Assembly (NCBI RefSeq): GCF_014651595.1 | Contig: NZ_BMXE01000002.1 | Location: 62,001-126,000, forward strand | Direction: 5' to 3' | From: Pseudovibrio japonicus | GTDB lineage: Bacteria; Pseudomonadota; Alphaproteobacteria; Rhizobiales; Stappiaceae | Length of the DNA stretch: 64,000 bases | Shown: one piece after another, positions 1-64,000 of the stretch | How positions within the stretch are numbered: the stretch's first letter is position 1 | How the letters are laid out: each line of letters starts with the position of its first letter | Program-made: the position numbers and the translations under genes | The notes under the pieces: generated by a model | What the model was told of the DNA's origin: nothing | The model's database searches: none | The model's input: only the letters and a program-made list of their open reading frames with translations

Positions 1-292
1 ATTTACGGATGATGCCATGGGCAACCATTTCCACGTCGGTGAGGACCGGCGCGCCACTACGTAGGGCTTCGCCTGCTTTTGCGACAGCATCTTCCGAATA
101 TGCCAAATCCTGCGGAATGTCGGTCATCCCACAGGAATGGATCAGGCGGATTGCTACGGGCCGCAGGGTCTCCGGCAGGCTTTCAAGATCAGCCTCGTTC
201 CGTACGATCGAAAAGGACTGCCGATAAATTTCGGCAGGGTCCTTAATATACTCGTAGGATGCCAGAACCTTTTCGTTCATGTTCCGGCCCAT
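1..292 (-). CDS. cobH: Precorrin-8X methylmutase, 3' end outside the window
   Basis: The visible N-terminal ~97 residues match CobH/CbiC, the cytoplasmic enzyme that moves the C-11 methyl to C-12 of precorrin-8X to give hydrogenobyrinate in cobalamin synthesis. The recognisable block is RLIHSCGMTDIPQDLAYS, which contains the family's active-site His, followed by SGAPVLTDVEMVAHGI. The ATG at 292 lies 2 bp past the stop of the cbiX gene, and a second ATG at 280 is an equally good start because homologues often begin near MNEKV. It is translated together with cbiX as one operon. The rest of the gene runs off the left edge, so integrity cannot be judged. Confidence 0.88.
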   Translation of the reverse strand, partial: MGRNMNEKVLASYEYIKDPAEIYRQSFSIVRNEADLESLPETLRPVAIRLIHSCGMTDIPQDLAYSEDAVAKAGEALRSGAPVLTDVEMVAHGIIRK

Positions 293-294
293 TC

Positions 295-1410
295 TCAGGC
301 GCTATCCTTCAGCATGGACTTAGGCCCAAGCGGATGGCCTGCATGCGGATATGGGTGATGATGATGGTCATGGCCGTGGTCATCGCCATCATGATGGTGG
401 TGGTGATGGCCGTGGCCGTGACTGTGGTCATGGGAGTGACCGTGCGAATGATCGTGGGCGTCTGCGCCTTTGTTGTCGCATTCCCCAGTACAGGTGACGT
501 CACACAGCTTGCACTCGGCTTCATCGCCCAAGCCTTCCACGTGGTGGTGGTGGCTCTCCTGAGGCAGGCCAATCTCGGCCTCAAACCCAAGAACCTGCTC
601 TCTGTATTTGCAGAGCTGGCAGTTCATGTTGTTCGAGCCTTCGAGGATCTCTGTGACACGCTCTTTCATGGTGTCGATGACCTTTGGATGGTCGTTGAGA
701 TAGCCTGCTTTGATAAACTCGATATCCGGATGGCGGGCGGCAACTTCATCGGTGAAGTTGTAGATGCGCTGAACCAGAACGCCGGTAAACAGGAAGTACG
801 GGAACACGATGATGCGCTTGTAGCCAAGCTTTACCGCATGCTCCAGACCCGGTTCCACGAGCGGGAATGTTACGCCCGAGTAGCAGGTTTCGGCCCAGCC
901 GAAGCCGAAGCCTTCCCATAGCATCCTGGTGATCTTGGCGACGTTGGAATTTGCATCCGGGTCTGACGCACCGCGGCCCACGACCATGAGCAGGGTTTCT
1001 TCCGGTTTGACATCACCGCCAGCGGCATCGATGGCTTCCTGAATGCGGGCGCCCGCGGCTTGCACCATGCGGGTGTCAACAGCAAGTTCGCGGCCGTATT
1101 CAATGGACACTTCAGGATGCTTGACCTGATAGGTGTTCAGAACGGACGGTATATCGTTCTTCGCATGACCTGCGGCAAACAGCATTCCCGGTACGGCGAG
1201 AATACGTGTGCAGCCTTGTTCGCGCAGGTTATCCAGACCGGAGTGGATGACCGGGTTTGCGAATTCAAGGTAGCCGTAGTCGACTGGCAGGTCCGGGAAC
1301 CGCTTACGCATGCCTTCTGCAAGGCGGGCAAATTCGCCAACCGCACCTTTGTTTCGGCTGCCGTGACCACAGATCATAACGCCGAGTTTTTCTTCTGTTT
1401 TTTTTGTCAT
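295..1410 (-). CDS. cbiX: Sirohydrochlorin cobaltochelatase CbiX, long form with metal-binding tail
   Basis: CbiX inserts Co(II) into a tetrapyrrole (sirohydrochlorin or a relative) early in corrin synthesis. The 371-residue protein has two chelatase halves: residues 8-125 with CGHGS (His16, metal ligand/base) and 140-255. A cysteine segment then carries an MxCxxC motif (Met262, Cys264, Cys267) and a second Cys group at 300-311. The C-terminus is extremely His-rich (287-290 and 319-351, with a run of six His at 335-340). An MxCxxC Fe-S site plus His-rich tail is known from Bacillus megaterium CbiX. The start codon overlaps the stop of the upstream small gene (TAATG), so the two are translationally coupled; cobH follows 2 bp downstream. 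The His tail probably stores or delivers metal (inference). Confidence 0.92.
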   Translation of the reverse strand: MTKKTEEKLGVMICGHGSRNKGAVGEFARLAEGMRKRFPDLPVDYGYLEFANPVIHSGLDNLREQGCTRILAVPGMLFAAGHAKNDIPSVLNTYQVKHPEVSIEYGRELAVDTRMVQAAGARIQEAIDAAGGDVKPEETLLMVVGRGASDPDANSNVAKITRMLWEGFGFGWAETCYSGVTFPLVEPGLEHAVKLGYKRIIVFPYFLFTGVLVQRIYNFTDEVAARHPDIEFIKAGYLNDHPKVIDTMKERVTEILEGSNNMNCQLCKYREQVLGFEAEIGLPQESHHHHVEGLGDEAECKLCDVTCTGECDNKGADAHDHSHGHSHDHSHGHGHHHHHHDGDDHGHDHHHHPYPHAGHPLGPKSMLKDSA

Positions 1411-1673
1411 TATGCTGGCTCTGCTTCTGCGTTTCCTGGGGCCGGAGTACCATCACTCTCGGCGCTTTCCGGTGTATTTTCTTCAGCAGTTTGGGATCGT
1501 TTTTTTGCTCTCGCGGCCAGGCCTGCGATAACTGCAGCACCGGCAACAGCAGCCACGCCAACCCAGTGGCTGTGGCCTGCCAGCTCACCCAGATGGCCGA
1601 CATGTGCAAAGGCGGCGGATGAGGAAAGACCCATCACGCCAGCCAGAAGTACTGGCTTCAAAAAATAAGACAT
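1410..1673 (-). CDS. Small secreted/membrane protein, DUF6732-like, cobalamin-associated
   Basis: An 87-residue protein with an N-terminal signal-like hydrophobic stretch ending SSSAAFA, then HVGHLGELAGHSHWVG, then a second hydrophobic segment (GVAAVAGAAVIAGLAA) and a charged, Glu/Pro-rich C-terminal tail. Similar His-containing small proteins sit beside cbiX in alphaproteobacterial cobalamin operons, and here the stop overlaps the cbiX ATG. The His residues near the mature N-terminus and the neighbour suggest a role in cobalt handling, but no biochemical function is known to me. It is the first gene of the visible operon. The family name is from memory of the HVGHLGELAGHSHW motif. Confidence 0.7.
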   Translation of the reverse strand: MSYFLKPVLLAGVMGLSSSAAFAHVGHLGELAGHSHWVGVAAVAGAAVIAGLAARAKKRSQTAEENTPESAESDGTPAPGNAEAEPA

Positions 1674-2103
1674 ATTCTATCTCCAACATGCAGCTATACC
1701 CCTTGCCAAGGACAAAGGAGGGACATTCGCTGTCATTTAAGGAGACGTCGCAAAGACAATAGATGGACCAACGAAATAGAACATCGGCCACGGGCCAGAG
1801 GCACGCGGCTTCACACATTATTTCGTCAGACAGCTTCGATTCTGGTCCCCGATGTGGGTCAACCGCCCCCGAAATCCATTTCAGTCCGTCACGGGACGCC
1901 GTCCATAGTTCTACGCTGTGCAAGCTAGTTGGCACCTTGGGAGATAGCAAGACGATAATTTGCGCAATTGGTCGATAACATAGGTTTTCTTAGGTGGAAA
2001 AAAGGAGAGTTTGATCGAATTGTTTGACTTAGACGTCCATCTGTCATTGCTATTGTAGTTGGGCCTCAGCCTGTATCAGAGGTCGTTTTGTGGAGAATGC
2101 GTT
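1674..2103. other. Divergent intergenic region, cobalamin operon / ACT gene
   Basis: About 430 bp without a supportable gene. It must hold the promoters for the leftward cobalamin genes and the rightward ACT-domain gene. I looked for a cobalamin riboswitch on the minus strand and found no convincing B12 box. The right-hand part (1960-2060) is AT-richer and probably promoter-bearing. Confidence 0.4.
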
Positions 2104-2637
2104 ATGAAGAAAGAGCTTGTGCTCACCGTCGTTGCCGATGACCGTCCGGGTCTGGTTGGTGATATCTCCAAGGTTGTTGCTGATCACAAAGCAAACTGGA
2201 TAGACAGTTCCCTCTCCCGTCTGGGCGGTCAGTTCGCAGGGATTGTTCGTGTGCACGTTGAAACTGAACGCGCCGAAGACCTTTCGACAGCTCTCACCAA
2301 ACTTGATTCCATCGGGCTGACGATTGGTATTCATGAGCTCGACACAGGTGAAGCTCCTGCCGGGGCTTTTGCCCTTCTCCATATACTTGGACAAGACCAA
2401 CCGGGTATGATCTCTCGCGTTTCAAGCGTGCTGGCTGATCTTCATGTGAGTATTGAGACGCTGGAATCGCTGGTTGAGCCGGGTTCGATGAGTGGTGATC
2501 TGATGTTCCGTGCCAATGCCCGTATAGTTATTCCGCCACATATGTCACCGGCAGACGTCTCTGAGGCTCTGGAAGCAATTGCTACCGATCTGATGATTGA
2601 TGTTGAACTCACTGATGCAGCAATCGCCGAAGACTGA
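2104..2637 (+). CDS. ACT-domain protein, glycine cleavage repressor (GcvR)-like
   Basis: A 177-residue protein with two ACT domains: residues 1-75 (VLTVVADDRPGLVGDISKVVADH) and 88-165 (LLHILGQDQPGMISRVSSVLADLHVSIETL). Two tandem ACT domains and nothing else is the architecture of E. coli GcvR, which binds glycine and controls GcvA. No GcvA homologue or gcv gene lies nearby, so the target is unknown. The start at 2104 is chosen over an in-frame upstream codon because GGAG lies 9-12 bases before it. The acidic C-terminus ends in AED. It appears monocistronic, and guaD follows after 119 bp. Confidence 0.8.
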   Translation: MKKELVLTVVADDRPGLVGDISKVVADHKANWIDSSLSRLGGQFAGIVRVHVETERAEDLSTALTKLDSIGLTIGIHELDTGEAPAGAFALLHILGQDQPGMISRVSSVLADLHVSIETLESLVEPGSMSGDLMFRANARIVIPPHMSPADVSEALEAIATDLMIDVELTDAAIAED

Positions 2638-2756
2638 TCGCATAGACGCATCATATTGTTCTCAGATCTATCCCGGGTAATTCGGTATTTTCCCTCGCTC
2701 CCTTTAGGGATCTACGCTAGTTATGGCTGTTGGGAACAATTCTCGGGGGAGATCTG

Positions 2757-4082
2757 ATGCAAGAAACTGTTCGGAAGATTACAGCGCTTCGCGGCCATGT
2801 ATTCCAGTTTAGCGGCGATCCGTTCTGTGATCATCCGGCAGAGGCTCTGACAGACTGGCCTGACGGGCTGGTCGTCACAGAAGATGGCAAAATCACCGCA
2901 GTAGGGGATGCGAGCGAGCTGCTGGCAACGTTGCCGGAGGACGCGGTTATCCATGACCATCGCGGCAAGTTTATTCTTCCGGGCTTTGTTGACTGCCACG
3001 TCCACTACCCTCAGACAGAGGTCATCGCCTCTTACGGCGCCCAGCTTATTGAATGGCTGAATACCTACACCTTCCCGGCAGAAGCCAAGTTTGGCGACAT
3101 TGACTATGCGCGCCGTGCTGCGGATGTTTATTTGCAGCAGAGCTTTGCCAATGGCATTACCAGCGCCTCGGTCTATTGCACTATCCATCCGCAATCAGTT
3201 GATGCTTTGTTTGAGCAGGCGTCCCGCTACAATATGCGGATTGCCGCTGGTAAAGTGATGATGGATCGCAATGCGCCAGCCAACCTGCTGGATACGCCGC
3301 AAACCGGATACGACCAGTCCAAAGCGCTGCTGGAGAAGTGGCATGGGAATGGCCGTGCGCTTTACTCTATCACTCCGCGCTTTGCGCCCACCTCTACGCC
3401 GGAGCAATTAGAGGCAGCGGGTGCGCTTTGGAAAGAGCACCCTGAGGCCTTGCTGCAGACGCATACTTCTGAGAACCGACAGGAGCTGGAGTGGGTGGCA
3501 GACCTTTATCCTGAGCATCCTGATTATGTGGGTGTCTATGAGCACTACGGGTTACTGGGAGAAGGCTGCGTACTGGGACACGGCATCTACCTGAATGACC
3601 GCGAAAAAGAGCTTTTGCACGAGACAGGGACGTCCATTGCACACTGCCCGACGTCGAACACTTTTATCGGGTCTGGACTGTTTGATGTGAGGGGGGCGCA
3701 TTTTACGCATCAGCCGGTCCGGGTCGGGTTGGCGACAGATGTGGGGGGCGGCTCGAGTTTTTCTATGTTGACCACCATGCGCACCGCCTATGAGGTGGCA
3801 CAATTACAGGGCTACTCGCTACATCCGGTTCAGGCGTTTTATCTGGCAACGGTCGGCTCAGCAAAATCGCTCTATCAGGAGGACCGGATCGGTAATATCA
3901 AGGTTGGTCTGGAGGCTGACTTTGCCATTCTTGATCCGCTCTCTACGCCGCTTATCCGGCATCGCATGGCGTATACCAATACGGTGATTGAGCAGTTGTT
4001 TATTCAGATGATCCTGGGGGATGATCGTGCGATTGCAGCAACGTATGTGGATGGCAAGCGGGTTTATTCGCAAGCAAGCTAA
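2757..4082 (+). CDS. guaD: Guanine deaminase
   Basis: A 442-residue cytosolic amidohydrolase that deaminates guanine to xanthine, feeding purine catabolism. Zinc-site motifs are all present: DCHVHYPQ (His81, His83), the QTHTSEN segment with a metal His, the VLGHGIYLN His and ATDVGGG with the catalytic Asp. SIAHCPTSNTFIGSGLF is characteristic of bacterial GuaD. The ATG at 2757 follows a strong GGGGGAG ribosome site at 2745-2751, so I prefer it to an upstream TTG. Other purine genes in the window (purine permease, AllE, AllA, DeoD) are physically separate, so it is not in a purine operon here. Confidence 0.95.
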   Translation: MQETVRKITALRGHVFQFSGDPFCDHPAEALTDWPDGLVVTEDGKITAVGDASELLATLPEDAVIHDHRGKFILPGFVDCHVHYPQTEVIASYGAQLIEWLNTYTFPAEAKFGDIDYARRAADVYLQQSFANGITSASVYCTIHPQSVDALFEQASRYNMRIAAGKVMMDRNAPANLLDTPQTGYDQSKALLEKWHGNGRALYSITPRFAPTSTPEQLEAAGALWKEHPEALLQTHTSENRQELEWVADLYPEHPDYVGVYEHYGLLGEGCVLGHGIYLNDREKELLHETGTSIAHCPTSNTFIGSGLFDVRGAHFTHQPVRVGLATDVGGGSSFSMLTTMRTAYEVAQLQGYSLHPVQAFYLATVGSAKSLYQEDRIGNIKVGLEADFAILDPLSTPLIRHRMAYTNTVIEQLFIQMILGDDRAIAATYVDGKRVYSQAS

Positions 4083-4091
4083 GCGGTTAAA

Positions 4092-4115
4092 AGGGCTGAT
4101 TGCGAGGTCAGCCCT
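4092..4115. terminator. Hairpin between convergent guaD and MFS genes
   Basis: Perfect 8-bp stem, AGGGCTGA at 4092-4099 pairing with TCAGCCCT at 4108-4115, loop of 8. It lies just after the guaD stop and overlaps the end of the leftward MFS gene. There is no strong T-run, so it is a probable weak bidirectional terminator. Confidence 0.55.
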
Positions 4116-5532
4116 GACCTTCAGTTTCCTCTACAACCTCACCAGTTCCGAAATATAGATAGGAACACAAACAGCAAATCAGTGAGATCACAGCGGCGGA
4201 GCCAAACACAAATTCGTAGCTCATTGTGAAGATGAAGATTGAGCTGGAGATGGACATGCCGACCGTTCCACCCAGCATTTGCGAGGTGATCATCACACCA
4301 CTCGCCTGCCCCTTTTTTGATGTCTCCACCGAGTCCAAAGCTGATTTCATTGCTGGCAGGAACAGCAGAGGCAGAGATGCTCCAAATGCAAGAAGTGCCG
4401 GAAACAGCAACCAGTAATTATCCGCTGAAATGAGGGCTGTAATCCAAAGCAATGAGCCGGACATGGTTAAGAGCCCCAACATATTGGGGACACGAACGCC
4501 AAATCTATCCGTGCAGAGCCCGCCGAGGCCTGCTGTCATTACATTCATCGTGACAGCAGCCATCAGTGCCAACCCCGCAATGAAAGGGGCAAAGCCGAGG
4601 GTCTGCTGAAAATATAATGCTCCAAAAATAAACATGACAATCTTGACGTATTGCGCCTGAAAGACCACGAACGCTGCCGATGTGAAGGAAGGTGCTTCGA
4701 ACAAACTTACCTCGATCAGCGGCGCCCTTCTGCGCAGTTCATTCCAGATGAAGATTGCAAGGCCGCCTAGCCCGATCACAAAGGAGAGAACGACTTTTCG
4801 TGAAGTCCACCCCCAATCTGGCGCTTGCATGATAGCCAGAACGAAGAAGAACAGCCCGACGAGCAGAAAGGTGACACCCAGCCAATCGAACGAGTCCTTG
4901 GAGATATTCTCATCCTGCCCGTAAGCAACAGGTCCCCTTAATGGCGCAAAGGCAATCACCAAGCAGACAATCACGACAAAGGGCGGGTTGATCCAGAAAA
5001 TCCAGTGCCACGAAAAATAGCTCGTGAGATAGCCGCTCACTAATGGTCCCAAGGACATGAAAACGGTCGCGGCCGAGCCGTAGATGCCGAGCGCAAATCC
5101 TCTGCCTTCCGGTGGGAATATTCGTGAAATGGCGACGACCGGGAGGGGGAACATGATTGCAGCACCGACACCCTGAACCACACGGGCAGCGATAAGGAAG
5201 CTTCCATTAGTGGCGAAGCCACAGGCAAGCGATGCCAGACCAAAGATGCTCATGCCTAAAATGATGAGGTAGTTGATGTTTACCCAATCTGCCAGCTTGC
5301 CGCCAAACGCGACCAAAGCTGCAAACATCAGCAGATAGGAGTTTACCACCCAATGGGATTGGGTGAGTGTCATACCAAACTCTTCGGTGATGGTGGGCAG
5401 AGCCAGGCTGACGACGGTTTCGTCAAGCAGCGCCAGACCGAGGATGAAACTCAGAGCTGCCAAAAACATCCATCGATGCATGGATGATGGAATATGTTCC
5501 TCATTTGTGGGATTTTGAGGTGGCTGCGCCAT
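4108..5532 (-). CDS. MFS drug/proton antiporter, DHA2 (EmrB/QacA) family
   Basis: A 474-residue inner-membrane protein with about 14 hydrophobic segments after a short polar N-terminus. The first helix carries LLDETVVSLALPTI, the D-x-T-V-V-xx-ALP signature of the DHA2 14-TMS exporters, followed by QSHWVVNSYLL and GKLADWVN (loop 2-3 motif A position). AARVVQGVGAAIMFP is the motif typical of helix 4-5 in exporters, so export of a toxic compound is likely. The substrate cannot be read from sequence. No membrane-fusion partner (EmrA type) is adjacent. It is convergent with guaD and has its own upstream region shared with the end of ggt. Confidence 0.85.
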   Translation of the reverse strand: MAQPPQNPTNEEHIPSSMHRWMFLAALSFILGLALLDETVVSLALPTITEEFGMTLTQSHWVVNSYLLMFAALVAFGGKLADWVNINYLIILGMSIFGLASLACGFATNGSFLIAARVVQGVGAAIMFPLPVVAISRIFPPEGRGFALGIYGSAATVFMSLGPLVSGYLTSYFSWHWIFWINPPFVVIVCLVIAFAPLRGPVAYGQDENISKDSFDWLGVTFLLVGLFFFVLAIMQAPDWGWTSRKVVLSFVIGLGGLAIFIWNELRRRAPLIEVSLFEAPSFTSAAFVVFQAQYVKIVMFIFGALYFQQTLGFAPFIAGLALMAAVTMNVMTAGLGGLCTDRFGVRVPNMLGLLTMSGSLLWITALISADNYWLLFPALLAFGASLPLLFLPAMKSALDSVETSKKGQASGVMITSQMLGGTVGMSISSSIFIFTMSYEFVFGSAAVISLICCLCSYLYFGTGEVVEETEGQG

Positions 5533-5653
5533 TGGATACTATCATCTCTTTGGCCAAAGCCATGAGGCTAGCCGATTTCAAGAGTTTCTAGCTATCACAG
5601 GGACATAAAAGCGCTTAAGAGCGCGCCTTGGTATTGGCTTAGCGGAGTGCTAA

Positions 5654-5687
5654 GGCCCGAGCGATACTTTTACGGATCGCCCGGGCC
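5654..5687 (-). terminator. GC-rich hairpin downstream of ggt
   Basis: A 12-bp stem (5654-5665 with 5676-5687) with one mismatch and a 10-base loop, located 23 bp after the leftward ggt stop. No clear U-tract follows on the minus strand, so termination efficiency is uncertain. Confidence 0.5.
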
Positions 5688-5709
5688 CCGGCTTCATTCA
5701 AATCAGCGC

Positions 5710-7458
5710 TTATTGGCCGAGAGCAACACCTTCGCGGCGTGGATCAACTCCACCTTGCAGACCGTCGTCAGTGATCACAATTCCATGAATGCCGGAGTTG
5801 AGATCGCGGATATTTGTTTTGTAACCTAACTCTTCCAGAGCAGGCTGCAGCAGTTCCGCTGCAGTCCCTTTCTCAAGGTCATAGGTGCCAAAGCGGTTGA
5901 CCAGATGCGGCATGTCGATGGCGTCCTGAATGTTCATACCCCAGTCCAGATTGGCAACCAAAGTTGAGACCACGTAGCCGATGATGCGGCTACCGCCCGG
6001 AGATCCGACAACAACAAATGGTTTGTCGTCCTTCATGACGATTGTCGGAGCCATTGAAGAGCGTGGACGCTTGCCCGGCTCAACGCGGTTGGCAATCGGC
6101 ACGCCCTCACGATGTGTGCGGAAGGAGAAGTCCGTCAGCTCGTTGTTGAGCAGGAAGCCGTTGGTCATCAGGCGAGAGCCGAAGCCGTTCTCAATGGTGG
6201 TTGTCATAGACACAGCATTGCCATCTGCATCGACAATCGAGAAGTGGCTGGTGGATGGAAGCTCGATGCTTTCATCATCGGCCAGCAACATGGCGTGATC
6301 CCATGTTGGATTGCCCGGTACTACCTGTTCTACAGTCAAGGCTTTGTCTGTATCCAGAAGCTTTGCGCGCTCTTGCAGGTAGGCTGGTGCAACAAGACCT
6401 TTGGTTGGCACTGGAACGTAATCACTATCCGCCATGTAACGACCGCGATCCGCAAATGCGAGACGGGACGCATCACCAATCAGGCGCCAGGCATTGGGGT
6501 CGCTTGCATCCATTGAAGGCAGGTCAAAGTTGTTCAACTGGCCGAGGATCTGGCCCACGGTGAGGGCACCGGAGGATGGTGGCCCCATGCCACAGACGTC
6601 GTAAGCGCGGTATTCTGCACAGACAGCCGGACGCTCTTTGATCTCGTAGTCTGCAAGATCATCGAGGGCCAAGATTCCCGGATTGCCCGGAGCGGATTGA
6701 ACAGTCTCGACGATGGACTGCGCAATATCGCCAGAATAGAAGGCGTCAGCACCATTTTGCGAGATTGCGGTCAGTGTTGCAGCGTACTCAGGATTCTTGA
6801 GAAGATGCCCGACTGGCAGAGGCGTGCCTTCCGACAGGAAGTAGTCTCTGGTCGCTTCAAACCGTGAGAGGCGCTCCTGATCATTGGTGATCAGAGTGTG
6901 CAGACGTTCAGATACTTCAAAGCCATCTGTTGCCAACTTGATGGCCGGTGCAACCAGATCTTCCCATGGCAGTGAACCCAGTTCTGCATGTGTATCATAG
7001 AGCAGCTTGACTGTACCCGGCGTACCAACAGAACGACCGCCGACAACCGCATCATAGAACTTAAGCGGTTCGCCGTTTGCATCCTGGAACAGTAGCGGCG
7101 TTGCGGCTTCAGGAGCCGTTTCGCGGCCATCGTATGTGGTCAGTGCGCCCGCTTCAGCATCATAATACACGAGGAAGGCACCACCACCGATACCGGAGGA
7201 CTGTGGTTCGACCAATCCCAAGACAAGCTGTACAGCAACCATTGCATCAATGGCGTTGCCGCCGGCTTTCAATACATCGTAACCCGCTTGCGATGCGTGA
7301 GGGTTTGCAGCAACCACCATAAACTTTTGTGCGGTTACCATTTGTTTGTCTGAGACGCCGCTTGCCATTTCCGGCGCGACACTGTCCGCAGCTTCCTGCG
7401 CCTGAACAGGCAGAGCAAGCCCCGCTGCCAACACGGCAGAGACCCATAGTTTTTTCAT
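5710..7458 (-). CDS. ggt: Gamma-glutamyltransferase precursor
   Basis: A 582-residue periplasmic Ntn-hydrolase that cleaves or transfers the gamma-glutamyl group of glutathione and related peptides. Residues 1-20 form a signal peptide (MKKLWVSAVLAAGLALPVQA). The proenzyme self-cleaves before the nucleophile Thr403 in PSTSHFSIVD, giving a large and a small subunit. GSGIGGGAFLVYYD-like sequence at 88-100 and GSPGGSRII near the C-terminus are family glycine loops, and YDGRETAPEAA contains the substrate-binding Arg. The length is normal for bacterial GGT. It starts 36 bp after the Asp/Glu racemase homologue on the same strand, so the two may be co-transcribed, linking D/L-glutamate release with amino-acid metabolism (inference). 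Confidence 0.95.
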   Translation of the reverse strand: MKKLWVSAVLAAGLALPVQAQEAADSVAPEMASGVSDKQMVTAQKFMVVAANPHASQAGYDVLKAGGNAIDAMVAVQLVLGLVEPQSSGIGGGAFLVYYDAEAGALTTYDGRETAPEAATPLLFQDANGEPLKFYDAVVGGRSVGTPGTVKLLYDTHAELGSLPWEDLVAPAIKLATDGFEVSERLHTLITNDQERLSRFEATRDYFLSEGTPLPVGHLLKNPEYAATLTAISQNGADAFYSGDIAQSIVETVQSAPGNPGILALDDLADYEIKERPAVCAEYRAYDVCGMGPPSSGALTVGQILGQLNNFDLPSMDASDPNAWRLIGDASRLAFADRGRYMADSDYVPVPTKGLVAPAYLQERAKLLDTDKALTVEQVVPGNPTWDHAMLLADDESIELPSTSHFSIVDADGNAVSMTTTIENGFGSRLMTNGFLLNNELTDFSFRTHREGVPIANRVEPGKRPRSSMAPTIVMKDDKPFVVVGSPGGSRIIGYVVSTLVANLDWGMNIQDAIDMPHLVNRFGTYDLEKGTAAELLQPALEELGYKTNIRDLNSGIHGIVITDDGLQGGVDPRREGVALGQ

Positions 7459-7493
7459 TATTTTCCCTCCTCAGGCGGGCAAATTCCCGCCAA

Positions 7494-8213
7494 TTATGCC
7501 AGTTCCTCAATTTCGACTTTTTTCTTGACCGCAAAGTCTAAAATTCCCCGCACGTGTTCTGCGGTGCTATCGATGACAGGAGCCGAAATATCTTCCTGCC
7601 CCACCAGCAGTCCAAGCTCTGTCGAAGCTAGAATGACGCTATCAGCCCCCTGATCCTGCGCTTTTCTAACAATTTGCAGCAGAGCGCGCCGGGAATCTTC
7701 GTTGATCTGCCCGCGGCACAACTCGTTATAAGCAATATCATGAATGACGGTCTGCGCGCCACGGTTCGGGATCACCAGCGATAGCCCATGGTTCTCCTGC
7801 AGGCGCTTGATGTAAAAATCCTGCTCCATGATGTAACGCGTTGCGAGCAGGAGTGGTCTGCTACGCCTGGCCCGATGAACGGCATTAGCCGTTGTGTCAG
7901 CGATATGAATGAATGGGATCTGCACGCCATCCTGAACAAACGAGGCGACCTTGTGCATTGTGTTGGAGCAGACCACGATGCAATCAGCGCCAGCATGTTC
8001 TAACTTCTGGGCGGCCTGCTTGAGGACATTGCCCGCTTCGTCCCATTCACCTTGTGCGACAAGCAGCTCAATCCGAGAGAAATTGAAAGACCACAGTATG
8101 AGCTCAGCGGAGTGGAGTCCGCCGAGCCGCAAACGTGACTGCTGATTAAGCAGTCTGTAGTAGGTGGCTGTGCTCTCCCAACTCATTCCCCCTAATAAGC
8201 CAATAGTTTTCAT
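7494..8213 (-). CDS. Aspartate/glutamate racemase family protein, second cysteine replaced
   Basis: A 239-residue cytosolic protein of the Asp/Glu racemase superfamily (YgeA/RacX-like), opening with MKTIGLLGGMSWESTATYYR. The first catalytic cysteine is present in DCIVVCSNTMH. The second motif, usually G-C-T-E, reads ILASTELGLL, so the expected Cys is Ser. A two-base mechanism would be altered, and the protein may act on one enantiomer, act as an isomerase or hydrolase, or be inactive. The ATG at 8213 follows GAGGAAACT, so it is chosen over an upstream start at 8234. It directly precedes ggt on the same strand. Confidence 0.8.
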   Translation of the reverse strand: MKTIGLLGGMSWESTATYYRLLNQQSRLRLGGLHSAELILWSFNFSRIELLVAQGEWDEAGNVLKQAAQKLEHAGADCIVVCSNTMHKVASFVQDGVQIPFIHIADTTANAVHRARRSRPLLLATRYIMEQDFYIKRLQENHGLSLVIPNRGAQTVIHDIAYNELCRGQINEDSRRALLQIVRKAQDQGADSVILASTELGLLVGQEDISAPVIDSTAEHVRGILDFAVKKKVEIEELA

Positions 8214-8313
8214 AGTTTCCTCGACATAGGACACTCATCTTTAAAACTATGTTGGCAAATTGTGCAGGGTTAGAGAAGGGTGTTTTTTGTGCACCGAGGC
8301 CAAAAGCCCAGAA

Positions 8314-8652
8314 TCAAGGCACTCTACAGGTGATATCTTCACCAGCCTGTGCTTCACAGCAGGTCCATTCGGTGTAGTCATCCAGACATGCCTCGCCCCC
8401 TATTGAGCGACGATTGCAAAGTCTATTTGTCTGGAAGGTATAGCGATCATCGCGGGCAATATCTGTAAAACGATAGATATGACCATTGGGAGCATCAGGA
8501 CCGATTGTGACCTGAACTTCGCAAACCCTCATATCATTCCCTTCCAGAGTGATTGAGGTTGCATTGGCTTTCTCACCTAGCGCCAACACGAGGAAAAGAG
8601 CCGAAAATGCGAAGAATGCAAACCAGAGGGGACGCTTCAAACACAGGGCCAT
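8314..8652 (-). CDS. Small secreted cysteine-rich hypothetical protein
   Basis: A 112-residue protein with a signal peptide (hydrophobic core LWFAFFAFSALFLVLALG, likely cleavage after ANA). The mature part has six or so cysteines (RVCEVQV, RLCNRR, EACLDDYTEWTCCEA, ITCRVP), suggesting a disulphide-stabilised periplasmic or extracellular domain. I do not recognise a family. The start at 8652 has an AGGTG ribosome site. A longer reading from 8700 would prepend a polar leader and is less likely. It is flanked by unrelated genes and no operon partner is apparent. Confidence 0.6.
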   Translation of the reverse strand: MALCLKRPLWFAFFAFSALFLVLALGEKANATSITLEGNDMRVCEVQVTIGPDAPNGHIYRFTDIARDDRYTFQTNRLCNRRSIGGEACLDDYTEWTCCEAQAGEDITCRVP

Positions 8653-8800
8653 TGTCTTCACCTTTAGCTTTTGTTTGACTAAAATTAAATCGAAGTGCAC
8701 TTTCCAATTTCTAAGTCAACGTAGCTGGTGCGGGTAAACTTTGGCCCTAAAGGGAACGGCGTATTTTTATAAGATTAAGCTGAAGCAGATCACGATTAAT

Positions 8801-9364
8801 CTACCCCCACCTGGTCATGCTCAAGCCCGGATCAATTCCCAGTGTATTAATTCCGCGGGCCGCTATTTCTTTAAGCATATCCTCGGTGTTTTGCATTTCT
8901 GCATAAAATGGAGGCACTGGCGGTGTGATGATTCCGCCCATCCGTGTCACTTTGAGCATGGCCTCCAAATGCCCTTCATGCAGCGGCGTTTCGCGCGGGA
9001 CAAGTACGAGCTTGCGACGCTCTTTGAGGATAACGTCAGCTGCACGGGTGAGTAAATTGTCAGAGAAAGAATAGGCTACACCTGACAGGGTGCGCATGGA
9101 GCATGGGGTGATGATCATACCATCTGTGTGAAACGAGCCGCTAGCGATGGCTGCTGTCATTTCATCGGGTGCATAGGTGACAGAGGCCAGCGCTGTCAGT
9201 TGCTCAATGCCGTCTTCTCCAAGCTCATGCTGAACCGAAGCGACTGCCCCTTTTGAGCACACGAGGTAAGTTTCCACACTCAGCGCCTTCAGTAACTCCA
9301 GCGTTTTCAGCGCGAGCTGTGCGCCCGATGCTCCAGATACCCCAACAATGATGCGTTTGCTCAT
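8801..9364 (-). CDS. ubiX: Flavin prenyltransferase UbiX
   Basis: A 187-residue enzyme that prenylates FMN with dimethylallyl phosphate to make prenylated FMN, the cofactor of UbiD. The N-terminal flavin loop RIIVGVSGASGAQLALKTLELL and the conserved PCSMRTLSGVAYSFSDNLLTRAADVILKERRKLVLVPRETPLHEGHLEAM block are diagnostic. It overlaps the end of ubiD by 4 bp (ATGA), so UbiX and its client enzyme are translated in coupled fashion. Together they carry out the decarboxylation step of ubiquinone synthesis, a step that needs no oxygen. Confidence 0.96.
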   Translation of the reverse strand: MSKRIIVGVSGASGAQLALKTLELLKALSVETYLVCSKGAVASVQHELGEDGIEQLTALASVTYAPDEMTAAIASGSFHTDGMIITPCSMRTLSGVAYSFSDNLLTRAADVILKERRKLVLVPRETPLHEGHLEAMLKVTRMGGIITPPVPPFYAEMQNTEDMLKEIAARGINTLGIDPGLSMTRWG

Positions 9365-10953
9365 TCAGCTTTCTCACTACTTACGGAAGAGTTCTTCAGT
9401 TCGGAAGGGGTGATAGCATCCTTTGGGTGTTCTTTGTCCGGCTTTTCGGAGCTTTGTTTTTTTGGAAGACCTCCGGGGAATAGCTCGTCCCAACGATCTT
9501 CCACTTGTTTGGTCAACTCCTCCGGCATGCGCATGACTTCAGGCCAGTCGGTACGCGTTTCAGAGCCAATCTTGGTGGTTGCATCGATACCGAGTTTGCC
9601 GCCCAAACCTTCCATGCCGGATGCAAAGTCCAATGTATCGACAGGTGTGCGGTCTAGCACAACCAAGTCGCGGGAGGGGTCCATGCGAGTGGCAACGGAC
9701 CACATCACATCGCTCCAGCTTCGACAGTCGATGTCTTCATCAACGGTGATGATCAGCTTGGTCATGGTGAACTGGGGCAACAGCGACCACATGCCCATCA
9801 TCACGCGGCGGGCCTGACCGGGATAGCTTTTCTTGATCTTGAGGACAGCAATCCGGTAGGAGCATGCCTCAGGCGGCAGCCACAGATCGACGACCTCCGG
9901 GATTTGCTGCTTCAGCAGAGGTAGGAAAACATCGTTCATGGTTTCAGAAAGGACTGCTGGTTCGTCTGGCGCTCTGCCGGTGAAGGTGCTCATGTAAACT
10001 GGGTCCTTGCGGGCACGGATACCCGATACTTTGAAGACCGGGAACTGGTCAGGGTCGTTGTAGTAGCCGGTATGATCGCCAAATGGGCCCTCTTCCGCAG
10101 TTTCCGTTGGCTCTGCGAAGCCTTCCAGCACGATTTCTGAGGAGGCTGGCACGTGAAGGTCGATGTGCTTGCAGGGGATTAGCTCGGGCCGACCTCCTGA
10201 CAGGACTCCGGAGATCATCAGTTCGCTGACATCAGAGGGCGTTGGAATAACGGCAGACAGGATCGTTGCCGGGTCAGCGCCAATGACAACAGCGACTGGC
10301 ATACGCTCGCCGCGCGCTTGCCACAGGCGGTGATGGGCGGCCCCTCCACGCATGGCGAGCCAGCGCAGGATCGCCTTGTCTTTGCCGATGACTTGCGCAC
10401 GGTAGATGCCGAGATTGTACTGGGAGGGGTCGTCTTTACCCGGTGGGCGGGTGATGACGATACCCCATGTGATCAAGGGGCCTGCATCGTTTGGCCAACA
10501 CATCTGGACAGGAAGCTGTTCCAGATCAACCGGCATGTCGATCAAGGCGGAGGACCGCAGGCGTTTGGGGCGGGCCACCCACGCCGCTTTGGCGACGGGC
10601 AAGGCGTCGATGAAGCCCTTCAGACCCTTTGGAGGCTGCGGAGAGCGCAGGTAGGCCAGCAGTTCACCCAGAGCTGGAAGCTCATCAGGTGCGCAGCCAA
10701 GGCCAAGGGCCACGCGTTCGCGGGTTCCGAACACGTTGGTGACGAGCGGCATGCTGGACTTCGTTCCTGCGCAGGTGATGGCGTTATCGAACTGCAGAAC
10801 AGGACCGCCCTGCTCTATCACCTGACGATGGATTTCTGTTGCTTCAAACTGCGTAGAAACTGGCGCCTTTACTCTCACGAGCTCCTGCTGAGCATCCAAA
10901 ACATTGAGAAAGCCGGAGAGTGTTTCAAACTTCTTTTCCGTACGCCAATACAT
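9361..10953 (-). CDS. ubiD: UbiD family prenyl-4-hydroxybenzoate decarboxylase
   Basis: A 530-residue prFMN-dependent decarboxylase. The N-terminus (LSGFLNVLDAQQELVRVKAPVS) aligns with E. coli UbiD. Central motifs include the prFMN/metal-site region NLGIYRAQVIGKDKAILRW and EGPFGDHTGYYNDPDQFPVF. Expected reaction: polyprenyl-4-hydroxybenzoate to polyprenylphenol. The extra ~30 C-terminal residues relative to E. coli are Lys/Glu/Ser-rich (PKKQSSEKPDKEHPKD) and probably disordered. It is the first gene of ubiD-ubiX and is divergent from ubiTUV across 149 bp that contain an FNR-like site. Other UbiD-family decarboxylases exist, but the neighbours make the ubiquinone role likely. Confidence 0.93.
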   Translation of the reverse strand: MYWRTEKKFETLSGFLNVLDAQQELVRVKAPVSTQFEATEIHRQVIEQGGPVLQFDNAITCAGTKSSMPLVTNVFGTRERVALGLGCAPDELPALGELLAYLRSPQPPKGLKGFIDALPVAKAAWVARPKRLRSSALIDMPVDLEQLPVQMCWPNDAGPLITWGIVITRPPGKDDPSQYNLGIYRAQVIGKDKAILRWLAMRGGAAHHRLWQARGERMPVAVVIGADPATILSAVIPTPSDVSELMISGVLSGGRPELIPCKHIDLHVPASSEIVLEGFAEPTETAEEGPFGDHTGYYNDPDQFPVFKVSGIRARKDPVYMSTFTGRAPDEPAVLSETMNDVFLPLLKQQIPEVVDLWLPPEACSYRIAVLKIKKSYPGQARRVMMGMWSLLPQFTMTKLIITVDEDIDCRSWSDVMWSVATRMDPSRDLVVLDRTPVDTLDFASGMEGLGGKLGIDATTKIGSETRTDWPEVMRMPEELTKQVEDRWDELFPGGLPKKQSSEKPDKEHPKDAITPSELKNSSVSSEKAE

Positions 10954-11033
10954 TCCATATCCAGATTACTGGGCAAACTTGGGATCTGTTCGCCGGGTTA
11001 TCACACATTTGAAGGGTGTTGTCGCTCTGGTCC

Positions 11034-11047
11034 TTGACCTCCATCAA
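11034..11047. promoter_or_regulatory. FNR/Anr-type binding site between ubiD and ubiT
   Basis: TTGACCTCCATCAA matches the FNR/CRP-type consensus TTGAT-N4-ATCAA at 9 of 10 defined positions. It lies 55 bp before the ubiT ATG and 80 bp before the ubiD ATG, so it could control either or both promoters. An FNR-type activator at this position would induce oxygen-independent ubiquinone synthesis under low oxygen. The site is read directly; the regulator is inferred and is not encoded in this window. Confidence 0.6.
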
Positions 11048-11102
11048 TGATGAGTCCCGCTAGGATTAATAGGAGAGGATACTGATCAGTGGAGATTAAA
11101 GT

Positions 11103-11639
11103 ATGTTCTTTAAACCGGACCGAGGCCTGTTTCCTCCTGCCCTGCAAAAAGCTCTCGGCATATTGCCGGTTCCTCCGCTTGGCTTTGCTCTGACCAAGGC
11201 TGTACGCCGACTTGCCCGCACGCGCCCGGATTTGTTTGATCGTCTGGACACCTACAAACGCTCGCATTTCATTATCGACCCGGTGGACGTTCCGCATGTC
11301 TTCCGCCTGATCCCGAATGGGGAGCATGCGAGTGTTGAACTGTTCAAGCGCAAAGATGCGCCGGAAGGTGCAGCACGCATTTCCGGACCGCTCATTGTTC
11401 TGCTCGGGCTGGTGGACGGCACCTATGATGGTGATGCGGTGTTCTTTACGCGCGATCTGGTGATCGAAGGCGATACGGATGCGGTTCTTGCGCTTCGCAA
11501 CACCATGGAAGAAGCCGATCTCTCGCCAGCCGAGTTTCTGGGTTTCAATGGTCGTTCACGCGAAGTCGTCGATGGAGCAACGAACAAGACACTAGATCAT
11601 TTGCGCCGACTACTCGACGCACCAACTGCCACTTCCTGA
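11103..11639 (+). CDS. ubiT: Anaerobic ubiquinone biosynthesis accessory factor UbiT (SCP2 domain)
   Basis: A 178-residue cytosolic protein with an SCP2 sterol-carrier-type domain at about residues 45-140 (HVFRLIPNGEHASVELFKRKDAPEGAARISGPLIVLLGLVDGTYDGDAVFFTRDLVIEGDTDAVLALRN). The GDTDAVLALRN ending is characteristic of UbiT/YhbT. UbiT is thought to bind the hydrophobic ubiquinone precursors for the O2-independent hydroxylases. GGAG lies 9 bases before the ATG. It is the first gene of ubiT-ubiU-ubiV, with 71 bp to ubiU. Confidence 0.9.
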   Translation: MFFKPDRGLFPPALQKALGILPVPPLGFALTKAVRRLARTRPDLFDRLDTYKRSHFIIDPVDVPHVFRLIPNGEHASVELFKRKDAPEGAARISGPLIVLLGLVDGTYDGDAVFFTRDLVIEGDTDAVLALRNTMEEADLSPAEFLGFNGRSREVVDGATNKTLDHLRRLLDAPTATS

Positions 11640-11710
11640 GTGCCGCTGCAGGGTCGTTGTGCCCTGCGCGAACCAAGTGGTTCCCTCTGTTATTTTCTGG
11701 AAGGTGTTTT

Positions 11711-12730
11711 ATGCTTGGACAGCGCAACGATAACAATCCGTCGCTGGAACTTGTTTGCCCAGCCGGCACACCCGCTGCTCTGAAAGCTGCCGCCGAAGCT
11801 GGCGCCCACAGCATCTATTGCGGACTGCGAAACGAAACCAACGCACGTAACTTCCCTGGCCTGAACTTCTCTGAGAAAGAGCTGAATGCAGGCGTTCGCC
11901 TTGCGCACAGACACGGTTCGCATGTGCTAGTGGCTGTGAACACATTTGCGCGGGCTGGTGACACGCATATCTGGAAGCGTGCGGTGGATGCTGTTGCTGC
12001 GTCCGGCGCGGATGCGATTATCGCGGCTGACATTGCGGTGCTTGATTATGCGAAGGAGAAGCATCCGGACCTGCGCCTGCATCTTTCCGTGCAAGCTGCT
12101 GCGGCAACACCTGAATCCATCAGTTTTTATCAGGACACCTTTGGCGTTCAGCGTGTGGTTCTGCCACGTGTGATGTCGGTTGAAGAGATCGCTAAGCTAA
12201 ACAAAGAGATCACGGTCGAGACCGAGGTGTTTGTGTTTGGTGGTCTTTGCGTCATGACAGAGGGACGCTGCGCGCTCTCTTCCTATGCCACAGGCAAGTC
12301 TCCTAACCTGACCGGCGTCTGTTCGCCTCCGGGCGATGTCTCCTATGATGAGGAAGGCAGCAACCTATATGCCCGTTTGGGCGGGTTTACCATTGACGGG
12401 TTTGGTGAAGGCGAGACTGCTGGCTACCCAACACTTTGTAAGGGCCGCTTCAAAGCTGAGGGCGAAACCTCCTATCTCTTTGAAGATCCGGTAAGCTTGA
12501 ATGCAGCAAGCTTGTTGCCACGCCTTAAGAAAGCGGGCGTGACCGCTTGTAAGATTGAAGGACGCCAGCGCGGTAAAGCCTATATTTCGCAGGTGGTGAA
12601 AGCCTTCCGCACTGCTGTGGATGCATTGGATGCGGGCGGAAATGCGGAAGAAGAAGTATCCGCCATGTTGAGCGCTATGACCGAAGGTGGGCGTGAAACC
12701 ACCGGAGCCTATAAAAAGATCTGGAGATAA
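11711..12730 (+). CDS. ubiU: O2-independent ubiquinone hydroxylase subunit UbiU (U32 family)
   Basis: A 339-residue peptidase-U32-like protein. With UbiV it forms the Fe-S complex that hydroxylates ubiquinone precursors from prephenate rather than oxygen. Four cysteines are spaced C-x6-C-x16-C-x38-C (GLCVMTEGRC, GVCSPP, TLCKGRF), the same spacing as the [4Fe-4S] ligands 169, 176, 193 and 232 of E. coli UbiU. The ATG at 11711 follows GGAAGGTG, so the longer in-frame reading from 11657 is rejected. ubiV begins 9 bp downstream. Confidence 0.94.
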   Translation: MLGQRNDNNPSLELVCPAGTPAALKAAAEAGAHSIYCGLRNETNARNFPGLNFSEKELNAGVRLAHRHGSHVLVAVNTFARAGDTHIWKRAVDAVAASGADAIIAADIAVLDYAKEKHPDLRLHLSVQAAAATPESISFYQDTFGVQRVVLPRVMSVEEIAKLNKEITVETEVFVFGGLCVMTEGRCALSSYATGKSPNLTGVCSPPGDVSYDEEGSNLYARLGGFTIDGFGEGETAGYPTLCKGRFKAEGETSYLFEDPVSLNAASLLPRLKKAGVTACKIEGRQRGKAYISQVVKAFRTAVDALDAGGNAEEEVSAMLSAMTEGGRETTGAYKKIWR

Positions 12731-12739
12731 GGACCAAGC

Positions 12740-13636
12740 ATGAGCAAGATCGAACTTTCCATTGGTCCAAACTTCTTCAACTGGTCCAACGAAAAACTCG
12801 TCGACTTTTATGCCCGCATTGCGGATGAGGCGCCGGTTGAGCGTGTCTATATCGGTGAGGTGATTTGCGGGAAACGCATGCCGTTTAATGACAAGGTATG
12901 GCCGGAGATTTACGATCGTCTTTCCAACGCTGGCAAGACCGTTGTGTTCTCCACCATTGCGCTGCCGGTAACGGTTCGCGACCGGAAATCAATCAACGCC
13001 CTTTCTGCGGATAGCGAACTGGTTGAAGCCAACGACATTGCCAGTGTTCACAAACGCTCTGGCCAGCCGTTTGTTGGTGGACCGTTCCTCAATATCTACA
13101 ACGAACAGACGGCGAAGGTTCTCATGAACCTTGGCATGGAAACATTCTGCCCGCCTGTTGAGCTACCGTTGACATCGGTCGAGGCGATTGCGCAGGCGCT
13201 TCCAGACCTGACTATCGAGCTGTTTGCCTTTGGTCGCCTGCCACTGGCAGTGTCCGGTCGCTGTTACCATGCTCGTGCTCACAAACTGCACAAGGACAAC
13301 TGCCAGTTCATTTGTGACCGTGATCTTGACGGTATGGATGTAACCACATTGGACGACCAGAAGTTCCTGTCCGCGAACGGTATCCAGACCCTGTCGCACA
13401 GCGTTCAGGCGATTACGCTTGGCCGCGACGAGCTGCTCACCAAGGGTATTGGCCGCTTGCGTCTATCACCGCACAATATTGATATGATTGCGATTGCGGA
13501 GATCTATCGTGATCTTGTTGCCGGCAATATTGAAAGCGCGGAAGCGGAAGCACGCTTGCAGGCTCAACCTTTGCCGGGCGCGCTGGCAAATGGGTATGTG
13601 ACCGGCAAGCCGGGGCATCTCTGGCAAGCTGACTAG
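12740..13636 (+). CDS. ubiV: O2-independent ubiquinone hydroxylase subunit UbiV (U32 family)
   Basis: A 298-residue partner of UbiU. Ligand cysteines are visible as GEVICGKRMPF near residue 40 and a C-x12-C-x3-C group in RCYHARAHKLHKDNCQFIC, the pattern of E. coli UbiV (39, 180, 193, 197). The heterodimer performs the ring hydroxylations that UbiI/UbiH/UbiF do with oxygen. It is the last gene of ubiTUV and is closed by a strong bidirectional terminator. Confidence 0.94.
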   Translation: MSKIELSIGPNFFNWSNEKLVDFYARIADEAPVERVYIGEVICGKRMPFNDKVWPEIYDRLSNAGKTVVFSTIALPVTVRDRKSINALSADSELVEANDIASVHKRSGQPFVGGPFLNIYNEQTAKVLMNLGMETFCPPVELPLTSVEAIAQALPDLTIELFAFGRLPLAVSGRCYHARAHKLHKDNCQFICDRDLDGMDVTTLDDQKFLSANGIQTLSHSVQAITLGRDELLTKGIGRLRLSPHNIDMIAIAEIYRDLVAGNIESAEAEARLQAQPLPGALANGYVTGKPGHLWQAD

Positions 13637-13652
13637 GCGGTGAGATTAAGCA

Positions 13653-13678
13653 AAAAGCGGGACTTTGGTCCCGCTTTT
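13653..13678. terminator. Bidirectional rho-independent terminator after ubiV
   Basis: Stem AAAGCGGGAC/GTCCCGCTTT with a short loop, preceded by A-run and followed by TTTTAT. It works in both directions, ending ubiTUV rightward and the GntR gene leftward; its right arm overlaps the GntR stop codon. Confidence 0.85.
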
Positions 13679-14357
13679 ATTTTGCCGGCATCAATCCATC
13701 CATGCTGTCAAAGATCATATCGCAGATTTGCTGCAGCGCCACCGCACGTGAGTGCCTGTGATACTCGGCTGCTTCCGCTGCTCTGCCCGCTTTGATCAGT
13801 TTCAACAGTTCCCAATGGTCCTGTGCTGAGTTTGCTGGCACGCCATGGTTCTTCAAGAGAAGGTTTCGGGCACGCTGAGACCGGTCCCACAGCGGCTGAA
13901 AGACGGTGCCCATGTGCACATTGCCGCTGAATTTTATGATATCCTCATGGAACTTGGTGTCCGCGGAGGCCCAAACGCATGGGTCGCCACGTTCCAGAGC
14001 CTCTTCCATCAGGGCGATCGAATCTCCAAGAGTATGGGCCTGCAGTGCATCGATCGGCTTTTCAGTAAGCTTTCGAATTGCAAGCCCTTCAATAACTTCA
14101 AGGACTTCGTAGATCTCAGTGATATCGCCCACTGTAATTGGAAGAACGCGCATGCCCTGACGGGAGCGCATGACCACAAGCCCGTCCTTTTGCAGCATCA
14201 GCATGGCCTCGCGCACCGGGGTACGGCTCATTTCCAGCTGGGTCGCCGCTTCCTGTTCAAGGACCTGAGTCCCCGGGCCAAGCCGGTTCTCAAGGATCGC
14301 TTGTTTCAGTTTGCTATAGGCGATGGAGACGTTGGACGTGGAAGACGGCATTTCCAA
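13677..14357 (-). CDS. GntR family transcriptional regulator, FadR/FCD subfamily
   Basis: A 226-residue regulator with an N-terminal winged helix (residues 10-75; SIAYSKLKQAILENRLGPGTQVLEQEAATQLEMSRTPVREAMLMLQKDGLV) and a helical FCD ligand-binding domain (85-215; metal-binding His in TKFHEDIIKF and HRHSRAVALQQI). FCD regulators usually sense organic or amino acids. The likely target is the rightward proline-racemase-family/glycerate kinase pair starting at 15124, but a YqaA gene intervenes, so this is inference. Confidence 0.88.
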   Translation of the reverse strand: MEMPSSTSNVSIAYSKLKQAILENRLGPGTQVLEQEAATQLEMSRTPVREAMLMLQKDGLVVMRSRQGMRVLPITVGDITEIYEVLEVIEGLAIRKLTEKPIDALQAHTLGDSIALMEEALERGDPCVWASADTKFHEDIIKFSGNVHMGTVFQPLWDRSQRARNLLLKNHGVPANSAQDHWELLKLIKAGRAAEAAEYHRHSRAVALQQICDMIFDSMDGLMPAK

Positions 14358-14540
14358 AATATCAGTTGGAGCAATGATCGTTTTTTTCTAACACCCGCCC
14401 TACGCATTGTCGATATTTCAGCAAGACGATAATAAACTGCCATGCACACATAAAATCGATTTTGCCCAGAGAAATCTTAGATTCTTGCCATTTCCATTAG
14501 GCAATATTGATTAGTTTTAGCCGCCTGCCTGCAACACGGT

Positions 14541-14984
14541 TTAGCTCTGCCAGTAGAGGATTGCATAGTAAAGGAACAGATACCGAGCGACTTTGCCGAT
14601 TGAGACCAGCACCAAAAAGTTCATAAACTTCATACGCAGTGCGCCTGCAATCACTGTAAGCGGGTCCCCAATAATCGGTACCCAGGCAAACAACATAGAG
14701 ATTTGCCCGTAACGCTTAAACCAGCGCGTAGCTTTTTTGTAGTGGCGCTCTTTTACTGGAAACCAAGCGCGGTCTTTATAATGCGAGAGAAAGCGTCCGC
14801 AGTACCAGTTAAACACTGAGCCCGCGATATTGCCCAGCGAGGCAGCTACAATCAAAATAGCCGGGTTCCAACCACCAACCAGTAGCAGTGCGCTGAGTGC
14901 TGCTTCTGATGACCCGGGAGCTAAGGTGGCTGTCAAAAATGAGAATGCAAACAGGCCACCATAAACACCAAGAGCCACCAGCAT
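14541..14984 (-). CDS. YqaA family inner-membrane protein (SNARE-associated/DedA-like)
   Basis: A 147-residue membrane protein with about four hydrophobic segments. ATLAPGSSEAALSALLLVGGWNPAILIVAASLGNIAGSVFNWYCGR and FAWVPIIGDPLTVIAGALRMKF are the conserved YqaA blocks, the second resembling the re-entrant loop of DedA proteins. DedA-superfamily members are linked to lipid flipping and membrane homeostasis; a specific substrate is not known for YqaA. It is transcribed alone, leftward. Confidence 0.85.
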   Translation of the reverse strand: MLVALGVYGGLFAFSFLTATLAPGSSEAALSALLLVGGWNPAILIVAASLGNIAGSVFNWYCGRFLSHYKDRAWFPVKERHYKKATRWFKRYGQISMLFAWVPIIGDPLTVIAGALRMKFMNFLVLVSIGKVARYLFLYYAILYWQS

Positions 14985-15123
14985 CTTAAGTAAAACTCCA
15001 AACTATTTTATTACTAATATTTCACAGTGTCTTGAGCACTTCCCGCATGCGGACTATGAAAGGGCTCTATTCGAAGATAATGAATTCGGAAATAAGTCAT
15101 TTCAATTAGTTCCGGAGGACATC

Positions 15124-16134
15124 ATGGATAAGCAACAGAAAATAACTGTCGTCAACATGCATGCGGGCGGTGAACCACTTCGAATTGTCCGAAGCGGCTA
15201 TCCGGAGATCCCCGGTGATACCATTATGGAAAAGCGCCGTTATGCTCGTGAGAATCTGGATCACCTCCGCCACTTTCTAATGTTTGAACCACGGGGTCAT
15301 GTCGGTATGTACGGCGCGGTTCTGGTTGAAGCATCCCATCCAGATGCACATTTTGGTGTGCTCTTCATGCATAACGAAGGCTACAGCACCATGTGCGGTC
15401 ATGCGATACTTGCCTTGGGTCGGTATGCGATTGATCATGGCTTAGTGGAAGCGACCGAGCCCGTCACGGAAGTGCGCATTGAATGTCCTTGTGGTTTGGT
15501 GGTTGCGTCGGTTCAGGTCAAAGATGGTGTGACTGGTGCAGTTTCTTTTAATTCCGTACCAGCCTTCCTGCACTCACGTGATGTGACCGTGGAGGTAAAC
15601 GGGATCGGTGAGCTGTCCGTTGATGTGGCTTATGGCGGTGCATTCTATGGTGTGGTGCCAGCGTATATGTTCGGATTGAATGTTCAGAAATCGCGGACGC
15701 GGTATCTTATTGATGCGGCCAATGCGGTGAGCGCCGGCATCCGATCCGTTGTCACCCTTCAGCATCCTGATGACGCCGACCTTGCATTTTTGTACGGCAC
15801 CATGCTGACCGACGGAAATGACACTTACAGCGCTGACCCAACCGCCAATGTCTTTGTGTTTGCCGACAGTCAGGTGGACCGTAGCCCGACGGGTTCTGGG
15901 ATAGCAGCACGAATTGCAGCTCAAGCTGCGCGAGGTCTGATCAGCAAAGGGCAGAAACGCCGCTTTGAGAGCCTGATTGGCACGAGCTTTGAGTGCACAT
16001 ATCTAGAGGACACAAAATGCGGCGAGCATGATGCAATCATCGCGAAGGTGGAAGGCAAAGCACATTACAGCGGTGTGGCCTCGTTCTGGCGGGAAGGTGA
16101 CGACCCGGTCAAAGACGGTTTCTTGCTGAGATAA
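15124..16134 (+). CDS. Proline racemase family enzyme, probable trans-3-hydroxy-L-proline dehydratase
   Basis: A 336-residue proline-racemase-fold enzyme. The first catalytic residue is Cys91 in STMCGHAI. At the second position (normally Cys in DRSPCGSG) it has Thr256 in DRSPTGSG. The Cys/Thr pair marks trans-3-hydroxy-L-proline dehydratases, which make delta-1-pyrroline-2-carboxylate, rather than proline racemases or 4-hydroxyproline epimerases (Cys/Cys). GGAGGAC precedes the ATG. A glycerate kinase gene follows 40 bp downstream, with a GntR/FCD regulator encoded 0.8 kb upstream. Host-collagen or algal hydroxyproline use is a plausible role. Confidence 0.87.
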   Translation: MDKQQKITVVNMHAGGEPLRIVRSGYPEIPGDTIMEKRRYARENLDHLRHFLMFEPRGHVGMYGAVLVEASHPDAHFGVLFMHNEGYSTMCGHAILALGRYAIDHGLVEATEPVTEVRIECPCGLVVASVQVKDGVTGAVSFNSVPAFLHSRDVTVEVNGIGELSVDVAYGGAFYGVVPAYMFGLNVQKSRTRYLIDAANAVSAGIRSVVTLQHPDDADLAFLYGTMLTDGNDTYSADPTANVFVFADSQVDRSPTGSGIAARIAAQAARGLISKGQKRRFESLIGTSFECTYLEDTKCGEHDAIIAKVEGKAHYSGVASFWREGDDPVKDGFLLR

Positions 16135-16174
16135 CCTGCTGTAGTGTTTCAGCATCAACCCGGAAAGGTCCACA

Positions 16175-17464
16175 ATGGTCGTTGACCCGAAGCGTTTTCT
16201 GAGTGACCTGTTTCAGGCGGCGATTGAGAGAGCACAACCAGAAAAGTGTATTCCGCAATTTCTGCCCAAAGCTCCCAAAGGGCGGCTCATTGTGGTTGGA
16301 GCAGGCAAAGCCTCCGCAGCTATGGCACGTGCAGTGGAGGAGCATTGGGAGGGAGAGCTTAGCGGTCTTGTAGTTACCCGCTACGGCTACAAGGTTGCGT
16401 GCAAGTCCATCGAGATTGTTGAGGCGGCGCATCCAGTTCCTGATGAAGCCGGTTTGGCCGGCGCACAGCGTATGCTGGAGCTTGTCTCTGGTCTTTCCGA
16501 AAACGACACGGTTCTCTGCCTTATCTCCGGTGGAGGCTCCTCGCTTTTGCCTTTGCCATTTGAAGGGCTTACCTTGCAGGACAAGCAGGCCCTTAACAAG
16601 ATGCTGCTTCGCTGCGGCGCGACCATTACCGAAATGAACTGCGTGCGCCGCCACCTTTCTCTGATCAAAGGCGGGCGACTGGCAGCGGCGTGTTATCCAG
16701 CCAAGGTGATCAACCTCCTGATCTCGGACGTTCCCGGTGATGACCCGATCAACATTGCCTCCGGTCCGACCGTTGCCGATCCAACCACCTGCGCGGATGC
16801 TCTGGCGATTGTTCAGCGCTATAAGATCCAGCTTCCAACACGGGCCCTGGAGATCCTTGAAACCGGTGAAGGCGAGACACCTGATGCAAGCGACCCGCGT
16901 CTTGCGAATGTGGAAACACACATGATCGCGACACCACAACTGGCTTTGGAAACTGCCGCTGCTCTTGCGAAGGAACAAGGCATTCCGGCTTACATTCTTG
17001 GTGACAGCATTGAGGGCGAAGCTTCTGATGTAGGTATTGTGATGGCGGGGATTGCACGGCAAGTCGCCTCACACGGTCAGCCTTTCAGCGCGCCTTGCCT
17101 GCTGCTGTCTGGTGGAGAAACCACGGTGACAATCAACGGCAGAGGCCGCGGTGGGAGGAATGTGGAGTTCCTGCTTTCTCTGGCGCTTGCTCTGGACGGA
17201 CAAAAGGGCGTCTTTGCGGTGGCAGGCGATACGGATGGTGTTGATGGAATGGAGGAGATTGCCGGGGCTTACTGTGATGCCACTACGCTTGAAAGAGCAT
17301 GGCGCAACGGAATCAATCCGCAGCTCTCTCTTGCCAACAATGACGGGCATGGTTTCTTCGAGGCCCTTGGCGACAGCATCATCACCGGCCCTACCCTGAC
17401 CAACGTCAACGACTTTCGCGCGATCCTGATTGATGAAGCACCGAAGCTTGACACTACGTCCTAA
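16175..17464 (+). CDS. Glycerate 2-kinase / MOFRL family (GckA/TtuD type), copy 1
   Basis: A 429-residue two-domain protein: an N-terminal glycerate-kinase (DUF4147) domain with VVGAGKASAAMARA and LISGGGSSLLPLP, and a C-terminal MOFRL domain ending GPTLTNVNDFRAILI. It phosphorylates D-glycerate to 2-phosphoglycerate; older annotation calls these hydroxypyruvate reductases. A paralogue sharing most motif blocks is encoded at 60945-62204. Here the partner is a hydroxyproline dehydratase, with no obvious metabolic link to glycerate, so the substrate may differ. It probably shares a transcript with the upstream gene. Confidence 0.88.
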   Translation: MVVDPKRFLSDLFQAAIERAQPEKCIPQFLPKAPKGRLIVVGAGKASAAMARAVEEHWEGELSGLVVTRYGYKVACKSIEIVEAAHPVPDEAGLAGAQRMLELVSGLSENDTVLCLISGGGSSLLPLPFEGLTLQDKQALNKMLLRCGATITEMNCVRRHLSLIKGGRLAAACYPAKVINLLISDVPGDDPINIASGPTVADPTTCADALAIVQRYKIQLPTRALEILETGEGETPDASDPRLANVETHMIATPQLALETAAALAKEQGIPAYILGDSIEGEASDVGIVMAGIARQVASHGQPFSAPCLLLSGGETTVTINGRGRGGRNVEFLLSLALALDGQKGVFAVAGDTDGVDGMEEIAGAYCDATTLERAWRNGINPQLSLANNDGHGFFEALGDSIITGPTLTNVNDFRAILIDEAPKLDTTS

Positions 17465-17499
17465 GCTTCGTGCAGCGGGTTAATCGTCCTTCGTGAGGC

Positions 17500-18813
17500 C
17501 TACGCCAATGCGGGTTCTGAGTAGGTTTTCCAGAACCGGTATTGGGTGAGGAACATAACAACGCGGTAGATGAAGTCGGCAATAATTACACCTGCCAGTC
17601 CGTAGCTTAGAGAAATTCCGAATATGTACGCCAGTGGCAGGAAGACGAGCCATTGTGTGATTGCCGATACGACCCAGGCGCGCCCGAAGAGCTGGGCGCC
17701 TTGCAGGACGTAATTGGTCACGATGCCTGCGATATTGATCGGGAGGATGAGGCAGGAGAGCGCAAAGATTGTGATGAGCTGCGAGTCATCCATAGCTTCG
17801 CCGAGCAACAGGAGCAAGATATCCTCCGAGAGGACTATGACGAAGAGAGCATAGATCACCATTGGGTAGACTGCGCCCGAGATAAACTTCAAGCCAAGCT
17901 GCTGAGCTCCCACCTGATCTTTGCCACCAACAGCCTGTCCGACCTGATTGATCGCGACACTTCCCAGTGCGTTGGCTACATAAATTGGAATGAGGGTTGC
18001 CTGCGTGATCACCTGATAGACCGCAAGAGCCAACACGCTCAGGTGCCCGACAATCCAGTAGCTTGCGAATAGGCCGAGGGCGTAGAGTGTGATCTGCGAT
18101 GCTGACAGGATGGCCTTGGTCGAAATCTGACGGACCAGAGGAAGTGTCAGGGCACCAAGCCTCAGATTTTGCTGGATGATCGCGTGCAGAGCTGCGCCAG
18201 AATAGAGCGCTGCTCCGATTGCGAAACTGAGGAAGCTGCCAAAACCTATCCCCGCGATGCCAAGGTTTGGCGCACCAGCCAGACCGAAGGCCAGCAGGAC
18301 TGTGGCTACAGCATTGATGACCTGAATTGCAATGGCGATATAGAAGACAATCCAGGATTTGCCGATGGAGATCAGCAGGCCTCTGGTATTGCCGCAGACA
18401 TAGTAGAATGGCGTTGTGTAGAGAAGAAACTCCAGATACTGCCTCGCGGCAGCTCTGACCTCCTCATCCGGGTTCATGAACCTAAGAATATCCTCCATGA
18501 AATAAATGGAGGCGGCAGTCAGGAGGGCCGCTAAGCCCACACCCATGATCATACAGACAATGAAGGCGTCGAGGATTTCATTGTTCTTACGGCTGGTGAG
18601 GAACCCGGCGGTGAACGACTGGATTGCGACTGAAAAGCCATTTGAGAAAGAAAACAGAACAAAGAACAACATGCTGCAAATGCCAACTGCAGCAACTGCG
18701 GGTGCGCCGAAGAAGCTGGAGACGTAGGTGTCAATCCAACTGGTAAACAAGGCGGCGCTGCCGGTGAGGAAAAGCGGCAATGCCCGCAAGTACATATGCT
18801 TAAATGAAATCAT
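17500..18813 (-). CDS. MATE family efflux transporter
   Basis: A 437-residue inner-membrane protein with 12 predicted helices in two pseudo-symmetric halves. LTGSAALFTSWIDTYVSSFFGAPAVAAVGI and NALGSVAINQVGQAVGG are MATE signatures of the two halves. It exports organic cations or drugs in exchange for Na+ or H+; the substrate is not readable. It is convergent with the glycerate kinase gene, with 35 bp between stops. Confidence 0.87.
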   Translation of the reverse strand: MISFKHMYLRALPLFLTGSAALFTSWIDTYVSSFFGAPAVAAVGICSMLFFVLFSFSNGFSVAIQSFTAGFLTSRKNNEILDAFIVCMIMGVGLAALLTAASIYFMEDILRFMNPDEEVRAAARQYLEFLLYTTPFYYVCGNTRGLLISIGKSWIVFYIAIAIQVINAVATVLLAFGLAGAPNLGIAGIGFGSFLSFAIGAALYSGAALHAIIQQNLRLGALTLPLVRQISTKAILSASQITLYALGLFASYWIVGHLSVLALAVYQVITQATLIPIYVANALGSVAINQVGQAVGGKDQVGAQQLGLKFISGAVYPMVIYALFVIVLSEDILLLLLGEAMDDSQLITIFALSCLILPINIAGIVTNYVLQGAQLFGRAWVVSAITQWLVFLPLAYIFGISLSYGLAGVIIADFIYRVVMFLTQYRFWKTYSEPALA

Positions 18814-19197
18814 TGAGGCTTAAACAGTCAAAAAAGAGTAGCGCGTGAGCAAATCAATTTGAGCAGCATACACCGTTCTGAATGGAGCAATAGACAAAAT
18901 ACGTAATAGCCCTAGGTCTTGTGTATGATGAAGAGCGCGGCGTGACTGTGTGCGCTGCATTTGGTGAGCTCGCTGCGCGCGCAGGCAGAAAAATTGAACA
19001 GCGAGTTATTTAGTATCAGCAGTTAAGTACATCCCGTCTATCGGATGCACTCATATGAAAGCGCTCTTTTTTGGGTCTTAATTTGCTGCCAATCTGAAGT
19101 AGAAATTTCTCGGAGGTTCGCACTGCTTTCGGGATCGCGAGATAAATTGCCGGTTATTTGAGTGCATCGCACGGGAAGTACAGGAGCCAGATGGATC
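18814..19197. other. Intergenic region, no gene seen
   Basis: About 380 bp between the divergent MATE and DUF1028 genes. It must contain both promoters. I see no RNA gene, repeat or operator that stands out, apart from a GC-alternating stretch near 18965-18985. Confidence 0.4.
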
Positions 19198-19950
19198 ATG
19201 ACTTTTTCGCTCATAGCTAAGGACCCTGAAGACGGCGCGATTGGTATCGCTGTCGCGAGCCGATTCTTTGCCTCTGCCGCACTTGTTCCGTATGTCGGGC
19301 GGTCTGTTGCGGTCGCCTCGCAAGCCTTTGTAAATCCTGTTTGGGGCGTTGAAGGACGGACACGTCTTGCGAACGGCGAGCATGCGGCAGATGTCCTCGC
19401 AGACCTCATTAAAAGAGATACCGGAGAAGCAGTGCGCCAGTGTCATATGCTGGACAAGAACGGTGACTTTGCCTGCCATACGGGCGGCGAATGCGTTGTT
19501 TGGGCTGGGCATCGCTTGGGAAAGTACCATTCTGTGGCCGGGAATATGCTGGAAGGAGAAAGTGTGGTGGAGGCTGTCTTTTCCACCTATGAGGAATCTG
19601 ATGCCCTCCCCTTTGCTGAGCGCATGCTGGCTGCGATGAAAGAAGGAGAGGCAGCTGGTGGCGACAAACGTGGCAGACAGTCGGCCGGTCTCGTTATCCA
19701 TCGCGGGCAAGACTACCCTTGGCTCGACATTCGGGTGGATGACCACGACGATCCGCTTGCCGAATTAGATAGGCTGCTGGATGTCGCCAAAGAACGCTAT
19801 CTGTATCTGGCTGATTTTTTTGCTACCCAAGACGTCTTCTCCCGAAAGCTCGCGTGGGCGGGATTGGAAGAGACAATGATGGAGGCCGAAGCCAAACGCT
19901 TGGCGAGCGGCTGGGTGAGCAGATCTAAAGCGACTTCCAAAGAACCGTGA
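19198..19950 (+). CDS. DUF1028 family protein (Ntn-hydrolase-like fold)
   Basis: A 250-residue protein opening MTFSLIAKDPEDGAIGIAVASRFFASAALVPY, the hallmark of DUF1028. The N-terminal Thr2 could act as an Ntn nucleophile after Met removal. TRLANGEHAADVLADLIKRD and GNMLEGESVVEAV are further family blocks, and the C-terminal ~45 residues are extra. No reaction is established to my knowledge; members often sit near peptide or amino-acid catabolic genes. AGGAG lies 11 bases before the chosen start. It is monocistronic. Confidence 0.8.
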   Translation: MTFSLIAKDPEDGAIGIAVASRFFASAALVPYVGRSVAVASQAFVNPVWGVEGRTRLANGEHAADVLADLIKRDTGEAVRQCHMLDKNGDFACHTGGECVVWAGHRLGKYHSVAGNMLEGESVVEAVFSTYEESDALPFAERMLAAMKEGEAAGGDKRGRQSAGLVIHRGQDYPWLDIRVDDHDDPLAELDRLLDVAKERYLYLADFFATQDVFSRKLAWAGLEETMMEAEAKRLASGWVSRSKATSKEP

Positions 19951-20008
19951 TGTTCAGAGCAGACATTGATCTCATCCTCATAAATAGCTGAACTCGGGCC
20001 TTTTCGCA

Positions 20009-20105
20009 TTTAGAGCATGCAGCGTTTATGTGACTTCACGCACCACGCTCTAAAGGTTCTTTCGCGCGTCTTCTTCTCCCAAAACCGGACACATTTTTCG
20101 AGAAT
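20009..20105. repeat. Dispersed palindromic element, RIME-like, copy 1
   Basis: The outer arms TTTAGAGC (20009-20016) and GCTCTAAA (20047-20054) form an inverted repeat around AT/GC-mixed sequence. They are followed by a Lys/Arg-like CG-rich tail with a CCCAAAACCGGACACATTTTTCGAG motif. The arrangement (TTAGAGCATG ... GCTCTAA ... AACCGG.. CACTTTTTC) resembles the intergenic mosaic elements of Hyphomicrobiales. A second copy of the first half is at 32961-33007. It sits at the 3' ends of two convergent genes. Confidence 0.6.
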
Positions 20106-20110
20106 AGGCC

Positions 20111-20908
20111 CTAGCGTTTGTAGATGATCGGGAACCAGTCTTCGCGCAGGATCTGTCCGGGTTTCATGTCGTGGCCGGGGAACGGGGGCGAGGTACGGCC
20201 CGGTCGTTCGATGTAGCGGGCATCATCGCCCAGCAAACGCAGGGAGAATGCGCGGCGGCGCTTTTCAGTGGTGTTGCCGCGTGCACCGTGCAGGACGTAG
20301 TAGTTGAATGCGACCGCATCGCCCGGCTCCATCTCCCACTCACGGATCGGCATATCCTCCGCGTCCGGATCTGGGACCGGCATGTATGCATCACTGTCAA
20401 GGTAAAAGTTTTGCTCCGAAAGCCAGCGGGTTGGTAGCACGGGCTTTTCCCAGAGGTGGGACCCGGCAACGCAGCGCAACGTGGCATCGGTTACAGGATC
20501 CATGGGAGACCAGAAGCTGACTGTTTGCTTGCCCTCGACAAAGTAGTAGGGGCCATCCTGATGCCATGGTGTGGCTTTGTTGGTTCCCGGTTCCTTGACC
20601 AGCACATGGTCGTGGAACATCTGAACGGTTTGAGACTGCATCAGATCGGCTGCTGCCTCTGCTGCCGATGAGTTGTTCACCACCTCAACAAACTCTGGAA
20701 TGCGCTGCCAGTTGCAATAATCATCGAAGAAGCGACCGCCCTCGCCTTCCTTCAGGTTTTCTGCCGCGTATTCACCCGGCTCCGCCATGTTTCGCTCAAT
20801 CCCTGCCCTGATCTGATCTACGTGATCCTTGAAGAGGCCTTTGATCAGAACGACGCCCTCACGCTGGTAGGTGTCGATGTGGTCCTGAGTGATAAATGAA
20901 GATCGCAT
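20111..20908 (-). CDS. Phytanoyl-CoA dioxygenase (PhyH) family Fe(II)/2-oxoglutarate oxygenase
   Basis: A 265-residue double-stranded beta-helix oxygenase. The facial triad is visible: His116 and Asp118 in TPWHQDGPYYF and His207 in NYYVLHGARGN, with the 2-oxoglutarate-binding Arg in RRRAFSLRLLGDD. PhyH proteins hydroxylate varied small substrates, and the sequence does not settle which. Homologues of this length in marine alphaproteobacteria are annotated only to family. It is transcribed alone leftward, with the RIME-like element immediately past its stop. Confidence 0.85.
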   Translation of the reverse strand: MRSSFITQDHIDTYQREGVVLIKGLFKDHVDQIRAGIERNMAEPGEYAAENLKEGEGGRFFDDYCNWQRIPEFVEVVNNSSAAEAAADLMQSQTVQMFHDHVLVKEPGTNKATPWHQDGPYYFVEGKQTVSFWSPMDPVTDATLRCVAGSHLWEKPVLPTRWLSEQNFYLDSDAYMPVPDPDAEDMPIREWEMEPGDAVAFNYYVLHGARGNTTEKRRRAFSLRLLGDDARYIERPGRTSPPFPGHDMKPGQILREDWFPIIYKR

Positions 20909-20999
20909 AGTCCCGTCCAGTCTGTTAGCGAAGCTGACAGTCTGGACCGAGTTTTATTCGGGATAAATACAACTTATGCCGGGAGGCTGGGAGATTTAT

Positions 21000-21893
21000 T
21001 CAGGCAACCGTTGCGAAGGGCTGGCCGACCTTTACCAGCGTTTCCTTGCCTGCTGCACTGTTGGCAACAAGGTCTTCGCTGAAGTTCACCGTACCCGGCT
21101 CAAACACGACGACAACGGTAGAGCCTCCGAACTTGAAGTAGCCTTTTTCGTCCATCTTTTCGACATGGCCCGAAGTTTTGGTGTTTACGATGCTGCCTAC
21201 ACCAAAAGCGCCCACTTCCACGTAGCACATGGTGCCTGCATTTTCTGTTTTGACGAGGGTGTAGCTGCGTTTGTTTTCGCCAAACACATCAGGCCCTGCG
21301 CCCAGCGCGATCGGGCTTACGGAGTGGTAGGCGCCCGGAATATCTTTTGCATCAACAATCTCGCCAGCGCATGGGAAGTGGTAGCGGTGATAGTCTGCCG
21401 GACACAGGCGCACAATGGCAAGCGCTCCGCCGATAAACCGATCCGCAATGCCGGGCAGCATCTTGCGGATGGAGAACGGGTGCCCCTTGACCGGAATGAA
21501 GGTGTCTTCATCCAATTGCGGCAACACCAGCACGCGGCCATCTGCCGGGCTGACGATGGTGTCCGCGCCCTCATCATACGGGCGGGTGCCGTCTTTCAGG
21601 TGTCGGTAGAAGAACTCGTTGAAGGAGCCAAAGCTTTCCTGCGGGTCTGCAAACTCGGAAGTGTCGATGCTCAGTTCGTCAATGGTCTTCTGGATTTGGC
21701 CTTTAGAGAGCGAGTTATCGAAAAACCACCCCATGACCTTACTGAGAACGGCAGAACGGAACATCAGTTTTTCGATCAGGCCGGAGCTGGAATCCTGATA
21801 GGCCCAGCGTATCCACTTCTCCCCCAGAACCGTTTCTTCAAACTCTTTGCCGGTTTCACGGTCGATAACGATAATGGGTTGTTTCTGAGACAT
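21000..21893 (-). CDS. psd: Phosphatidylserine decarboxylase proenzyme
   Basis: A 297-residue proenzyme that makes phosphatidylethanolamine at the inner membrane. It self-cleaves in the GGST motif, where Ser258 becomes the pyruvoyl cofactor of the ~40-residue alpha chain. The beta chain contains FNEFFYRHLKDGTRP, VSPADGRVL and the catalytic His of ADYHRYHFPCAG. Its length and the FNEFFYR block place it in the longer (PSD-B/type II-like) branch rather than the short ~230-residue form common in rhizobia. It is monocistronic by appearance. Confidence 0.93.
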   Translation of the reverse strand: MSQKQPIIVIDRETGKEFEETVLGEKWIRWAYQDSSSGLIEKLMFRSAVLSKVMGWFFDNSLSKGQIQKTIDELSIDTSEFADPQESFGSFNEFFYRHLKDGTRPYDEGADTIVSPADGRVLVLPQLDEDTFIPVKGHPFSIRKMLPGIADRFIGGALAIVRLCPADYHRYHFPCAGEIVDAKDIPGAYHSVSPIALGAGPDVFGENKRSYTLVKTENAGTMCYVEVGAFGVGSIVNTKTSGHVEKMDEKGYFKFGGSTVVVVFEPGTVNFSEDLVANSAAGKETLVKVGQPFATVA

Positions 21894-22148
21894 CTGGCAG
21901 CCTTGTTCGCGAATAACGAGGCTTTACTAGGTGAGATACCCGGAGAAGGCAAGCCAAACAGCAAGTAACCATCATAGACATTCGTTTGCGCAGAGCAGAA
22001 GTTCATGATCGCATTGCTGAAGCAGCAAAACACAAGAAAACGCTGATGTTTCAGCGCGTGTTGCAAGCTGTGTTTGAATAGGTTTTGCAACATTTGTCTG
22101 TAATCCTGCGCCAATACGATGCCTTTAAATTCGGGATTGGAACACAGA

Positions 22149-22628
22149 ATGAGACGCATGTTTACAACAGGCCTGAGCCTGATTGCTCTTGCTGGTCTGG
22201 TTGGATGTCAGACGGTAACACCCGGTCAGGGCCGTCTTGGTGGCGGGACTGTGGAGTTTCAGGTAACCGAGGGTTTCTTTGGTAACGGAGCTGCTCAGAC
22301 AACGGCTACATTGCCTAATGGCGACGTGTACACCGGAGAGATGATTACAGCCCGGTCGGTGACAACCGGTGTTGAAGAAGATCCATTCGGTGGATACGGG
22401 TTTGATGATTTCGACGACTTCGATGACTTTGACGGATTTGATGACGATCCGGGCTTTGTCGCGACCTACTCAACCACCTATAGCCCCTACGCTCGTGGCG
22501 TTCTGTTCAGCGGAGACCGGACCATGCGCTGTGTGGTCACGCTTGCTAGTCCGCCCGCAGGCTTTTCAGCAGGTGGTACCGGACAATGCCGCCTCTCAAG
22601 CGGTGGCAGCTTCCCCGTGGAGTTTTAG
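22149..22628 (+). CDS. Small lipoprotein with Asp/Phe-rich repeat
   Basis: A 159-residue protein with a lipobox (ALAGLVGC, Cys20), so probably anchored in the outer or inner membrane facing the periplasm. After a conserved-looking N-terminal beta-rich part (TVEFQVTEGFFGNGAAQTTATLPNGDVYTGEM) there is a low-complexity FDDFDDFDDFDGFDDDPGF segment at about residues 86-104. A C-terminal part with two Cys (RCVVTL, GQCRLSSGG) follows. The acidic repeat could bind Ca2+. No family is recognised. It ends at a strong terminator. Confidence 0.65.
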   Translation: MRRMFTTGLSLIALAGLVGCQTVTPGQGRLGGGTVEFQVTEGFFGNGAAQTTATLPNGDVYTGEMITARSVTTGVEEDPFGGYGFDDFDDFDDFDGFDDDPGFVATYSTTYSPYARGVLFSGDRTMRCVVTLASPPAGFSAGGTGQCRLSSGGSFPVEF

Positions 22629-22656
22629 AGAACACTTTTCTTAGTTTACGCAGATC

Positions 22657-22690
22657 AAAGCCCCTGACCGATAGTCGGTTCAGGGGCTTT
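22657..22690 (+). terminator. Rho-independent terminator after the lipoprotein gene
   Basis: Strong stem AAAGCCCCTGA/TCAGGGGCTTT extended by CCG/CGG around a short loop, 29 bp after the stop and ending in TTT. It lies between convergent genes and could serve both. Confidence 0.8.
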
Positions 22691-22728
22691 CTGCTGTGAG
22701 CGTTGCAAGGTCGTTCGGCTGGGTGCGG

Positions 22729-23187
22729 TTACTCTACCCTCTCCGGCATGCCTTTGCCGTTGTTCCACCAGCGGTTGGGGTTGGTGCTGTTGGGGTTGTA
22801 GGCGGCGCGGCTGGCCCAATCTTCGCGGAGGAAGATGACGGGTTCTTCGTAGTGGTGGACCTGGATGATTGCATCAATGACTTTTTCGAGCACCTTGAGG
22901 TCACGCTCAATGGAGATCTTGAGTTCCACCATGGGGTAGGTTTCGGTCATGCCCGCCTTGAACCCCTCGATATGGGTTGTGGTGGTGGAGTTGGGTTCGG
23001 GCTGAGCTGTTTCTTTGCCGACTGCGGAGATGCTTGCGTTGCGCTGGTAGCGGCCAAAGCTGAGTGGATGCACCTGCATCACGGCATCCAATATACGGTC
23101 TGTATCTTCTGGCAGGGTTTGGATTTCGATGGTCCAGACAGGCTCAAAGCGCCCCGACTTTGCCTTGTAGGTTGATAGATCGCTCAA
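22729..23187 (-). CDS. Hypothetical protein, possible NIF3-C/CutA-like ferredoxin-fold domain
   Basis: A 152-residue soluble protein. It appears to contain two repeats of a ferredoxin-like fold: TIEIQTLPEDTDRILDAVMQVHPLSFGRYQRN and VELKISIERDLKVLEKVIDAIIQVHHYEEPVIFLRED. The H-x-YEEP motif in the second is typical of the PII/CutA-like C-terminal domain of NIF3/YqfO proteins. The C-terminus is Asn/Trp-rich (NPNSTNPNRWWNNGKG). A binding or trimerising role is plausible; the function is unknown. The small membrane protein at 23200-23388 precedes it with a 12-bp gap, so they probably form one transcript. Confidence 0.6.
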   Translation of the reverse strand: MSDLSTYKAKSGRFEPVWTIEIQTLPEDTDRILDAVMQVHPLSFGRYQRNASISAVGKETAQPEPNSTTTTHIEGFKAGMTETYPMVELKISIERDLKVLEKVIDAIIQVHHYEEPVIFLREDWASRAAYNPNSTNPNRWWNNGKGMPERVE

Positions 23188-23199
23188 TATTCTCTCCCA

Positions 23200-23388
23200 T
23201 CATTTTAGCTTCTTCCCATTGCCGCGAAACGTGCCGTAGAGGCCTATGATGCCGACTGCACAAATGAACACGCCAGCAACGACGTTGAACAGCGTGCCTT
23301 GATAAAAGGATGAATAAGCAAAGTAGGCGCCGTAAGCACTGAGGAAGCAAGTGATCAACACGTACAAGACTTTGCGGAAATTACGCAT
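23200..23388 (-). CDS. Small two-helix membrane protein
   Basis: A 62-residue protein with two hydrophobic segments (VLYVLITCFLSAYGAYFAY and LFNVVAGVFICAVGIIGLYG), a basic N-terminus and a basic C-terminal tail (GNGKKLK). A GAGG ribosome site sits 7 bases before the ATG. No family is recognised. It immediately precedes the NIF3-like hypothetical gene. Confidence 0.6.
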   Translation of the reverse strand: MRNFRKVLYVLITCFLSAYGAYFAYSSFYQGTLFNVVAGVFICAVGIIGLYGTFRGNGKKLK

Positions 23389-23766
23389 GATGTGGCCTCG
23401 CGGTTGCAGGGAGCTGGGTGGAGCCTAGCAGATTCACGGTGGTTTGCGTCTCTGGTTGAGCTAAGTTCTGACAAAACAAATATCGCGTTAGAACTTTGCA
23501 ACAGGTACATTTCTTTGCTGACAAATATAAAAGTAAAAAATCAATTTCGCGCATGTAGCCTTGGCAACTTTCAATCCAGTATCGCTGTATTAATTGTGTT
23601 AAGCCGGAGATAAGTTACTCAAGGGGATTTCCGCGTCCTTACCTGAGCGATGGATACTTAAAGCGAACGGAGCTGACTTTGGTCATAGTGCCATATTAAG
23701 TTCCAGCAAGACCACCTACCGAAATCAGAAAAATAACAAAACTAGAGCCTCGGATAGGAGTTACGT
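23389..23766. other. Intergenic region, no gene seen
   Basis: About 380 bp between divergent genes. It is AT-rich around 23520-23600 and 23690-23750, as expected for promoters of both. No repeat or RNA gene is recognised. Confidence 0.4.
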
Positions 23767-24585
23767 ATGCATACATCGGTCGGTAGCCCCCATTACACAC
23801 ATGGTAGCGATGAAAACTCTTTCGAACGCTACGAGCTTTTCAATGATGTTTTGCTACCAGCGACGCAGCAGGGCATATCCAGTTTGCCGCAGCGAGCGGA
23901 CATGAAGGTATTAGAAGTTGGTTGCGGTATTGGTGATACCGCCTGCTACTTTGCGCAGGAAGTTTGCCCTGAAGGCCATGTCACGGCTTTTGATATTTCC
24001 AAGGAACTTTTGGCCGTCGGGCGCAAGAATGCAGAAGAACGGGGCATCCAGAATATCAGTTTTGTCTGTGCAGATGCTTTTGACTTCGATTATGCAGAGG
24101 AGCACTATGATCTTATTCATACCCGCTGCGTCTTGATACACTTACGCGATCCAGCCACGATAGTCTCCAAGATATACAAGGCTCTTAAACCTTCTGGTTG
24201 GCTGTTTGTAGAAGAAGAATATACGCCGGTGCGAGGTTCGGCCAATGAGCTTTGGCAGAAAAGATTTGTGGTTTGGTTAGAGCAAATTGTGCGTTCAGGC
24301 GGCGGCCATCCTTTCTTTACGCGGCGCCATTTACCTGACCTCATGGCTTCCATTGGCTTTCAGGATATTCGTGCGGAAAATTTCGTCTTTACTCCTGATC
24401 AGGAGAAATATTTCAAGATGATTTCCCTGGCCCTTTCCCGCGAGCTCAAGGCCGGTTTGATTCAGGAGGAAATTGCGAGTGAGAACGTAGTCGAACAAAT
24501 GCTGCAGATGTTCAAGAGCATAGATACTTCGATCTCCAACCAGACAATTAACATGCCACAAGTTTTCGGCAGTAAACCCGAATAA
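23767..24585 (+). CDS. Class I SAM-dependent methyltransferase
   Basis: A 272-residue Rossmann methyltransferase. Motif I is KVLEVGCGIGDTACYFAQ (about residues 43-60), followed by VTAFDISKELLAVGRKNA and the acidic loop VCADAFDFDYAEEHYDLIHTRCVLIHLRDP, then LKPSGWLFVEEEY. This is the UbiE/Methyltransf_11-25 type acting on small molecules; the substrate is unknown. AGGAG at 23756-23760 supports the start. A VOC protein gene follows 130 bp downstream and may be part of the same transcript. Confidence 0.82.
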   Translation: MHTSVGSPHYTHGSDENSFERYELFNDVLLPATQQGISSLPQRADMKVLEVGCGIGDTACYFAQEVCPEGHVTAFDISKELLAVGRKNAEERGIQNISFVCADAFDFDYAEEHYDLIHTRCVLIHLRDPATIVSKIYKALKPSGWLFVEEEYTPVRGSANELWQKRFVVWLEQIVRSGGGHPFFTRRHLPDLMASIGFQDIRAENFVFTPDQEKYFKMISLALSRELKAGLIQEEIASENVVEQMLQMFKSIDTSISNQTINMPQVFGSKPE

Positions 24586-24715
24586 TCTGGCCTTCCCCAA
24601 CGCTACCAAGGATCACTCATGATGGGTTCTTGCTTGATGGTCCATTGTCGCATTTTTTCAATACTTGGCCTGAGCGCATCCGTAAGGTCTTACTTACTGA
24701 AACAGGAGTAAGTCC

Positions 24716-25105
24716 ATGAATTTGAAATACGTTATTCTGTATGTTGAAAGCCCGCGCGATACGATCAGCTTTTACTGCAAGGCGTTTGATTTGAAGCCGG
24801 GGATTATCACCGAAGACGGGGATTATGGTGAGGTGAAGACCGGATTGACGACACTGTCATTCTCCTCCCTCAAGCTAATGGAAAACCTTGGTAAGTCTCC
24901 CTCACGTGCGGATGCAAGCCGACCGTGCTTTGAGATTGCGTTTGAGACTGACGATGTGGCTGGCGGACTTGCAAAAGCTTTGGCTGCGGGGGCTGATCTT
25001 GTGCAGGATGTGAAGGAAGAGGCGTGGGGTCAGACGACGTCCTATGTGAAGGACATGAATGGCTTTCTGATTGAGATCTGCTCGCCGGTGACAGCTCCGG
25101 CCTGA
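24716..25105 (+). CDS. VOC family (glyoxalase/bleomycin resistance-like) protein
   Basis: A 129-residue single vicinal-oxygen-chelate domain with paired beta-alpha-beta modules: LKYVILYVESPRDTISFYCKAFDL and CFEIAFETDDVAGGLAKALAAGADLVQDVKEEAWGQTTSYVKDMNGFLIEICSP. Such proteins bind or modify small molecules, often giving antibiotic tolerance or isomerising aldehydes. The usual metal residues are only partly visible (Glu in IEICSP). It is convergent with the AraC regulator at 25115, with 9 bp between stops. Confidence 0.85.
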   Translation: MNLKYVILYVESPRDTISFYCKAFDLKPGIITEDGDYGEVKTGLTTLSFSSLKLMENLGKSPSRADASRPCFEIAFETDDVAGGLAKALAAGADLVQDVKEEAWGQTTSYVKDMNGFLIEICSPVTAPA

Positions 25106-25114
25106 GGCTGGCGC

Positions 25115-25786
25115 CTATGCAAACGCGATGGATTGGGCTTGTTGCTTAAGGCCGGGATTTGCCGCGAATTGGATGGGCGAGACGCCGAACCAGCGCTGGA
25201 ACTCACGGGTCATGTGGGCCTGATCCGAGAAGCCGTTGTCGAGAGCAAAGTCGGCCCAGCTTTCGGCAGTGTCGATGTGACGGGAGGTTTTGCGAATGCG
25301 GGCGAGCTGGCGCCAGTAGACCGGTGCACGGTTGGTGTGTTGCGCCAGTAAGCGCTGCAGGGTTTTGAGCGTCACCCCCAACGCTCCAGCGGAGGCAGCG
25401 ATGGATAGTTGCTCCTCCGCGATGCAGCCCAGCGCCTCGGATACTCTGGGGTTGAGGGCTGTGTGATCAGACAGAATATTACAGATGGTGGTTTCATCCC
25501 ACGAGCCGATCGTGCCCAGTGCTTTGATCAGGTCGGGTTGGTTGACCTCGACGCCCGGCTTCAGGCGAAAGCCGATCATGCGGTTTACGACTGCGCCTCC
25601 GGTTTGGTGAGGCGTGTCGTACAGATCCGTTACCTGCCATAGAGGCGCCCTGCCCTCTATTTCCGCGACAATCAGGTCTCTGCAGCCATCGGGCAGGATT
25701 GGGCCGGAGGTGCCGAGTGCTCCGGCGTGCTGCCAGATTTGCGCGAGGGTACCGGGCTGTCGATTGTTCGTCTGATTTTGCTGCAA
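25115..25786 (-). CDS. AraC family regulator with DUF6597-type sensor domain
   Basis: A 223-residue regulator. The N-terminal part (PDGCRDLIVAEIEGRAPLWQVTDLYDTPHQTGGAVVNRMIGFRLKPGVE) is the small beta domain common in AraC proteins annotated DUF6597. The C-terminal double helix-turn-helix spans about 125-210 (GALGVTLKTLQRLLAQHT; AESWADFALDNGFSDQAHMTREFQRWFGVSP). It is divergent from the methyltransferase at 25880 (93 bp), a likely target. Confidence 0.85.
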   Translation of the reverse strand: MQQNQTNNRQPGTLAQIWQHAGALGTSGPILPDGCRDLIVAEIEGRAPLWQVTDLYDTPHQTGGAVVNRMIGFRLKPGVEVNQPDLIKALGTIGSWDETTICNILSDHTALNPRVSEALGCIAEEQLSIAASAGALGVTLKTLQRLLAQHTNRAPVYWRQLARIRKTSRHIDTAESWADFALDNGFSDQAHMTREFQRWFGVSPIQFAANPGLKQQAQSIAFA

Positions 25787-25879
25787 ACCTTCCCTCCCTT
25801 TGCGCTTGATGTTGCCCTTTACACTTCATAGTGTGGTGCTCGTATTTCTTCAATTCTATTTATAAAATTTGGAGGTCCC

Positions 25880-26659
25880 ATGTCTGTAGATGTCGCCAAG
25901 CAATATAAAACCAGTTCAAACCTCAGAACACGGGCGAACCTGCATCGACGGTATGCCAATACCAGCTGGTTTAGTTGGGCTGGCGAGCGAATGGGCTTTA
26001 GCGAGGGCTGTACGGTTGCTGATATCGGTTGCGGTGCGGGGTGGTTCTGGGCTTCCAATCAGCATCAGTTGCCAGATGGACTGGAGGTTTCGCTCGTTGA
26101 TCAGTCGGAACAGATGGTGGCCGAGGCCAAGGCGGCGCTGAGCAAGCTTTCTGCTATCAAGCAGGTCGCGGGTTATGTGAATCAGGCAGAGGCCATGCCT
26201 TTTGAGGATGCTTCGTTTGATGTGGTGATAGCAATGCACATGGTTTACCACCTCAGTGATCCGGACAAGGCATTGGATGAGATGCGGCGTATATTGAAGC
26301 CGGGTGGGCGGCTGGTCATTACGCTTAACAGCGCAGCCGATCTGAAGCAGGTTTATGAGTTAAACAGCCGCGTGTTTGATGTCTCGCCGATAACCCCTTC
26401 TGTCGTGATGGCGCCACCGGAAGAAGTTGAGGCACGGCTTGCGCAGCGGTTCCAGTCCGTGAGCAAGCTGACCTATCAAGACATCTACGCCATTGATGAT
26501 GTGGAGACTGTGTTTGCAACGCTGACCTCCTACCCACCTGGCAATGAGGCCAGTGACGCACAGCAGGCGCAGCTGCGGGCGGAAATCACCAAACGCCTTG
26601 AGGAGCACGACGGCGTTATGCATACGCCCCATGAAATGCTCATGTTGATTGCTGAATAG
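25880..26659 (+). CDS. Class I SAM-dependent methyltransferase
   Basis: A 259-residue methyltransferase with motif I TVADIGCGAGWFWASN, post-I LVDQSEQMVAEAKAAL, and FEDASFDVVIAMHMVYHLSDPDKALDEMRRILKPGGRLVITLN, typical of Methyltransf_11/25 enzymes. The C-terminal HDGVMHTPHEMLMLIAE is similar to small-molecule methyltransferases of antibiotic or toxin-resistance type. A GGAGG site precedes the ATG. It is divergent from the AraC regulator. Confidence 0.83.
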   Translation: MSVDVAKQYKTSSNLRTRANLHRRYANTSWFSWAGERMGFSEGCTVADIGCGAGWFWASNQHQLPDGLEVSLVDQSEQMVAEAKAALSKLSAIKQVAGYVNQAEAMPFEDASFDVVIAMHMVYHLSDPDKALDEMRRILKPGGRLVITLNSAADLKQVYELNSRVFDVSPITPSVVMAPPEEVEARLAQRFQSVSKLTYQDIYAIDDVETVFATLTSYPPGNEASDAQQAQLRAEITKRLEEHDGVMHTPHEMLMLIAE

Positions 26660-26702
26660 GTTACTTGGACAGCAGAAATGCAGGCTTTTTTTAAAGCTGA
26701 TG

Positions 26703-26760
26703 GAAACGCTCCGTATCGCTAAATGCACGCGAGAAGCTGGTTGCTTTAAAGGAGCGTTTC
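26703..26760 (+). promoter_or_regulatory. Inverted repeat overlapping the ribosome site of the 2-oxo acid decarboxylase gene
   Basis: GAAACGCTCC at 26703-26712 is the exact complement of GGAGCGTTTC at 26751-26760, spacer 38 bases. The downstream arm contains most of the AAGGAG Shine-Dalgarno (26749-26754) and ends one base before the ATG at 26762. If the mRNA folds this way the ribosome site is hidden. A short T-rich hairpin (GCTTT...AAAGC near 26683-26698) lies just upstream. Confidence 0.5.
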
Positions 26761-26761
26761 T

Positions 26762-28462
26762 ATGTCATCCCCATCAACGAAAGTATCCCTTTCGACTTAC
26801 CTCTTTCTTCGCCTCAAAGAAATTGGTGTCCACCACGTCTTCGGGATTCCGGGTGACTATGTTCTGCCGCTCTTTGATGAACTGATTGATCAGGACCATG
26901 GGGTGGACCATGTACTGGTTTGCAACGAGCTGAATGGCGCTTATGCCGCCGATGGGTATTCCAAGATGTCCGGATTTGGCGCGGTTGCGGTGACCTATGG
27001 GGTTGGTTCGCTAAGCACAGCAAATGCGGTGGGTGGCGCCTACGCGGACAGCACGCCCATGATTGTGATTGCTGGCACACCGACCGTGGAGGTTTTGAAC
27101 ACGCCCACCGCACACAAACTGCACCATGTGCTTGATACCAATTTCAATGCGTGTCTGGATTCTTTCCGTCCAATTACAGCAGCTTCTCATCGATTGACAC
27201 GTTTGGAGACGGCTCCAGCTGAAATTGACAAACTCATTCGCACTGCGCTGCAAGATAAGAAGCCGGTCTATCTTGAGATTCCCTACGACCTTCAGTTGGC
27301 AGAAGTGGACCTGCCAGTCGAGCCGTTTGATCTTTTGCTGAGGCAGTCTTCTCGGGTGAACCTGAAAGAGGCCTTGTGCCATGCGGTTGGTCTTCTCAAC
27401 AGCTCAAAAACCCGCTGTGTTGTAACAGGCCATCTATTGCAACGCGAGAAGCTGATTGAAGATACCGAGAACCTTATTGATGACCTCAATGCCAGTGTTG
27501 CGACAACGTTTGTCGGAAAGATTCCTACGTTTGAAGGGCACCCCAATGCAGCAGGCCTTTATATGGGGGCCATGAGCTGTGATGCGACAAGGACCATCGT
27601 TGAGACAGCCGATCTGGCGATTGTAGCTGGCATGACGCTTAACGAGTTCGACACCGGCATCTTTACCAGCAAGATCGGGGCAAATCAGGATTGCATCTGG
27701 ATGGATTTTGATCAGGTCATCATCAACAATCAGGTCTATGGTCAGGTCTATCTGCGGGACTTTTTGCCAGAGCTGGCCAAAGAGGCCGAACTTGACCAAG
27801 TCGGGACACTGGATATTCCCAAGGATGCCCGGCTCTTTCATTTTCAACGAAGCGATGCCTTTAAGCCAACTGATGCAAAACTGACAATCGATCGTCTATT
27901 CATCCAACTTGCCAATTATGCAAAGCCCGGAGACGTGATGTACGGAGATACGGGCGGGTACATCAATGCTGCTCAGGCGGAGTACCCTGCTGGTGTCGAT
28001 ATCCATGGCTGCGGTAACTATGGATCACTGGGCGCAGGCTTTGCGCTGTTCTGTGGCGGGATCTTTACGTACGAAGCTGCGGGGCGACGTTGCTACATGA
28101 TCACCGGTGACGGTGCGTTCCATATGACCGCACAGGAGCTTTCTACGTTGATCAAATATGAGACCGACTGTGTTGTCTTTATTCTGGATAATAAGGGGTA
28201 TGGTGCGGAGCGGCAGATTTACCCCGGTAAGGAGCGGTCCTACAACAACACACCTTTGTGGAACTACGAGGAACTGGGTTCTGCCTTTGGAGGCGTGGAG
28301 GGTAAGACCTGCAAGAGCTTTGTTGCACGCACCGAAAAGGATATGGCCAAGGTGCTGGACAAGCTGGACGAGCCCACTGGTGTTAATATCGTACGTATTC
28401 TGCTCGACCCATGGGACACGGCCGCCTTCAACGTCAAGTTCAGCGAAGCGCTGCGCCACTGA
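26762..28462 (+). CDS. ThDP-dependent 2-oxo acid decarboxylase (pyruvate/indolepyruvate decarboxylase type)
   Basis: A 566-residue three-domain ThDP enzyme. The activating Glu56 is in VCNELNGAYAADGYSK; the His-His dyad of the PDC/IPDC subfamily is His121-His122 in AHKLHHVLDT; the Mg/ThDP motif is GDGAFHMTAQELSTL ... FILDNKGYGAER. The His dyad separates it from acetolactate synthases. It would decarboxylate pyruvate, phenylpyruvate or indolepyruvate non-oxidatively to the aldehyde. Indolepyruvate would give a route to auxin, but the substrate cannot be fixed. AAGGAG precedes the start. The Crp-type regulator at 28469 is convergent, 6 bp away. Confidence 0.88.
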   Translation: MSSPSTKVSLSTYLFLRLKEIGVHHVFGIPGDYVLPLFDELIDQDHGVDHVLVCNELNGAYAADGYSKMSGFGAVAVTYGVGSLSTANAVGGAYADSTPMIVIAGTPTVEVLNTPTAHKLHHVLDTNFNACLDSFRPITAASHRLTRLETAPAEIDKLIRTALQDKKPVYLEIPYDLQLAEVDLPVEPFDLLLRQSSRVNLKEALCHAVGLLNSSKTRCVVTGHLLQREKLIEDTENLIDDLNASVATTFVGKIPTFEGHPNAAGLYMGAMSCDATRTIVETADLAIVAGMTLNEFDTGIFTSKIGANQDCIWMDFDQVIINNQVYGQVYLRDFLPELAKEAELDQVGTLDIPKDARLFHFQRSDAFKPTDAKLTIDRLFIQLANYAKPGDVMYGDTGGYINAAQAEYPAGVDIHGCGNYGSLGAGFALFCGGIFTYEAAGRRCYMITGDGAFHMTAQELSTLIKYETDCVVFILDNKGYGAERQIYPGKERSYNNTPLWNYEELGSAFGGVEGKTCKSFVARTEKDMAKVLDKLDEPTGVNIVRILLDPWDTAAFNVKFSEALRH

Positions 28463-28468
28463 GCGGGC

Positions 28469-29131
28469 TTAACGCTCTTCCTCTTCGGCCAGATAGCGTT
28501 CCAGTTTGTCTTTGTTGGCGACTTTGAGCTCGCGGCCCCGTTTTTCGGCAAACCCCTGCTCGATCAGCTGGCTGACGGCACGGCGGTAGACACGCTCCGA
28601 ACACCCGAAACGCTCGGCTTCTTTAAAGACACGCTCAAACTGGATGGCTGGCTTGTTGCCCAGCTCGCGGAGCAGCAGGTCCTTGGCGATGTTGTAGGCC
28701 AGCGGGTACATGAAGTGAGAGGTCATCCGATCCATCACCTCCTGATAGGTATCTGCCAAGGACTGGCTGAGCCAGATTCCCACATGCGGGTACTGCACCA
28801 GTAATGCTTCCAGATCTGCATTCGGGATCACCCGTACACTGACCGGGCTGTCACAACGAATATCGAACTGGATGGGTTTGCCGGTGAAAAACTCCATCTC
28901 ACCATACAGGCGATCTTCAACGCTAAATCTGCCGTGACTGAAGCGCCTGCCATTGGCCGCTGTGAAGCTGACCGTGCAGAAACCATCCTCGATCCAATAG
29001 AGGTGCTCCAGGTTCTGGCCTTGCCTGAGTAAGTATTCTCCCGGCTTCATTTGGCGCCGAAGAAACGGACCAGTTTTGATCCATTCTAATACTTGCCTGT
29101 GTCCAATTTCTGCGAGAGATTTAATTGTCAT
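28469..29131 (-). CDS. Crp/Fnr family transcriptional regulator
   Basis: A 220-residue regulator with an N-terminal cyclic-nucleotide-binding-like barrel (residues 20-110; KPGEYLLRQGQNLEHLYWIEDGFCTVSFTAANGRRFSHGRFSVEDRLYGEMEFFTG) and a C-terminal winged helix (FKEAERFGCSERVYRRAVSQLIEQGFAEKRG). It lacks the N-terminal Cys cluster of FNR, so it is not an oxygen-sensing Fe-S FNR. It resembles YeiL-type regulators. The tail is highly acidic (LAEEEER). The regulon is unknown, and deoD is divergent from it (97 bp). Confidence 0.83.
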   Translation of the reverse strand: MTIKSLAEIGHRQVLEWIKTGPFLRRQMKPGEYLLRQGQNLEHLYWIEDGFCTVSFTAANGRRFSHGRFSVEDRLYGEMEFFTGKPIQFDIRCDSPVSVRVIPNADLEALLVQYPHVGIWLSQSLADTYQEVMDRMTSHFMYPLAYNIAKDLLLRELGNKPAIQFERVFKEAERFGCSERVYRRAVSQLIEQGFAEKRGRELKVANKDKLERYLAEEEER

Positions 29132-29228
29132 TTTTGCATTATTTAATTCAGATATTCGGACATTTGTCCTGTTTTTGGGCCAGCGATATTTCTAGGTTCC
29201 TCCCAAGAAGATGCATAGGGAGAAACCG

Positions 29229-29957
29229 ATGACACCGCATATCAACGCTCAGGCTGGAGACTTTGCCGAAACAGTCCTCATGCCGGGTGATCCGCTTCGT
29301 GCAAAGTATATTGCAGAAACCTATCTGCAAAATGTGCGCGAAGTTACAAACGTGCGTAATGTGCTTGGTTTTACTGGGGAATACAAGGGTAAGCCTGTCT
29401 CCGTTATGGCGCATGGTATGGGTATGCCGTCCATTTCGATCTATGCACATGAGCTGATCAACTTTTATGGTGTAAAAAAACTGATCCGCGTCGGCAGCTG
29501 CGGTGGTGTTGATGAAGAGCTGAAACTGCGCGACCTGATCGTCGCAACCGGTGCCAGCACCAACTCCTCCATGATCCGTGATCGCTTTGCCGGCTATGAT
29601 TATGCTGCTGCTCCTGACTTTGAACTGTTAAAGGCGTGTTCCGATGCTGCTGGTGAGCTGGGTCTGTCCCCACGCTTTGGCAACATCCTTTCCGGCGACC
29701 TGTTTTACGGTTCCAACCCGGCGCTGCTGCCTGCAATGCAGAAGATGGGTGTTCTGGCTGTTGAAATGGAAGCTGCTGCACTGTTTGCAATCGCAGCGGA
29801 ATTCCGCGTGAAAGCGCTGTGCGTGCTGACCGTTTCCGACCACCTGATCACCGCTGAGGAAACCACCTCCGAAGAACGCCAGAACAGCTTTAACCAGATG
29901 ATGGAACTGGCTCTGGAAACTGCATATGCAACAACACCTGAAATGGCTGCAGCATAA
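29229..29957 (+). CDS. deoD: Purine nucleoside phosphorylase, DeoD type
   Basis: A 242-residue homohexameric enzyme that splits purine nucleosides with phosphate. The phosphate loop [41 protein letters not shown], the Met-rich [15 protein letters not shown] and catalytic Asp in LTVSDHLIT are all conserved. AGGGAG lies 6 bases before the ATG at 29229, so the longer reading from 29211 is rejected. Its stop overlaps the next ATG (TAATG), coupling it to a small membrane protein. Confidence 0.96.
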
Positions 29958-30199
29958 TGAATATGGAACTCGTGGGCTATCTGGCCTCAATCACTGTGAT
30001 GACATCTCTTCTGATGGGCAACGTCCTGTGGCTTCGTGTGATCAACATGATCGGCTGTATCCTGTTCACCATCTACGGTGTTGCAGTTGATGCTTATCCG
30101 GTTGTCTTGCTCAACGGCATGTGCGTGTTCATCAATATTTACCACTTGGCGAAACTGAGAAAACAACAACAACAAGCACTTACGCCATTAGAAGCGTAA
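29957..30199 (+). CDS. Small inner-membrane protein, YgjV-like
   Basis: An 80-residue protein with three hydrophobic helices (VGYLASITVMTSLLMGNVLWLRVINMIGCILFTIYGVAV, YPVVLLNGMCVFINIYHL) and a basic Gln-rich tail (KLRKQQQQALTPLEA). The R-x-x-N-x-I-G motif is typical of YgjV-type proteins, distantly like SemiSWEET. It overlaps the deoD stop by one base, so it could move nucleosides or ribose derivatives, but this is inference only. Confidence 0.65.
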   Translation: MNMELVGYLASITVMTSLLMGNVLWLRVINMIGCILFTIYGVAVDAYPVVLLNGMCVFINIYHLAKLRKQQQQALTPLEA

Positions 30200-30236
30200 G
30201 GCACTCACCCCGTTAAGCCAAGGCTGGTGAACTACC

Positions 30237-30278
30237 GAGCCCTGAGCGGTCTTCAAGACACGCTCAGGGCTCTTTTTT
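30237..30278. terminator. Rho-independent terminator after deoD operon
   Basis: A 12-bp stem GAGCCCTGAGCG/CGCTCAGGGCTC with a 12-base loop, followed by six T. It is located 38 bp past the small membrane gene and directly before the convergent Lrp gene. Confidence 0.9.
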
Positions 30279-30288
30279 GTGTGCAAGC

Positions 30289-30741
30289 CTAGTCCAGCAG
30301 GACATTGCGGCGAGCTTCGCTGGCGCGTTTGGTGGAGAGCAGCAGGTTGGTTTCGCTGGCTGAAATGCCATCGATGAGGCGGATGCGGCGCAGGACATCA
30401 TCGAAGTGGACCAGCGTATCGGTTCCCATCTCCACGATCAGGTCCCATTTGCCGTTGGTGGTGTGAAGGGCCGTGACCTCGGTCATCTTGTAAAGGTGGT
30501 CGACAATGCGCTGAGTGCCTTTGCCCTCAATCTTGATCATCATAATGCCACGAACAGGTTGTTCAAAGACATCCCCACGCAGTACGACCGTGTAGCCGAG
30601 AATATCGCCTGCCGATTTTAGTCGCTCCATACGAGCACGCACAGTTGAGCGGGAGATCTTCAGCTCAAGAGCAAGATCAGACACGCTCGCCCGCGCATTT
30701 CTACGTAGAATCGCGATAATTTTTTGATCTATTTCATCCAA
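30289..30741 (-). CDS. Lrp/AsnC family transcriptional regulator
   Basis: A 150-residue regulator: an N-terminal AsnC helix-turn-helix (MDEIDQKIIAILRRNARASVSDLALELKISRSTVRARMERLKSAGDILGY) and a C-terminal RAM effector domain (65-140). It is divergent from the arginase gene (119 bp between starts). Lrp-type activators that sense ornithine or arginine commonly flank arginase-ornithine cyclodeaminase pairs in alphaproteobacteria, so control of the neighbouring operon is likely. Confidence 0.88.
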   Translation of the reverse strand: MDEIDQKIIAILRRNARASVSDLALELKISRSTVRARMERLKSAGDILGYTVVLRGDVFEQPVRGIMMIKIEGKGTQRIVDHLYKMTEVTALHTTNGKWDLIVEMGTDTLVHFDDVLRRIRLIDGISASETNLLLSTKRASEARRNVLLD

Positions 30742-30860
30742 AGTGAGTAACTCTACTTATCAGAGTGGCTGTATCGGCCACCATTTTGATCACAATGAAG
30801 GCTTTTTACCGCCACTTGTACACGGATAATACCCCATATTGGAAAATTCGGGGCGTGGGA

Positions 30861-31787
30861 ATGAAAAATATCGTTGTGCTCGTAGGGGCACCTGTACAAA
30901 CAGGAACCAATATTCAGGGCTGTGTTATGGGCCCGGATGCTCTGCGGACTGCGGGACTACAAGATTCTCTAGAAGCACTGGGTTATTCCGTTATTGACCG
31001 AGGCAACATTGTGCCGGCGACAAGCCCTGACCGGGTTCACTCCAACAGCGCTGTCCACCATTTGAGTGAGACAATCAGCTGGACCGAGACGCTACACGAC
31101 GTTGCTTTGAAAGAACTGCGTCAGGGTCACCTGCCTGTATTTTTGGGCGGTGATCACTCCATGGCTGCGGGCACTGTTAGCGGAATTGCCGATGCGGCGG
31201 CAGAAGCTGGCGAAGAGCAGTTTGTGCTGTGGCTGGATGCGCATCCCGACTTCCATAATCTAAGCACGACGATGAGCGGCAATTTGCATGGTACGCCAGC
31301 GGCTTACTTTTGCGGTCTCTCCGGTTTTGAGGGGTATTATCCGGAGCTGAAGACCGCAATTAAGCCAGAGAACATCTGCATGATGGGGTTACGATCCGTG
31401 GACAATGCAGAGCGCTCTGCGCTGCAGAAGAACGGCATCGAAACTCACGACATGCGCCGGATCGACGAGAATGGTGTTGCCAGACCGCTTAGTGACTTTC
31501 TTGAGCGTGTGAAGGCTGCCAAAGGTCGTTTGCACCTGAGCTTTGATGTGGACTTTCTGGACCCGGATATCGCCCCTGCGGTGGGGACAACGGTTCCGGG
31601 TGGCGCAACCTTCCGCGAAGCTCATCTGATCATGGAGATGCTTTGTGACAGCCAGCTGGTCACCTCCGTTGATCTGGTGGAGCTTAATCCATTCCTTGAT
31701 GTGCGAGGCCGTACAGCAACCCTGATGACAGATTTGGTTTCCAGCTTGTTCGGCAAACAAGTGCTGGACCACCCAAACCGGGCTTGA
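30861..31787 (+). CDS. Arginase
   Basis: A 308-residue binuclear Mn ureohydrolase producing ornithine and urea. Metal ligands are conserved: GGDHS (His99), DAHPD (Asp126, His128, Asp130) and the SFDVDFLDPDIAPAVGTTVPGG motif with two Asp. The second motif ends in Phe-His rather than the more usual Ile/Phe-Asn. The ATG at 30861 opens the conserved KNIVVLVGAPVQTG; the upstream in-frame extension is not family-like. The ornithine cyclodeaminase gene follows 34 bp downstream. Confidence 0.93.
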   Translation: MKNIVVLVGAPVQTGTNIQGCVMGPDALRTAGLQDSLEALGYSVIDRGNIVPATSPDRVHSNSAVHHLSETISWTETLHDVALKELRQGHLPVFLGGDHSMAAGTVSGIADAAAEAGEEQFVLWLDAHPDFHNLSTTMSGNLHGTPAAYFCGLSGFEGYYPELKTAIKPENICMMGLRSVDNAERSALQKNGIETHDMRRIDENGVARPLSDFLERVKAAKGRLHLSFDVDFLDPDIAPAVGTTVPGGATFREAHLIMEMLCDSQLVTSVDLVELNPFLDVRGRTATLMTDLVSSLFGKQVLDHPNRA

Positions 31788-31821
31788 TCTCACCCAACAC
31801 AAGTAAAACAGGAATTCCCCA

Positions 31822-32850
31822 ATGGTCCAGTTCGTAAGCGTTTCCAAAATTTTGGATTTGGTCAACAAACACGGTGTCGAGACTATCTTGAAAGGTATGA
31901 CCGAGTATGTGGAGGAGGATTACCGCCGCTGGCCGTTGTTTGACAAAACACCTCGGGTTGCCAGCCACTCCAAAGTTGGTGTGATTGAGCTGATGCCGAC
32001 CAGTGACGGGCAGCTGTACAGCTTCAAGTACGTCAATGGTCATCCGAAGAACACGCAGGAAGGCAAGCAGACGGTTACGGCATTCGGTATGTTGTCTGAT
32101 GTGGATTCCGGCTATCCGTTTTTCCTGTCGGAGATGACTGTTCTGACGGCGCTGCGCACGGCTGCGACATCGGCTATGGCGGCAAAATATCTGGCGCGTC
32201 CTAACTCGGCGACCATGGCAATCATCGGCAACGGGGCGCAGTCCGAATTTCAGGCGCTGGCGTTCAAGGCGGTGATGGGCATTACCAATCTGCGTTTGTT
32301 TGATACGGATACGGAAGCGACCCGGAAGTGCGCGGCGAACCTTGATGGCAAGGGCTTTAACATCACCATTTGCCGGAGCTCGGAAGAAGCTGTTGCCGGT
32401 GCGGATATCATCACCACTGTGACGGCGGACAAGCAAAAGGCCACCATCCTGACCGACAACATGGTCGGTGCTGGCGCGCACATCAACGCGATTGGCGGCG
32501 ACTGCCCTGGCAAGACCGAGCTGCACAAAGACATTCTGCTGCGCTCCAAGATCTTCGTTGAGTATCCGGAGCAGACCCGCATTGAAGGCGAGATCCAGCA
32601 GCTGGATGATGAGCATCCGGTTGTTGAGCTGTGGGAAGTGATTGCCGGCGGCACTGAGGGCCGTACGAGCGAGCGTGACATCACGCTGTTCGACTCCGTT
32701 GGCTTTGCCATCGAGGACTTTTCCGGCCTGCGTTACATCTATGATCTGGTGAAGCAGGACGAAACTGTTCAGGACCTGGAGATGATTGCCGAACCAGCTG
32801 ATCCACGCAATCTCTTTGGTCTTTTAGAGGTCAAACAAGCTGCCGAATAA
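31822..32850 (+). CDS. Ornithine cyclodeaminase
   Basis: A 342-residue NAD-dependent enzyme converting ornithine to proline and ammonia. The N-terminal substrate part has HSKVGVIELMPTSDGQLYSFKYVNGHPKN, followed by the Rossmann stretch TMAIIGNGAQSEFQALAFKAVMGITNLRLFDTD and TTVTADKQKATILTDNMVGAGAHINAIGGDCPGKTELH, with the catalytic Asp in GGDCPGKTE. It completes the arginase-OCD route from arginine to proline in one operon (established pair in Agrobacterium-type catabolism). It ends at a strong terminator. Confidence 0.93.
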   Translation: MVQFVSVSKILDLVNKHGVETILKGMTEYVEEDYRRWPLFDKTPRVASHSKVGVIELMPTSDGQLYSFKYVNGHPKNTQEGKQTVTAFGMLSDVDSGYPFFLSEMTVLTALRTAATSAMAAKYLARPNSATMAIIGNGAQSEFQALAFKAVMGITNLRLFDTDTEATRKCAANLDGKGFNITICRSSEEAVAGADIITTVTADKQKATILTDNMVGAGAHINAIGGDCPGKTELHKDILLRSKIFVEYPEQTRIEGEIQQLDDEHPVVELWEVIAGGTEGRTSERDITLFDSVGFAIEDFSGLRYIYDLVKQDETVQDLEMIAEPADPRNLFGLLEVKQAAE

Positions 32851-32890
32851 GAGTAGCCTCGTTTGAACTTACCCTTTGCTCGGGGTTTGT

Positions 32891-32924
32891 AAGCGCCTGC
32901 CCACCCAGCAGGCGCTTTTTTTTT
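32891..32924 (+). terminator. Rho-independent terminator after ornithine cyclodeaminase
   Basis: A perfect 10-bp stem AAGCGCCTGC/GCAGGCGCTT with a 7-base loop, followed by a run of T, 41 bp past the stop. Confidence 0.92.
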
Positions 32925-32960
32925 GTTCAATAAAGCGCTTGTTGGCAACACGGCTCGCCT

Positions 32961-33007
32961 TAGAGCATGTCGCGTTCGATTGAATTCAATCAAACGGAAC
33001 ACGCTCT
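32961..33007. repeat. Dispersed palindromic element, RIME-like, copy 2
   Basis: A nested palindrome: outer arms AGAGC/GCTCT, inner CGTT/AACG, and a perfect 14-bp core GATTGAATTCAATC at 32978-32991. It begins TTAGAGCATG like copy 1 at 20009. It sits between the arginine operon terminator and the cold-shock genes. The full tail seen in copy 1 is missing. Confidence 0.6.
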
Positions 33008-33141
33008 TGCGGGCACATATGGTTTTCTTGATGGTATTAGAGAAGGTGGCTGAGCCTATTCAGCATGCATTATGGTAGGCATCCAAGCGACCTTCTCCGG
33101 TGCTGACCCTCTTTTGGTGAAGGTCGCGGCAGGTACAAGAT

Positions 33142-33402
33142 TTATCGGTTGGACCAGGTTGCCCAAAGATTAGTGGCTGATGGCGTTCCACCAGACACCT
33201 GGAAGCCCAAGGTTTGGCCTTCACAGATTTGCCCAAGGCGGGCTTTTTTTACTGCGGCACGGTTTACCGCAATGTCACGGCCACCATCCTCAGGGGTAAT
33301 CCAGCCTTTGCCGGACAAATGGTCAAAACTTTTTACTGTTCCAAATTTTACTAAGTTCAAATTCGTAGCCTTTCTAACTAGGTGTCTTCCAAAAGAAGAC
33401 AT
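33142..33402 (-). CDS. Degenerate cold-shock domain protein
   Basis: Up to 86 residues containing one cold-shock fold (FGTVKSFDHLSGKGWITPEDGGRDIAVNRAAVKKARLGQICEGQTLGFQV). RNP1, normally K-G-F-G-F-I, is reduced to GKGWI, and RNP2, normally V-F-V-H, reads IAVNR, so most RNA-binding aromatics are lost. The ATG at 33402 lies only 3 bases after a strong hairpin and lacks a ribosome site. A TTG at about 33360 preceded by AAAGG is an alternative start that would give a ~72-residue, normally sized protein. The gene is downstream of a canonical csp on the same strand, separated by 52 bp. Confidence 0.68.
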   Translation of the reverse strand: MSSFGRHLVRKATNLNLVKFGTVKSFDHLSGKGWITPEDGGRDIAVNRAAVKKARLGQICEGQTLGFQVSGGTPSATNLWATWSNR

Positions 33403-33405
33403 GGG

Positions 33406-33434
33406 GCTCTCTCTGAGAGTTCCGCAGAGAGAGC
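33406..33434 (-). terminator. Hairpin between tandem cold-shock genes
   Basis: A perfect 10-bp stem GCTCTCTCTG/CAGAGAGAGC with a 9-base loop, 20 bp past the canonical csp stop and 3 bp before the ATG of the degenerate copy. There is no T-run. It may terminate or attenuate transcription, stabilise the upstream mRNA 3' end, or block initiation of the second gene. Confidence 0.6.
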
Positions 33435-33454
33435 TAAATATTTATGGTGTATGC

Positions 33455-33667
33455 TTATACAGTCTGAAGATCTGCAGCGGTTTTTCCGCGACCACGTGGG
33501 TCATCGACTGGCACAAAACGCAGCTTATCGCCTTCGTCAATGGACTGGATACCAGCATTTTGAAGTGCACTGATGTGAACAAACACATCTTTGCTGCCGT
33601 CTTCTGGCGTGATGAAGCCAAAACCGCGTGAATGGTCGAAGAATTTTACTGTACCGCTAATATGCAT
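33455..33667 (-). CDS. Cold-shock protein, CspA family
   Basis: A 70-residue single OB-fold RNA chaperone with intact RNP1 ([12 protein letters not shown]) and RNP2 ([10 protein letters not shown]), and the usual GTVKFFD opening. The C-terminus ends [13 protein letters not shown]. It binds single-stranded RNA/DNA and prevents secondary structure in the cold. A long AT-rich upstream stretch (33668-33950) could be the structured 5' leader typical of csp mRNAs. Confidence 0.93.
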
Positions 33668-34325
33668 AGATGGGGTCCTTCCCGTACTTATTGCAAGGAT
33701 GATTTGGTTTCAAAACCAAGCATACGTTGTGCATGCAATTTTGGTTTCGCAGATTGTCGGGAAGATCATAAGGTCAGTTATGTTGCAAATAAAACGGCAA
33801 CAACAGGTATTTATATCATTCAAACCGAAAGTCTGGCACGCACCAAATTTAGCTCTTCATGCATGCGATACTTATATGCGCAGAAAAACTATTTATAGTC
33901 AAGAAAATAAGGCCCCATATATATTTAGTAGTAATTTCCTGTAGACACAGATGTTCTTTTTGATGCCCTGTAATTTAATAATATTATTAGATTTATTCAT
34001 CTAAAACTTCTTGTGCCCGCAGCATTCCGAGAGACTTTTTAGTAAAGCAACTTACCAGCTAGTTATGTGCTGGATGAGCCAGTGCATTTGTGGTGTTGTC
34101 CGTCAGGTCCCACCTCTGGCTCTGAGTGGATTTTGGGGAGATGGGACGCTTCATTTGAGAAATAAAGGCATCGGGGTTGAGTAAAACCCTATTTCCTCCA
34201 GCGCTGAAATATCCTAGTAGTTTTGCTTGGTAACAGAGCGAAGGCCCTCCCCTTCGGTTTCCTACCCTCCCTCCACACAGCGCTTTTGTGCCCAAAAGCG
34301 CGCGCAGCATTGGTTTGTCAGAAGA
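33668..34325. other. AT-rich intergenic region upstream of csp
   Basis: About 660 bp with no supportable gene. The left 250 bp likely encode the promoter and leader of the leftward csp; the right part should hold the promoter of the nucleoside-recognition gene. It is noticeably AT-rich at 33880-34010 (runs of A/T). No known RNA family is recognised. Confidence 0.4.
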
Positions 34326-35312
34326 ATGAATAATTTTGTCGCTGCTTCTCAGAAGATTGCGAAGGACTCCGTTGGCCTGTTCTGGATCATGTTAAAGACC
34401 ATGGTTCCGGTAATGATACTCGTGCGCATCGCGATGGAACTTGGGCTGGTTGATTATCTGGGCGTGGTGCTTGAACCGCTGATGGGCCTGATGGGTCTGC
34501 CTGCCGCAACCGGCCTTGTTCTGGCTGTTGGTTTGTTGGTCAACACGTATGCTGCAGTAGCCGTGATGATTACACTGTTGCCTGTAGAGTCGCTCACCGT
34601 CGCAGATGTGACCGTGCTGCTTTCTGTTGTTCTTATTGCCCACGCACTGCCTCTAGAGCAGAGCATCTCACGGCGCGCTGGCGTTAGTTTCGTGTTTTCC
34701 TCCGGCCTTCGGTTTGTGGTGGGTGTCAGTTACGGGCTGGTTCTGAACCTGATTTATTCGGCTGGCGGTTGGCTGCAGCAGCCGCTCGAGCTTTCGTGGT
34801 TGCCCTTTACCCCGACCCTTGAAGAAACATGGCTGGAGTGGACATACTCCAGCGCCTCCCTACTCTTCACCCTGTTTTGGATCATTCTGGGGCTGATCAT
34901 CTTTTTGAAGGTGCTTGAGCTGGCAAAGATCACTGACCTGATTGGGTGGTTGCTATCGCCTCTGCTGCGCCTGATGGGCATCAGCAAGGCGGCCACGCCA
35001 ATCACCATGGTTGGGGTTCTGCTCGGCCTTTCTTACGGTGGTGGTCTCATCATCAAGGAAGCACAGGAAGGCAAGATGTCGTCCCGAGATGTGGTGCTCT
35101 CGCTCTCGTTCATGGGCATCTGCCATGGATTGATTGAGGACCCTCTGGTGATGATGGCCTTTGGCGCGCACTGGTCCGGTGCACTGGTAGGACGGTTCGT
35201 CTTCTGTGTGGCGGCCATGGCGCTCATTGGGCGTCTGGTCCAGATGATGCCGGAGGATGCCTTTAACCGGTTCCTCTACCGCCCAGCGAAAGCTGCACAA
35301 GCCGCTACCTAG
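34326..35312 (+). CDS. Nucleoside recognition (Gate) domain membrane protein
   Basis: A 328-residue inner-membrane protein with about 8-9 helices in two Gate domains. GLVDYLGVVLEPLMGLMGLPAATGLVLAVGLLVNTYAAVAVM and LIGWLLSPLLRLMGISKAATPITMVGVLLGLSYGGGLIIKEA are the two repeats, distantly like SpmA/FeoB/NupC gates. The GICHGLIEDPLVMMAFGAH segment is conserved in this subgroup. The transported ligand is unknown. I chose the start MNNFVAASQ because the longer reading from 34227 has a polar, non-family leader. A 12-bp hairpin lies between it and the next gene. Confidence 0.8.
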   Translation: MNNFVAASQKIAKDSVGLFWIMLKTMVPVMILVRIAMELGLVDYLGVVLEPLMGLMGLPAATGLVLAVGLLVNTYAAVAVMITLLPVESLTVADVTVLLSVVLIAHALPLEQSISRRAGVSFVFSSGLRFVVGVSYGLVLNLIYSAGGWLQQPLELSWLPFTPTLEETWLEWTYSSASLLFTLFWIILGLIIFLKVLELAKITDLIGWLLSPLLRLMGISKAATPITMVGVLLGLSYGGGLIIKEAQEGKMSSRDVVLSLSFMGICHGLIEDPLVMMAFGAHWSGALVGRFVFCVAAMALIGRLVQMMPEDAFNRFLYRPAKAAQAAT

Positions 35313-35371
35313 TCGCAGTCCTTTGGTACTCCTGAGGCATGGTTACGTTTCGGGAATACCCCTCGCTTAAA

Positions 35372-35419
35372 ATGTTCCGCAGTTTCTTCCTTGCTGGAAA
35401 CAGCCAGACTGCGGAACAT
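35372..35419 (+). promoter_or_regulatory. 12-bp perfect inverted repeat just before the membrane nitroreductase start
   Basis: ATGTTCCGCAGT at 35372-35383 pairs exactly with ACTGCGGAACAT at 35408-35419, loop of 24. The right arm ends 4 bases before the ATG at 35424 and includes the only plausible ribosome site (GCGGAA). It starts 59 bp past the upstream gene stop and lacks a T-run, so it may be a terminator, an operator or a translational control hairpin. Confidence 0.55.
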
Positions 35420-35423
35420 CTGA

Positions 35424-36602
35424 ATGAACGAGAAAAAACAAGAAGAAAAACGCACTCCCAACGAAGCTTGGTTTGAGTCCCGATGGTGGTGGCGTGTGAA
35501 GATGTGGCTGCAGTGGACAAGCTGGTTGCAGTATCTGCCCAATGCGGTGGCGGTGGTGCTGTTGCTGGTGCTCTCCGGTCTGGGCGCACTGGTTGATGTG
35601 TGGCCCTTTCTTTTGCAGGATCTGCCGCTTCTTCTTGCGGTACTGCTGCTTATCAATCTGATCTTCGATGTTCTTAGTGTCCGGTATGGCTTCCATCCAG
35701 CGGAAGCGCTGCCGTCCAGCCACGAGCATCTGGATGCTTTTGAACTGATGAGGGCTCGGGTTTCGTGCCGCTCCTTTCAAGACCGGTTGATGAGCGAAGA
35801 GCATCGGGAACTGGTGCTTTCGCTGGCGGAGCAGTACAGCAAGCCGGAGAATTGCCTGAGCCCTCACCCCATCCGCTTTGAGTATATCGATAAACCACTG
35901 GTGGTTTGGCCTGCGGTTGGGACGAAAGAATTTCTGGTAGCAATTGCACCGCGCGAGTATCATGAAATGGCCGTGGTGGATGTGGGGCGCAGCTTGCAGA
36001 AGGTGGTGATTGAGGCCACGCGGAAAGGTCTGGCAACCTGCTGGATTGGGCCGGGTGCTGACCATGAGAGCATCATTAAGCATCTGGGGGCGCGGTTTGA
36101 TCCTGAACGCGACCACATCATCTGCGTTTGCGCATTTGGGTATCGCTCGCGTTATATGCCGCTGTCGATCCGCTCAATTGTGAAAACCCAGAGGTATCGG
36201 CTGGATGTGCAGGAGCTGTTTTATGCGGATACTGATTTCAAAAAGCCGCTGAACACACAAGCGCGGCCTTATCGGACTTTTGGGCGATGCTATGAGGTGT
36301 GTCAGTGGTCGCCCTCCTCCTACAACGCTCAGCCAACACGCGGTGTTGTTGTTACGGAGCATATGAGGATTGAGCGGGTGGATTTTTGCGCGACGACACA
36401 CTCGCGGTACTACGCCATGGTGGCCCTTGGCATCTGGCTGGCCAACTGGGAGTGTGGGTGTGACGCGCTTGGCAAAGCCGGACGATTTGAACAGCTCTCG
36501 CCTGATGAGCGCGGAAGCGGGCCGTTTCCTGATCTGCCACGCTATGTCATCTCATGGGTGCCTAAAGCCGCGCCTGACAAAGAAACCAAAGGCGGAGCCT
36601 AA
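35424..36602 (+). CDS. Membrane-anchored nitroreductase-like protein (TM_nitroreductase)
   Basis: A 392-residue protein. Residues 35-90 contain two hydrophobic helices (YLPNAVAVVLLLVLSGLGALVDVWPFLL, LLLAVLLLINLIFDVLSV); the remainder is a duplicated, diverged nitroreductase fold (FELMRARVSCRSFQDRLMSEEHRELVL ... GRSLQKVVIEATRKGLATCWIG and CYEVCQWSPSSYNAQPTRGVVV ... YYAMVALGIWLANWECG). SPSSYNAQPTR resembles the FMN-binding strip of nitroreductases. It is expected to be a membrane-tethered flavin enzyme of unknown substrate. The start lies 4 bp after a 12-bp inverted repeat. Confidence 0.75.
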   Translation: MNEKKQEEKRTPNEAWFESRWWWRVKMWLQWTSWLQYLPNAVAVVLLLVLSGLGALVDVWPFLLQDLPLLLAVLLLINLIFDVLSVRYGFHPAEALPSSHEHLDAFELMRARVSCRSFQDRLMSEEHRELVLSLAEQYSKPENCLSPHPIRFEYIDKPLVVWPAVGTKEFLVAIAPREYHEMAVVDVGRSLQKVVIEATRKGLATCWIGPGADHESIIKHLGARFDPERDHIICVCAFGYRSRYMPLSIRSIVKTQRYRLDVQELFYADTDFKKPLNTQARPYRTFGRCYEVCQWSPSSYNAQPTRGVVVTEHMRIERVDFCATTHSRYYAMVALGIWLANWECGCDALGKAGRFEQLSPDERGSGPFPDLPRYVISWVPKAAPDKETKGGA

Positions 36603-36613
36603 TTGTGGTTCGC

Positions 36614-37348
36614 TCAGGTATCATGCTCCTTCAGGAAAGCATGGATGATCTCGTGAAGACGTTTGCCGTCGAAGCTTGGGAAATGGCCGCCATGGATTGT
36701 GCGGACGGGAATATCCAGTAAGCGCTTCATGCTAGCGATATAGTCCGCCATGTTGGAGTGGTAGCAGTCCGTGACCAGTGGTCCGTCATAGACGATATCT
36801 CCGGCAATCAGGGTTTGGGTTGCCTTCTCCCAAAGCGCGATACCGCCCGGTGAGTGGCCGGGTGTATGGATCACCTCAAAATGGCGATCTCCGGTGCTGA
36901 GCACTTCGCCATCTTCCAGCAGGTGGCTGGCGGGGGCGGGTTTGACGGCATACTCGGAGGATTGATAGGGCTCGGGCGGAAGTGCATCGAAGATATCGTC
37001 AGTTACGTACGGATCGGCCAGCGTGTTCTTGCGCGTCGGGTGAGCCAACAAGTCTGCTTCGGCCTTATGGACCAAACGATGCGGGAACTCGTGCTGGCAG
37101 CCGATATGATCGAAGTGGGTGTGGCTGGCGACAGCCATAATGGACTTTTCGGCGGTGAGCGCCACATGCTTGCGCAGGCTGACAACGCCCATGCCACTAT
37201 CCACCAACAGGTCCTTATGGCGTCCGCGCACATGCCAGATGTTGCAGCGGTAAAACTGCTTGATGTAGGGCTCATCAATCAGCGTGATGTCATCTGCCAG
37301 TTTGGTGGTGCGGTACCACTTCTGCGCCGGAATGCGTTCCACCCTCAT
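36614..37348 (-). CDS. MBL-fold metallo-hydrolase
   Basis: A metallo-beta-lactamase-fold hydrolase of about 245 residues. The zinc motif is SHTHFDHIG, with the further His in HTPGHSPGGIAL, the metal Asp in LIAGDIVYDGP and the last His in IHGGHFPSFDG. The family covers glyoxalase II-like and lactonase-like enzymes; the substrate is undefined. Start choice is uncertain: 37348 (AGGAGG immediately before), 37375/37378 (MMNASDQ) and a GTG at 37492 are all in frame. It is convergent with the nitroreductase gene, with 11 bp between stops. Confidence 0.82.
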   Translation of the reverse strand: MRVERIPAQKWYRTTKLADDITLIDEPYIKQFYRCNIWHVRGRHKDLLVDSGMGVVSLRKHVALTAEKSIMAVASHTHFDHIGCQHEFPHRLVHKAEADLLAHPTRKNTLADPYVTDDIFDALPPEPYQSSEYAVKPAPASHLLEDGEVLSTGDRHFEVIHTPGHSPGGIALWEKATQTLIAGDIVYDGPLVTDCYHSNMADYIASMKRLLDIPVRTIHGGHFPSFDGKRLHEIIHAFLKEHDT

Positions 37349-37644
37349 TCCTCCTGCTTGATCAGAGGCGTTCATCATAACCAGCTTTGGTGGTGAGGGG
37401 GATAACTTTGTTTGCTCCGCGCCGAAGCGCCCCGCTGTAGGTTGCGGGACGGATGAGCTCAGGAAAAACGTGAAGAACGCAAACCAACGCACATTTCAAC
37501 GCAAACGTGGTTATGCCCGTTCTGTCCCCGCTTTGGCATATCGCCACTGGGGAGTAACTTGCAGCGCACGCAGTCGTTGGTGTGGGCGTTTTACATGAGG
37601 ATCGCCAGAGCGGGGTGCCTGCTGCCTCACCCGTGGTTTTCTGC

Positions 37645-38637
37645 TCAGGCGATAACCGTTGCGGCTTCCCAGTCTGTCAGGATTTGCATGATGTGACGGC
37701 TGTCTTCCGCGCTTGGGGCCGGGCTTTCCAGTTCCGTCTTTCCAGCTTCAATGGCTTCGCGGATTGCTCTGACCTGATAAAGGAACCCGTCGCCCTCTGC
37801 GGTCACAGTGCGCGTGTCTCCCTGTTTCTCGTAGGGGGTGATTGTGAAGGTATTTCCCTCAGCTGTTGGCAGCCATGGGTTGGAGTTCAATTCCAGACTG
37901 GCCTTGGAGCCGAGGACGGAGAACCTAGCGTGCAGGCCATAATCTTCTGCCGTGTGAAGCTGGCAGAGAACGCCGTTATTCAATCGTAGCGTAGCGGCGG
38001 TTTCACAAATATTCCCGTCTGCACCGCGACGTCCCATTGCCGAGATCTTATAGTTTTCAAGGATGGGGTTCGGGAACGCAGTTTGCATGAGCAGATGCAC
38101 CAGTGAGACCGGATAGCAGCCAAGATTGTAGAGCACACCCTTGCTGTCCGGGTTCACGAGGTGTGCAATGGAGGCGCAATACTGGGCCGAGATGGACTGG
38201 ATTTCACCTAGCTCCCCTGATGTGACCACCTCCTGAATCGCGGCGGTGAAAGGGTGGTTCAGGTACATCAGACCTTCCGCGAAGAAGACACCGTTTTCGG
38301 CAACGGCTTTTAACGCCTGATCCGTCCTATCCATATCCACGGAGAGCGACTTTTCGCAGAGGATTGCCTTACCGGCGTTCGCTGCTTTGATCACGTATTC
38401 ATGGTGCACATGATTTGGGAGGGCGATGTAGATGATGTCGACGGCTTCATCTTCGATCAGCTCGTTGAAGTCATCAAAGGTGTGCTCAATATCGTACTTC
38501 TCTGCGAAGACTTTCAACGGCACCTCAGAACGGCCAGCAATGGAGTGAATCCGCATGGATCCTTCCTTGCAAATCGCGTCTGCCATAGTCAACGAGATGA
38601 AGCTCGTTCCCAGAAAGCCCCAGTTCAGTTTCGACAT
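37645..38637 (-). CDS. Gfo/Idh/MocA family NAD(P)-dependent oxidoreductase
   Basis: A 330-residue dehydrogenase with N-terminal Rossmann fold (NWGFLGTSFISLTMADAI, IHSIAGRSEVPLKVFAEKY) and EKSLSVDMDRTDQALKAVAENGVFFAEGLMYLNHP, containing the conserved EK-P-like motif (here EKSL), then a C-terminal alpha/beta domain. It acts on sugars, inositols or similar polyols; the substrate is not readable. GGAG before the ATG at 38637 decides the start over 38655. It appears monocistronic. Confidence 0.88.
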   Translation of the reverse strand: MSKLNWGFLGTSFISLTMADAICKEGSMRIHSIAGRSEVPLKVFAEKYDIEHTFDDFNELIEDEAVDIIYIALPNHVHHEYVIKAANAGKAILCEKSLSVDMDRTDQALKAVAENGVFFAEGLMYLNHPFTAAIQEVVTSGELGEIQSISAQYCASIAHLVNPDSKGVLYNLGCYPVSLVHLLMQTAFPNPILENYKISAMGRRGADGNICETAATLRLNNGVLCQLHTAEDYGLHARFSVLGSKASLELNSNPWLPTAEGNTFTITPYEKQGDTRTVTAEGDGFLYQVRAIREAIEAGKTELESPAPSAEDSRHIMQILTDWEAATVIA

Positions 38638-38797
38638 TGTTTTTCTCCAGAACACAGGATCCCGAGAACATCACGGGAAGAATTCCAAACTAAACCCTAA
38701 TCATATTCCGGCAAGGAGAAAACACCATAGATCAAGCGCTTATTGCTTATCCAAGCTAATCGATAGAGAAAGGTTCGCCCGGGTGCGAACCTGTCTC

Positions 38798-39685
38798 CTA
38801 CTGCACGAGAGGGCCATCAGATCCAAACAGATCTGTGCCCTGAATGTCTGCGGCACCTGCCAGAATGGTGATGTACTGGGAGACTGCTTTGGACCAGCTC
38901 GCCGCTTCCAACCACGCTTTGATGGTTTCCTCAACATGCTCGAAGGGAAGTGTGTTGCCTTCGATTTTCCGGTTCAGGAAGATGATGTGATAGCCGAACT
39001 TGGTTTCGACCGGCAGCTCTGACAGCTCACCTGCCTGCATGGACTGGAGTGCCTGTTCAAACTCCGGAACGGTGCTGCCCTTTGTCAGCTGTCCCAGATT
39101 GCCGCCGGTTTCCTTTGAAGGACAAGCGGAATACTCCAATGCCAGATCGGAGAAGGCTTCAGGTTTTGTCTGAAGTACCTTGAGCACATCATGGGCGCGG
39201 GCTTTGGCGATGCTGCGGGCAGTTTGTTGGTCTGAGCCAGCGGCAAACAGGATATGGCAGGCCTCATAGATTGGCTCTGAGCTGAAGCGGGCCTTGTTGT
39301 TTTCGTAGTAGCGCAGGCACTCGTCTCTGGACGCCGAGGGGATTGCGACCTCCTGCTCAATGAGCTCTCTGATCGCTGCATCTTCTGCGGTCTCGCAGCC
39401 GTCTTCCAGCTGCTCCGGCGTGGCCTTGATGTTCAGGGCCTTTGCTTGTTGTAGCAGTAATTCCCGCACGACCAGCGCTCTTGCTGCGGCTCTTACCGCC
39501 TGCCCCGGATTGGCGGCTGGGTGGTTTTGGGCCTCGGAGAGAATGTCCTGTTCACTGATTTGCGTCCCATTCACCGACACAGTTGTGATGACTGGCTGGC
39601 TCTTGGGCGGGACCTTGGTGCTTGGCAGGTCTATGCCTGCCGAAGCACCGTCGTCGAGGTTTGGATTGGTGTAGAGATTGGCCAT
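38798..39685 (-). CDS. Parvulin-type peptidyl-prolyl isomerase of the nar operon
   Basis: A 295-residue protein with a SurA-like N-terminal helical part (DILSEAQNHPAANPGQAVRAAARALVVRELLLQQAKALNI) and a parvulin PPIase domain at about 145-250 (HILFAAGSD ... AFSDLALEYSACPSKETGGNLGQLTKGSTVPEFEQALQSMQAGELSELPVETKFGYHIIFLNRK). No signal peptide, so cytoplasmic. A PPIase gene at the same operon position is known after narI in Pseudomonas. It probably helps fold or mature NarGH. The start is 6 bp from the narI stop. Confidence 0.88.
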   Translation of the reverse strand: MANLYTNPNLDDGASAGIDLPSTKVPPKSQPVITTVSVNGTQISEQDILSEAQNHPAANPGQAVRAAARALVVRELLLQQAKALNIKATPEQLEDGCETAEDAAIRELIEQEVAIPSASRDECLRYYENNKARFSSEPIYEACHILFAAGSDQQTARSIAKARAHDVLKVLQTKPEAFSDLALEYSACPSKETGGNLGQLTKGSTVPEFEQALQSMQAGELSELPVETKFGYHIIFLNRKIEGNTLPFEHVEETIKAWLEAASWSKAVSQYITILAGAADIQGTDLFGSDGPLVQ

Positions 39686-39691
39686 TTACCC

Positions 39692-40405
39692 TCACTCTGC
39701 CGGATTACGAGAGTTGGTTGAGTTGCGCTCGCGCACGATCTGGTAGCCGGGACGCCAGAGGTATCTTGCCGGGACGCTGAGCATATGCACCAGACGTGTG
39801 AACGGGAAGATGAGCAGGATCGTCAGACCAACGAAGAGGTGCAGTTTGAAGATCCATGAAGAGCCCACCACATACGTTGCGACATCAGGCCTGAAGGTGA
39901 ATATGCCTTGTGCCCAGTTCATGAAGTTCACCATCTCTTCCCCTTCAATGTGCTGAAGGGAGACCGGGATGGTTGCCAGCCCCAACAGGAGCTGGAAACC
40001 AAGCAGGCAGATGATGAAGGTATCCATCGGACTGGACGCTGCCCTCACCCGTGAATCGTAGAGCCTACGGTGAATGAGCATTGCGGCACCAACGATTGCG
40101 ACGAGGCCCGCAATGCCTCCGACAACAATTGCCAGAATTTGCTTGGCTTCATGTCCGATCCCAATTGTCTCAAAGATCACAATCGGAGTGAGAAGACCGA
40201 AGAAGTGCCCAAGGAAAACAACAAGTACACCCACGTGGAACAGGATGGAGCCCCAGACCAATTGCTTTCGGCGCAACATCTGACTGGACCCTGCCCGCCA
40301 GCTGTAGGGCTCCCTGTCGTAGCGCACGATTGTTCCTACAATCAAAACAGAGAGGGCGATATACGGATATATTCCGAAGAACAGCGTATTGAAGAATCCA
40401 GACAT
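39692..40405 (-). CDS. narI: Respiratory nitrate reductase gamma subunit
   Basis: A 237-residue inner-membrane cytochrome b with five helices. It anchors NarGH and oxidises ubiquinol through two haems. GIYPYIALSVLIVGTIVRYDREPYSWRAGSSQMLRRKQLVWGSILFHVGVLVVFLGH contains the first haem His residues, and FKLHLFVGLTILLIFPFTRLVHMLSVPARYLWRPGYQIVRER the C-terminal pair. Length and motifs are complete. Confidence 0.96.
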   Translation of the reverse strand: MSGFFNTLFFGIYPYIALSVLIVGTIVRYDREPYSWRAGSSQMLRRKQLVWGSILFHVGVLVVFLGHFFGLLTPIVIFETIGIGHEAKQILAIVVGGIAGLVAIVGAAMLIHRRLYDSRVRAASSPMDTFIICLLGFQLLLGLATIPVSLQHIEGEEMVNFMNWAQGIFTFRPDVATYVVGSSWIFKLHLFVGLTILLIFPFTRLVHMLSVPARYLWRPGYQIVRERNSTNSRNPAE

Positions 40406-40407
40406 AG

Positions 40408-41130
40408 CTATTGATCCCCTTGGATATTCGGTGGGGTTTCATTGGGCGGGCGTCTGTCCGCCGCTCTCATTTGCATTCTCAAACGGTCAGGACCGCAGCT
40501 GCCTTCCCCTGCATTGCCGCCAAACTTGACGACCTCTTCCTGCCAAACCCGGTCCATGGCTTCCAGGTCATTAGGATCGTCTTCCGGCTCTGCAAGAATG
40601 TTGGAGAGGAGCTCTTTGGAAGGAGTGGCCTTGCTGAGTTCTGCGACAGCTGCAAAGGCATCGGCGTAGATTGAGCCTTTCTTCTTGAGGCGCAAGCGCA
40701 GCGCCTCGAAGATGTGAGCTGTCTGGTGAAGCAGTTCCTTGGCCTCGGGGAAGGGCTGGTGCGCCAGATACTCAAGGAAAAGCGGAATGTAGTCCGGAAG
40801 CTCCGTGGTTTCTGCCGCAAACCCGTTGTTCAGGTACATCTCACGCAGATCAACGAGGGCCTGTCCGCGGTCCCTGCTCTCACCATGCACATGTTCAAAC
40901 AAGTGCAGAGAATGTGAGCGCGTGCGATCAAACAGGAACACGTAGCGCTCCTGCACTTCGTAGAGGTCCAGCCCAGCCAGATCATCACACAGAGTGCAGA
41001 TCATCTTCCGGCCTTTTGAGGACAGCAAACGGTCTGCGTTCACCGCCTCTTTCAACGCGGGAAGATCATCCAGCAACTCCCTTGTGGGGTAGTTGAGCAG
41101 GAGCGAGAGGATTTTTAAGGAGGTGATCAT
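40408..41130 (-). CDS. narJ: Nitrate reductase molybdenum cofactor assembly chaperone
   Basis: A 240-residue cytoplasmic TorD-like chaperone that holds apo-NarGH for molybdenum cofactor insertion. LSLLLNYPTRELLDDLPALKEAV and YVFLFDRTRSHSLHLFEHVHGESRDRGQALVDL are the conserved NarJ blocks. It overlaps the narH stop by 4 bp (ATGA) and is followed by narI after 2 bp, so the operon is tightly translationally coupled. Confidence 0.95.
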   Translation of the reverse strand: MITSLKILSLLLNYPTRELLDDLPALKEAVNADRLLSSKGRKMICTLCDDLAGLDLYEVQERYVFLFDRTRSHSLHLFEHVHGESRDRGQALVDLREMYLNNGFAAETTELPDYIPLFLEYLAHQPFPEAKELLHQTAHIFEALRLRLKKKGSIYADAFAAVAELSKATPSKELLSNILAEPEDDPNDLEAMDRVWQEEVVKFGGNAGEGSCGPDRLRMQMRAADRRPPNETPPNIQGDQ

Positions 41131-42668
41131 CCGCGCATCTCCTTAAACACATCGGTTGGTGTTGTGACGGCCTTCTTGCGGGTGCCGCCAAACAGGTCAG
41201 TACCATCGCTGCCGCCGGAGCAACCGTTGCCGAAGGAGAAGCCGCAAGAGCCACGCACATCGTAGGCATCCTCGGAGACTTCGCGGTGTGTGGTTGGGAT
41301 AACGAAGCGATCCTCATAGTTGGCGATTGCCATGATCTTGTACATGTCTTCCACCAGTGCAGCCGTCAGGCCAACACGTTCGGCAATGGCTTCGTTGACG
41401 ACACCATCCACTGACTTGGAGCGCATGTATGAACGCATGGCGAGCATCCGCTCCAGAGCGGTCACGATGGGTTCGTCCTTCCCGGCGGTCAGCAGGTTTG
41501 AGAGATAGCGCACCGGGATGCGCATGGAACGGACATCAGGCAGTTCACCGTCCCACCCGATCTTGCCAGCTTCGGCAGCTGACTGGATTGGAGAGAGCGG
41601 CGGGATGTACCACACCATTGGCAGGGTGCGATATTCCGGATGGAGCGGGAATGCCACTTTCCAGTCGATAGCCATCTTGTAGACCGGAGAGATTTTCGCG
41701 GCCTGTAACCAGTCCTCCGGCACGCCATCTTTGCGGGCCTGCTCGATCACCTTTGGATCATGGGGATCAAGAAAGACCTTCAGCTGCTGTTCGTAAAGAT
41801 CCTTCTCATCCTGCGTGGAGGCTGCTTCTTCAATCTTATCCGCATCATAGAGGATTACACCCAGATAGCGGATACGCCCGACGCAGGTTTCCGAACAGAC
41901 AGTTGGCTGCCCGCTTTCAATGCGCGGATAACAGAAGATGCATTTTTCCGATTTTCCAGAGGACCAGTTGAAGTAGATCTTCTTGTAGGGGCAACCAGAC
42001 ACACACATGCGCCAGCCACGGCATTTTTCCTGATCGATCAGGACGATACCATCATCTTCACGCTTGTAGATTGCACCCGATGGGCACGCTGCGACACAGG
42101 TTGGGTTGAGGCAGTGCTCACACAGGCGTGGCAGGTACATCATGAAGGTGTTTTCGAACTCGCCGTAAATTTCCTTTTCGACACCTTCGAAGTTGTAATC
42201 CTTGGACCGCTTGGCGAATTCACCACCAAGAATTTCTTCCCAGTTCGGACCCCACTCAATCTTTTCGATACGCTCTCCGGTGATCGCTGATTTGGGTCGG
42301 GCGGTTGGAAACTGAGCGCTTTCCGGCGCGCCCTGCAGGTGCTCGTAATCGAAATCAAACGGCTCGTAGTAGTCATCGATTTCAGGCAGGTCCGGGTTGG
42401 CAAAGATATTCGCCAGAATCCGCCATTTGGCGCCCATCTTGGGAATGATCTTGCCGTTGCGCTTGCGCACCCAGCCGCCATTCCAACGCTCCTGGTTTTC
42501 CCAGTCTTTGGGGTAGCCAATACCGGGTTTGGTTTCCACGTTGTTAAACCAGGCGTATTCCACGCCTTCGCGGTTGGTCCAAACGTTTTTGCAGGTCACT
42601 GAACAGGTGTGGCAGCCGATGCATTTATCCAGGTTCAGCACCTTTGCGATTTGTGCGCGGACTTTCAT
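41127..42668 (-). CDS. narH: Respiratory nitrate reductase beta subunit
   Basis: A 513-residue cytoplasmic Fe-S subunit relaying electrons from NarI to NarG. Cysteine clusters are intact: CIGCHTCSVTCKNVW (N-terminus), CEHCLNPTCVAACPSGA, CRGWRMCVSGCPYKKIYF (the Trp marks the [3Fe-4S] site) and KCIFCYPRIE with the partner Cys in CSETCVG. It overlaps narG by 4 bp. Confidence 0.97.
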   Translation of the reverse strand: MKVRAQIAKVLNLDKCIGCHTCSVTCKNVWTNREGVEYAWFNNVETKPGIGYPKDWENQERWNGGWVRKRNGKIIPKMGAKWRILANIFANPDLPEIDDYYEPFDFDYEHLQGAPESAQFPTARPKSAITGERIEKIEWGPNWEEILGGEFAKRSKDYNFEGVEKEIYGEFENTFMMYLPRLCEHCLNPTCVAACPSGAIYKREDDGIVLIDQEKCRGWRMCVSGCPYKKIYFNWSSGKSEKCIFCYPRIESGQPTVCSETCVGRIRYLGVILYDADKIEEAASTQDEKDLYEQQLKVFLDPHDPKVIEQARKDGVPEDWLQAAKISPVYKMAIDWKVAFPLHPEYRTLPMVWYIPPLSPIQSAAEAGKIGWDGELPDVRSMRIPVRYLSNLLTAGKDEPIVTALERMLAMRSYMRSKSVDGVVNEAIAERVGLTAALVEDMYKIMAIANYEDRFVIPTTHREVSEDAYDVRGSCGFSFGNGCSGGSDGTDLFGGTRKKAVTTPTDVFKEMRG

Positions 42669-45600
42669 TCTGCTGCCTCCTGACCACTGTCCTTCAGTGG
42701 TTCTTCCATCCAGTTCACTTCTTCCAGCTTGTGAACCACAACGAATTCATCCCGGTTTGAGCCAACTGTTCCGTAGTAATTGAAGCCGTAGGATTGCTGC
42801 GCATAACCGCCAATCATGTGGGTTGGCTTGGTGATCGCTCTGGTAACGGAGTTATGGATACCGCCGCGCTGTCCGGTGAGCTCTGACCCCGGTGTATTCA
42901 CGATCTTTTCCTGAGCGTGATACATGTAGATCGTGCCTTCCTTCATGCGCTGAGAAACCACTACACGGGCGACAAGTGCGCCGTTGATGTTGAAGACCTC
43001 GACCCAGTCGTTGTCCTCAATCTTGGCTTTCTTCGCATCCACCTCGGAGATCCAGACGACCGGTCCACCTCGGTTGAGCGTCAGCATCAGCAGATTGTCG
43101 GTGTAGGTGGAGTGGATGCCCCACTTCTGGTGCGGGGTGATAAAGTTGAGCACCAGTTGCTTTCTGCCCATTGACTTCTCATCGATCACCGGTTTCACAC
43201 CCTTGGTGTCGATAGGAGGCCTATAGACACAGAAGCCTTCACCGAATGCACGCATCCAGAGGTGATCCTGATAAAGCTGCTGACGACCGGAGATCGTCCG
43301 CCACGGGATCAGCTCGTGGACGTTGGTGTAGCCCGCGTTGTAACAGACGTGCTCCGACTCCAGTCCGGACCATGTGGGTGACGAGATGATCTTGCGTGGC
43401 TGGGCGACAATATCGCGGAAGCGGATCTTCTCTTCTTCCTTTGGCAAGGCCAGGTGGGTGTGGTCTCTGCCTGTGAATTCAGAGAGCGCTGCCCATGCTT
43501 TGACGGCCACTTCACCATTGGTTTCCGGTGCAAGAGACAGAACAACTTCGGTTGCGTCGATATCCGTATCGATCTTTGCGAAGCCTTTGGTTGGACCTTC
43601 TTCGAGCACCTTTCCGTTGAGGCCTTTGAGGAGTTCCACTTCGTGCTCGGTGTTCCAGCTGATGCCTTTGCCACCGTTGCCGAGTTTGTCCATCAATGGG
43701 CCAAGAGAGGTGAAGCGCTTGTAGATGTTTGGATAGTCTCGCTCGATCACCACAACGTTCGGCATGGTTTTGCCGGGTTGTGGTGTGGTGTCATCCTTCT
43801 TCCAGTCTTCAACGTCAAACGGCTGAGCTATTTCACCTGCGGTGTCATGCAGGATCGGAACAAGGACAGCATCCTTCTCCTTGCCCAGAACCTCCTGAGA
43901 CACCTCGGAGAATGTTTTTGCGATACCCTTGAAGATTTCCCAGTCACTGCGGGCTTCCCATGCAGGATCTGCTGCGCTGGAGAGCGGGTGAATAAACGGG
44001 TGCATGTCAGAGGTATTAAGGTCGTTCTTCTCGTACCACGTCGCTGTGGGCAGCACGATGTCCGAGTAGACGCAGGTGGTCGACATGCGGAAGTCCAGCG
44101 TGACGAGCAGGTCCAGTTTTCCTTCCGGAGCCTTGTCGTGCCAGACAGCTTCCTTGGCCCGCTGGCGCCCTTCCTCGCCCAGATCCTTGCCCAGCACACC
44201 GTGTTCGGTGCCGAGTAAATGGCGGAGGAAGTATTCATGGCCTTTGCCGGAGGAGCCCAGCAGGTTGGAACGCCAGACGAACAGATTGCGCGGCCAGTTG
44301 GCTTCATGGTCAGGGTCTTCACAGGACAGCTTGAGATTGCCTGACTTCAGTTCCTGAGCCACGTAGTCCTTGGCGTCTTTGCCACTTTCTTCAATCGCCT
44401 TGGCCACCTCAAGAGAGTTGGTCTGCAATTGCGGAGCCGATGGCAGCCACCCCATCCGTTCTGCACGGATATTGTAGTCAATCAGGGATGCGTCCCAATC
44501 TCCCTCGGGAGCTGTGGGCGACAGGATTTCGTCAACCTTCAGCGTTTCGTAGCGCCACTGGTCGGTGTGCGCGTAGAAGAAGGAGGTTGAGTTCATATGG
44601 CGTGGTGGCCGTGCCCAATCCAAGGCGAAGGCGAGTGCTGTCCAGCCGGTTTGCGGGCGGAGTTTTTCCTGCCCCACATAATGGCTCCAGCCACCGCCAG
44701 ATTGGCCGATACAGCCGCACATCACCAGCAAGTTGATGATGCCACGATAGCTCATATCCATGTGGTACCAGTGGTTCAGACCAGCGCCGAGGATTACCAT
44801 GGAGCGTCCGTTGGTCTTTTCGGCGTTGGTCGCGAACTCACGAGCCACCGTGATGATGTGGTCCTTTGGAACACCGGTGATCTTTTCTGCCCATGCGGGG
44901 GTGTAGGGCAGCCCTTCATCGTAGGACTTGGCGGAGTTTGGATCATCCAATCCGCGATCCAGACCATAGTTGGCGATGAAGAGATCAAAGACAGAGGCAA
45001 CAAGTGCCTCGCCCTCGGCCAGTTTGACCTTCTTGGCAGGGACCTTACGCACCATCACGCTTTCGTGGTTCGTACCGCTAAAGTGGTCATGTGCGCGGTT
45101 GCCGAAATATGGAAAGGCGACATCAGCGATTTCGTCATGATCAGCTTCGTCAATGAGGGACATGGCAAGCTCGGTGTCGTTGCCTGTGCCCTCTTTTTCC
45201 TCCAAGTTCCACTTGCCTTTTTCGCCCCAGCGGAAGCCGATGGAGCCGTGTGGGACCACAATCTTTTTCGCTTTGCGGTCGACTGCAACAGTCTTCCATT
45301 CCGGGTTGTTGGTCTCACCGAGTTTGTCATCAAACTCAGAAGCACGCAGGAGGCGTTCGGGTATGTACTTGCCGTCTTTTTTGACGAGGCGGACGAGCAA
45401 AGGCATGTCGGAATATTTGCGGCAATAATCTTCGAAGTATTTTGCCTTCCTATCCAAGTGGAACTCACGCAGGATCACGTGGCCCAATGCCATTGCCAGC
45501 GCTGCATCTGTGCCCTGCTTGGGGTGGAGCCAGAGGTCGGAGAATTTGGCCGCTTCCGAGTAATCCGGTGACACGACAACGGACTTGGTGCCCTTATAGC

Positions 45601-46414
45601 GCGCCTCGGTGTAGAAGTGTGCATCCGGCGTGCGGGTTTGAGGCACGTTTGAGCCCCACAACATCAGGAAGCCAGCATTGTACCAGTCAGCGGATTCCGG
45701 CACGTCGGTTTGTTCGCCCCATGTTTGCGGGGAAGCGGGAGGAAGATCGCAGTACCAGTCATAGAACGACATGCAGGTGCCACCGATCAGGGATAGGTAG
45801 CGGGTCCCTGCTGCATAGGAAATCATGGACATGGCTGGAATTGGCGAAAATCCAGTGACGCGGTCGGGGCCCCATTTTTTCGTGGTGTAGGCGTTGGCTG
45901 CCGCGATGATTTCGTTGACCTCTTCCCATGTGGCACGCACAAAACCGCCATGTCCTCGAACTTTGATGTAGTCGCGGCGTTTCTCGGGATCTTCCTGAAT
46001 GGCAGTCCATGCTGCAACAGGTGATTTCGTCGCCCGCTCTTTCCGCCAGGCTTTGAGCAGGCGGGAGCGGATCAAGGGGTGCTTCACACGGTTGGCGGAG
46101 TAGATGTACCAGCTGTAACTGGCACCACGGGAGCAACCACGCGGTTCATGGTTGGGCAGGTCCGGCCGGGTGCGCGGGTAATCAGTCTGTTGGGTCTCCC
46201 ACGTGATGATCCCGCCCTTCACGTAGATTTTCCAGGAACAGGACCCTGTACAGTTTACCCCGTGGGTCGAGCGTACGATTTTGTCGTACTGCCATCGTTT
46301 TCGATAGCTGTCTTCCCAATTCCTGTTCTCGTTTGTTGTAACACCGTGCCCGTTTGCAAAGGTACCAGTGTCCTGTTTTGCGAAGAAGTTAAGTTTGTCG
46401 AGGAGTAGAGACAT
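42665..46414 (-). CDS. narG: Respiratory nitrate reductase alpha (catalytic) subunit
   Basis: A 1249-residue cytoplasmic molybdoenzyme reducing nitrate to nitrite. The FS0 cluster ligands are His51, Cys55, Cys59 and Cys94, offset by one from E. coli NarG (His50/Cys54/Cys58/Cys93). The Mo-Asp region CDLPPASPQTWGEQTDVPESADWYN is conserved, as is the NXXXYNAGYTNVHELIPWRT-like C-terminal cofactor segment. Full family length. It begins 25 bp past narK2. Confidence 0.97.
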   Translation of the reverse strand: MSLLLDKLNFFAKQDTGTFANGHGVTTNENRNWEDSYRKRWQYDKIVRSTHGVNCTGSCSWKIYVKGGIITWETQQTDYPRTRPDLPNHEPRGCSRGASYSWYIYSANRVKHPLIRSRLLKAWRKERATKSPVAAWTAIQEDPEKRRDYIKVRGHGGFVRATWEEVNEIIAAANAYTTKKWGPDRVTGFSPIPAMSMISYAAGTRYLSLIGGTCMSFYDWYCDLPPASPQTWGEQTDVPESADWYNAGFLMLWGSNVPQTRTPDAHFYTEARYKGTKSVVVSPDYSEAAKFSDLWLHPKQGTDAALAMALGHVILREFHLDRKAKYFEDYCRKYSDMPLLVRLVKKDGKYIPERLLRASEFDDKLGETNNPEWKTVAVDRKAKKIVVPHGSIGFRWGEKGKWNLEEKEGTGNDTELAMSLIDEADHDEIADVAFPYFGNRAHDHFSGTNHESVMVRKVPAKKVKLAEGEALVASVFDLFIANYGLDRGLDDPNSAKSYDEGLPYTPAWAEKITGVPKDHIITVAREFATNAEKTNGRSMVILGAGLNHWYHMDMSYRGIINLLVMCGCIGQSGGGWSHYVGQEKLRPQTGWTALAFALDWARPPRHMNSTSFFYAHTDQWRYETLKVDEILSPTAPEGDWDASLIDYNIRAERMGWLPSAPQLQTNSLEVAKAIEESGKDAKDYVAQELKSGNLKLSCEDPDHEANWPRNLFVWRSNLLGSSGKGHEYFLRHLLGTEHGVLGKDLGEEGRQRAKEAVWHDKAPEGKLDLLVTLDFRMSTTCVYSDIVLPTATWYEKNDLNTSDMHPFIHPLSSAADPAWEARSDWEIFKGIAKTFSEVSQEVLGKEKDAVLVPILHDTAGEIAQPFDVEDWKKDDTTPQPGKTMPNVVVIERDYPNIYKRFTSLGPLMDKLGNGGKGISWNTEHEVELLKGLNGKVLEEGPTKGFAKIDTDIDATEVVLSLAPETNGEVAVKAWAALSEFTGRDHTHLALPKEEEKIRFRDIVAQPRKIISSPTWSGLESEHVCYNAGYTNVHELIPWRTISGRQQLYQDHLWMRAFGEGFCVYRPPIDTKGVKPVIDEKSMGRKQLVLNFITPHQKWGIHSTYTDNLLMLTLNRGGPVVWISEVDAKKAKIEDNDWVEVFNINGALVARVVVSQRMKEGTIYMYHAQEKIVNTPGSELTGQRGGIHNSVTRAITKPTHMIGGYAQQSYGFNYYGTVGSNRDEFVVVHKLEEVNWMEEPLKDSGQEAAE

Positions 46415-46439
46415 TTGAAATGCCCTTCACTTTCTGTAG

Positions 46440-47825
46440 TCAGCACGGGACGGGGGCGCCCTTACGTGTGTAGAAGTACCAAGTGATCACCAGACAGATC
46501 ACATAGTAGAACGCGAATGCCCAAAGGGCGTAATCAGGATCACCGGTGTACGCGATGGCGGTTCCATAGGCTTTGGGAACAAAGAAGGCCCCGTAAGCCG
46601 CGATTGCGGAGGTAAAGGCGATGATTGCTGCGCCTTCCCGTTCTGCCTGGCGTTGGTGAGCGTTTTCATCCAGATGCGGCATGAGGAGGCGTATCCGCTG
46701 ACGCATAATGCTTGGGATCATCTGGAACGTGGCCGCATTGCCGACCCCTGTCAGGAAGAACAGCGCCATAAAGCAGGCAAAGAACCCCCAAAAGGCACCG
46801 GGCTCTGTTTTGATATCCAAGAAAAACAGGACACCAATTACAGCGAGGATCATGAGCAGGAAGGTCCAGAAGGTCACACGACCGCCGCCAAGTTTATCTG
46901 AGACCCACCCCGTACCTGCGCGGGACAGCGCTCCGACAAGCGGGCCGAGGAAAGCATAGGTGAATGCGTTAACTTCCGGGAACTGAGTGTTTATAAGCAG
47001 CGGGAAGCCAGCGGAATAGCCAATGAAACTGCCAAACGTTCCGGTATAAAGAATGCACATGATCCAGTTGTGCTTTCTCTTGAAGATGATGGACTGCTCT
47101 TGGAAGCTCGCTTTTGCATGGGCGATGTCATTCATTCCGAACCATGCGGCCAGTGTAGAGAGGATTAGGAACGGAACCCATACAAACCCGGCATTCTGGA
47201 TCCAGAGTTGGCTACCATCCTCAAGTATTTGAGGGTCTCCGCCAATGGCACCAAACACACCAACCGTAATAACAAACGGCACCACGAACTGCATGACGGA
47301 AACGCCCAGATTGCCTAGTCCGGCGTTAAGTGCCAGCGCGTTGCCCTTCTCCGACTTGGGAAAGAAGTAGGCGATGTTCGCCATTGAGGAAGCAAAGTTA
47401 CCGCCGCCCAGACCGCACAGAAGAGCCAGTATGAGAAAAATGAAATACGGGGTGTCCGTGTCCTGAACCGCGTAGCCGATGCCGAGCGCCGGAACGAGGA
47501 GTGATGCGGTGGTCAGGGTTGTCCAAAGGCGACCGCCGAAGATCGGCACCATAAAGGAATAGAAAATCCTGAGGGTTGCGCCGGAGAGCCCGGGCAATGC
47601 CGCCAGCAGGAAAAGCTCGTTTGTTGTATATTCAAAACCAATGCTCGGAAGTCTCGCGACGACAACACTCCAGACCAACCACACAGAGAATGCCAGCAAG
47701 AGAGCAGGAATTGAGATCCAAAGATTTCGGGTCGCAATCGCCTTCCCTTTCTTCTCCCAGAATTCCGGGTCATCGGGCCGCCACACAATGAGCGTGTGTC
47801 CTTTTTGAATATCGTCACCAAGCAT
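46440..47825 (-). CDS. narK: Nitrate/nitrite MFS transporter, NarK2 type
   Basis: A 461-residue 12-helix NNP-family protein. ALPGLSGATLRIFYSFMVPIFGGR carries the nitrate-binding Arg of helix 2, and GLGGGNFASSMANIAYFFPKSEKGNALALNAGLGNLGVS the first nitrate signature, with GAGTGWVSDKLGGGRVTFW in the second half. The N-terminal ~55 residues (DDIQKGHTLIVWRPDDPEFWEKKG) are typical of NarK2 nitrate/nitrite antiporters. The ATG at 47825 is preferred (AAGGA 9 bases upstream) over the longer 47882 reading. The copy upstream is NarK1-like; the two are separate, not fused as in Paracoccus. Confidence 0.9.
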   Translation of the reverse strand: MLGDDIQKGHTLIVWRPDDPEFWEKKGKAIATRNLWISIPALLLAFSVWLVWSVVVARLPSIGFEYTTNELFLLAALPGLSGATLRIFYSFMVPIFGGRLWTTLTTASLLVPALGIGYAVQDTDTPYFIFLILALLCGLGGGNFASSMANIAYFFPKSEKGNALALNAGLGNLGVSVMQFVVPFVITVGVFGAIGGDPQILEDGSQLWIQNAGFVWVPFLILSTLAAWFGMNDIAHAKASFQEQSIIFKRKHNWIMCILYTGTFGSFIGYSAGFPLLINTQFPEVNAFTYAFLGPLVGALSRAGTGWVSDKLGGGRVTFWTFLLMILAVIGVLFFLDIKTEPGAFWGFFACFMALFFLTGVGNAATFQMIPSIMRQRIRLLMPHLDENAHQRQAEREGAAIIAFTSAIAAYGAFFVPKAYGTAIAYTGDPDYALWAFAFYYVICLVITWYFYTRKGAPVPC

Positions 47826-47885
47826 ACAGATTTTCCTTTTAGCGGTACGCCCTCGCCAGACTGGGTCTGGAGAAGGCTTCACCGG

Positions 47886-49232
47886 TTACGGGTATTTGTT
47901 TGCGATTGCTGGTTCGTCCGGGCCGTCAACCGGCTCATCAGGAAGGTCAGAAAGATCCCTTTCTCCCTGTAGTTCTGGATAGCGTTTACGTTCCATTCGG
48001 CGGATGGCAACGTGCATCCATACGGTGGAGATCGCGACAATTCCGAAGAGAAGCATGAAAGGAGCAGTCCAGACATTAGTTAAGTCCAGCAGGGCTCCGA
48101 AGGCGATGGGAAGAAAGAAACCACCAAGGCCGCCAATCATGCCTACAAGGCCGCCAACGGCGCCAACATGGCGGGGGTAGTAAACCGGGATGTGCTTATA
48201 GACCGCTGCCTTGCCAAGGCTCATGACGAACCCAAGCACAACGGTGATGGCGACAAATTCACCGACGCTGAGTCCCAATCTGAATTCTATTGGTCCCTCA
48301 ATGCCATCCACCACGTAGGAGGCCTCTGGATAGCTGAGCAGGAACAAGCAGATGAGCGAAACGATGAAAGTGAAGTACATAACGGAGCGTGCGCCCCATT
48401 TGTCTGACATCCACCCGCCCAGAGCCCGGAAAACAGATCCCGGCAACGAATAAAGGCCTGCAAGCACACCGGCTGTTGTCAGCTCCAGGCCGTAAGCTCC
48501 GGTGTAGTAGCGTGGGAGGAAGGATGCGAGGGCCACGAAGGCACCAAAGACGAAGAAATAATAGGTGGCAAACCGCCAGACCTGAAGGTTCTTCAGCGGC
48601 GCAAGTTGCTCTTTCGCAGAAACCGCTTTGGTGCCTTCTTTCTTGCGCTCTTGTTGCGCTGGATCAGTTTTACTGAACACGAAGAACACCACTGCCGTGA
48701 GCGCTAAAACAACTGCGTAGATGCGGGCCGTGCCTTCCCAACCGACGGCAACCACGAGGAAGGGCGCCACGAAGTTCGTAACCGCTGCACCAACGTTACC
48801 AGCGCCGAAAATGCCCAGTGCTGTGCCCTGCTTTTCTTTCTCAAACCAACGGGAGACGTAGGTGACACCAATGATAAAAGAGCCACCAGCCAATCCGAGA
48901 CCTAGTGCGGCCAACAAGAATACTTCGTAGGTGTGCACGGACGTGAGCAGCCAGACACAAACTGCTGTGAGGAGCATTTGCAGCGGGAACATAACTCGCC
49001 CGCCGAACTGCTCGGTCCATACTCCCAGAAAGATGCGGCTGATTGAACCTGTTAGGACTGGCGTGGCAACTAAGAGGCCGAACTCGGTGTTGTTCAGGCC
49101 CAGTTCGCCCTTAATACGCACGCCGATAATTGAAAAAATGGTCCAAACTGCAAAGCAGATCGTGAAAGCAAAGGTACTAAGACCCAATGCCCTGTATTGA
49201 TCCGAGCGTGTAACACCCTCAAGTGAATGCAT
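47886..49232 (-). CDS. narK: Nitrate MFS transporter, NarK1 type
   Basis: A 448-residue 12-helix NNP-family transporter, first gene of the nar operon. TPVLTGSISRIFLGVWTEQFGGR has the helix-2 Arg, and GLAGGSFIIGVTYVSRWFEKEKQGTALGIFGAGNVGAAV the nitrate signature, with PGSVFRALGGWMSDKWGAR in the second half. NarK1-type proteins act as nitrate/proton symporters in Paracoccus. The N-terminus is short, unlike the second copy. It is separated from narK2 by 60 bp and divergent from a LysR gene. Confidence 0.9.
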   Translation of the reverse strand: MHSLEGVTRSDQYRALGLSTFAFTICFAVWTIFSIIGVRIKGELGLNNTEFGLLVATPVLTGSISRIFLGVWTEQFGGRVMFPLQMLLTAVCVWLLTSVHTYEVFLLAALGLGLAGGSFIIGVTYVSRWFEKEKQGTALGIFGAGNVGAAVTNFVAPFLVVAVGWEGTARIYAVVLALTAVVFFVFSKTDPAQQERKKEGTKAVSAKEQLAPLKNLQVWRFATYYFFVFGAFVALASFLPRYYTGAYGLELTTAGVLAGLYSLPGSVFRALGGWMSDKWGARSVMYFTFIVSLICLFLLSYPEASYVVDGIEGPIEFRLGLSVGEFVAITVVLGFVMSLGKAAVYKHIPVYYPRHVGAVGGLVGMIGGLGGFFLPIAFGALLDLTNVWTAPFMLLFGIVAISTVWMHVAIRRMERKRYPELQGERDLSDLPDEPVDGPDEPAIANKYP

Positions 49233-49465
49233 AGTGTCTGGTCCTGAATCCTAGCAGGAAAGAAATCCACTTAGAATTTCAGGAGCACTAGCACCCAAAG
49301 GTAGCGCAACTCATAGGATGAACATGATGAAACTAGTAAATTTAGGATATAACTCGGCGTAAATCATAGTGTACCTGAGTATGCCCGCGGGCAGAGATAC
49401 ACCTATCCAGAATCCGATGATGCTGGTATGCTTCTTTGAGCGACGGGGATTTCAAAGTTAAAGCA

Positions 49466-50410
49466 ATGTCTTACATCAACAACGTTAGGATGTTCGTGCG
49501 CGTGTTTGAGCTTGGCAGCATGTCTGCTGCGGCCAGAGATATGCACGTATCACCTGCGGTTGCTTCTTCCCGCATCGGTGAGCTTGAGAAACACCTTGGA
49601 ATCCGGCTGTTCAACCGCACCACCCGCAATATGCAACCTACTGAACAAGGTAGTATTTTTTATCCCGGCGCCCGGAAAATGCTCGAAGCAATGGAAGAGG
49701 CAGAAGCCGCGGTTCACGAAGTGACGAACACGCCACGCGGCTCGATCTTTGTCTCTGCGCCGCTTGGGATAGGGCGACGTTTGATCGCACCTTTGATTCC
49801 TGTATTTCACGAGCTTTATCCGGAGGTGCTGGTACGGCTTAGACTGTCAGACCGCCCCGTCGATGTTGCGATTGAAGGGTTAGATCTGGCCTTTGTTCTG
49901 GGCCATTTGCAAAACTCGGACCTGAGATTGAAGAAGCTGGCGGATTGCCCGCGGGTGCTGTGTGCGTCCCCGACTTATCTTGAGCGTCGCACTGAGCCTA
50001 GCCACGGTGCTGACCTGCAGCACGGCAGGCATGATTGCCTGTTGCTTCAGTTTCCCGGTTCCTCAGAAAACAGGTGGGCATTGCAAACTCCAAATGGCCT
50101 GCAAAGCTTTGAGGTTGCGGGACCTTATACCTCTGATGACGGGGATGTACTGGTTGACTGGGCTTTGGACCATCGCGGCATCATCAATGCGCCTTTGTTT
50201 GATGTGATGGATCATTTACTGAGCGGGAAACTCGTTGCAGTGTGTGCCGAAACGCCTCCGACGGATGTGCAATTGGCCTGCCTGTTCCCGCATAAGCGAT
50301 ATCAGGATCCTAAAATCCGATTATTTCTCGAGTTCATTAGTGAACGGTTGAAGGCACGCTTAAAAGACAAGAGCGCTCATTACATCCGCGAGAAGCCTCA
50401 GTTTCCTTAG
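49466..50410 (+). CDS. LysR family transcriptional regulator
   Basis: A 314-residue regulator with an N-terminal helix-turn-helix (NVRMFVRVFELGSMSAAARDMHVSPAVASSRIGELEKHLGIRLFNRTTRNMQPTEQG) and a periplasmic-binding-like effector domain (90-295). The DUF-free VASSRIGELEKHLGIRLFNRTTR form is common in the large CrgA-like group. It is divergent from narK1 and upstream of the allantoin genes on the same strand; either could be the target. The ribosome site is weak, so a TTG at 49436 remains possible. Confidence 0.87.
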   Translation: MSYINNVRMFVRVFELGSMSAAARDMHVSPAVASSRIGELEKHLGIRLFNRTTRNMQPTEQGSIFYPGARKMLEAMEEAEAAVHEVTNTPRGSIFVSAPLGIGRRLIAPLIPVFHELYPEVLVRLRLSDRPVDVAIEGLDLAFVLGHLQNSDLRLKKLADCPRVLCASPTYLERRTEPSHGADLQHGRHDCLLLQFPGSSENRWALQTPNGLQSFEVAGPYTSDDGDVLVDWALDHRGIINAPLFDVMDHLLSGKLVAVCAETPPTDVQLACLFPHKRYQDPKIRLFLEFISERLKARLKDKSAHYIREKPQFP

Positions 50411-50677
50411 AGATCCGAGAAGCACTTTCAAGATTATTTTGATAATCTGGTTCATTTATTAGGTTACGCTATCAATGGGAGGCGTTTGGTGTATCTGTCG
50501 GCTGCTAAGCTTTCAGAACGCGGTTGATGCCAGCACCCGTGCCAGCGCTTCAACACTGCCACGTCGTTCCCCAATCCGGCGCAGGCACCTCCCGCTGATT
50601 TGGAACTTAAGCACATCCCTGCTTCCGCGCACGCCGCGTTTTGGAAGTTGGCATGTCTTTCAGGAATGGCCATACAC

Positions 50678-51526
50678 ATGAGTACGCAACACCTGCCCGC
50701 TTCTACCCATTATGCCCCCAGTGGAGGCTTGCCGCCGCAAACTCAGATTATGACGGACAGAGCTGTGTTTACGGATGCGTATGCCGTTATTCCCAAAGGC
50801 GTCATGCGCGATATTGTTACCTCAAACCTTCCGTTCTGGGATGGGACACGCGCCTGGATCCTCGCCCGCCCCCTCTCCGGCTTTGCGGAGACATTCTCGC
50901 AATACATAATGGAAGTACAACCCGAGGGTGGTTCCCATAAACCGGAACCAGACCCTGAGGCTGAAGGTGTGTTTTTTGTCGTTCAAGGCGAAATCACAGT
51001 GGACCTTGGTGGGAAATCTCATAGCCTGACAGAAGGCGGGTATGCCTACCTGCCTGCGGGAGCTGCTTACGAAGTGCGTAACAAGAGCGGTGCACCCGCA
51101 GTCTTCCATTGGGTGCGTAAGCGTTATGAGGCTGTCGAGGGCATTCCCAAGCCAGAGGCCTTCTTCACCCACGAGAAAGATGCTGTGGTCGCACCCATGC
51201 CCGATACCAATGGGGCCTGGGCGACCACACGCTTTGTCGACCCGTCTGATATGCGGCACGACATGCATGTGAACATTGTCAGCTTTGAGCCGGGTGGCTG
51301 TATTCCCTTTGCAGAAACCCATGTGATGGAACACGGGCTTTATGTGTTGGAAGGCAAAGCAGTCTATCGGCTCAATTCTGACTGGGTGGAAGTAGAGGCT
51401 GGCGACTTTATGTGGTTGCGCGCCTTTTGCCCGCAAGCCTGCTACGCTGGTGGTCCAACGCGGTTTCGATATTTGCTATACAAAGACGTGAACCGTCATG
51501 CCCGACTGGGCTCGTTCCAGAGGTGA
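50678..51526 (+). CDS. allE: (S)-ureidoglycine aminohydrolase, bicupin
   Basis: A 282-residue bicupin enzyme converting ureidoglycine to ureidoglycolate with ammonia release. The C-terminal cupin carries the Mn ligands in ETHVMEHGLYVLEGKAVYRLN (Glu, His, His) and the Gln of FCPQACYAGG, matching YlbA/UGHY. The N-terminal cupin (EGVFFVVQGEITVDLGGKSHSLTEGGYAYLPAG) lacks a full metal set, as usual. AllA follows 6 bp downstream. Starts at 50666 and 50600 are also in frame. The two enzymes recover nitrogen from purines. Confidence 0.93.
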   Translation: MSTQHLPASTHYAPSGGLPPQTQIMTDRAVFTDAYAVIPKGVMRDIVTSNLPFWDGTRAWILARPLSGFAETFSQYIMEVQPEGGSHKPEPDPEAEGVFFVVQGEITVDLGGKSHSLTEGGYAYLPAGAAYEVRNKSGAPAVFHWVRKRYEAVEGIPKPEAFFTHEKDAVVAPMPDTNGAWATTRFVDPSDMRHDMHVNIVSFEPGGCIPFAETHVMEHGLYVLEGKAVYRLNSDWVEVEAGDFMWLRAFCPQACYAGGPTRFRYLLYKDVNRHARLGSFQR

Positions 51527-51532
51527 CCAGCA

Positions 51533-52036
51533 ATGAGTGAGAAGCTTGTAGAGACGCGCCAGATACGGATTGAAGAACTCACAAATGAGGCCTTCAGTGC
51601 GTTCGGTGAATTGCTTGAGGTTGGCAGCAAATCGCCCATTATGATCAACGAGGGCAGATGTGAGCGTTTCTCCGATCTGGCAGGCATCGAATTTATCGGC
51701 GGACGTGCTGGCGTAAGTCTGTTTCAGGCTGAGCTGCGCCGCCTTCCGCATATACTGACAATGCTTGAGCGTCACCCCTTGGGGTCGCAATGCTTCATTC
51801 CCATGGATCAATCAGAGTATCTCGTCATTGTCGCAGAGGATGAAGGCGGACGACCTTCAACACCTCGTGCGTTTATGGCGCGAGCCCCCCAGTCTATCAA
51901 TATCAAACGCAATGTGTGGCACGGCGTTCTGACCCCGATCAGCGGGTCAGGCTTGTTTGCCGTTGTGGATCGGATTGGGGAAGGAAACAACCTAGAAGAA
52001 CACTGGCTGAAGGAGGCCTACCTAATAACGGAATAA
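51533..52036 (+). CDS. allA: Ureidoglycolate lyase
   Basis: A 167-residue cupin-like enzyme splitting ureidoglycolate to glyoxylate and urea. AFSAFGELLEVGSKSP, ERHPLGSQCFIPMDQSEYLVIVA, and RNVWHGVLTPISGSGLFAVVDRIGEGNNLEEHWL are AllA blocks, with the metal/substrate His in WHG. A tight operon (6 bp after allE), followed by the purine permease at 30 bp. Confidence 0.95.
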   Translation: MSEKLVETRQIRIEELTNEAFSAFGELLEVGSKSPIMINEGRCERFSDLAGIEFIGGRAGVSLFQAELRRLPHILTMLERHPLGSQCFIPMDQSEYLVIVAEDEGGRPSTPRAFMARAPQSINIKRNVWHGVLTPISGSGLFAVVDRIGEGNNLEEHWLKEAYLITE

Positions 52037-52066
52037 CACTGTGCGTCATTAGTAGGAGGGGACTAA

Positions 52067-53512
52067 ATGACCAGCAATTCCATCGGGACCGCAGAGCAAC
52101 TGCGTGATCCCGACTATATGCCTGCCTTACACAAGGCGGTTCCGCTTGGCATTCAGCATGTACTTGCCATGTTTGTCTCGAATGTCACGCCAGCGATCAT
52201 TATTGCCGGTGCTGCGGGGTTCGGATTTGGGTCTGATGCCGGAGCGCAGGGTTTTCCGGATATGACTTACATGGTCCAGATGTCCATGCTCTTTGCCGGG
52301 ATCGCCACACTCTTTCAAACCATCGGCATGGGCGTTGTGGGGGCGCGACTTCCCATTGTTCAGGGCACCAGTTTTGCCTTTATTCCGATTATGATTCCCC
52401 TTGTTGCAGGCAAGGGGGTTGAGGCCCTGCCCGCGTTGTTTGGCGGCGTGCTCATTGGCGGTTTGTTCCATGCCTTTCTTGGCATGTTCATTGGCCGAAT
52501 TCGCTTTGCGTTGCCGCCGCTGGTGACCGGGCTCGTGGTAACCATGATCGGTCTAGCACTGGTCAAGGTGGGTATTCAGTACGCGGCGGGCGGTGTTCCT
52601 GCCATTAACACACCGGAGTATGGCAGCTTACTCAATTGGTCTGCTGCACTCATTGTTGTTCTGGTCACGCTTGCTCTTAAGTTTTATGCGCGTGGAATTC
52701 TTGCTGTTTCTGCAGTGGTGATTGGGATTCTGGTCGGATACTTTTATTCCATGATGGTTGGAATGGTGACAGTGGATAGCATTGCTGCAAGCGTGAGCCG
52801 TTCAGCTTCCTTCGCACTGCCAATGCCTTTCGTCTACGGCTTTGAGTTTAGTCTGGCCGCAGTGATCGGCTTTTGTCTGATGGCGTTTGTGAGTTCGGTT
52901 GAAACCGTTGGCGATGTTTCCGGGATCACCAAGGGTGGTGCTGGTCGTGAGGCAACGGACAAGGAAATTCAGGGCGCAACCTATGCCGACGGTTTTGGTA
53001 CTGCGGTCGCTGGTGTTTTCGGCGGGTTGCCTAATACATCCTTCAGCCAAAATGTTGGCCTAATCGCCATGACGGGTGTGATGAGCCGTCATGTGGTGAC
53101 GATCGGAGCGCTATTCCTGATCCTGTGCGGGCTGGTACCGAAAGTTGGTGCACTCATCCGCACAATTCCTATTGAGGTGCTGGGGGGTGGCGTGATCGTC
53201 ATGTTTGGCATGGTGGTGGCTGCGGGTATTTCCATGCTCTCCGATGTCAACTGGAACCGCCGCAACATGGTGATCTTTGCGATTTCTCTGTCAATCGGTC
53301 TTGGATTACAGTTGGACCCCAAAGCAGTTCAATATCTTCCTGACACACTGCGTATCTTGATGACCAGCGGATTGCTGCCAGCAGCGCTGATTGCAATTGT
53401 GCTAAATCTGGTATTGCCGGAAGAGCTTTCTGCTGAGGCAACTGAGGAAGTTTCCGGTGGTATGGCCTCGCAGGAGGGTGCACCACTTAAACCTACGGGC
53501 TCCCAAGCCTAA
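52067..53512 (+). CDS. NCS2 (uracil/xanthine) family purine permease
   Basis: A 481-residue inner-membrane transporter with about 14 helices. GVVGARLPIVQGTSFAFIPIMIPL is the TM3 signature with the Gln-Gly-Thr/Ser motif, and SSVETVGDVSGITKGGAGREATDKEIQGATYADGFGTAVAGVFGGLPNTSFSQNVGLIAMTGV contains the conserved Glu and the NTSFSQNVG motif of nucleobase-ascorbate transporters. Uptake of urate or xanthine fits the neighbours. GGAGGGG precedes the ATG. The tail is soluble and acidic. Confidence 0.9.
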   Translation: MTSNSIGTAEQLRDPDYMPALHKAVPLGIQHVLAMFVSNVTPAIIIAGAAGFGFGSDAGAQGFPDMTYMVQMSMLFAGIATLFQTIGMGVVGARLPIVQGTSFAFIPIMIPLVAGKGVEALPALFGGVLIGGLFHAFLGMFIGRIRFALPPLVTGLVVTMIGLALVKVGIQYAAGGVPAINTPEYGSLLNWSAALIVVLVTLALKFYARGILAVSAVVIGILVGYFYSMMVGMVTVDSIAASVSRSASFALPMPFVYGFEFSLAAVIGFCLMAFVSSVETVGDVSGITKGGAGREATDKEIQGATYADGFGTAVAGVFGGLPNTSFSQNVGLIAMTGVMSRHVVTIGALFLILCGLVPKVGALIRTIPIEVLGGGVIVMFGMVVAAGISMLSDVNWNRRNMVIFAISLSIGLGLQLDPKAVQYLPDTLRILMTSGLLPAALIAIVLNLVLPEELSAEATEEVSGGMASQEGAPLKPTGSQA

Positions 53513-53516
53513 CGAA

Positions 53517-53550
53517 ACTCTCCTCGCCATTTTTGGATGGTGAGGAGAGT
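53517..53550. terminator. Hairpin after the purine permease
   Basis: Stem ACTCTCCTC/GAGGAGAGT extended by CCAT/ATGG with one mismatch, loop of 6, directly after the stop. There is no T-run; it is probably a terminator for the allE-allA-permease operon. Confidence 0.65.
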
Positions 53551-53567
53551 TGCTCCTAATGCTTTTC

Positions 53568-53654
53568 TCAGGTTTCGGCGTTCTGAGAGCTTGTTATGGC
53601 GGTTTCGATAAACGCTCCCTGACTACCTCCGATCATGCCTAGACGTAGCCTGAG
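53568..53654 (-). pseudogene. Truncated N-terminal remnant of a Gfo/Idh/MocA oxidoreductase
   Basis: An in-frame stretch translates to RLRLRLGMIGGSQGAFIETAI followed by SSQNAET and a stop. The RLGM-GG-QGAFI-segment is the nucleotide-binding beta-alpha opening of a subgroup of Gfo/Idh oxidoreductases that normally run to ~380 residues. Here it ends after about 28 residues at a TGA, so only the start of the gene survives. It is not the same subgroup as the intact gene at 37645-38637. Upstream, the frame stays open to 53777 but that part is not recognisable. Confidence 0.5.
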
Positions 53655-53902
53655 TCTGTGTCCTTCCGGAGCTTGTGAAACGTGTCGCGTTTCCGCAGTT
53701 TTTACGGTCATCATAGGCTCTCCATACTTCTGCGGTATCCCGATATCAACTCGCGCAAAAGCACGACCGAAACCCACAGGATCATTAGGTCTGTGATCGG
53801 CAATTGCAAATACTCTTTCCCCAAAGTGCTGGTCTTTTCATATCACCCCCTTTAAAGATCTGGCCCGAACTCTTGCTGAGCGTAGAGAGGCTCGAAAATC
53901 TC

Positions 53903-54523
53903 ATGTCAAATCAGGAAAACGGCACCCAAGCCTATTATGAGAATAATGCCTGGAGTTTTATTGAGCGCACGCTCTATCTGGATATGGGGGAGCACTATCA
54001 GCGCTTTTTGAGCAAATTTCGGAAAGCTGGGCGTGTTCTTGATGCAGGTTGTGGGTCTGGCCGGGATGCTTATGCATTCAAGAGGTTGGGCTATCAGGTT
54101 GACGCGTTCGATTCCTCTGCGGAGATGGTCAAGTCCGCTCGTAAACTGGTAGGGATCGATGTTCAGCAAACCACGTTTCAGGCCTTCAAAAGTGAGCCGG
54201 TTTACGATGCAATTTGGGCTTACGCTTCGCTCTTGCATGTTCCTTATGCAGAGCTGCCATTGGCACTTAGAAATCTGAGCGCTGCACTCAAGACTGGAGG
54301 GATTCTCTTTGCCTCGTTCAAACTGGGAGACGGGGAAGTCACGCGAGAGGACGGGCGGTTGTTTTCCATGATGACGGAAGAGCGCTTCAGGTCAATCTTG
54401 CAGGATGTCCCTGATCTACGGCTCGAGGAGGCGCGCATAACACTGCGCAACAAACCGACCCTCTCAGAGGAGAAATGGCTTATACTGATCGCTCTCAAGA
54501 CAGGCGGAAAACCAAGGAATTGA
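53903..54523 (+). CDS. Small class I SAM methyltransferase (TehB-like)
   Basis: A 206-residue methyltransferase. Motif I is GRVLDAGCGSGRDAYAFKRLGYQVDAFDSSAEMVKSARKL, and motif IV region YDAIWAYASLLHVPYAELPLALRNLSAALKTGGILFASFK. This compact form resembles TehB/Methyltransf_25 enzymes. The start MSNQENGTQ is chosen as the conserved N-terminus; a longer reading from 53804 is unlikely. It is convergent with the YbaY-like gene, with 25 bp between stops. Confidence 0.83.
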   Translation: MSNQENGTQAYYENNAWSFIERTLYLDMGEHYQRFLSKFRKAGRVLDAGCGSGRDAYAFKRLGYQVDAFDSSAEMVKSARKLVGIDVQQTTFQAFKSEPVYDAIWAYASLLHVPYAELPLALRNLSAALKTGGILFASFKLGDGEVTREDGRLFSMMTEERFRSILQDVPDLRLEEARITLRNKPTLSEEKWLILIALKTGGKPRN

Positions 54524-54548
54524 GGGAGAAAAGCGCTGAGCTTTGACC

Positions 54549-54959
54549 TCATTGATGCATCGCGGTGTATAGCGTGATGTCTACGGCTTCGTCATTCTTG
54601 AGTTTGGCGCTGCCGCGAGCAAGGAGCCAGCCATCGGCCCTTTCAAGACGAGCCACAATTTGCTGGGTTGGCGAAGCCGACATATTTGGAGGCAGCGTGA
54701 CGGAAAATGTCAGCGATTTGAACTTGCCAATACTCTTGACCTGAGTTTTGGCAACAAGCTCTCGCATCTTGGGCTGACTCTCTGGGTCTCTGAGAAAAAT
54801 TTTGATATGGCCTTTTGGAATCTCTGCACCACTCTCGAACCTGAGCATGCCGGTAACATCAGTCGGCTGAGCAGCTGTTGTCTGGGTAACCGCAGTGCTG
54901 CCCGCAACCAACAAGCCGGCTGCTAAAAGCGCTTTATGGCGATTGGTTTGACGCTTCAT
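54549..54959 (-). CDS. Secreted YbaY/YscW-like protein
   Basis: A 136-residue protein with an N-terminal signal segment (ALLAAGLLVAGSTAVTQTTAAQ). The mature domain (GMLRFESGAEIPKGHIKIFLRDPESQPK ... FSVTLPPNMSASPTQQIVARLERADGWLLARGS) has the alternating beta pattern of the YbaY/YscW lipoprotein fold, though no lipobox Cys is seen, so it is periplasmic rather than lipid-anchored. Function is unknown; the family is linked to envelope assembly chaperoning. Confidence 0.6.
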   Translation of the reverse strand: MKRQTNRHKALLAAGLLVAGSTAVTQTTAAQPTDVTGMLRFESGAEIPKGHIKIFLRDPESQPKMRELVAKTQVKSIGKFKSLTFSVTLPPNMSASPTQQIVARLERADGWLLARGSAKLKNDEAVDITLYTAMHQ

Positions 54960-55061
54960 GATACATTCCCTTTGGCTTGTCTTAGTTCTGGAAATCTCGT
55001 TATGCGAGATGACCAGTGCAAGTGCAGGAGGGGAGCCTGCAAGCCCCCCTCCTGTTTCTTA

Positions 55062-58000
55062 TCAAACTATCACGAAATCGTCTGCTGAGAGACCAAGACC
55101 CGCATCCAGTTGTGCGAACTGGATTGCAGCCATGTCTCCGGACCCATCTGCATCATAAAGCAGAGCACCACTGTCGGTGTCGTAGATGATGCGGTCGTTT
55201 GCATCCTGACTGACACCTGCAGCACTCATGTGGAATGCATTGAGGCCGAGTGCACCCTCGCCGCCAAGCTCCGCAAAGATGTCGCTGTCCAGAAGGATCA
55301 GATCTTCATTGACATTGAAGTCCTTGATCTCATCAACATTGTCTCCACCAAGCTCGGTAGAGAAGCGGAAGGAATCCTCTCCTGAACCGCCAACCAGAAG
55401 GTCAGCACCGAGACCACCATCCAGCATATCACTGCCTTGACCACCATAGAGCTTATCGTTGCCAGCTTCACCCGGCAGGATTGGCTCAGGCGGGAAGTCA
55501 ATGGACACGTTGAGGGTGTAGGTTGAACCTTCCGGCACAGCCTCTAACCAACCACCCTCTACATCTGGAGACCATGCGCCCTCCAGAATGTAGTAGGTTC
55601 CGGTTTCTTCGACAGTAAAGGCCAAGCTGGAATCTCGGCCGTGTACGGAACCAGGATCGCCGGCACCATCATCGTTCTGAGCGACGACATTGCCTTCGCT
55701 ATCTAGCAGGAGGACCCAACTGTCGTGGACGTCTGGATCTGCAATACCATCAATATCGATGGAGATGGTTGACCCAGCGTGCAGCTCAATTTTGTAGTAT
55801 CCACCCAGACCATTGCCGGTTGCATCGACAGTGGTGTGAAGAACTGTCGTCGAGTCGAAGATGTTTGGATCTTCAGTCAACGAGAAGTTGTCGGAGATGT
55901 CGAACGCGGTATCAATGGAGTTGTTGGTAGCATCCGCTCCGAGTGTGACGTAACCAGTGCCCATGCCTGGACGTGGGATCGGAGGAGCCACATCAGCGAA
56001 GTCACCGAGCAAGATGTCATCACCACGACCACCGCGGAGCACATCGTTACCACCCTGACCTGTCAGCGTATTGGCAGCGTTATCTCCTCTGATACGGTCA
56101 TTGTGGCCTGAGCCAGCAAGGTTTTCGATGGAGATGTAGGTGTCACCTTCAGAGCCGTTACCATTCAGGTTGAGGTTGACGCCACTGGTTGCATCCGCAT
56201 AGTCCGCAGTGTCACTGCCTGCGCCGCCATTGAGAACGTCGGCACCTTCACCACCGGTCAGTGTATCGTTGCCAGACCCACCAGAGAGTTCGTTGGTCTG
56301 ATCGTTACCGATTAGGTGATCATCGTGGAAGGAACCAACAACATTTTCAACATCAACAATGATGTCGTGAGCTATGATGGTACCACGGCCTACAATCGCG
56401 TTAGGTCCGTCAGCATCGCCACCACGTGCGGTTCCATTGGCAAGGTCAACCATTACGCCTTCGGAGCTTCCGGAGTACACAACTGTGTCAATGCCTTCAC
56501 CACCATCCAGATAGTCCTGACCAGAACCACCGATGAGGATGTCGTTACCTTCGTCACCATAGAGCAAATCGCCATCACGGCCACCATCGAGAATGTCGTC
56601 ACCGCCACCGCCGTTGAAGACGTCGCCGCCGCCCTGACCCCAGAAGTGGTTTGCATCATCGGTACCGATGAAGCGATCGATACGGTCATCAGAACCGATG
56701 AGGTTCTCAATGCTGTAGAAGGTGTCGCCGGAAGCAGTACCACCGCTCGCCACATTGGTTTCCAGGTTGACGAGCAGCTGGAACGGGCTTTCTTGGCTAA
56801 AGTCAACAGTGTCGACGCCGTCGCCACCGATAAAGACATCAACGCCGTCCTGACCCATCAGGATGTCGTCGCCGTCACCGCCGTCCAGGATGTCGTCACC
56901 GGCACCTCCGAAGATGGTATCGTTACCAGCACCGCCATAAAGCACGTCATCGCCATCATCGCTCTCGGTCTGGTCTTCGAGATCCTCAATAGCAATGGTG
57001 TTGTTAATGTCGCGGCTAGCCAGGGAATCCCGACCACCGATGATGAGATCATCGCCATCCATGCCGAAGATTGTGTCGTCGCCAGCACCACCGTCGAGTG
57101 TGTTATGATCATCATCACCGAAGATCATGTCGGTCGGTAGAGTACCAACGTCAGGAGGTGTGTCATCCTCATCATCGACAACTGGATCTATAGGCGTGCC
57201 ACCCACATAGATTATGTTTTCAACGTTTTCGACATCACCCAGATCCAAATCACTGTTCAACACAATGATCGTATCATTGCCACCGTCAGCTTCTTCACGA
57301 ACGATATCATCAGCGGAATCGACGAAATAGACATCATCACCGTTACCGCCAGCCATGCGGTCTGCACCACCGCGACCGTCCAGAGTGTTGTCACCGTCGT
57401 TACCAATCAGAATGTCATCGTAATTACTGCCGATGCCGTTCTCGATGTAATACTCGGTCTGATCTTCGTTGTGTCCAGCAAAGATCGATACGTTGTTGCT
57501 GTGTCCGTTTACGCTGGAGAACTGACCGGAGCGCAGATCAAGAATGGTGCCAGCGGTTGATCCCGAGAAGTCAATAGTATCGACCCCACCGGTGTCGTGG
57601 ATAACAAAGCCAATATCATGCTGCATGCCAGAGGAAGTCAGCTCGTAGCCGTATTCAGTACTATTGAAGCCGTATGTGTTATCGCCGGTGTTCAGGTCGA
57701 TCTTTTGATAGACCCATTCGCCGTTTTCATCAACTTCCGCGAAGAACCGACGAATGGTTGCCTCAATATCAGCAATCATCGGCGTGGATGACGCCCAGCG
57801 AGTTGTTTCTCCAACATCAATGCCATCGAAATACGACATCATGCTGTATTGCTGGCGGTCATAAGTCCAGGTGGCATTGTTCAGATAGGTGATCTGATCA
57901 CCACCCGGTCCCTCGTAATTGTAAATACCAGGGTGGTTCAGGCCGAATTCGTGACCCAGTTCATGGATAAAGCTGTCAAACACATAACCGCCGATGTCGG

Positions 58001-58400
58001 TCAGGTTCGGCTCAGTGTCATGGAAGCGCTGGCCAATACTGATATAGCGATTGCTTGAGTAAGCACTGCCGTCGTCTTGCTCACCCACATTTGGGCTAAC
58101 GATTTCCATCCACTGCGTATCAGGATCGAATGGAATATCATCGACTATTACGAACTCAAATGGGGTCACTGACGACCACATGTTCAAGGCACCGATCGCA
58201 GCAGCTTTATACTCCGGATGATCGTTGAGTCCTGAAACGTTGATCACCATTGGCTGGTTTGCGATCTCAGGCGTCAGGCTGCGCGGCAGGGCCATAAGGT
58301 AGTTGATGTACGCTTCATAATCCTCGCTCTTCCCAAACGGATTATCTGGCGTTTGATCATTCACCCACCACTGATCGGTGGAGTCATTTTGACTTGGCAT
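55062..58400 (-). CDS. Large RTX metalloprotease, serralysin-like, type I secreted
   Basis: A 1112-residue extracellular Ca2+-binding protease. The zinc site is HELGHEFGLNH at residues 146-156, with a Met-turn in QYSMMSYFDG (about 185-192), as in M10 serralysins. Residues about 330-800 carry many GGxGxDxLxGGxGxD nonapeptide repeats, interrupted by alpha/beta linkers, which bind calcium. A pre-peptidase C-terminal (PPC)-like beta domain follows at about 805-965 (YYKIELHAGSTISIDIDG), then a second repeat block and a C-terminal secretion-signal-like region ending DDFVIV. No N-terminal signal peptide. No type I secretion genes occur in the window. A role in substrate degradation or host interaction is likely. 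Confidence 0.9.
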   Translation of the reverse strand: MPSQNDSTDQWWVNDQTPDNPFGKSEDYEAYINYLMALPRSLTPEIANQPMVINVSGLNDHPEYKAAAIGALNMWSSVTPFEFVIVDDIPFDPDTQWMEIVSPNVGEQDDGSAYSSNRYISIGQRFHDTEPNLTDIGGYVFDSFIHELGHEFGLNHPGIYNYEGPGGDQITYLNNATWTYDRQQYSMMSYFDGIDVGETTRWASSTPMIADIEATIRRFFAEVDENGEWVYQKIDLNTGDNTYGFNSTEYGYELTSSGMQHDIGFVIHDTGGVDTIDFSGSTAGTILDLRSGQFSSVNGHSNNVSIFAGHNEDQTEYYIENGIGSNYDDILIGNDGDNTLDGRGGADRMAGGNGDDVYFVDSADDIVREEADGGNDTIIVLNSDLDLGDVENVENIIYVGGTPIDPVVDDEDDTPPDVGTLPTDMIFGDDDHNTLDGGAGDDTIFGMDGDDLIIGGRDSLASRDINNTIAIEDLEDQTESDDGDDVLYGGAGNDTIFGGAGDDILDGGDGDDILMGQDGVDVFIGGDGVDTVDFSQESPFQLLVNLETNVASGGTASGDTFYSIENLIGSDDRIDRFIGTDDANHFWGQGGGDVFNGGGGDDILDGGRDGDLLYGDEGNDILIGGSGQDYLDGGEGIDTVVYSGSSEGVMVDLANGTARGGDADGPNAIVGRGTIIAHDIIVDVENVVGSFHDDHLIGNDQTNELSGGSGNDTLTGGEGADVLNGGAGSDTADYADATSGVNLNLNGNGSEGDTYISIENLAGSGHNDRIRGDNAANTLTGQGGNDVLRGGRGDDILLGDFADVAPPIPRPGMGTGYVTLGADATNNSIDTAFDISDNFSLTEDPNIFDSTTVLHTTVDATGNGLGGYYKIELHAGSTISIDIDGIADPDVHDSWVLLLDSEGNVVAQNDDGAGDPGSVHGRDSSLAFTVEETGTYYILEGAWSPDVEGGWLEAVPEGSTYTLNVSIDFPPEPILPGEAGNDKLYGGQGSDMLDGGLGADLLVGGSGEDSFRFSTELGGDNVDEIKDFNVNEDLILLDSDIFAELGGEGALGLNAFHMSAAGVSQDANDRIIYDTDSGALLYDADGSGDMAAIQFAQLDAGLGLSADDFVIV

Positions 58401-58458
58401 CTTTGTCTCTCCCTTTGTACAAAGCTTGGATGCTTAATGCTGCGTATTATCGGTGCCA

Positions 58459-58475
58459 GTCAGGTAAAACCTGAC
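58459..58475. promoter_or_regulatory. Short palindrome upstream of the RTX protease gene
   Basis: GTCAGGTAAAACCTGAC is a perfect 7-bp inverted repeat with a 3-base spacer, 58 bp before the RTX start. The position fits an operator near the promoter. The regulator is unknown. Confidence 0.4.
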
Positions 58476-59520
58476 GGTGCACATGCCGTCGTCCTCACAG
58501 GCGTTGAAGGACGTTGTTTGAAGAATGAAGTTGCTGAGAAATTGCGGGCCCAGCTACGCGCTGCGACCTGCGGAAGACTCTTATTATCAGGCCAGAAATG
58601 CTGGCGAGATATGTGTTCCAGACCGATTTTGCCCCACCGGGCCTGGGCGCGAGATAATGGCTGTCGGCACATCCAGCAATAGACTTGTCATAGATATAAA
58701 GCATTTCAATAGCCCCAAGTTCACGTCTAGCGTGTGCGGATCCAGAGAAACCACAGTAGAAAACCGACGACCCCATACTTTGCAAAGCTTAATTATAAGC
58801 ACCGCTCACATGATCGCAGAATTCTTTTTGAAACTCAGTTTAAAGTCAATTGGATTTAAGATGATAATTTTTAAGTTACTATGCGTGACTTAAGATTTTT
58901 CATGAATATATTAATTAAAATACCTTAATATTATTTGATTAAAATACATGAATAATTTGCAAGCAATAGTTCCGCCAGAATAACGCCGTAATTGGTTGGC
59001 AGATAACCGGTTAACTTGAGAGCTTTTCATTCTCCAACGGCTTTAAAGTTGTATGAAACCTGACTGCTGGCGCAGCATTTCCAGTTTTACTAAGTCGAAG
59101 CAGTTGGAAATTGTCCCTGATTTTTTGATGTGGTGAGGGTGTGGTTTTGCTTATTTCAGCAGGCAGAATTAGGCACTTAAAGGATGAGTACGGCTGAGCT
59201 GGCTGAACTGCTGCCTCATGGTCACTGCCTTTGTCCCAGCCTTCAGCGAAGGCCATCACTAAGGAAACCCAGCCGAAGCTGCAGCCTCTTTTAGGTGATT
59301 TTTTTTCACTTGGCTCTTTCCAACTTCTTGCGCTTCCAGCGGCATCAGGATCTTGGGTGAACCGGTTCCGGGAAGAGCATCGCCTGAGACAGTTTTAGTT
59401 ATGTGTTCGTTTGCCATTGGCCTTCCGATGAAACTACGAGCCGAGAACAAACGTTCAATTACCCAAGCACCGAAGCAACCTCTTGATGACCGATTAGGGA
59501 AGCGCTGAAAGAAATACTTG
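58476..59520. other. Long intergenic region, no recognisable gene
   Basis: Over 1 kb between divergent genes. The part at 58790-58980 is strongly AT-rich with several A/T runs. On both strands the small open frames (for example 59011-59259 and 59259-59450, minus) have no ribosome site and no family resemblance. It may hold long promoter regions for the RTX and Bcr genes, or decayed sequence. Confidence 0.4.
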
Positions 59521-60780
59521 ATGTCCCAAACAGCTAAAAATCAGGCCGTTCTAACTCCTCATAAAGGCATGACGTTCGCCGGTTTCGTAATTATGATCGG
59601 CGCATTCATGGCGATTAACTCGCTGTCCATGGATGTTATGCTGCCCGCATTACCGGAGATCGGTTCAACGTTGGGTTTGGAAAATCCAAACCGTGCACAG
59701 CTCATCATCACCGCTTATCTGGTTGGATTGGGTTGCACCTCTTTGATTATCGGGCCGGTTTCTGATTGGATAGGGCGCAAGCCCATACTCATGTGCGGCC
59801 TCGCCGTTTACGCGGTAGGAACCATTGTCGCTGCACTGGCTACCTCATTTGAGGTTATGATTGGGGCTCGCCTTCTTCAGGGCATCGGCGCTTCTGCTCC
59901 GCGAGTTATGGCCTTCTCGATCATAAGGGATTGGTACAATGGCCGTCAGATGGGGCGTGTCATGTCGCTTACCATGGTCGTCCTGATGATATGCCCGGTT
60001 ATCGCGCCATCAATGGGTCAGGGTGTTCTGCTGGTGGCTGACTGGGAGTGGATCTTCCATCTCCTGACGGTCTTCACCGTTATCATGGTTTGCTTAAGTT
60101 ATATCAAGCTCCCAGAAAGTTTGCCCATCGAGGAGCGCCGCGGGTTCACGTTACCATCACTGTTGAATGCATATAAATCAGTGTTAAAGACCCGCGTTAC
60201 GTTGGGCTATATGATCGCTTTAACGCTGGTTTTTGCGCAACTCTTTGCATTCCTTAATTCTGCCGAGCAGATTTTTGCGGACATATTTGACCGGCACGAA
60301 TCGTTCCCCCTCTATTTTGCTTCGATGGCCGTGTTTATGTCCATTGCTGCATTCCTAAATGCGACACTCGTGGAGAAATACGGCCTTCGGCGACTGTCTC
60401 ACATTGCCCTCATAGGGTTCATCGCAGCCAACATGCTTAGTGCGATCTTATCGCTCACAGGTTCAACATCGCTTGTGAGATTTGTGGTAATTCAGGGCGT
60501 TGTCTACTTCTTCTTCGGAAGTATTGCCCCAAACTTCAATAGCTTAGCCATGGACCCCCTAGGCAAACTTGCGGGTGCGGGATCTGCGATGATTAACTTC
60601 TTCACGATCTTCATGGCAGCTGTTCTCGGGGCGATTGTCGGAGCCTTGTACAATGGCACTCTGGTCCCCTACGCCGTCGGGTGTTTTATCTACTCACTGC
60701 TGGCAATCTTAACGGTGCTCATCACAGAAAAAGGCCGCCTCTTCCAATCAGAGCCCGCTCGGCCGCCCTCCTCGGAGTAG
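59521..60780 (+). CDS. Bcr/CflA family drug resistance MFS transporter
   Basis: A 419-residue 12-helix exporter. The N-terminal AINSLSMDVMLPALPEIGSTLG (D-x-x-LPALP signature of DHA1 Bcr/CflA) is followed by GPVSDWIGRKPILMCGLAVYAVGTIVAALAT, a motif A loop, and ARLLQGIGASAPRVMAFSIIRDWY. It exports bicyclomycin or similar compounds; the substrate is not readable. The ATG at 59521 is used although a TTG lies just before. It is monocistronic. Confidence 0.88.
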   Translation: MSQTAKNQAVLTPHKGMTFAGFVIMIGAFMAINSLSMDVMLPALPEIGSTLGLENPNRAQLIITAYLVGLGCTSLIIGPVSDWIGRKPILMCGLAVYAVGTIVAALATSFEVMIGARLLQGIGASAPRVMAFSIIRDWYNGRQMGRVMSLTMVVLMICPVIAPSMGQGVLLVADWEWIFHLLTVFTVIMVCLSYIKLPESLPIEERRGFTLPSLLNAYKSVLKTRVTLGYMIALTLVFAQLFAFLNSAEQIFADIFDRHESFPLYFASMAVFMSIAAFLNATLVEKYGLRRLSHIALIGFIAANMLSAILSLTGSTSLVRFVVIQGVVYFFFGSIAPNFNSLAMDPLGKLAGAGSAMINFFTIFMAAVLGAIVGALYNGTLVPYAVGCFIYSLLAILTVLITEKGRLFQSEPARPPSSE

Positions 60781-60944
60781 CAGGAGGACAGGCAGGAGCG
60801 GGTCTTGGCTGAATGAGCCTTGGCGAACTCCTGCAAGCTAATTTGGTATTGTAGAAGCTTAACCGAGCATATCTACCCACTTGCCCGATAGCTGAGAAGA
60901 CTGGAAGGTATATCGCGGATCATGTGCTCCTGTTCCTCAATCAC

Positions 60945-62204
60945 CTAGAGTACAAGTATAGCTCTGAAGTCGTTCACGTTTGTCAGTGTGGGACCAGTCT
61001 TAATCAGTGCGTTAAGGTGGTTGAAGAGGGTGTAACTGTCGTGGTTGTGCAGATAGTCGCGGGGGTTGAGGTTGAGTTGGTGTGCTTGTGCCAGTGTTTC
61101 CGGGGTAATGAGAGCTCCTGCGGCGTCCTCTGTACCGTCAATGCCGTCGGTATCGGCAGCCAGCGCATAGACCTTGGGGTGACCGCTGAGAGATAATGCA
61201 AGGCTCAATAAGAATTCGGTATTGCGCCCACCACGGCCCGGTTTCTCAGTACCGATGGTAACTGTTGTCTCTCCGCCCGACAGCAGAACTGCGGGCGTTT
61301 TGGCTGGTGTTCCGTGGGCAGCGGTAGCCTGCGCAATCCCTGCCATGACGATGCCAAGCTGTGCGGCCTCTCCCTCAAGTGCGTCGCCCAACAGAAGCGG
61401 AGTGACACCGGCACCGCGCGCGATTTGGGCAGCAGCCTCCAACGACATTTGCGGAGTGGCAATCAATCGGTAGTCGGGCTTAAAGTCGTCTTGTGGCGCC
61501 GCCGGAGACAGCAGGATATCTCGAGCAGATTTGGGTAGGTCTGGCCCTAGCTTTGCTACCAGGCGCGACAAATCCTCATCAGATGAGGGATCGGGAACTG
61601 TGGGCCCTGAGGCAATTGCAGCAGGATCATCGCCCGGGACATCCGAAATGGCCAGAGTGACCAATCTTGCAGGGAACACCGCTCGGGCCAACCCCCCACC
61701 TTTAATCAGCGACAGGCGGCGGCGTATACGGTTCATGTCCTCGATGGTCAGGCCAGATTTCAGCAGCAGTCTGTTGACTTCGACCTTCTCGGCCAATGTC
61801 ACCGGTGGAACCGGGAGTGTCATAAGGGCTGAGCCGCCACCGGAGATCAGCGCGAGCACCAGATCATCTGGTCCTGCTTCTTTTGCTGCCTGAAGAATCT
61901 CGGCTGCTGCCTTTTCTCCCGCCGCATCGGGGACAGGATGGGAGGCTTCTCTCACCGTGATCCGCTCGGTTTGGGTTGCATGACCGTAGCGGGTCACAAC
62001 GATGCCTGATAGGTCGACATCCGGCCAAGCCTCCTCAAGTGCTTGAGCCATGGCCGCCGCAGCTTTACCAGCTCCCAACACGATACAGCGGCCTTTAGGC
62101 TTTTCTGGCAGGTTGGGGGCAATTGCGGTGGCAGGGTCTGCCGCCGCGATTGCAGCATTCATCATCTGCCGAAGCAGGTCTTTTGCGTCTTTCTCCCTCA
62201 TCAT
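60945..62204 (-). CDS. ttuD: Glycerate 2-kinase / hydroxypyruvate reductase, TtuD type, copy 2
   Basis: A 419-residue DUF4147 + MOFRL protein. IVLGAGKAAAAMAQALEEA, LISGGGSALMTLPV, ISDVPGDDPAAIASGPTVPDPSS and the C-terminal GPTLTNVNDFRAILVL match the paralogue at 16175-17464. It is encoded 5 bp after ttuC, so glycerate made from tartrate would be phosphorylated to 2-phosphoglycerate. This linkage is the ttu (tartrate utilisation) arrangement of Agrobacterium vitis, which supports the symbol. Confidence 0.9.
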   Translation of the reverse strand: MMREKDAKDLLRQMMNAAIAAADPATAIAPNLPEKPKGRCIVLGAGKAAAAMAQALEEAWPDVDLSGIVVTRYGHATQTERITVREASHPVPDAAGEKAAAEILQAAKEAGPDDLVLALISGGGSALMTLPVPPVTLAEKVEVNRLLLKSGLTIEDMNRIRRRLSLIKGGGLARAVFPARLVTLAISDVPGDDPAAIASGPTVPDPSSDEDLSRLVAKLGPDLPKSARDILLSPAAPQDDFKPDYRLIATPQMSLEAAAQIARGAGVTPLLLGDALEGEAAQLGIVMAGIAQATAAHGTPAKTPAVLLSGGETTVTIGTEKPGRGGRNTEFLLSLALSLSGHPKVYALAADTDGIDGTEDAAGALITPETLAQAHQLNLNPRDYLHNHDSYTLFNHLNALIKTGPTLTNVNDFRAILVL

Positions 62205-62209
62205 CCGCC

Positions 62210-63283
62210 TCAGATATTTTCCTTGCGAATGGCTTCGCAGACAGCGGTGGTGACGTCTTGCGTTGTGGCGTTCCCACCAACGTCCGGGGTCAGAATGCCA
62301 TCAGCGCAGACCTTTTCGACCGCACGCATCAACCGAGCGGCGGCATCAGCTTCGCCCAAGTGTTCCAACATTTGCGATGCTGTCCAGAAAGTTGCGACGG
62401 GATTAGCAATCCCCTTGCCTGTAATATCGAAGGCGGAACCGTGGATTGGCTCGAACATGGAAGGAAAGCGACGTTCCGGGTCAATGTTGCCGGTGGGCGC
62501 GACACCAAGGCTACCAGCCAGCGCACCAGCCAGATCGGACAGGATATCGGCATGCAGATTGGTTGCCACGATGGTATCGAGGCTTTGCGGGCTCTTCACC
62601 ATCCGCACTGTCATCGCATCGACCAACATCTTATCCCATGTCACATCAGGGTATTCTTTTGAGACTTCGGCAGCAATCTCATCCCACATCACCATGCCGT
62701 GGCGTTGGGCATTGGATTTGGTCACGACTGTGAGTAGCTTACGTGGCCGCGACTGTGCCAGTTTGAAAGCGTAGCGCATGATACGAGTGACGCCTGCACG
62801 CGTGAAAATAGCGACCTCGGTACCAACTTCCTCAGGTAACCCCTTGTGGGCACGCCCACCGCAACCAGAATATTCACCTTCGGAGTTTTCGCGTACAATC
62901 ACCCAGTCCAGATCGCCTGGACCAACATCCGCTAAGGGCGATTGGATACCCGGCAGGATTTTGGTTGGGCGCACATTGGCATACTGGTCGAATCCCTGAC
63001 AAATCGGCAGTCTCAAGCCCCACAGTGTCACATGGTCGGGTACATCAGGAGCCCCCACTGCGCCGAAGAAAATAGCATCGAAACTTTTCAGCTGTTCCGG
63101 CCCGTCCTCAGGCATTAAGGCTCCGAGTTTCTTGTAGCGTTCTGAACTCCAATCGAAATCGGTCACCTCGAAAGTAAATCCGCCATCGCGACGCGCAAGC
63201 GCCTCCAGTGCCTGTATACCGGCAGCGATGACTTCAGGGCCGATACCGTCGGCGGGGATGGCGGCAATCTTATAAGTTTTCAT
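62210..63283 (-). CDS. ttuC: Tartrate dehydrogenase/decarboxylase (isopropylmalate dehydrogenase family)
   Basis: A 357-residue NAD-dependent beta-decarboxylating dehydrogenase. The substrate Arg region is WGLRLPICQGFDQYANVRPTKILPGI, with VIVRENSEGEYSGCGGRAHKGLPEEVG (the NSEGEYSG motif of TtuC/DmlA), catalytic Lys region in TKSNAQRHGMVMWDEI and metal Asp in NLHADILSDLAGAL. It oxidises tartrate, D-malate or similar to glycerate/pyruvate products. The ATG at 63283 is chosen; the longer 63394 reading is not family-like. Divergent LysR upstream. Confidence 0.9.
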   Translation of the reverse strand: MKTYKIAAIPADGIGPEVIAAGIQALEALARRDGGFTFEVTDFDWSSERYKKLGALMPEDGPEQLKSFDAIFFGAVGAPDVPDHVTLWGLRLPICQGFDQYANVRPTKILPGIQSPLADVGPGDLDWVIVRENSEGEYSGCGGRAHKGLPEEVGTEVAIFTRAGVTRIMRYAFKLAQSRPRKLLTVVTKSNAQRHGMVMWDEIAAEVSKEYPDVTWDKMLVDAMTVRMVKSPQSLDTIVATNLHADILSDLAGALAGSLGVAPTGNIDPERRFPSMFEPIHGSAFDITGKGIANPVATFWTASQMLEHLGEADAAARLMRAVEKVCADGILTPDVGGNATTQDVTTAVCEAIRKENI

Positions 63284-63401
63284 GATTCTGTTCTGATCCT
63301 CATTCGCTCCGAGAAGCCGAATTGGGCGCCAGAGCTGGGTATCAGGCAACCTGGAACTCCTCCCTTGCGACGCCGGGCGGCTATCACAAGACAAACTTAA
63401 C

Positions 63402-63413
63402 GATCACGTGATC
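63402..63413. promoter_or_regulatory. Perfect palindrome in the ttuC-LysR intergenic region
   Basis: GATCACGTGATC is a 12-bp perfect palindrome located between the divergent ttuC and LysR genes, 60 bp before the LysR ATG. It is a candidate operator, either for the LysR protein or a GntR-type regulator. Confidence 0.45.
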
Positions 63414-63473
63414 ACGCTCAAGATCTCTAGAATTATATAGTATTTCGTGATAATCGCGCCGCAGGAGAGATGA

Positions 63474-64000
63474 ATGAATATTATTCAGATCAGATGCTTT
63501 CTGGCCGCGGCAGAAGAATTGCATTTTGGACGCGCGGCTCAGGTCATGAACATGCTGCCAGCATCGCTGAGCCGGCAAATCAGGCTCCTGGAAGAACGGC
63601 TGGAGACAAAGCTTTTCTTGCGCACGACACGCAGTGTCGCGCTGACCGAGGCCGGTAGGGCAATTCTTGGGGACGCACGGTTGTTGGTCGCGCAGGCCGA
63701 TATTCTTGAAGAACGTATCCGTAGCGTCCGGCGCACCGAGACCGCTGTATTGAAAGTCGGCGCCATTGATAGTGCCGCAGCCGGACTGATACCACAGCTC
63801 TTGCAGCTACTTCGGATTGCCCATCCTGAGATCGAAGTGCAACTGATCGAACAGAAAACCATCCACCTTCTGCCGAAGATCGTGGCGGGCAGTATAGACA
63901 TCGCCTTTTGTCGTTCGCCTGATTTCCTTGATCCAAGGATCCATTTTCAGACATTACTCTTCGAGACCGCAATTGTTGCCCTGCCGAACAATCACCCTTT
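63474..64000 (+). CDS. LysR family regulator, probable tartrate regulator, cut by window edge
   Basis: The first 175 residues of a LysR regulator: an N-terminal helix-turn-helix (IIQIRCFLAAAEELHFGRAAQVMNMLPASLSRQIRLLEERLETKLFLRTTRSVALTEAGRAI) and the start of the effector domain (AVLKVGAIDSAAAGLIPQLLQLLRIAHPEIEVQLIEQKT). GCAGGAG precedes the ATG at 63474. A different ATG at 63470 is out of frame with it. Divergent from ttuC, matching the LysR ttuA position in the ttu cluster. The 3' end is outside the window. Confidence 0.9.
   Translation, partial: MNIIQIRCFLAAAEELHFGRAAQVMNMLPASLSRQIRLLEERLETKLFLRTTRSVALTEAGRAILGDARLLVAQADILEERIRSVRRTETAVLKVGAIDSAAAGLIPQLLQLLRIAHPEIEVQLIEQKTIHLLPKIVAGSIDIAFCRSPDFLDPRIHFQTLLFETAIVALPNNHP

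Follow-up and report, generated by a model that had tools for sequence, protein, structure and literature searches.

The closest described counterpart of the locus analysed here is in Rhodobacter sphaeroides, where a single FnrL site, TTGATgtagGTCAA, is listed for the two units RSP0466-4 and RSP0467-8 (ubiD), both of which are activated (PMC2908626, 2010), and where the same two units recur in a ChIP-seq target table of a CrpK/FnrL section (PMC4263372). That these units are divergent is inferred from the gene numbering. In R. capsulatus, strains deleted for ubiD-X or for ubiU-V grow in air and fail to grow without oxygen, UbiN being the decarboxylase used in air, and ubiD is said to be expressed both with and without oxygen (PMC10626278). 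UbiD and UbiX of E. coli serve both pathways (PMC6747719), and for Hyphomicrobium denitrificans the authors suggest that other proteins stand in for UbiD and UbiX in air (PMC12423496).

Within the window (the whole 64-kb stretch of Pseudovibrio DNA that was analysed), ubiD-ubiX and ubiT-ubiU-ubiV diverge from a 149-nt gap that holds TTGACCTCCATCAA (Table 1), and the two operons form a divergent unit around a single box. It is probable, at roughly 0.8, that the gap is a divergent low-oxygen promoter pair controlled from this one FNR/FixK-type box, and that the box serves to induce ubiquinone synthesis once oxygen is exhausted. Given the FnrL precedent in R. sphaeroides, the main claim is known in kind.

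Table 1. Features of the divergent ubiDX and ubiTUV operons, in window coordinates.
Feature	Coordinates	Strand	Basis
ubiX, UbiX-family flavin prenyltransferase, 187 aa	8801..9364	-	NCBIfam/Pfam
ubiD, UbiD-family decarboxylase, 530 aa	9361..10953	-	NCBIfam/Pfam
Predicted ubiD -10, TCAAAT, first base 22 nt from box	11007..11012	-	-10-like hexamer; predicted start near 11000
FNR/FixK-type palindrome TTGACCTCCATCAA	11034..11047	.	sequence match and conservation
Predicted ubiT -10, TAGGAG, weak	11070..11075	+	family-wide 23-nt offset; predicted start near 11082
ubiT, SCP2-domain accessory factor, 178 aa	11103..11639	+	NCBIfam/Pfam
ubiU, U32-family protein, 339 aa	11711..12730	+	NCBIfam/Pfam
ubiV, U32-family protein, 298 aa	12740..13636	+	NCBIfam/Pfam

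Gene content and arrangement

The gene set of the O2-independent ubiquinone pathway is present, with UbiT (61 bits, cut-off 46.9), UbiU (516 bits, cut-off 440) and UbiV (347 bits, cut-off 275) all above their NCBIfam family cut-offs. UbiX scores 229 bits against a cut-off of 188, and UbiD passes the subfamily model (449 bits, cut-off 245) and falls below the stricter equivalog model (558 bits, cut-off 788). The ubiX gene overlaps the end of ubiD by 4 nt, and ubiD is the only PF01977 match in the genome. UbiU is 98% identical to the nearest named one, from P. denitrificans JCM 12308, in a comparison from which the window's own genome was possibly excluded. A small open frame without a Pfam match adjoins ubiX (window 8314-8652, - strand).

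The FNR consensus is TTGATN4ATCAA, and TTGACCTCCATCAA is one base off it. The first-pass annotation had described a 14-mer of this kind lying between divergent ubiD-ubiX and ubiT-ubiU-ubiV, and on both points it was right. It had also called the linking of ubiDX to ubiTUV as one divergent unit unusual, which does not stand: ubiD is divergent to ubiTUV with a gap below 700 nt in 35 of 66 loci sampled from the order, which represent 16 of its 25 sampled families and 27 of the 52 genera, and R. sphaeroides offers a listed precedent (PMC2908626). Outside the order the arrangement was seen in one of 34 loci, and contig ends may conceal some further divergent loci.

Across 87 genomes of the family, 46 carry both UbiD and UbiU, six UbiU only, none UbiD only and 35 neither (cut-off 1e-60); the association gives a Fisher p of 1.8e-18, a value inflated by ignoring relatedness. 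All 16 Pseudovibrio genomes have UbiU. That UbiD never occurs without UbiU in these genomes fits an anaerobic-only role, and ubiDX and ubiTUV look like one anaerobic module in the family. The placing of ubiDX in the anaerobic branch, as originally proposed, is therefore supported by the co-occurrence together with the R. capsulatus ubiD-X deletion (PMC10626278). The objection that ubiDX is not specifically anaerobic, UbiD being single-copy here and dual in role in E. coli (PMC6747719), was dropped on the same two grounds. These observations support a place for ubiDX in the anaerobic ubiquinone branch of these Alphaproteobacteria, unlike the dual use in E. coli.

The six family genomes with UbiU and no UbiD match at 1e-60 are G497, G798, G804, G811, G815 and G838 (L231-L236). 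In one Pseudovibrio genome ubiD matches in two overlapping pieces (G788:C3:303480-305046; L041), so that either the gene is broken or the sequence contains an error.

In air, another enzyme would decarboxylate, as UbiN does in R. capsulatus. Two UbiH-family hydroxylases score above cut-off in this genome, and a search of it for COQ7 found none. One protein, L238, is nearest to 3-hydroxybenzoate 6-monooxygenase (302 bits, cut-off 459; salicylate monooxygenase 157, cut-off 446) and is a possible counterpart of UbiN, whose published description it resembles. Another, L237, passes as a 4-hydroxybenzoate 3-monooxygenase and was set aside as a candidate.

Conservation of the box

Matches to UbiU were found in 42 of 385 genomes in a search of the class and in 118 of 397 in a search of the order. 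The loci with UbiU that were examined number 161, of which 61 are named and 100 come from 100 further genomes, a subset of the UbiU-positive ones chosen mainly for genus coverage. Five loci without ubiT placed upstream of ubiU (L093, L094, L097, L098, L101), four that failed position filters and nine near-duplicates were removed, leaving 143; the duplicate filter was mild, and several close Pseudovibrio loci stay among these. Gene starts in relatives were extrapolated from tblastn, so that the distances given below carry some error.

Conservation of the 14-mer at the same position in relatives had been proposed as a check, and the pattern is kept, being exact in all 12 other named Pseudovibrio loci, with the box centre 59.5-68.5 nt before ubiT and 87.5-139.5 nt from ubiD. 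All 16 loci whose titles name Roseibium, Labrenzia, Stappia or Pannonibacter likewise have it exactly (one strain contributes two contigs), as do 11 of 12 further same-family loci, some of which are the same strains; the sole miss among these 12, L109, reaches 7/10 at best. When the gap of the window was aligned with those of 15 chosen relatives (L109 excluded), TTGA....TCAA stayed invariant, and elsewhere no two adjacent bases did. The exact TTGAY-N4-RTCAA palindrome and its conservation before the same gene mark it as a probable FNR/FixK/DNR-type site.

Of the 143 loci, 60 have an exact match less than 250 nt from ubiT and 88 have one of at least 9 of 10 positions, compared with 0 and 14 of 143 in a control stretch of equal length inside ubiU. 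Permuted half-sites gave at most one exact match in 143, except for two box-like permutations (24 each). An exact box is thus absent from 83 of the 143 ubiT loci. It occurs in 34 of 66 loci with divergent ubiD and in 26 of the 77 others, and being exact in both groups it is independent of ubiD. Counted by genus in the order the box is rarer: of 27 genera with the divergent arrangement, 8 have it exactly and 17 match at 9 or more of 10 positions, and of 26 non-divergent genera, 9 and 16 do so. Among 34 loci from outside the order, 15 carry the exact pattern. This conservation is strong evidence for the box.

Symmetric box variants stand before ubiT in other genera (TTGAG....CTCAA and TTGTT....AACAA; L152, L162, L181), which may reflect a shifted regulator specificity. 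A pair of small contigs titled Roseibium aggregatum PHM038 holds two ubiTUV copies that resemble each other (L055, L056; G798:C73, C83).

Promoter geometry

Flanks of exact boxes were aligned and scored for -10 elements with a frequency matrix and the E. coli consensus. On the ubiT side, the best -10-like offset lies 23 nt after the box (58 sequences in 44 clusters; peak reached by none of 2000 shuffles), in divergent (34) and non-divergent (24) loci alike (0/2000 each). On the ubiD side, the best offset is likewise 23 nt (34 divergent sequences in 22 clusters; 0/2000). Here, the peak is reached by 0/1000 shuffles without Pseudovibrio, by 35/1000 in other Stappiaceae and by 46/1000 in the six sequences from outside the Stappiaceae, while in Pseudovibrio alone the best offset is 22 (reached anywhere by 40/1000) and there is no peak at 23 (163/1000). 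As a control, the side facing away from ubiT in non-divergent loci has its maximum at 28 (reached by 460/1000 shuffles), with the value at 23 being reached by only 33/1000.

A -10 at 23-nt spacing puts the box centre at -41.5. In exact-box relatives, -10-like hexamers at this activation spacing on both sides suggest one dimer serving two promoters. The reading of -41.5 in both directions describes an average over these relatives and is weak in this genome itself, as the ubiT-side hexamer at offset 23 scores -0.83 bits, the ubiD-side hexamer lies at offset 22 with 2.61 bits, and better hexamers occur at other offsets.

An alternative is that the box serves the ubiT side only and ubiD, a mere neighbour, has a promoter of its own. 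This would agree with the exact box before ubiT in the 26 of 77 loci without divergent ubiD, with the tighter distance to ubiT than to ubiD in named Pseudovibrio loci, and with R. capsulatus, where no differential expression is listed alongside the ubiD site (PMC4634722). We nevertheless consider it unlikely, in view of the -10-like peak that divergent loci show at this offset towards ubiD as well, the listing of RSP0467-8 as FnrL-activated (PMC2908626) and the restriction of UbiD to family genomes with UbiU.

What the sequences themselves show is a conserved box, a conserved set of genes and a UbiD that accompanies UbiU. Under the favoured reading, control of both operons from the one box, as oxygen falls, an activator of the CRP/FNR family would bind the palindrome and recruit RNA polymerase both towards ubiTUV and towards ubiDX, from about -41.5 at both promoters, and the decarboxylase pair and the O2-independent hydroxylase system would be made together. 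More specifically, and at somewhat less than even odds, a single FixK/FNR dimer may act as a two-way class II activator at around -41.5 from both starts, with the oxygen signal arriving through FixL-FixJ-FixK and not through an iron-sulphur FNR. Such a dimer would probably feed polymerase to the two sides in turn, since two polymerases would overlap. If true, the gap would be a compact promoter, with both operons possibly driven by one bound dimer; a single box at -41.5 from both ubiT and ubiD was not found discussed in the portions of the literature available to us.

The protein that reads the box

The first-pass annotation had named FNR as the type of regulator, and had suggested a genome scan for an FnrL/Anr gene and matching sites. 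The matching sites were found, at 24 exact occurrences genome-wide, but the expected protein was not. In the genome searched, which is listed as 100% complete in 24 contigs, 19 matches to PF13545 were inspected, six of which are CRP/FNR-like by reading, and none of these six has the three N-terminal cysteines and the central one of a 4Fe-4S FNR. Instead, a PAS histidine kinase, a FixJ-like regulator and an FNR-like protein lie side by side, as in a FixL-FixJ-FixK cascade. The FNR-like member, L003 (G000:C1:658326-659072), adjoins the FixJ-like and FixL-like genes near hemN and ccoN. Both partners score under the curated cut-offs (314 of 850 with the FixL model, positions 123-483 of 485 being matched, and 221 of 255 with the FixJ model).

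Homologues of L003 are present in 86 of the 87 family genomes, including ones without UbiU, and in 30 copies (this genome's own included), with the start taken at the conserved GG.M, none has the three N-terminal FNR cysteines. The absence of a four-cysteine protein from those found, together with the FixL-FixJ-FixK-like cluster beside hemN and ccoN, makes the reader more likely to be of the FixK type than an FNR. Our favoured candidate is L003, the FixK-like neighbour of the fixL-fixJ-like genes; L002 and a DNR-type protein are further possibilities.

L002 (L002:997-1764; G000:C12:61762-62526; homologues L249-L267) is a second FixK-like protein, with an exact box before its own gene. Its N-terminal cysteines follow the pattern C-x4-CGF-x4-C-x-C, with no central cysteine; the pattern is largely retained in homologues down to ~40% identity, and L002 may hold a metal or cluster differently from FNR. 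As sole reader of the box it was rejected, being absent at high identity from six of the 16 Pseudovibrio genomes.

Were the reader a true oxygen-sensing 4Fe-4S FNR, the FNR-type box itself would be explained, as might the four conserved N-terminal cysteines of L002 with the box before its gene and the slightly higher score of L003 with the FnrL model than with the FixK model (110 vs 107 bits), though both scores are far under the cut-off of 300 and NCBIfam cannot separate the two for L003. This seems improbable, since the six proteins, lacking the cysteine set, count as FixK by the rule given for CRP/FNR proteins in PMC2908626, both L002 and L003 have FixK2 as their best solved relative, and no more than 10 of the 16 Pseudovibrio genomes hold L002 at high identity, as against UbiU in 16 of 16. 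An FNR-type box in Pseudovibrio's family hence need not imply an iron-sulphur FNR.

A nitric-oxide-responsive reader of the DNR type, which would recognise nearly the same box, appears less probable still. FNR, FixK and DNR boxes are nearly identical, and a comparative prediction put RSP0465 (U32) and RSP0466 (lipid-carrier) in the DNR group, but binding data list the R. sphaeroides site as FnrL-bound (all PMC2908626).

Other boxes and chance level

TTGACCTCCATCAA is the sole exact match to TTGAYN4RTCAA in the window. Over 64 kb such a match arises fairly often by chance, at least one being present in 33 of 100 shuffled windows (mean 0.39), and matches with one mismatch are at background level (10 observed, 8.15 expected). 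It is the placement that counts, as only 0.00066 exact sites are expected in the 149-nt gap from base composition. A chance match without a role, for which those 33 shuffled windows could be cited, is very improbable, because the placement of the box is conserved while the remainder of the gap diverges.

The whole genome holds 24 exact palindromes compared with 14 for a backward control pattern, by which about 14 of the 24 could be due to chance. The other 23 include boxes before ccoN, hemN, feoA, a Usp gene, COX2, pyruvate formate-lyase, an Rrf2 gene and the cytochrome c peroxidase gene with L002. At ccoN the box reaches into the beginning of the called open frame, a frame that is probably too long. 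Seven of the 23 are inside open frames, and others precede genes with no evident oxygen tie (glycosyl hydrolase, TetR, LysR, ArsR, NMT1-type). The earlier suggestion that one site could switch both operons is supported in that the box is conserved and placed for both, and in that other boxes stand before classic low-oxygen genes (ccoN, hemN, feoA, pyruvate formate-lyase, cytochrome c peroxidase), though further boxes fall within open frames or before genes without an oxygen tie.

Comparison with known systems

A survey of Pseudomonadota gives candidate FNR boxes for 1362 of 1566 ubiTUV triplets, in line with the box described here; its main text was not found to contain the term ubiD (PMC11707229). 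In Hyphomicrobium denitrificans, the genes are similarly grouped, as ubiXDTUV, and change together, but the change is seen in sHdrR and SoxR mutants, unlike control by FNR or FixK (PMC12423496). As in E. coli, where ubiUV and ubiT are activated anaerobically through FNR boxes, the genes concerned are those of O2-independent ubiquinone synthesis, yet in E. coli two boxes lie between ubiUV and ubiT (PMC10470549). The nearest likeness is to Rhodobacter sphaeroides. The regulator there is FnrL, whereas no four-cysteine FNR was found in the Pseudovibrio genome, but the layout agrees: one box for two units, one with the lipid-carrier and U32 genes and the other with ubiD, both of which are activated in that species (PMC2908626).
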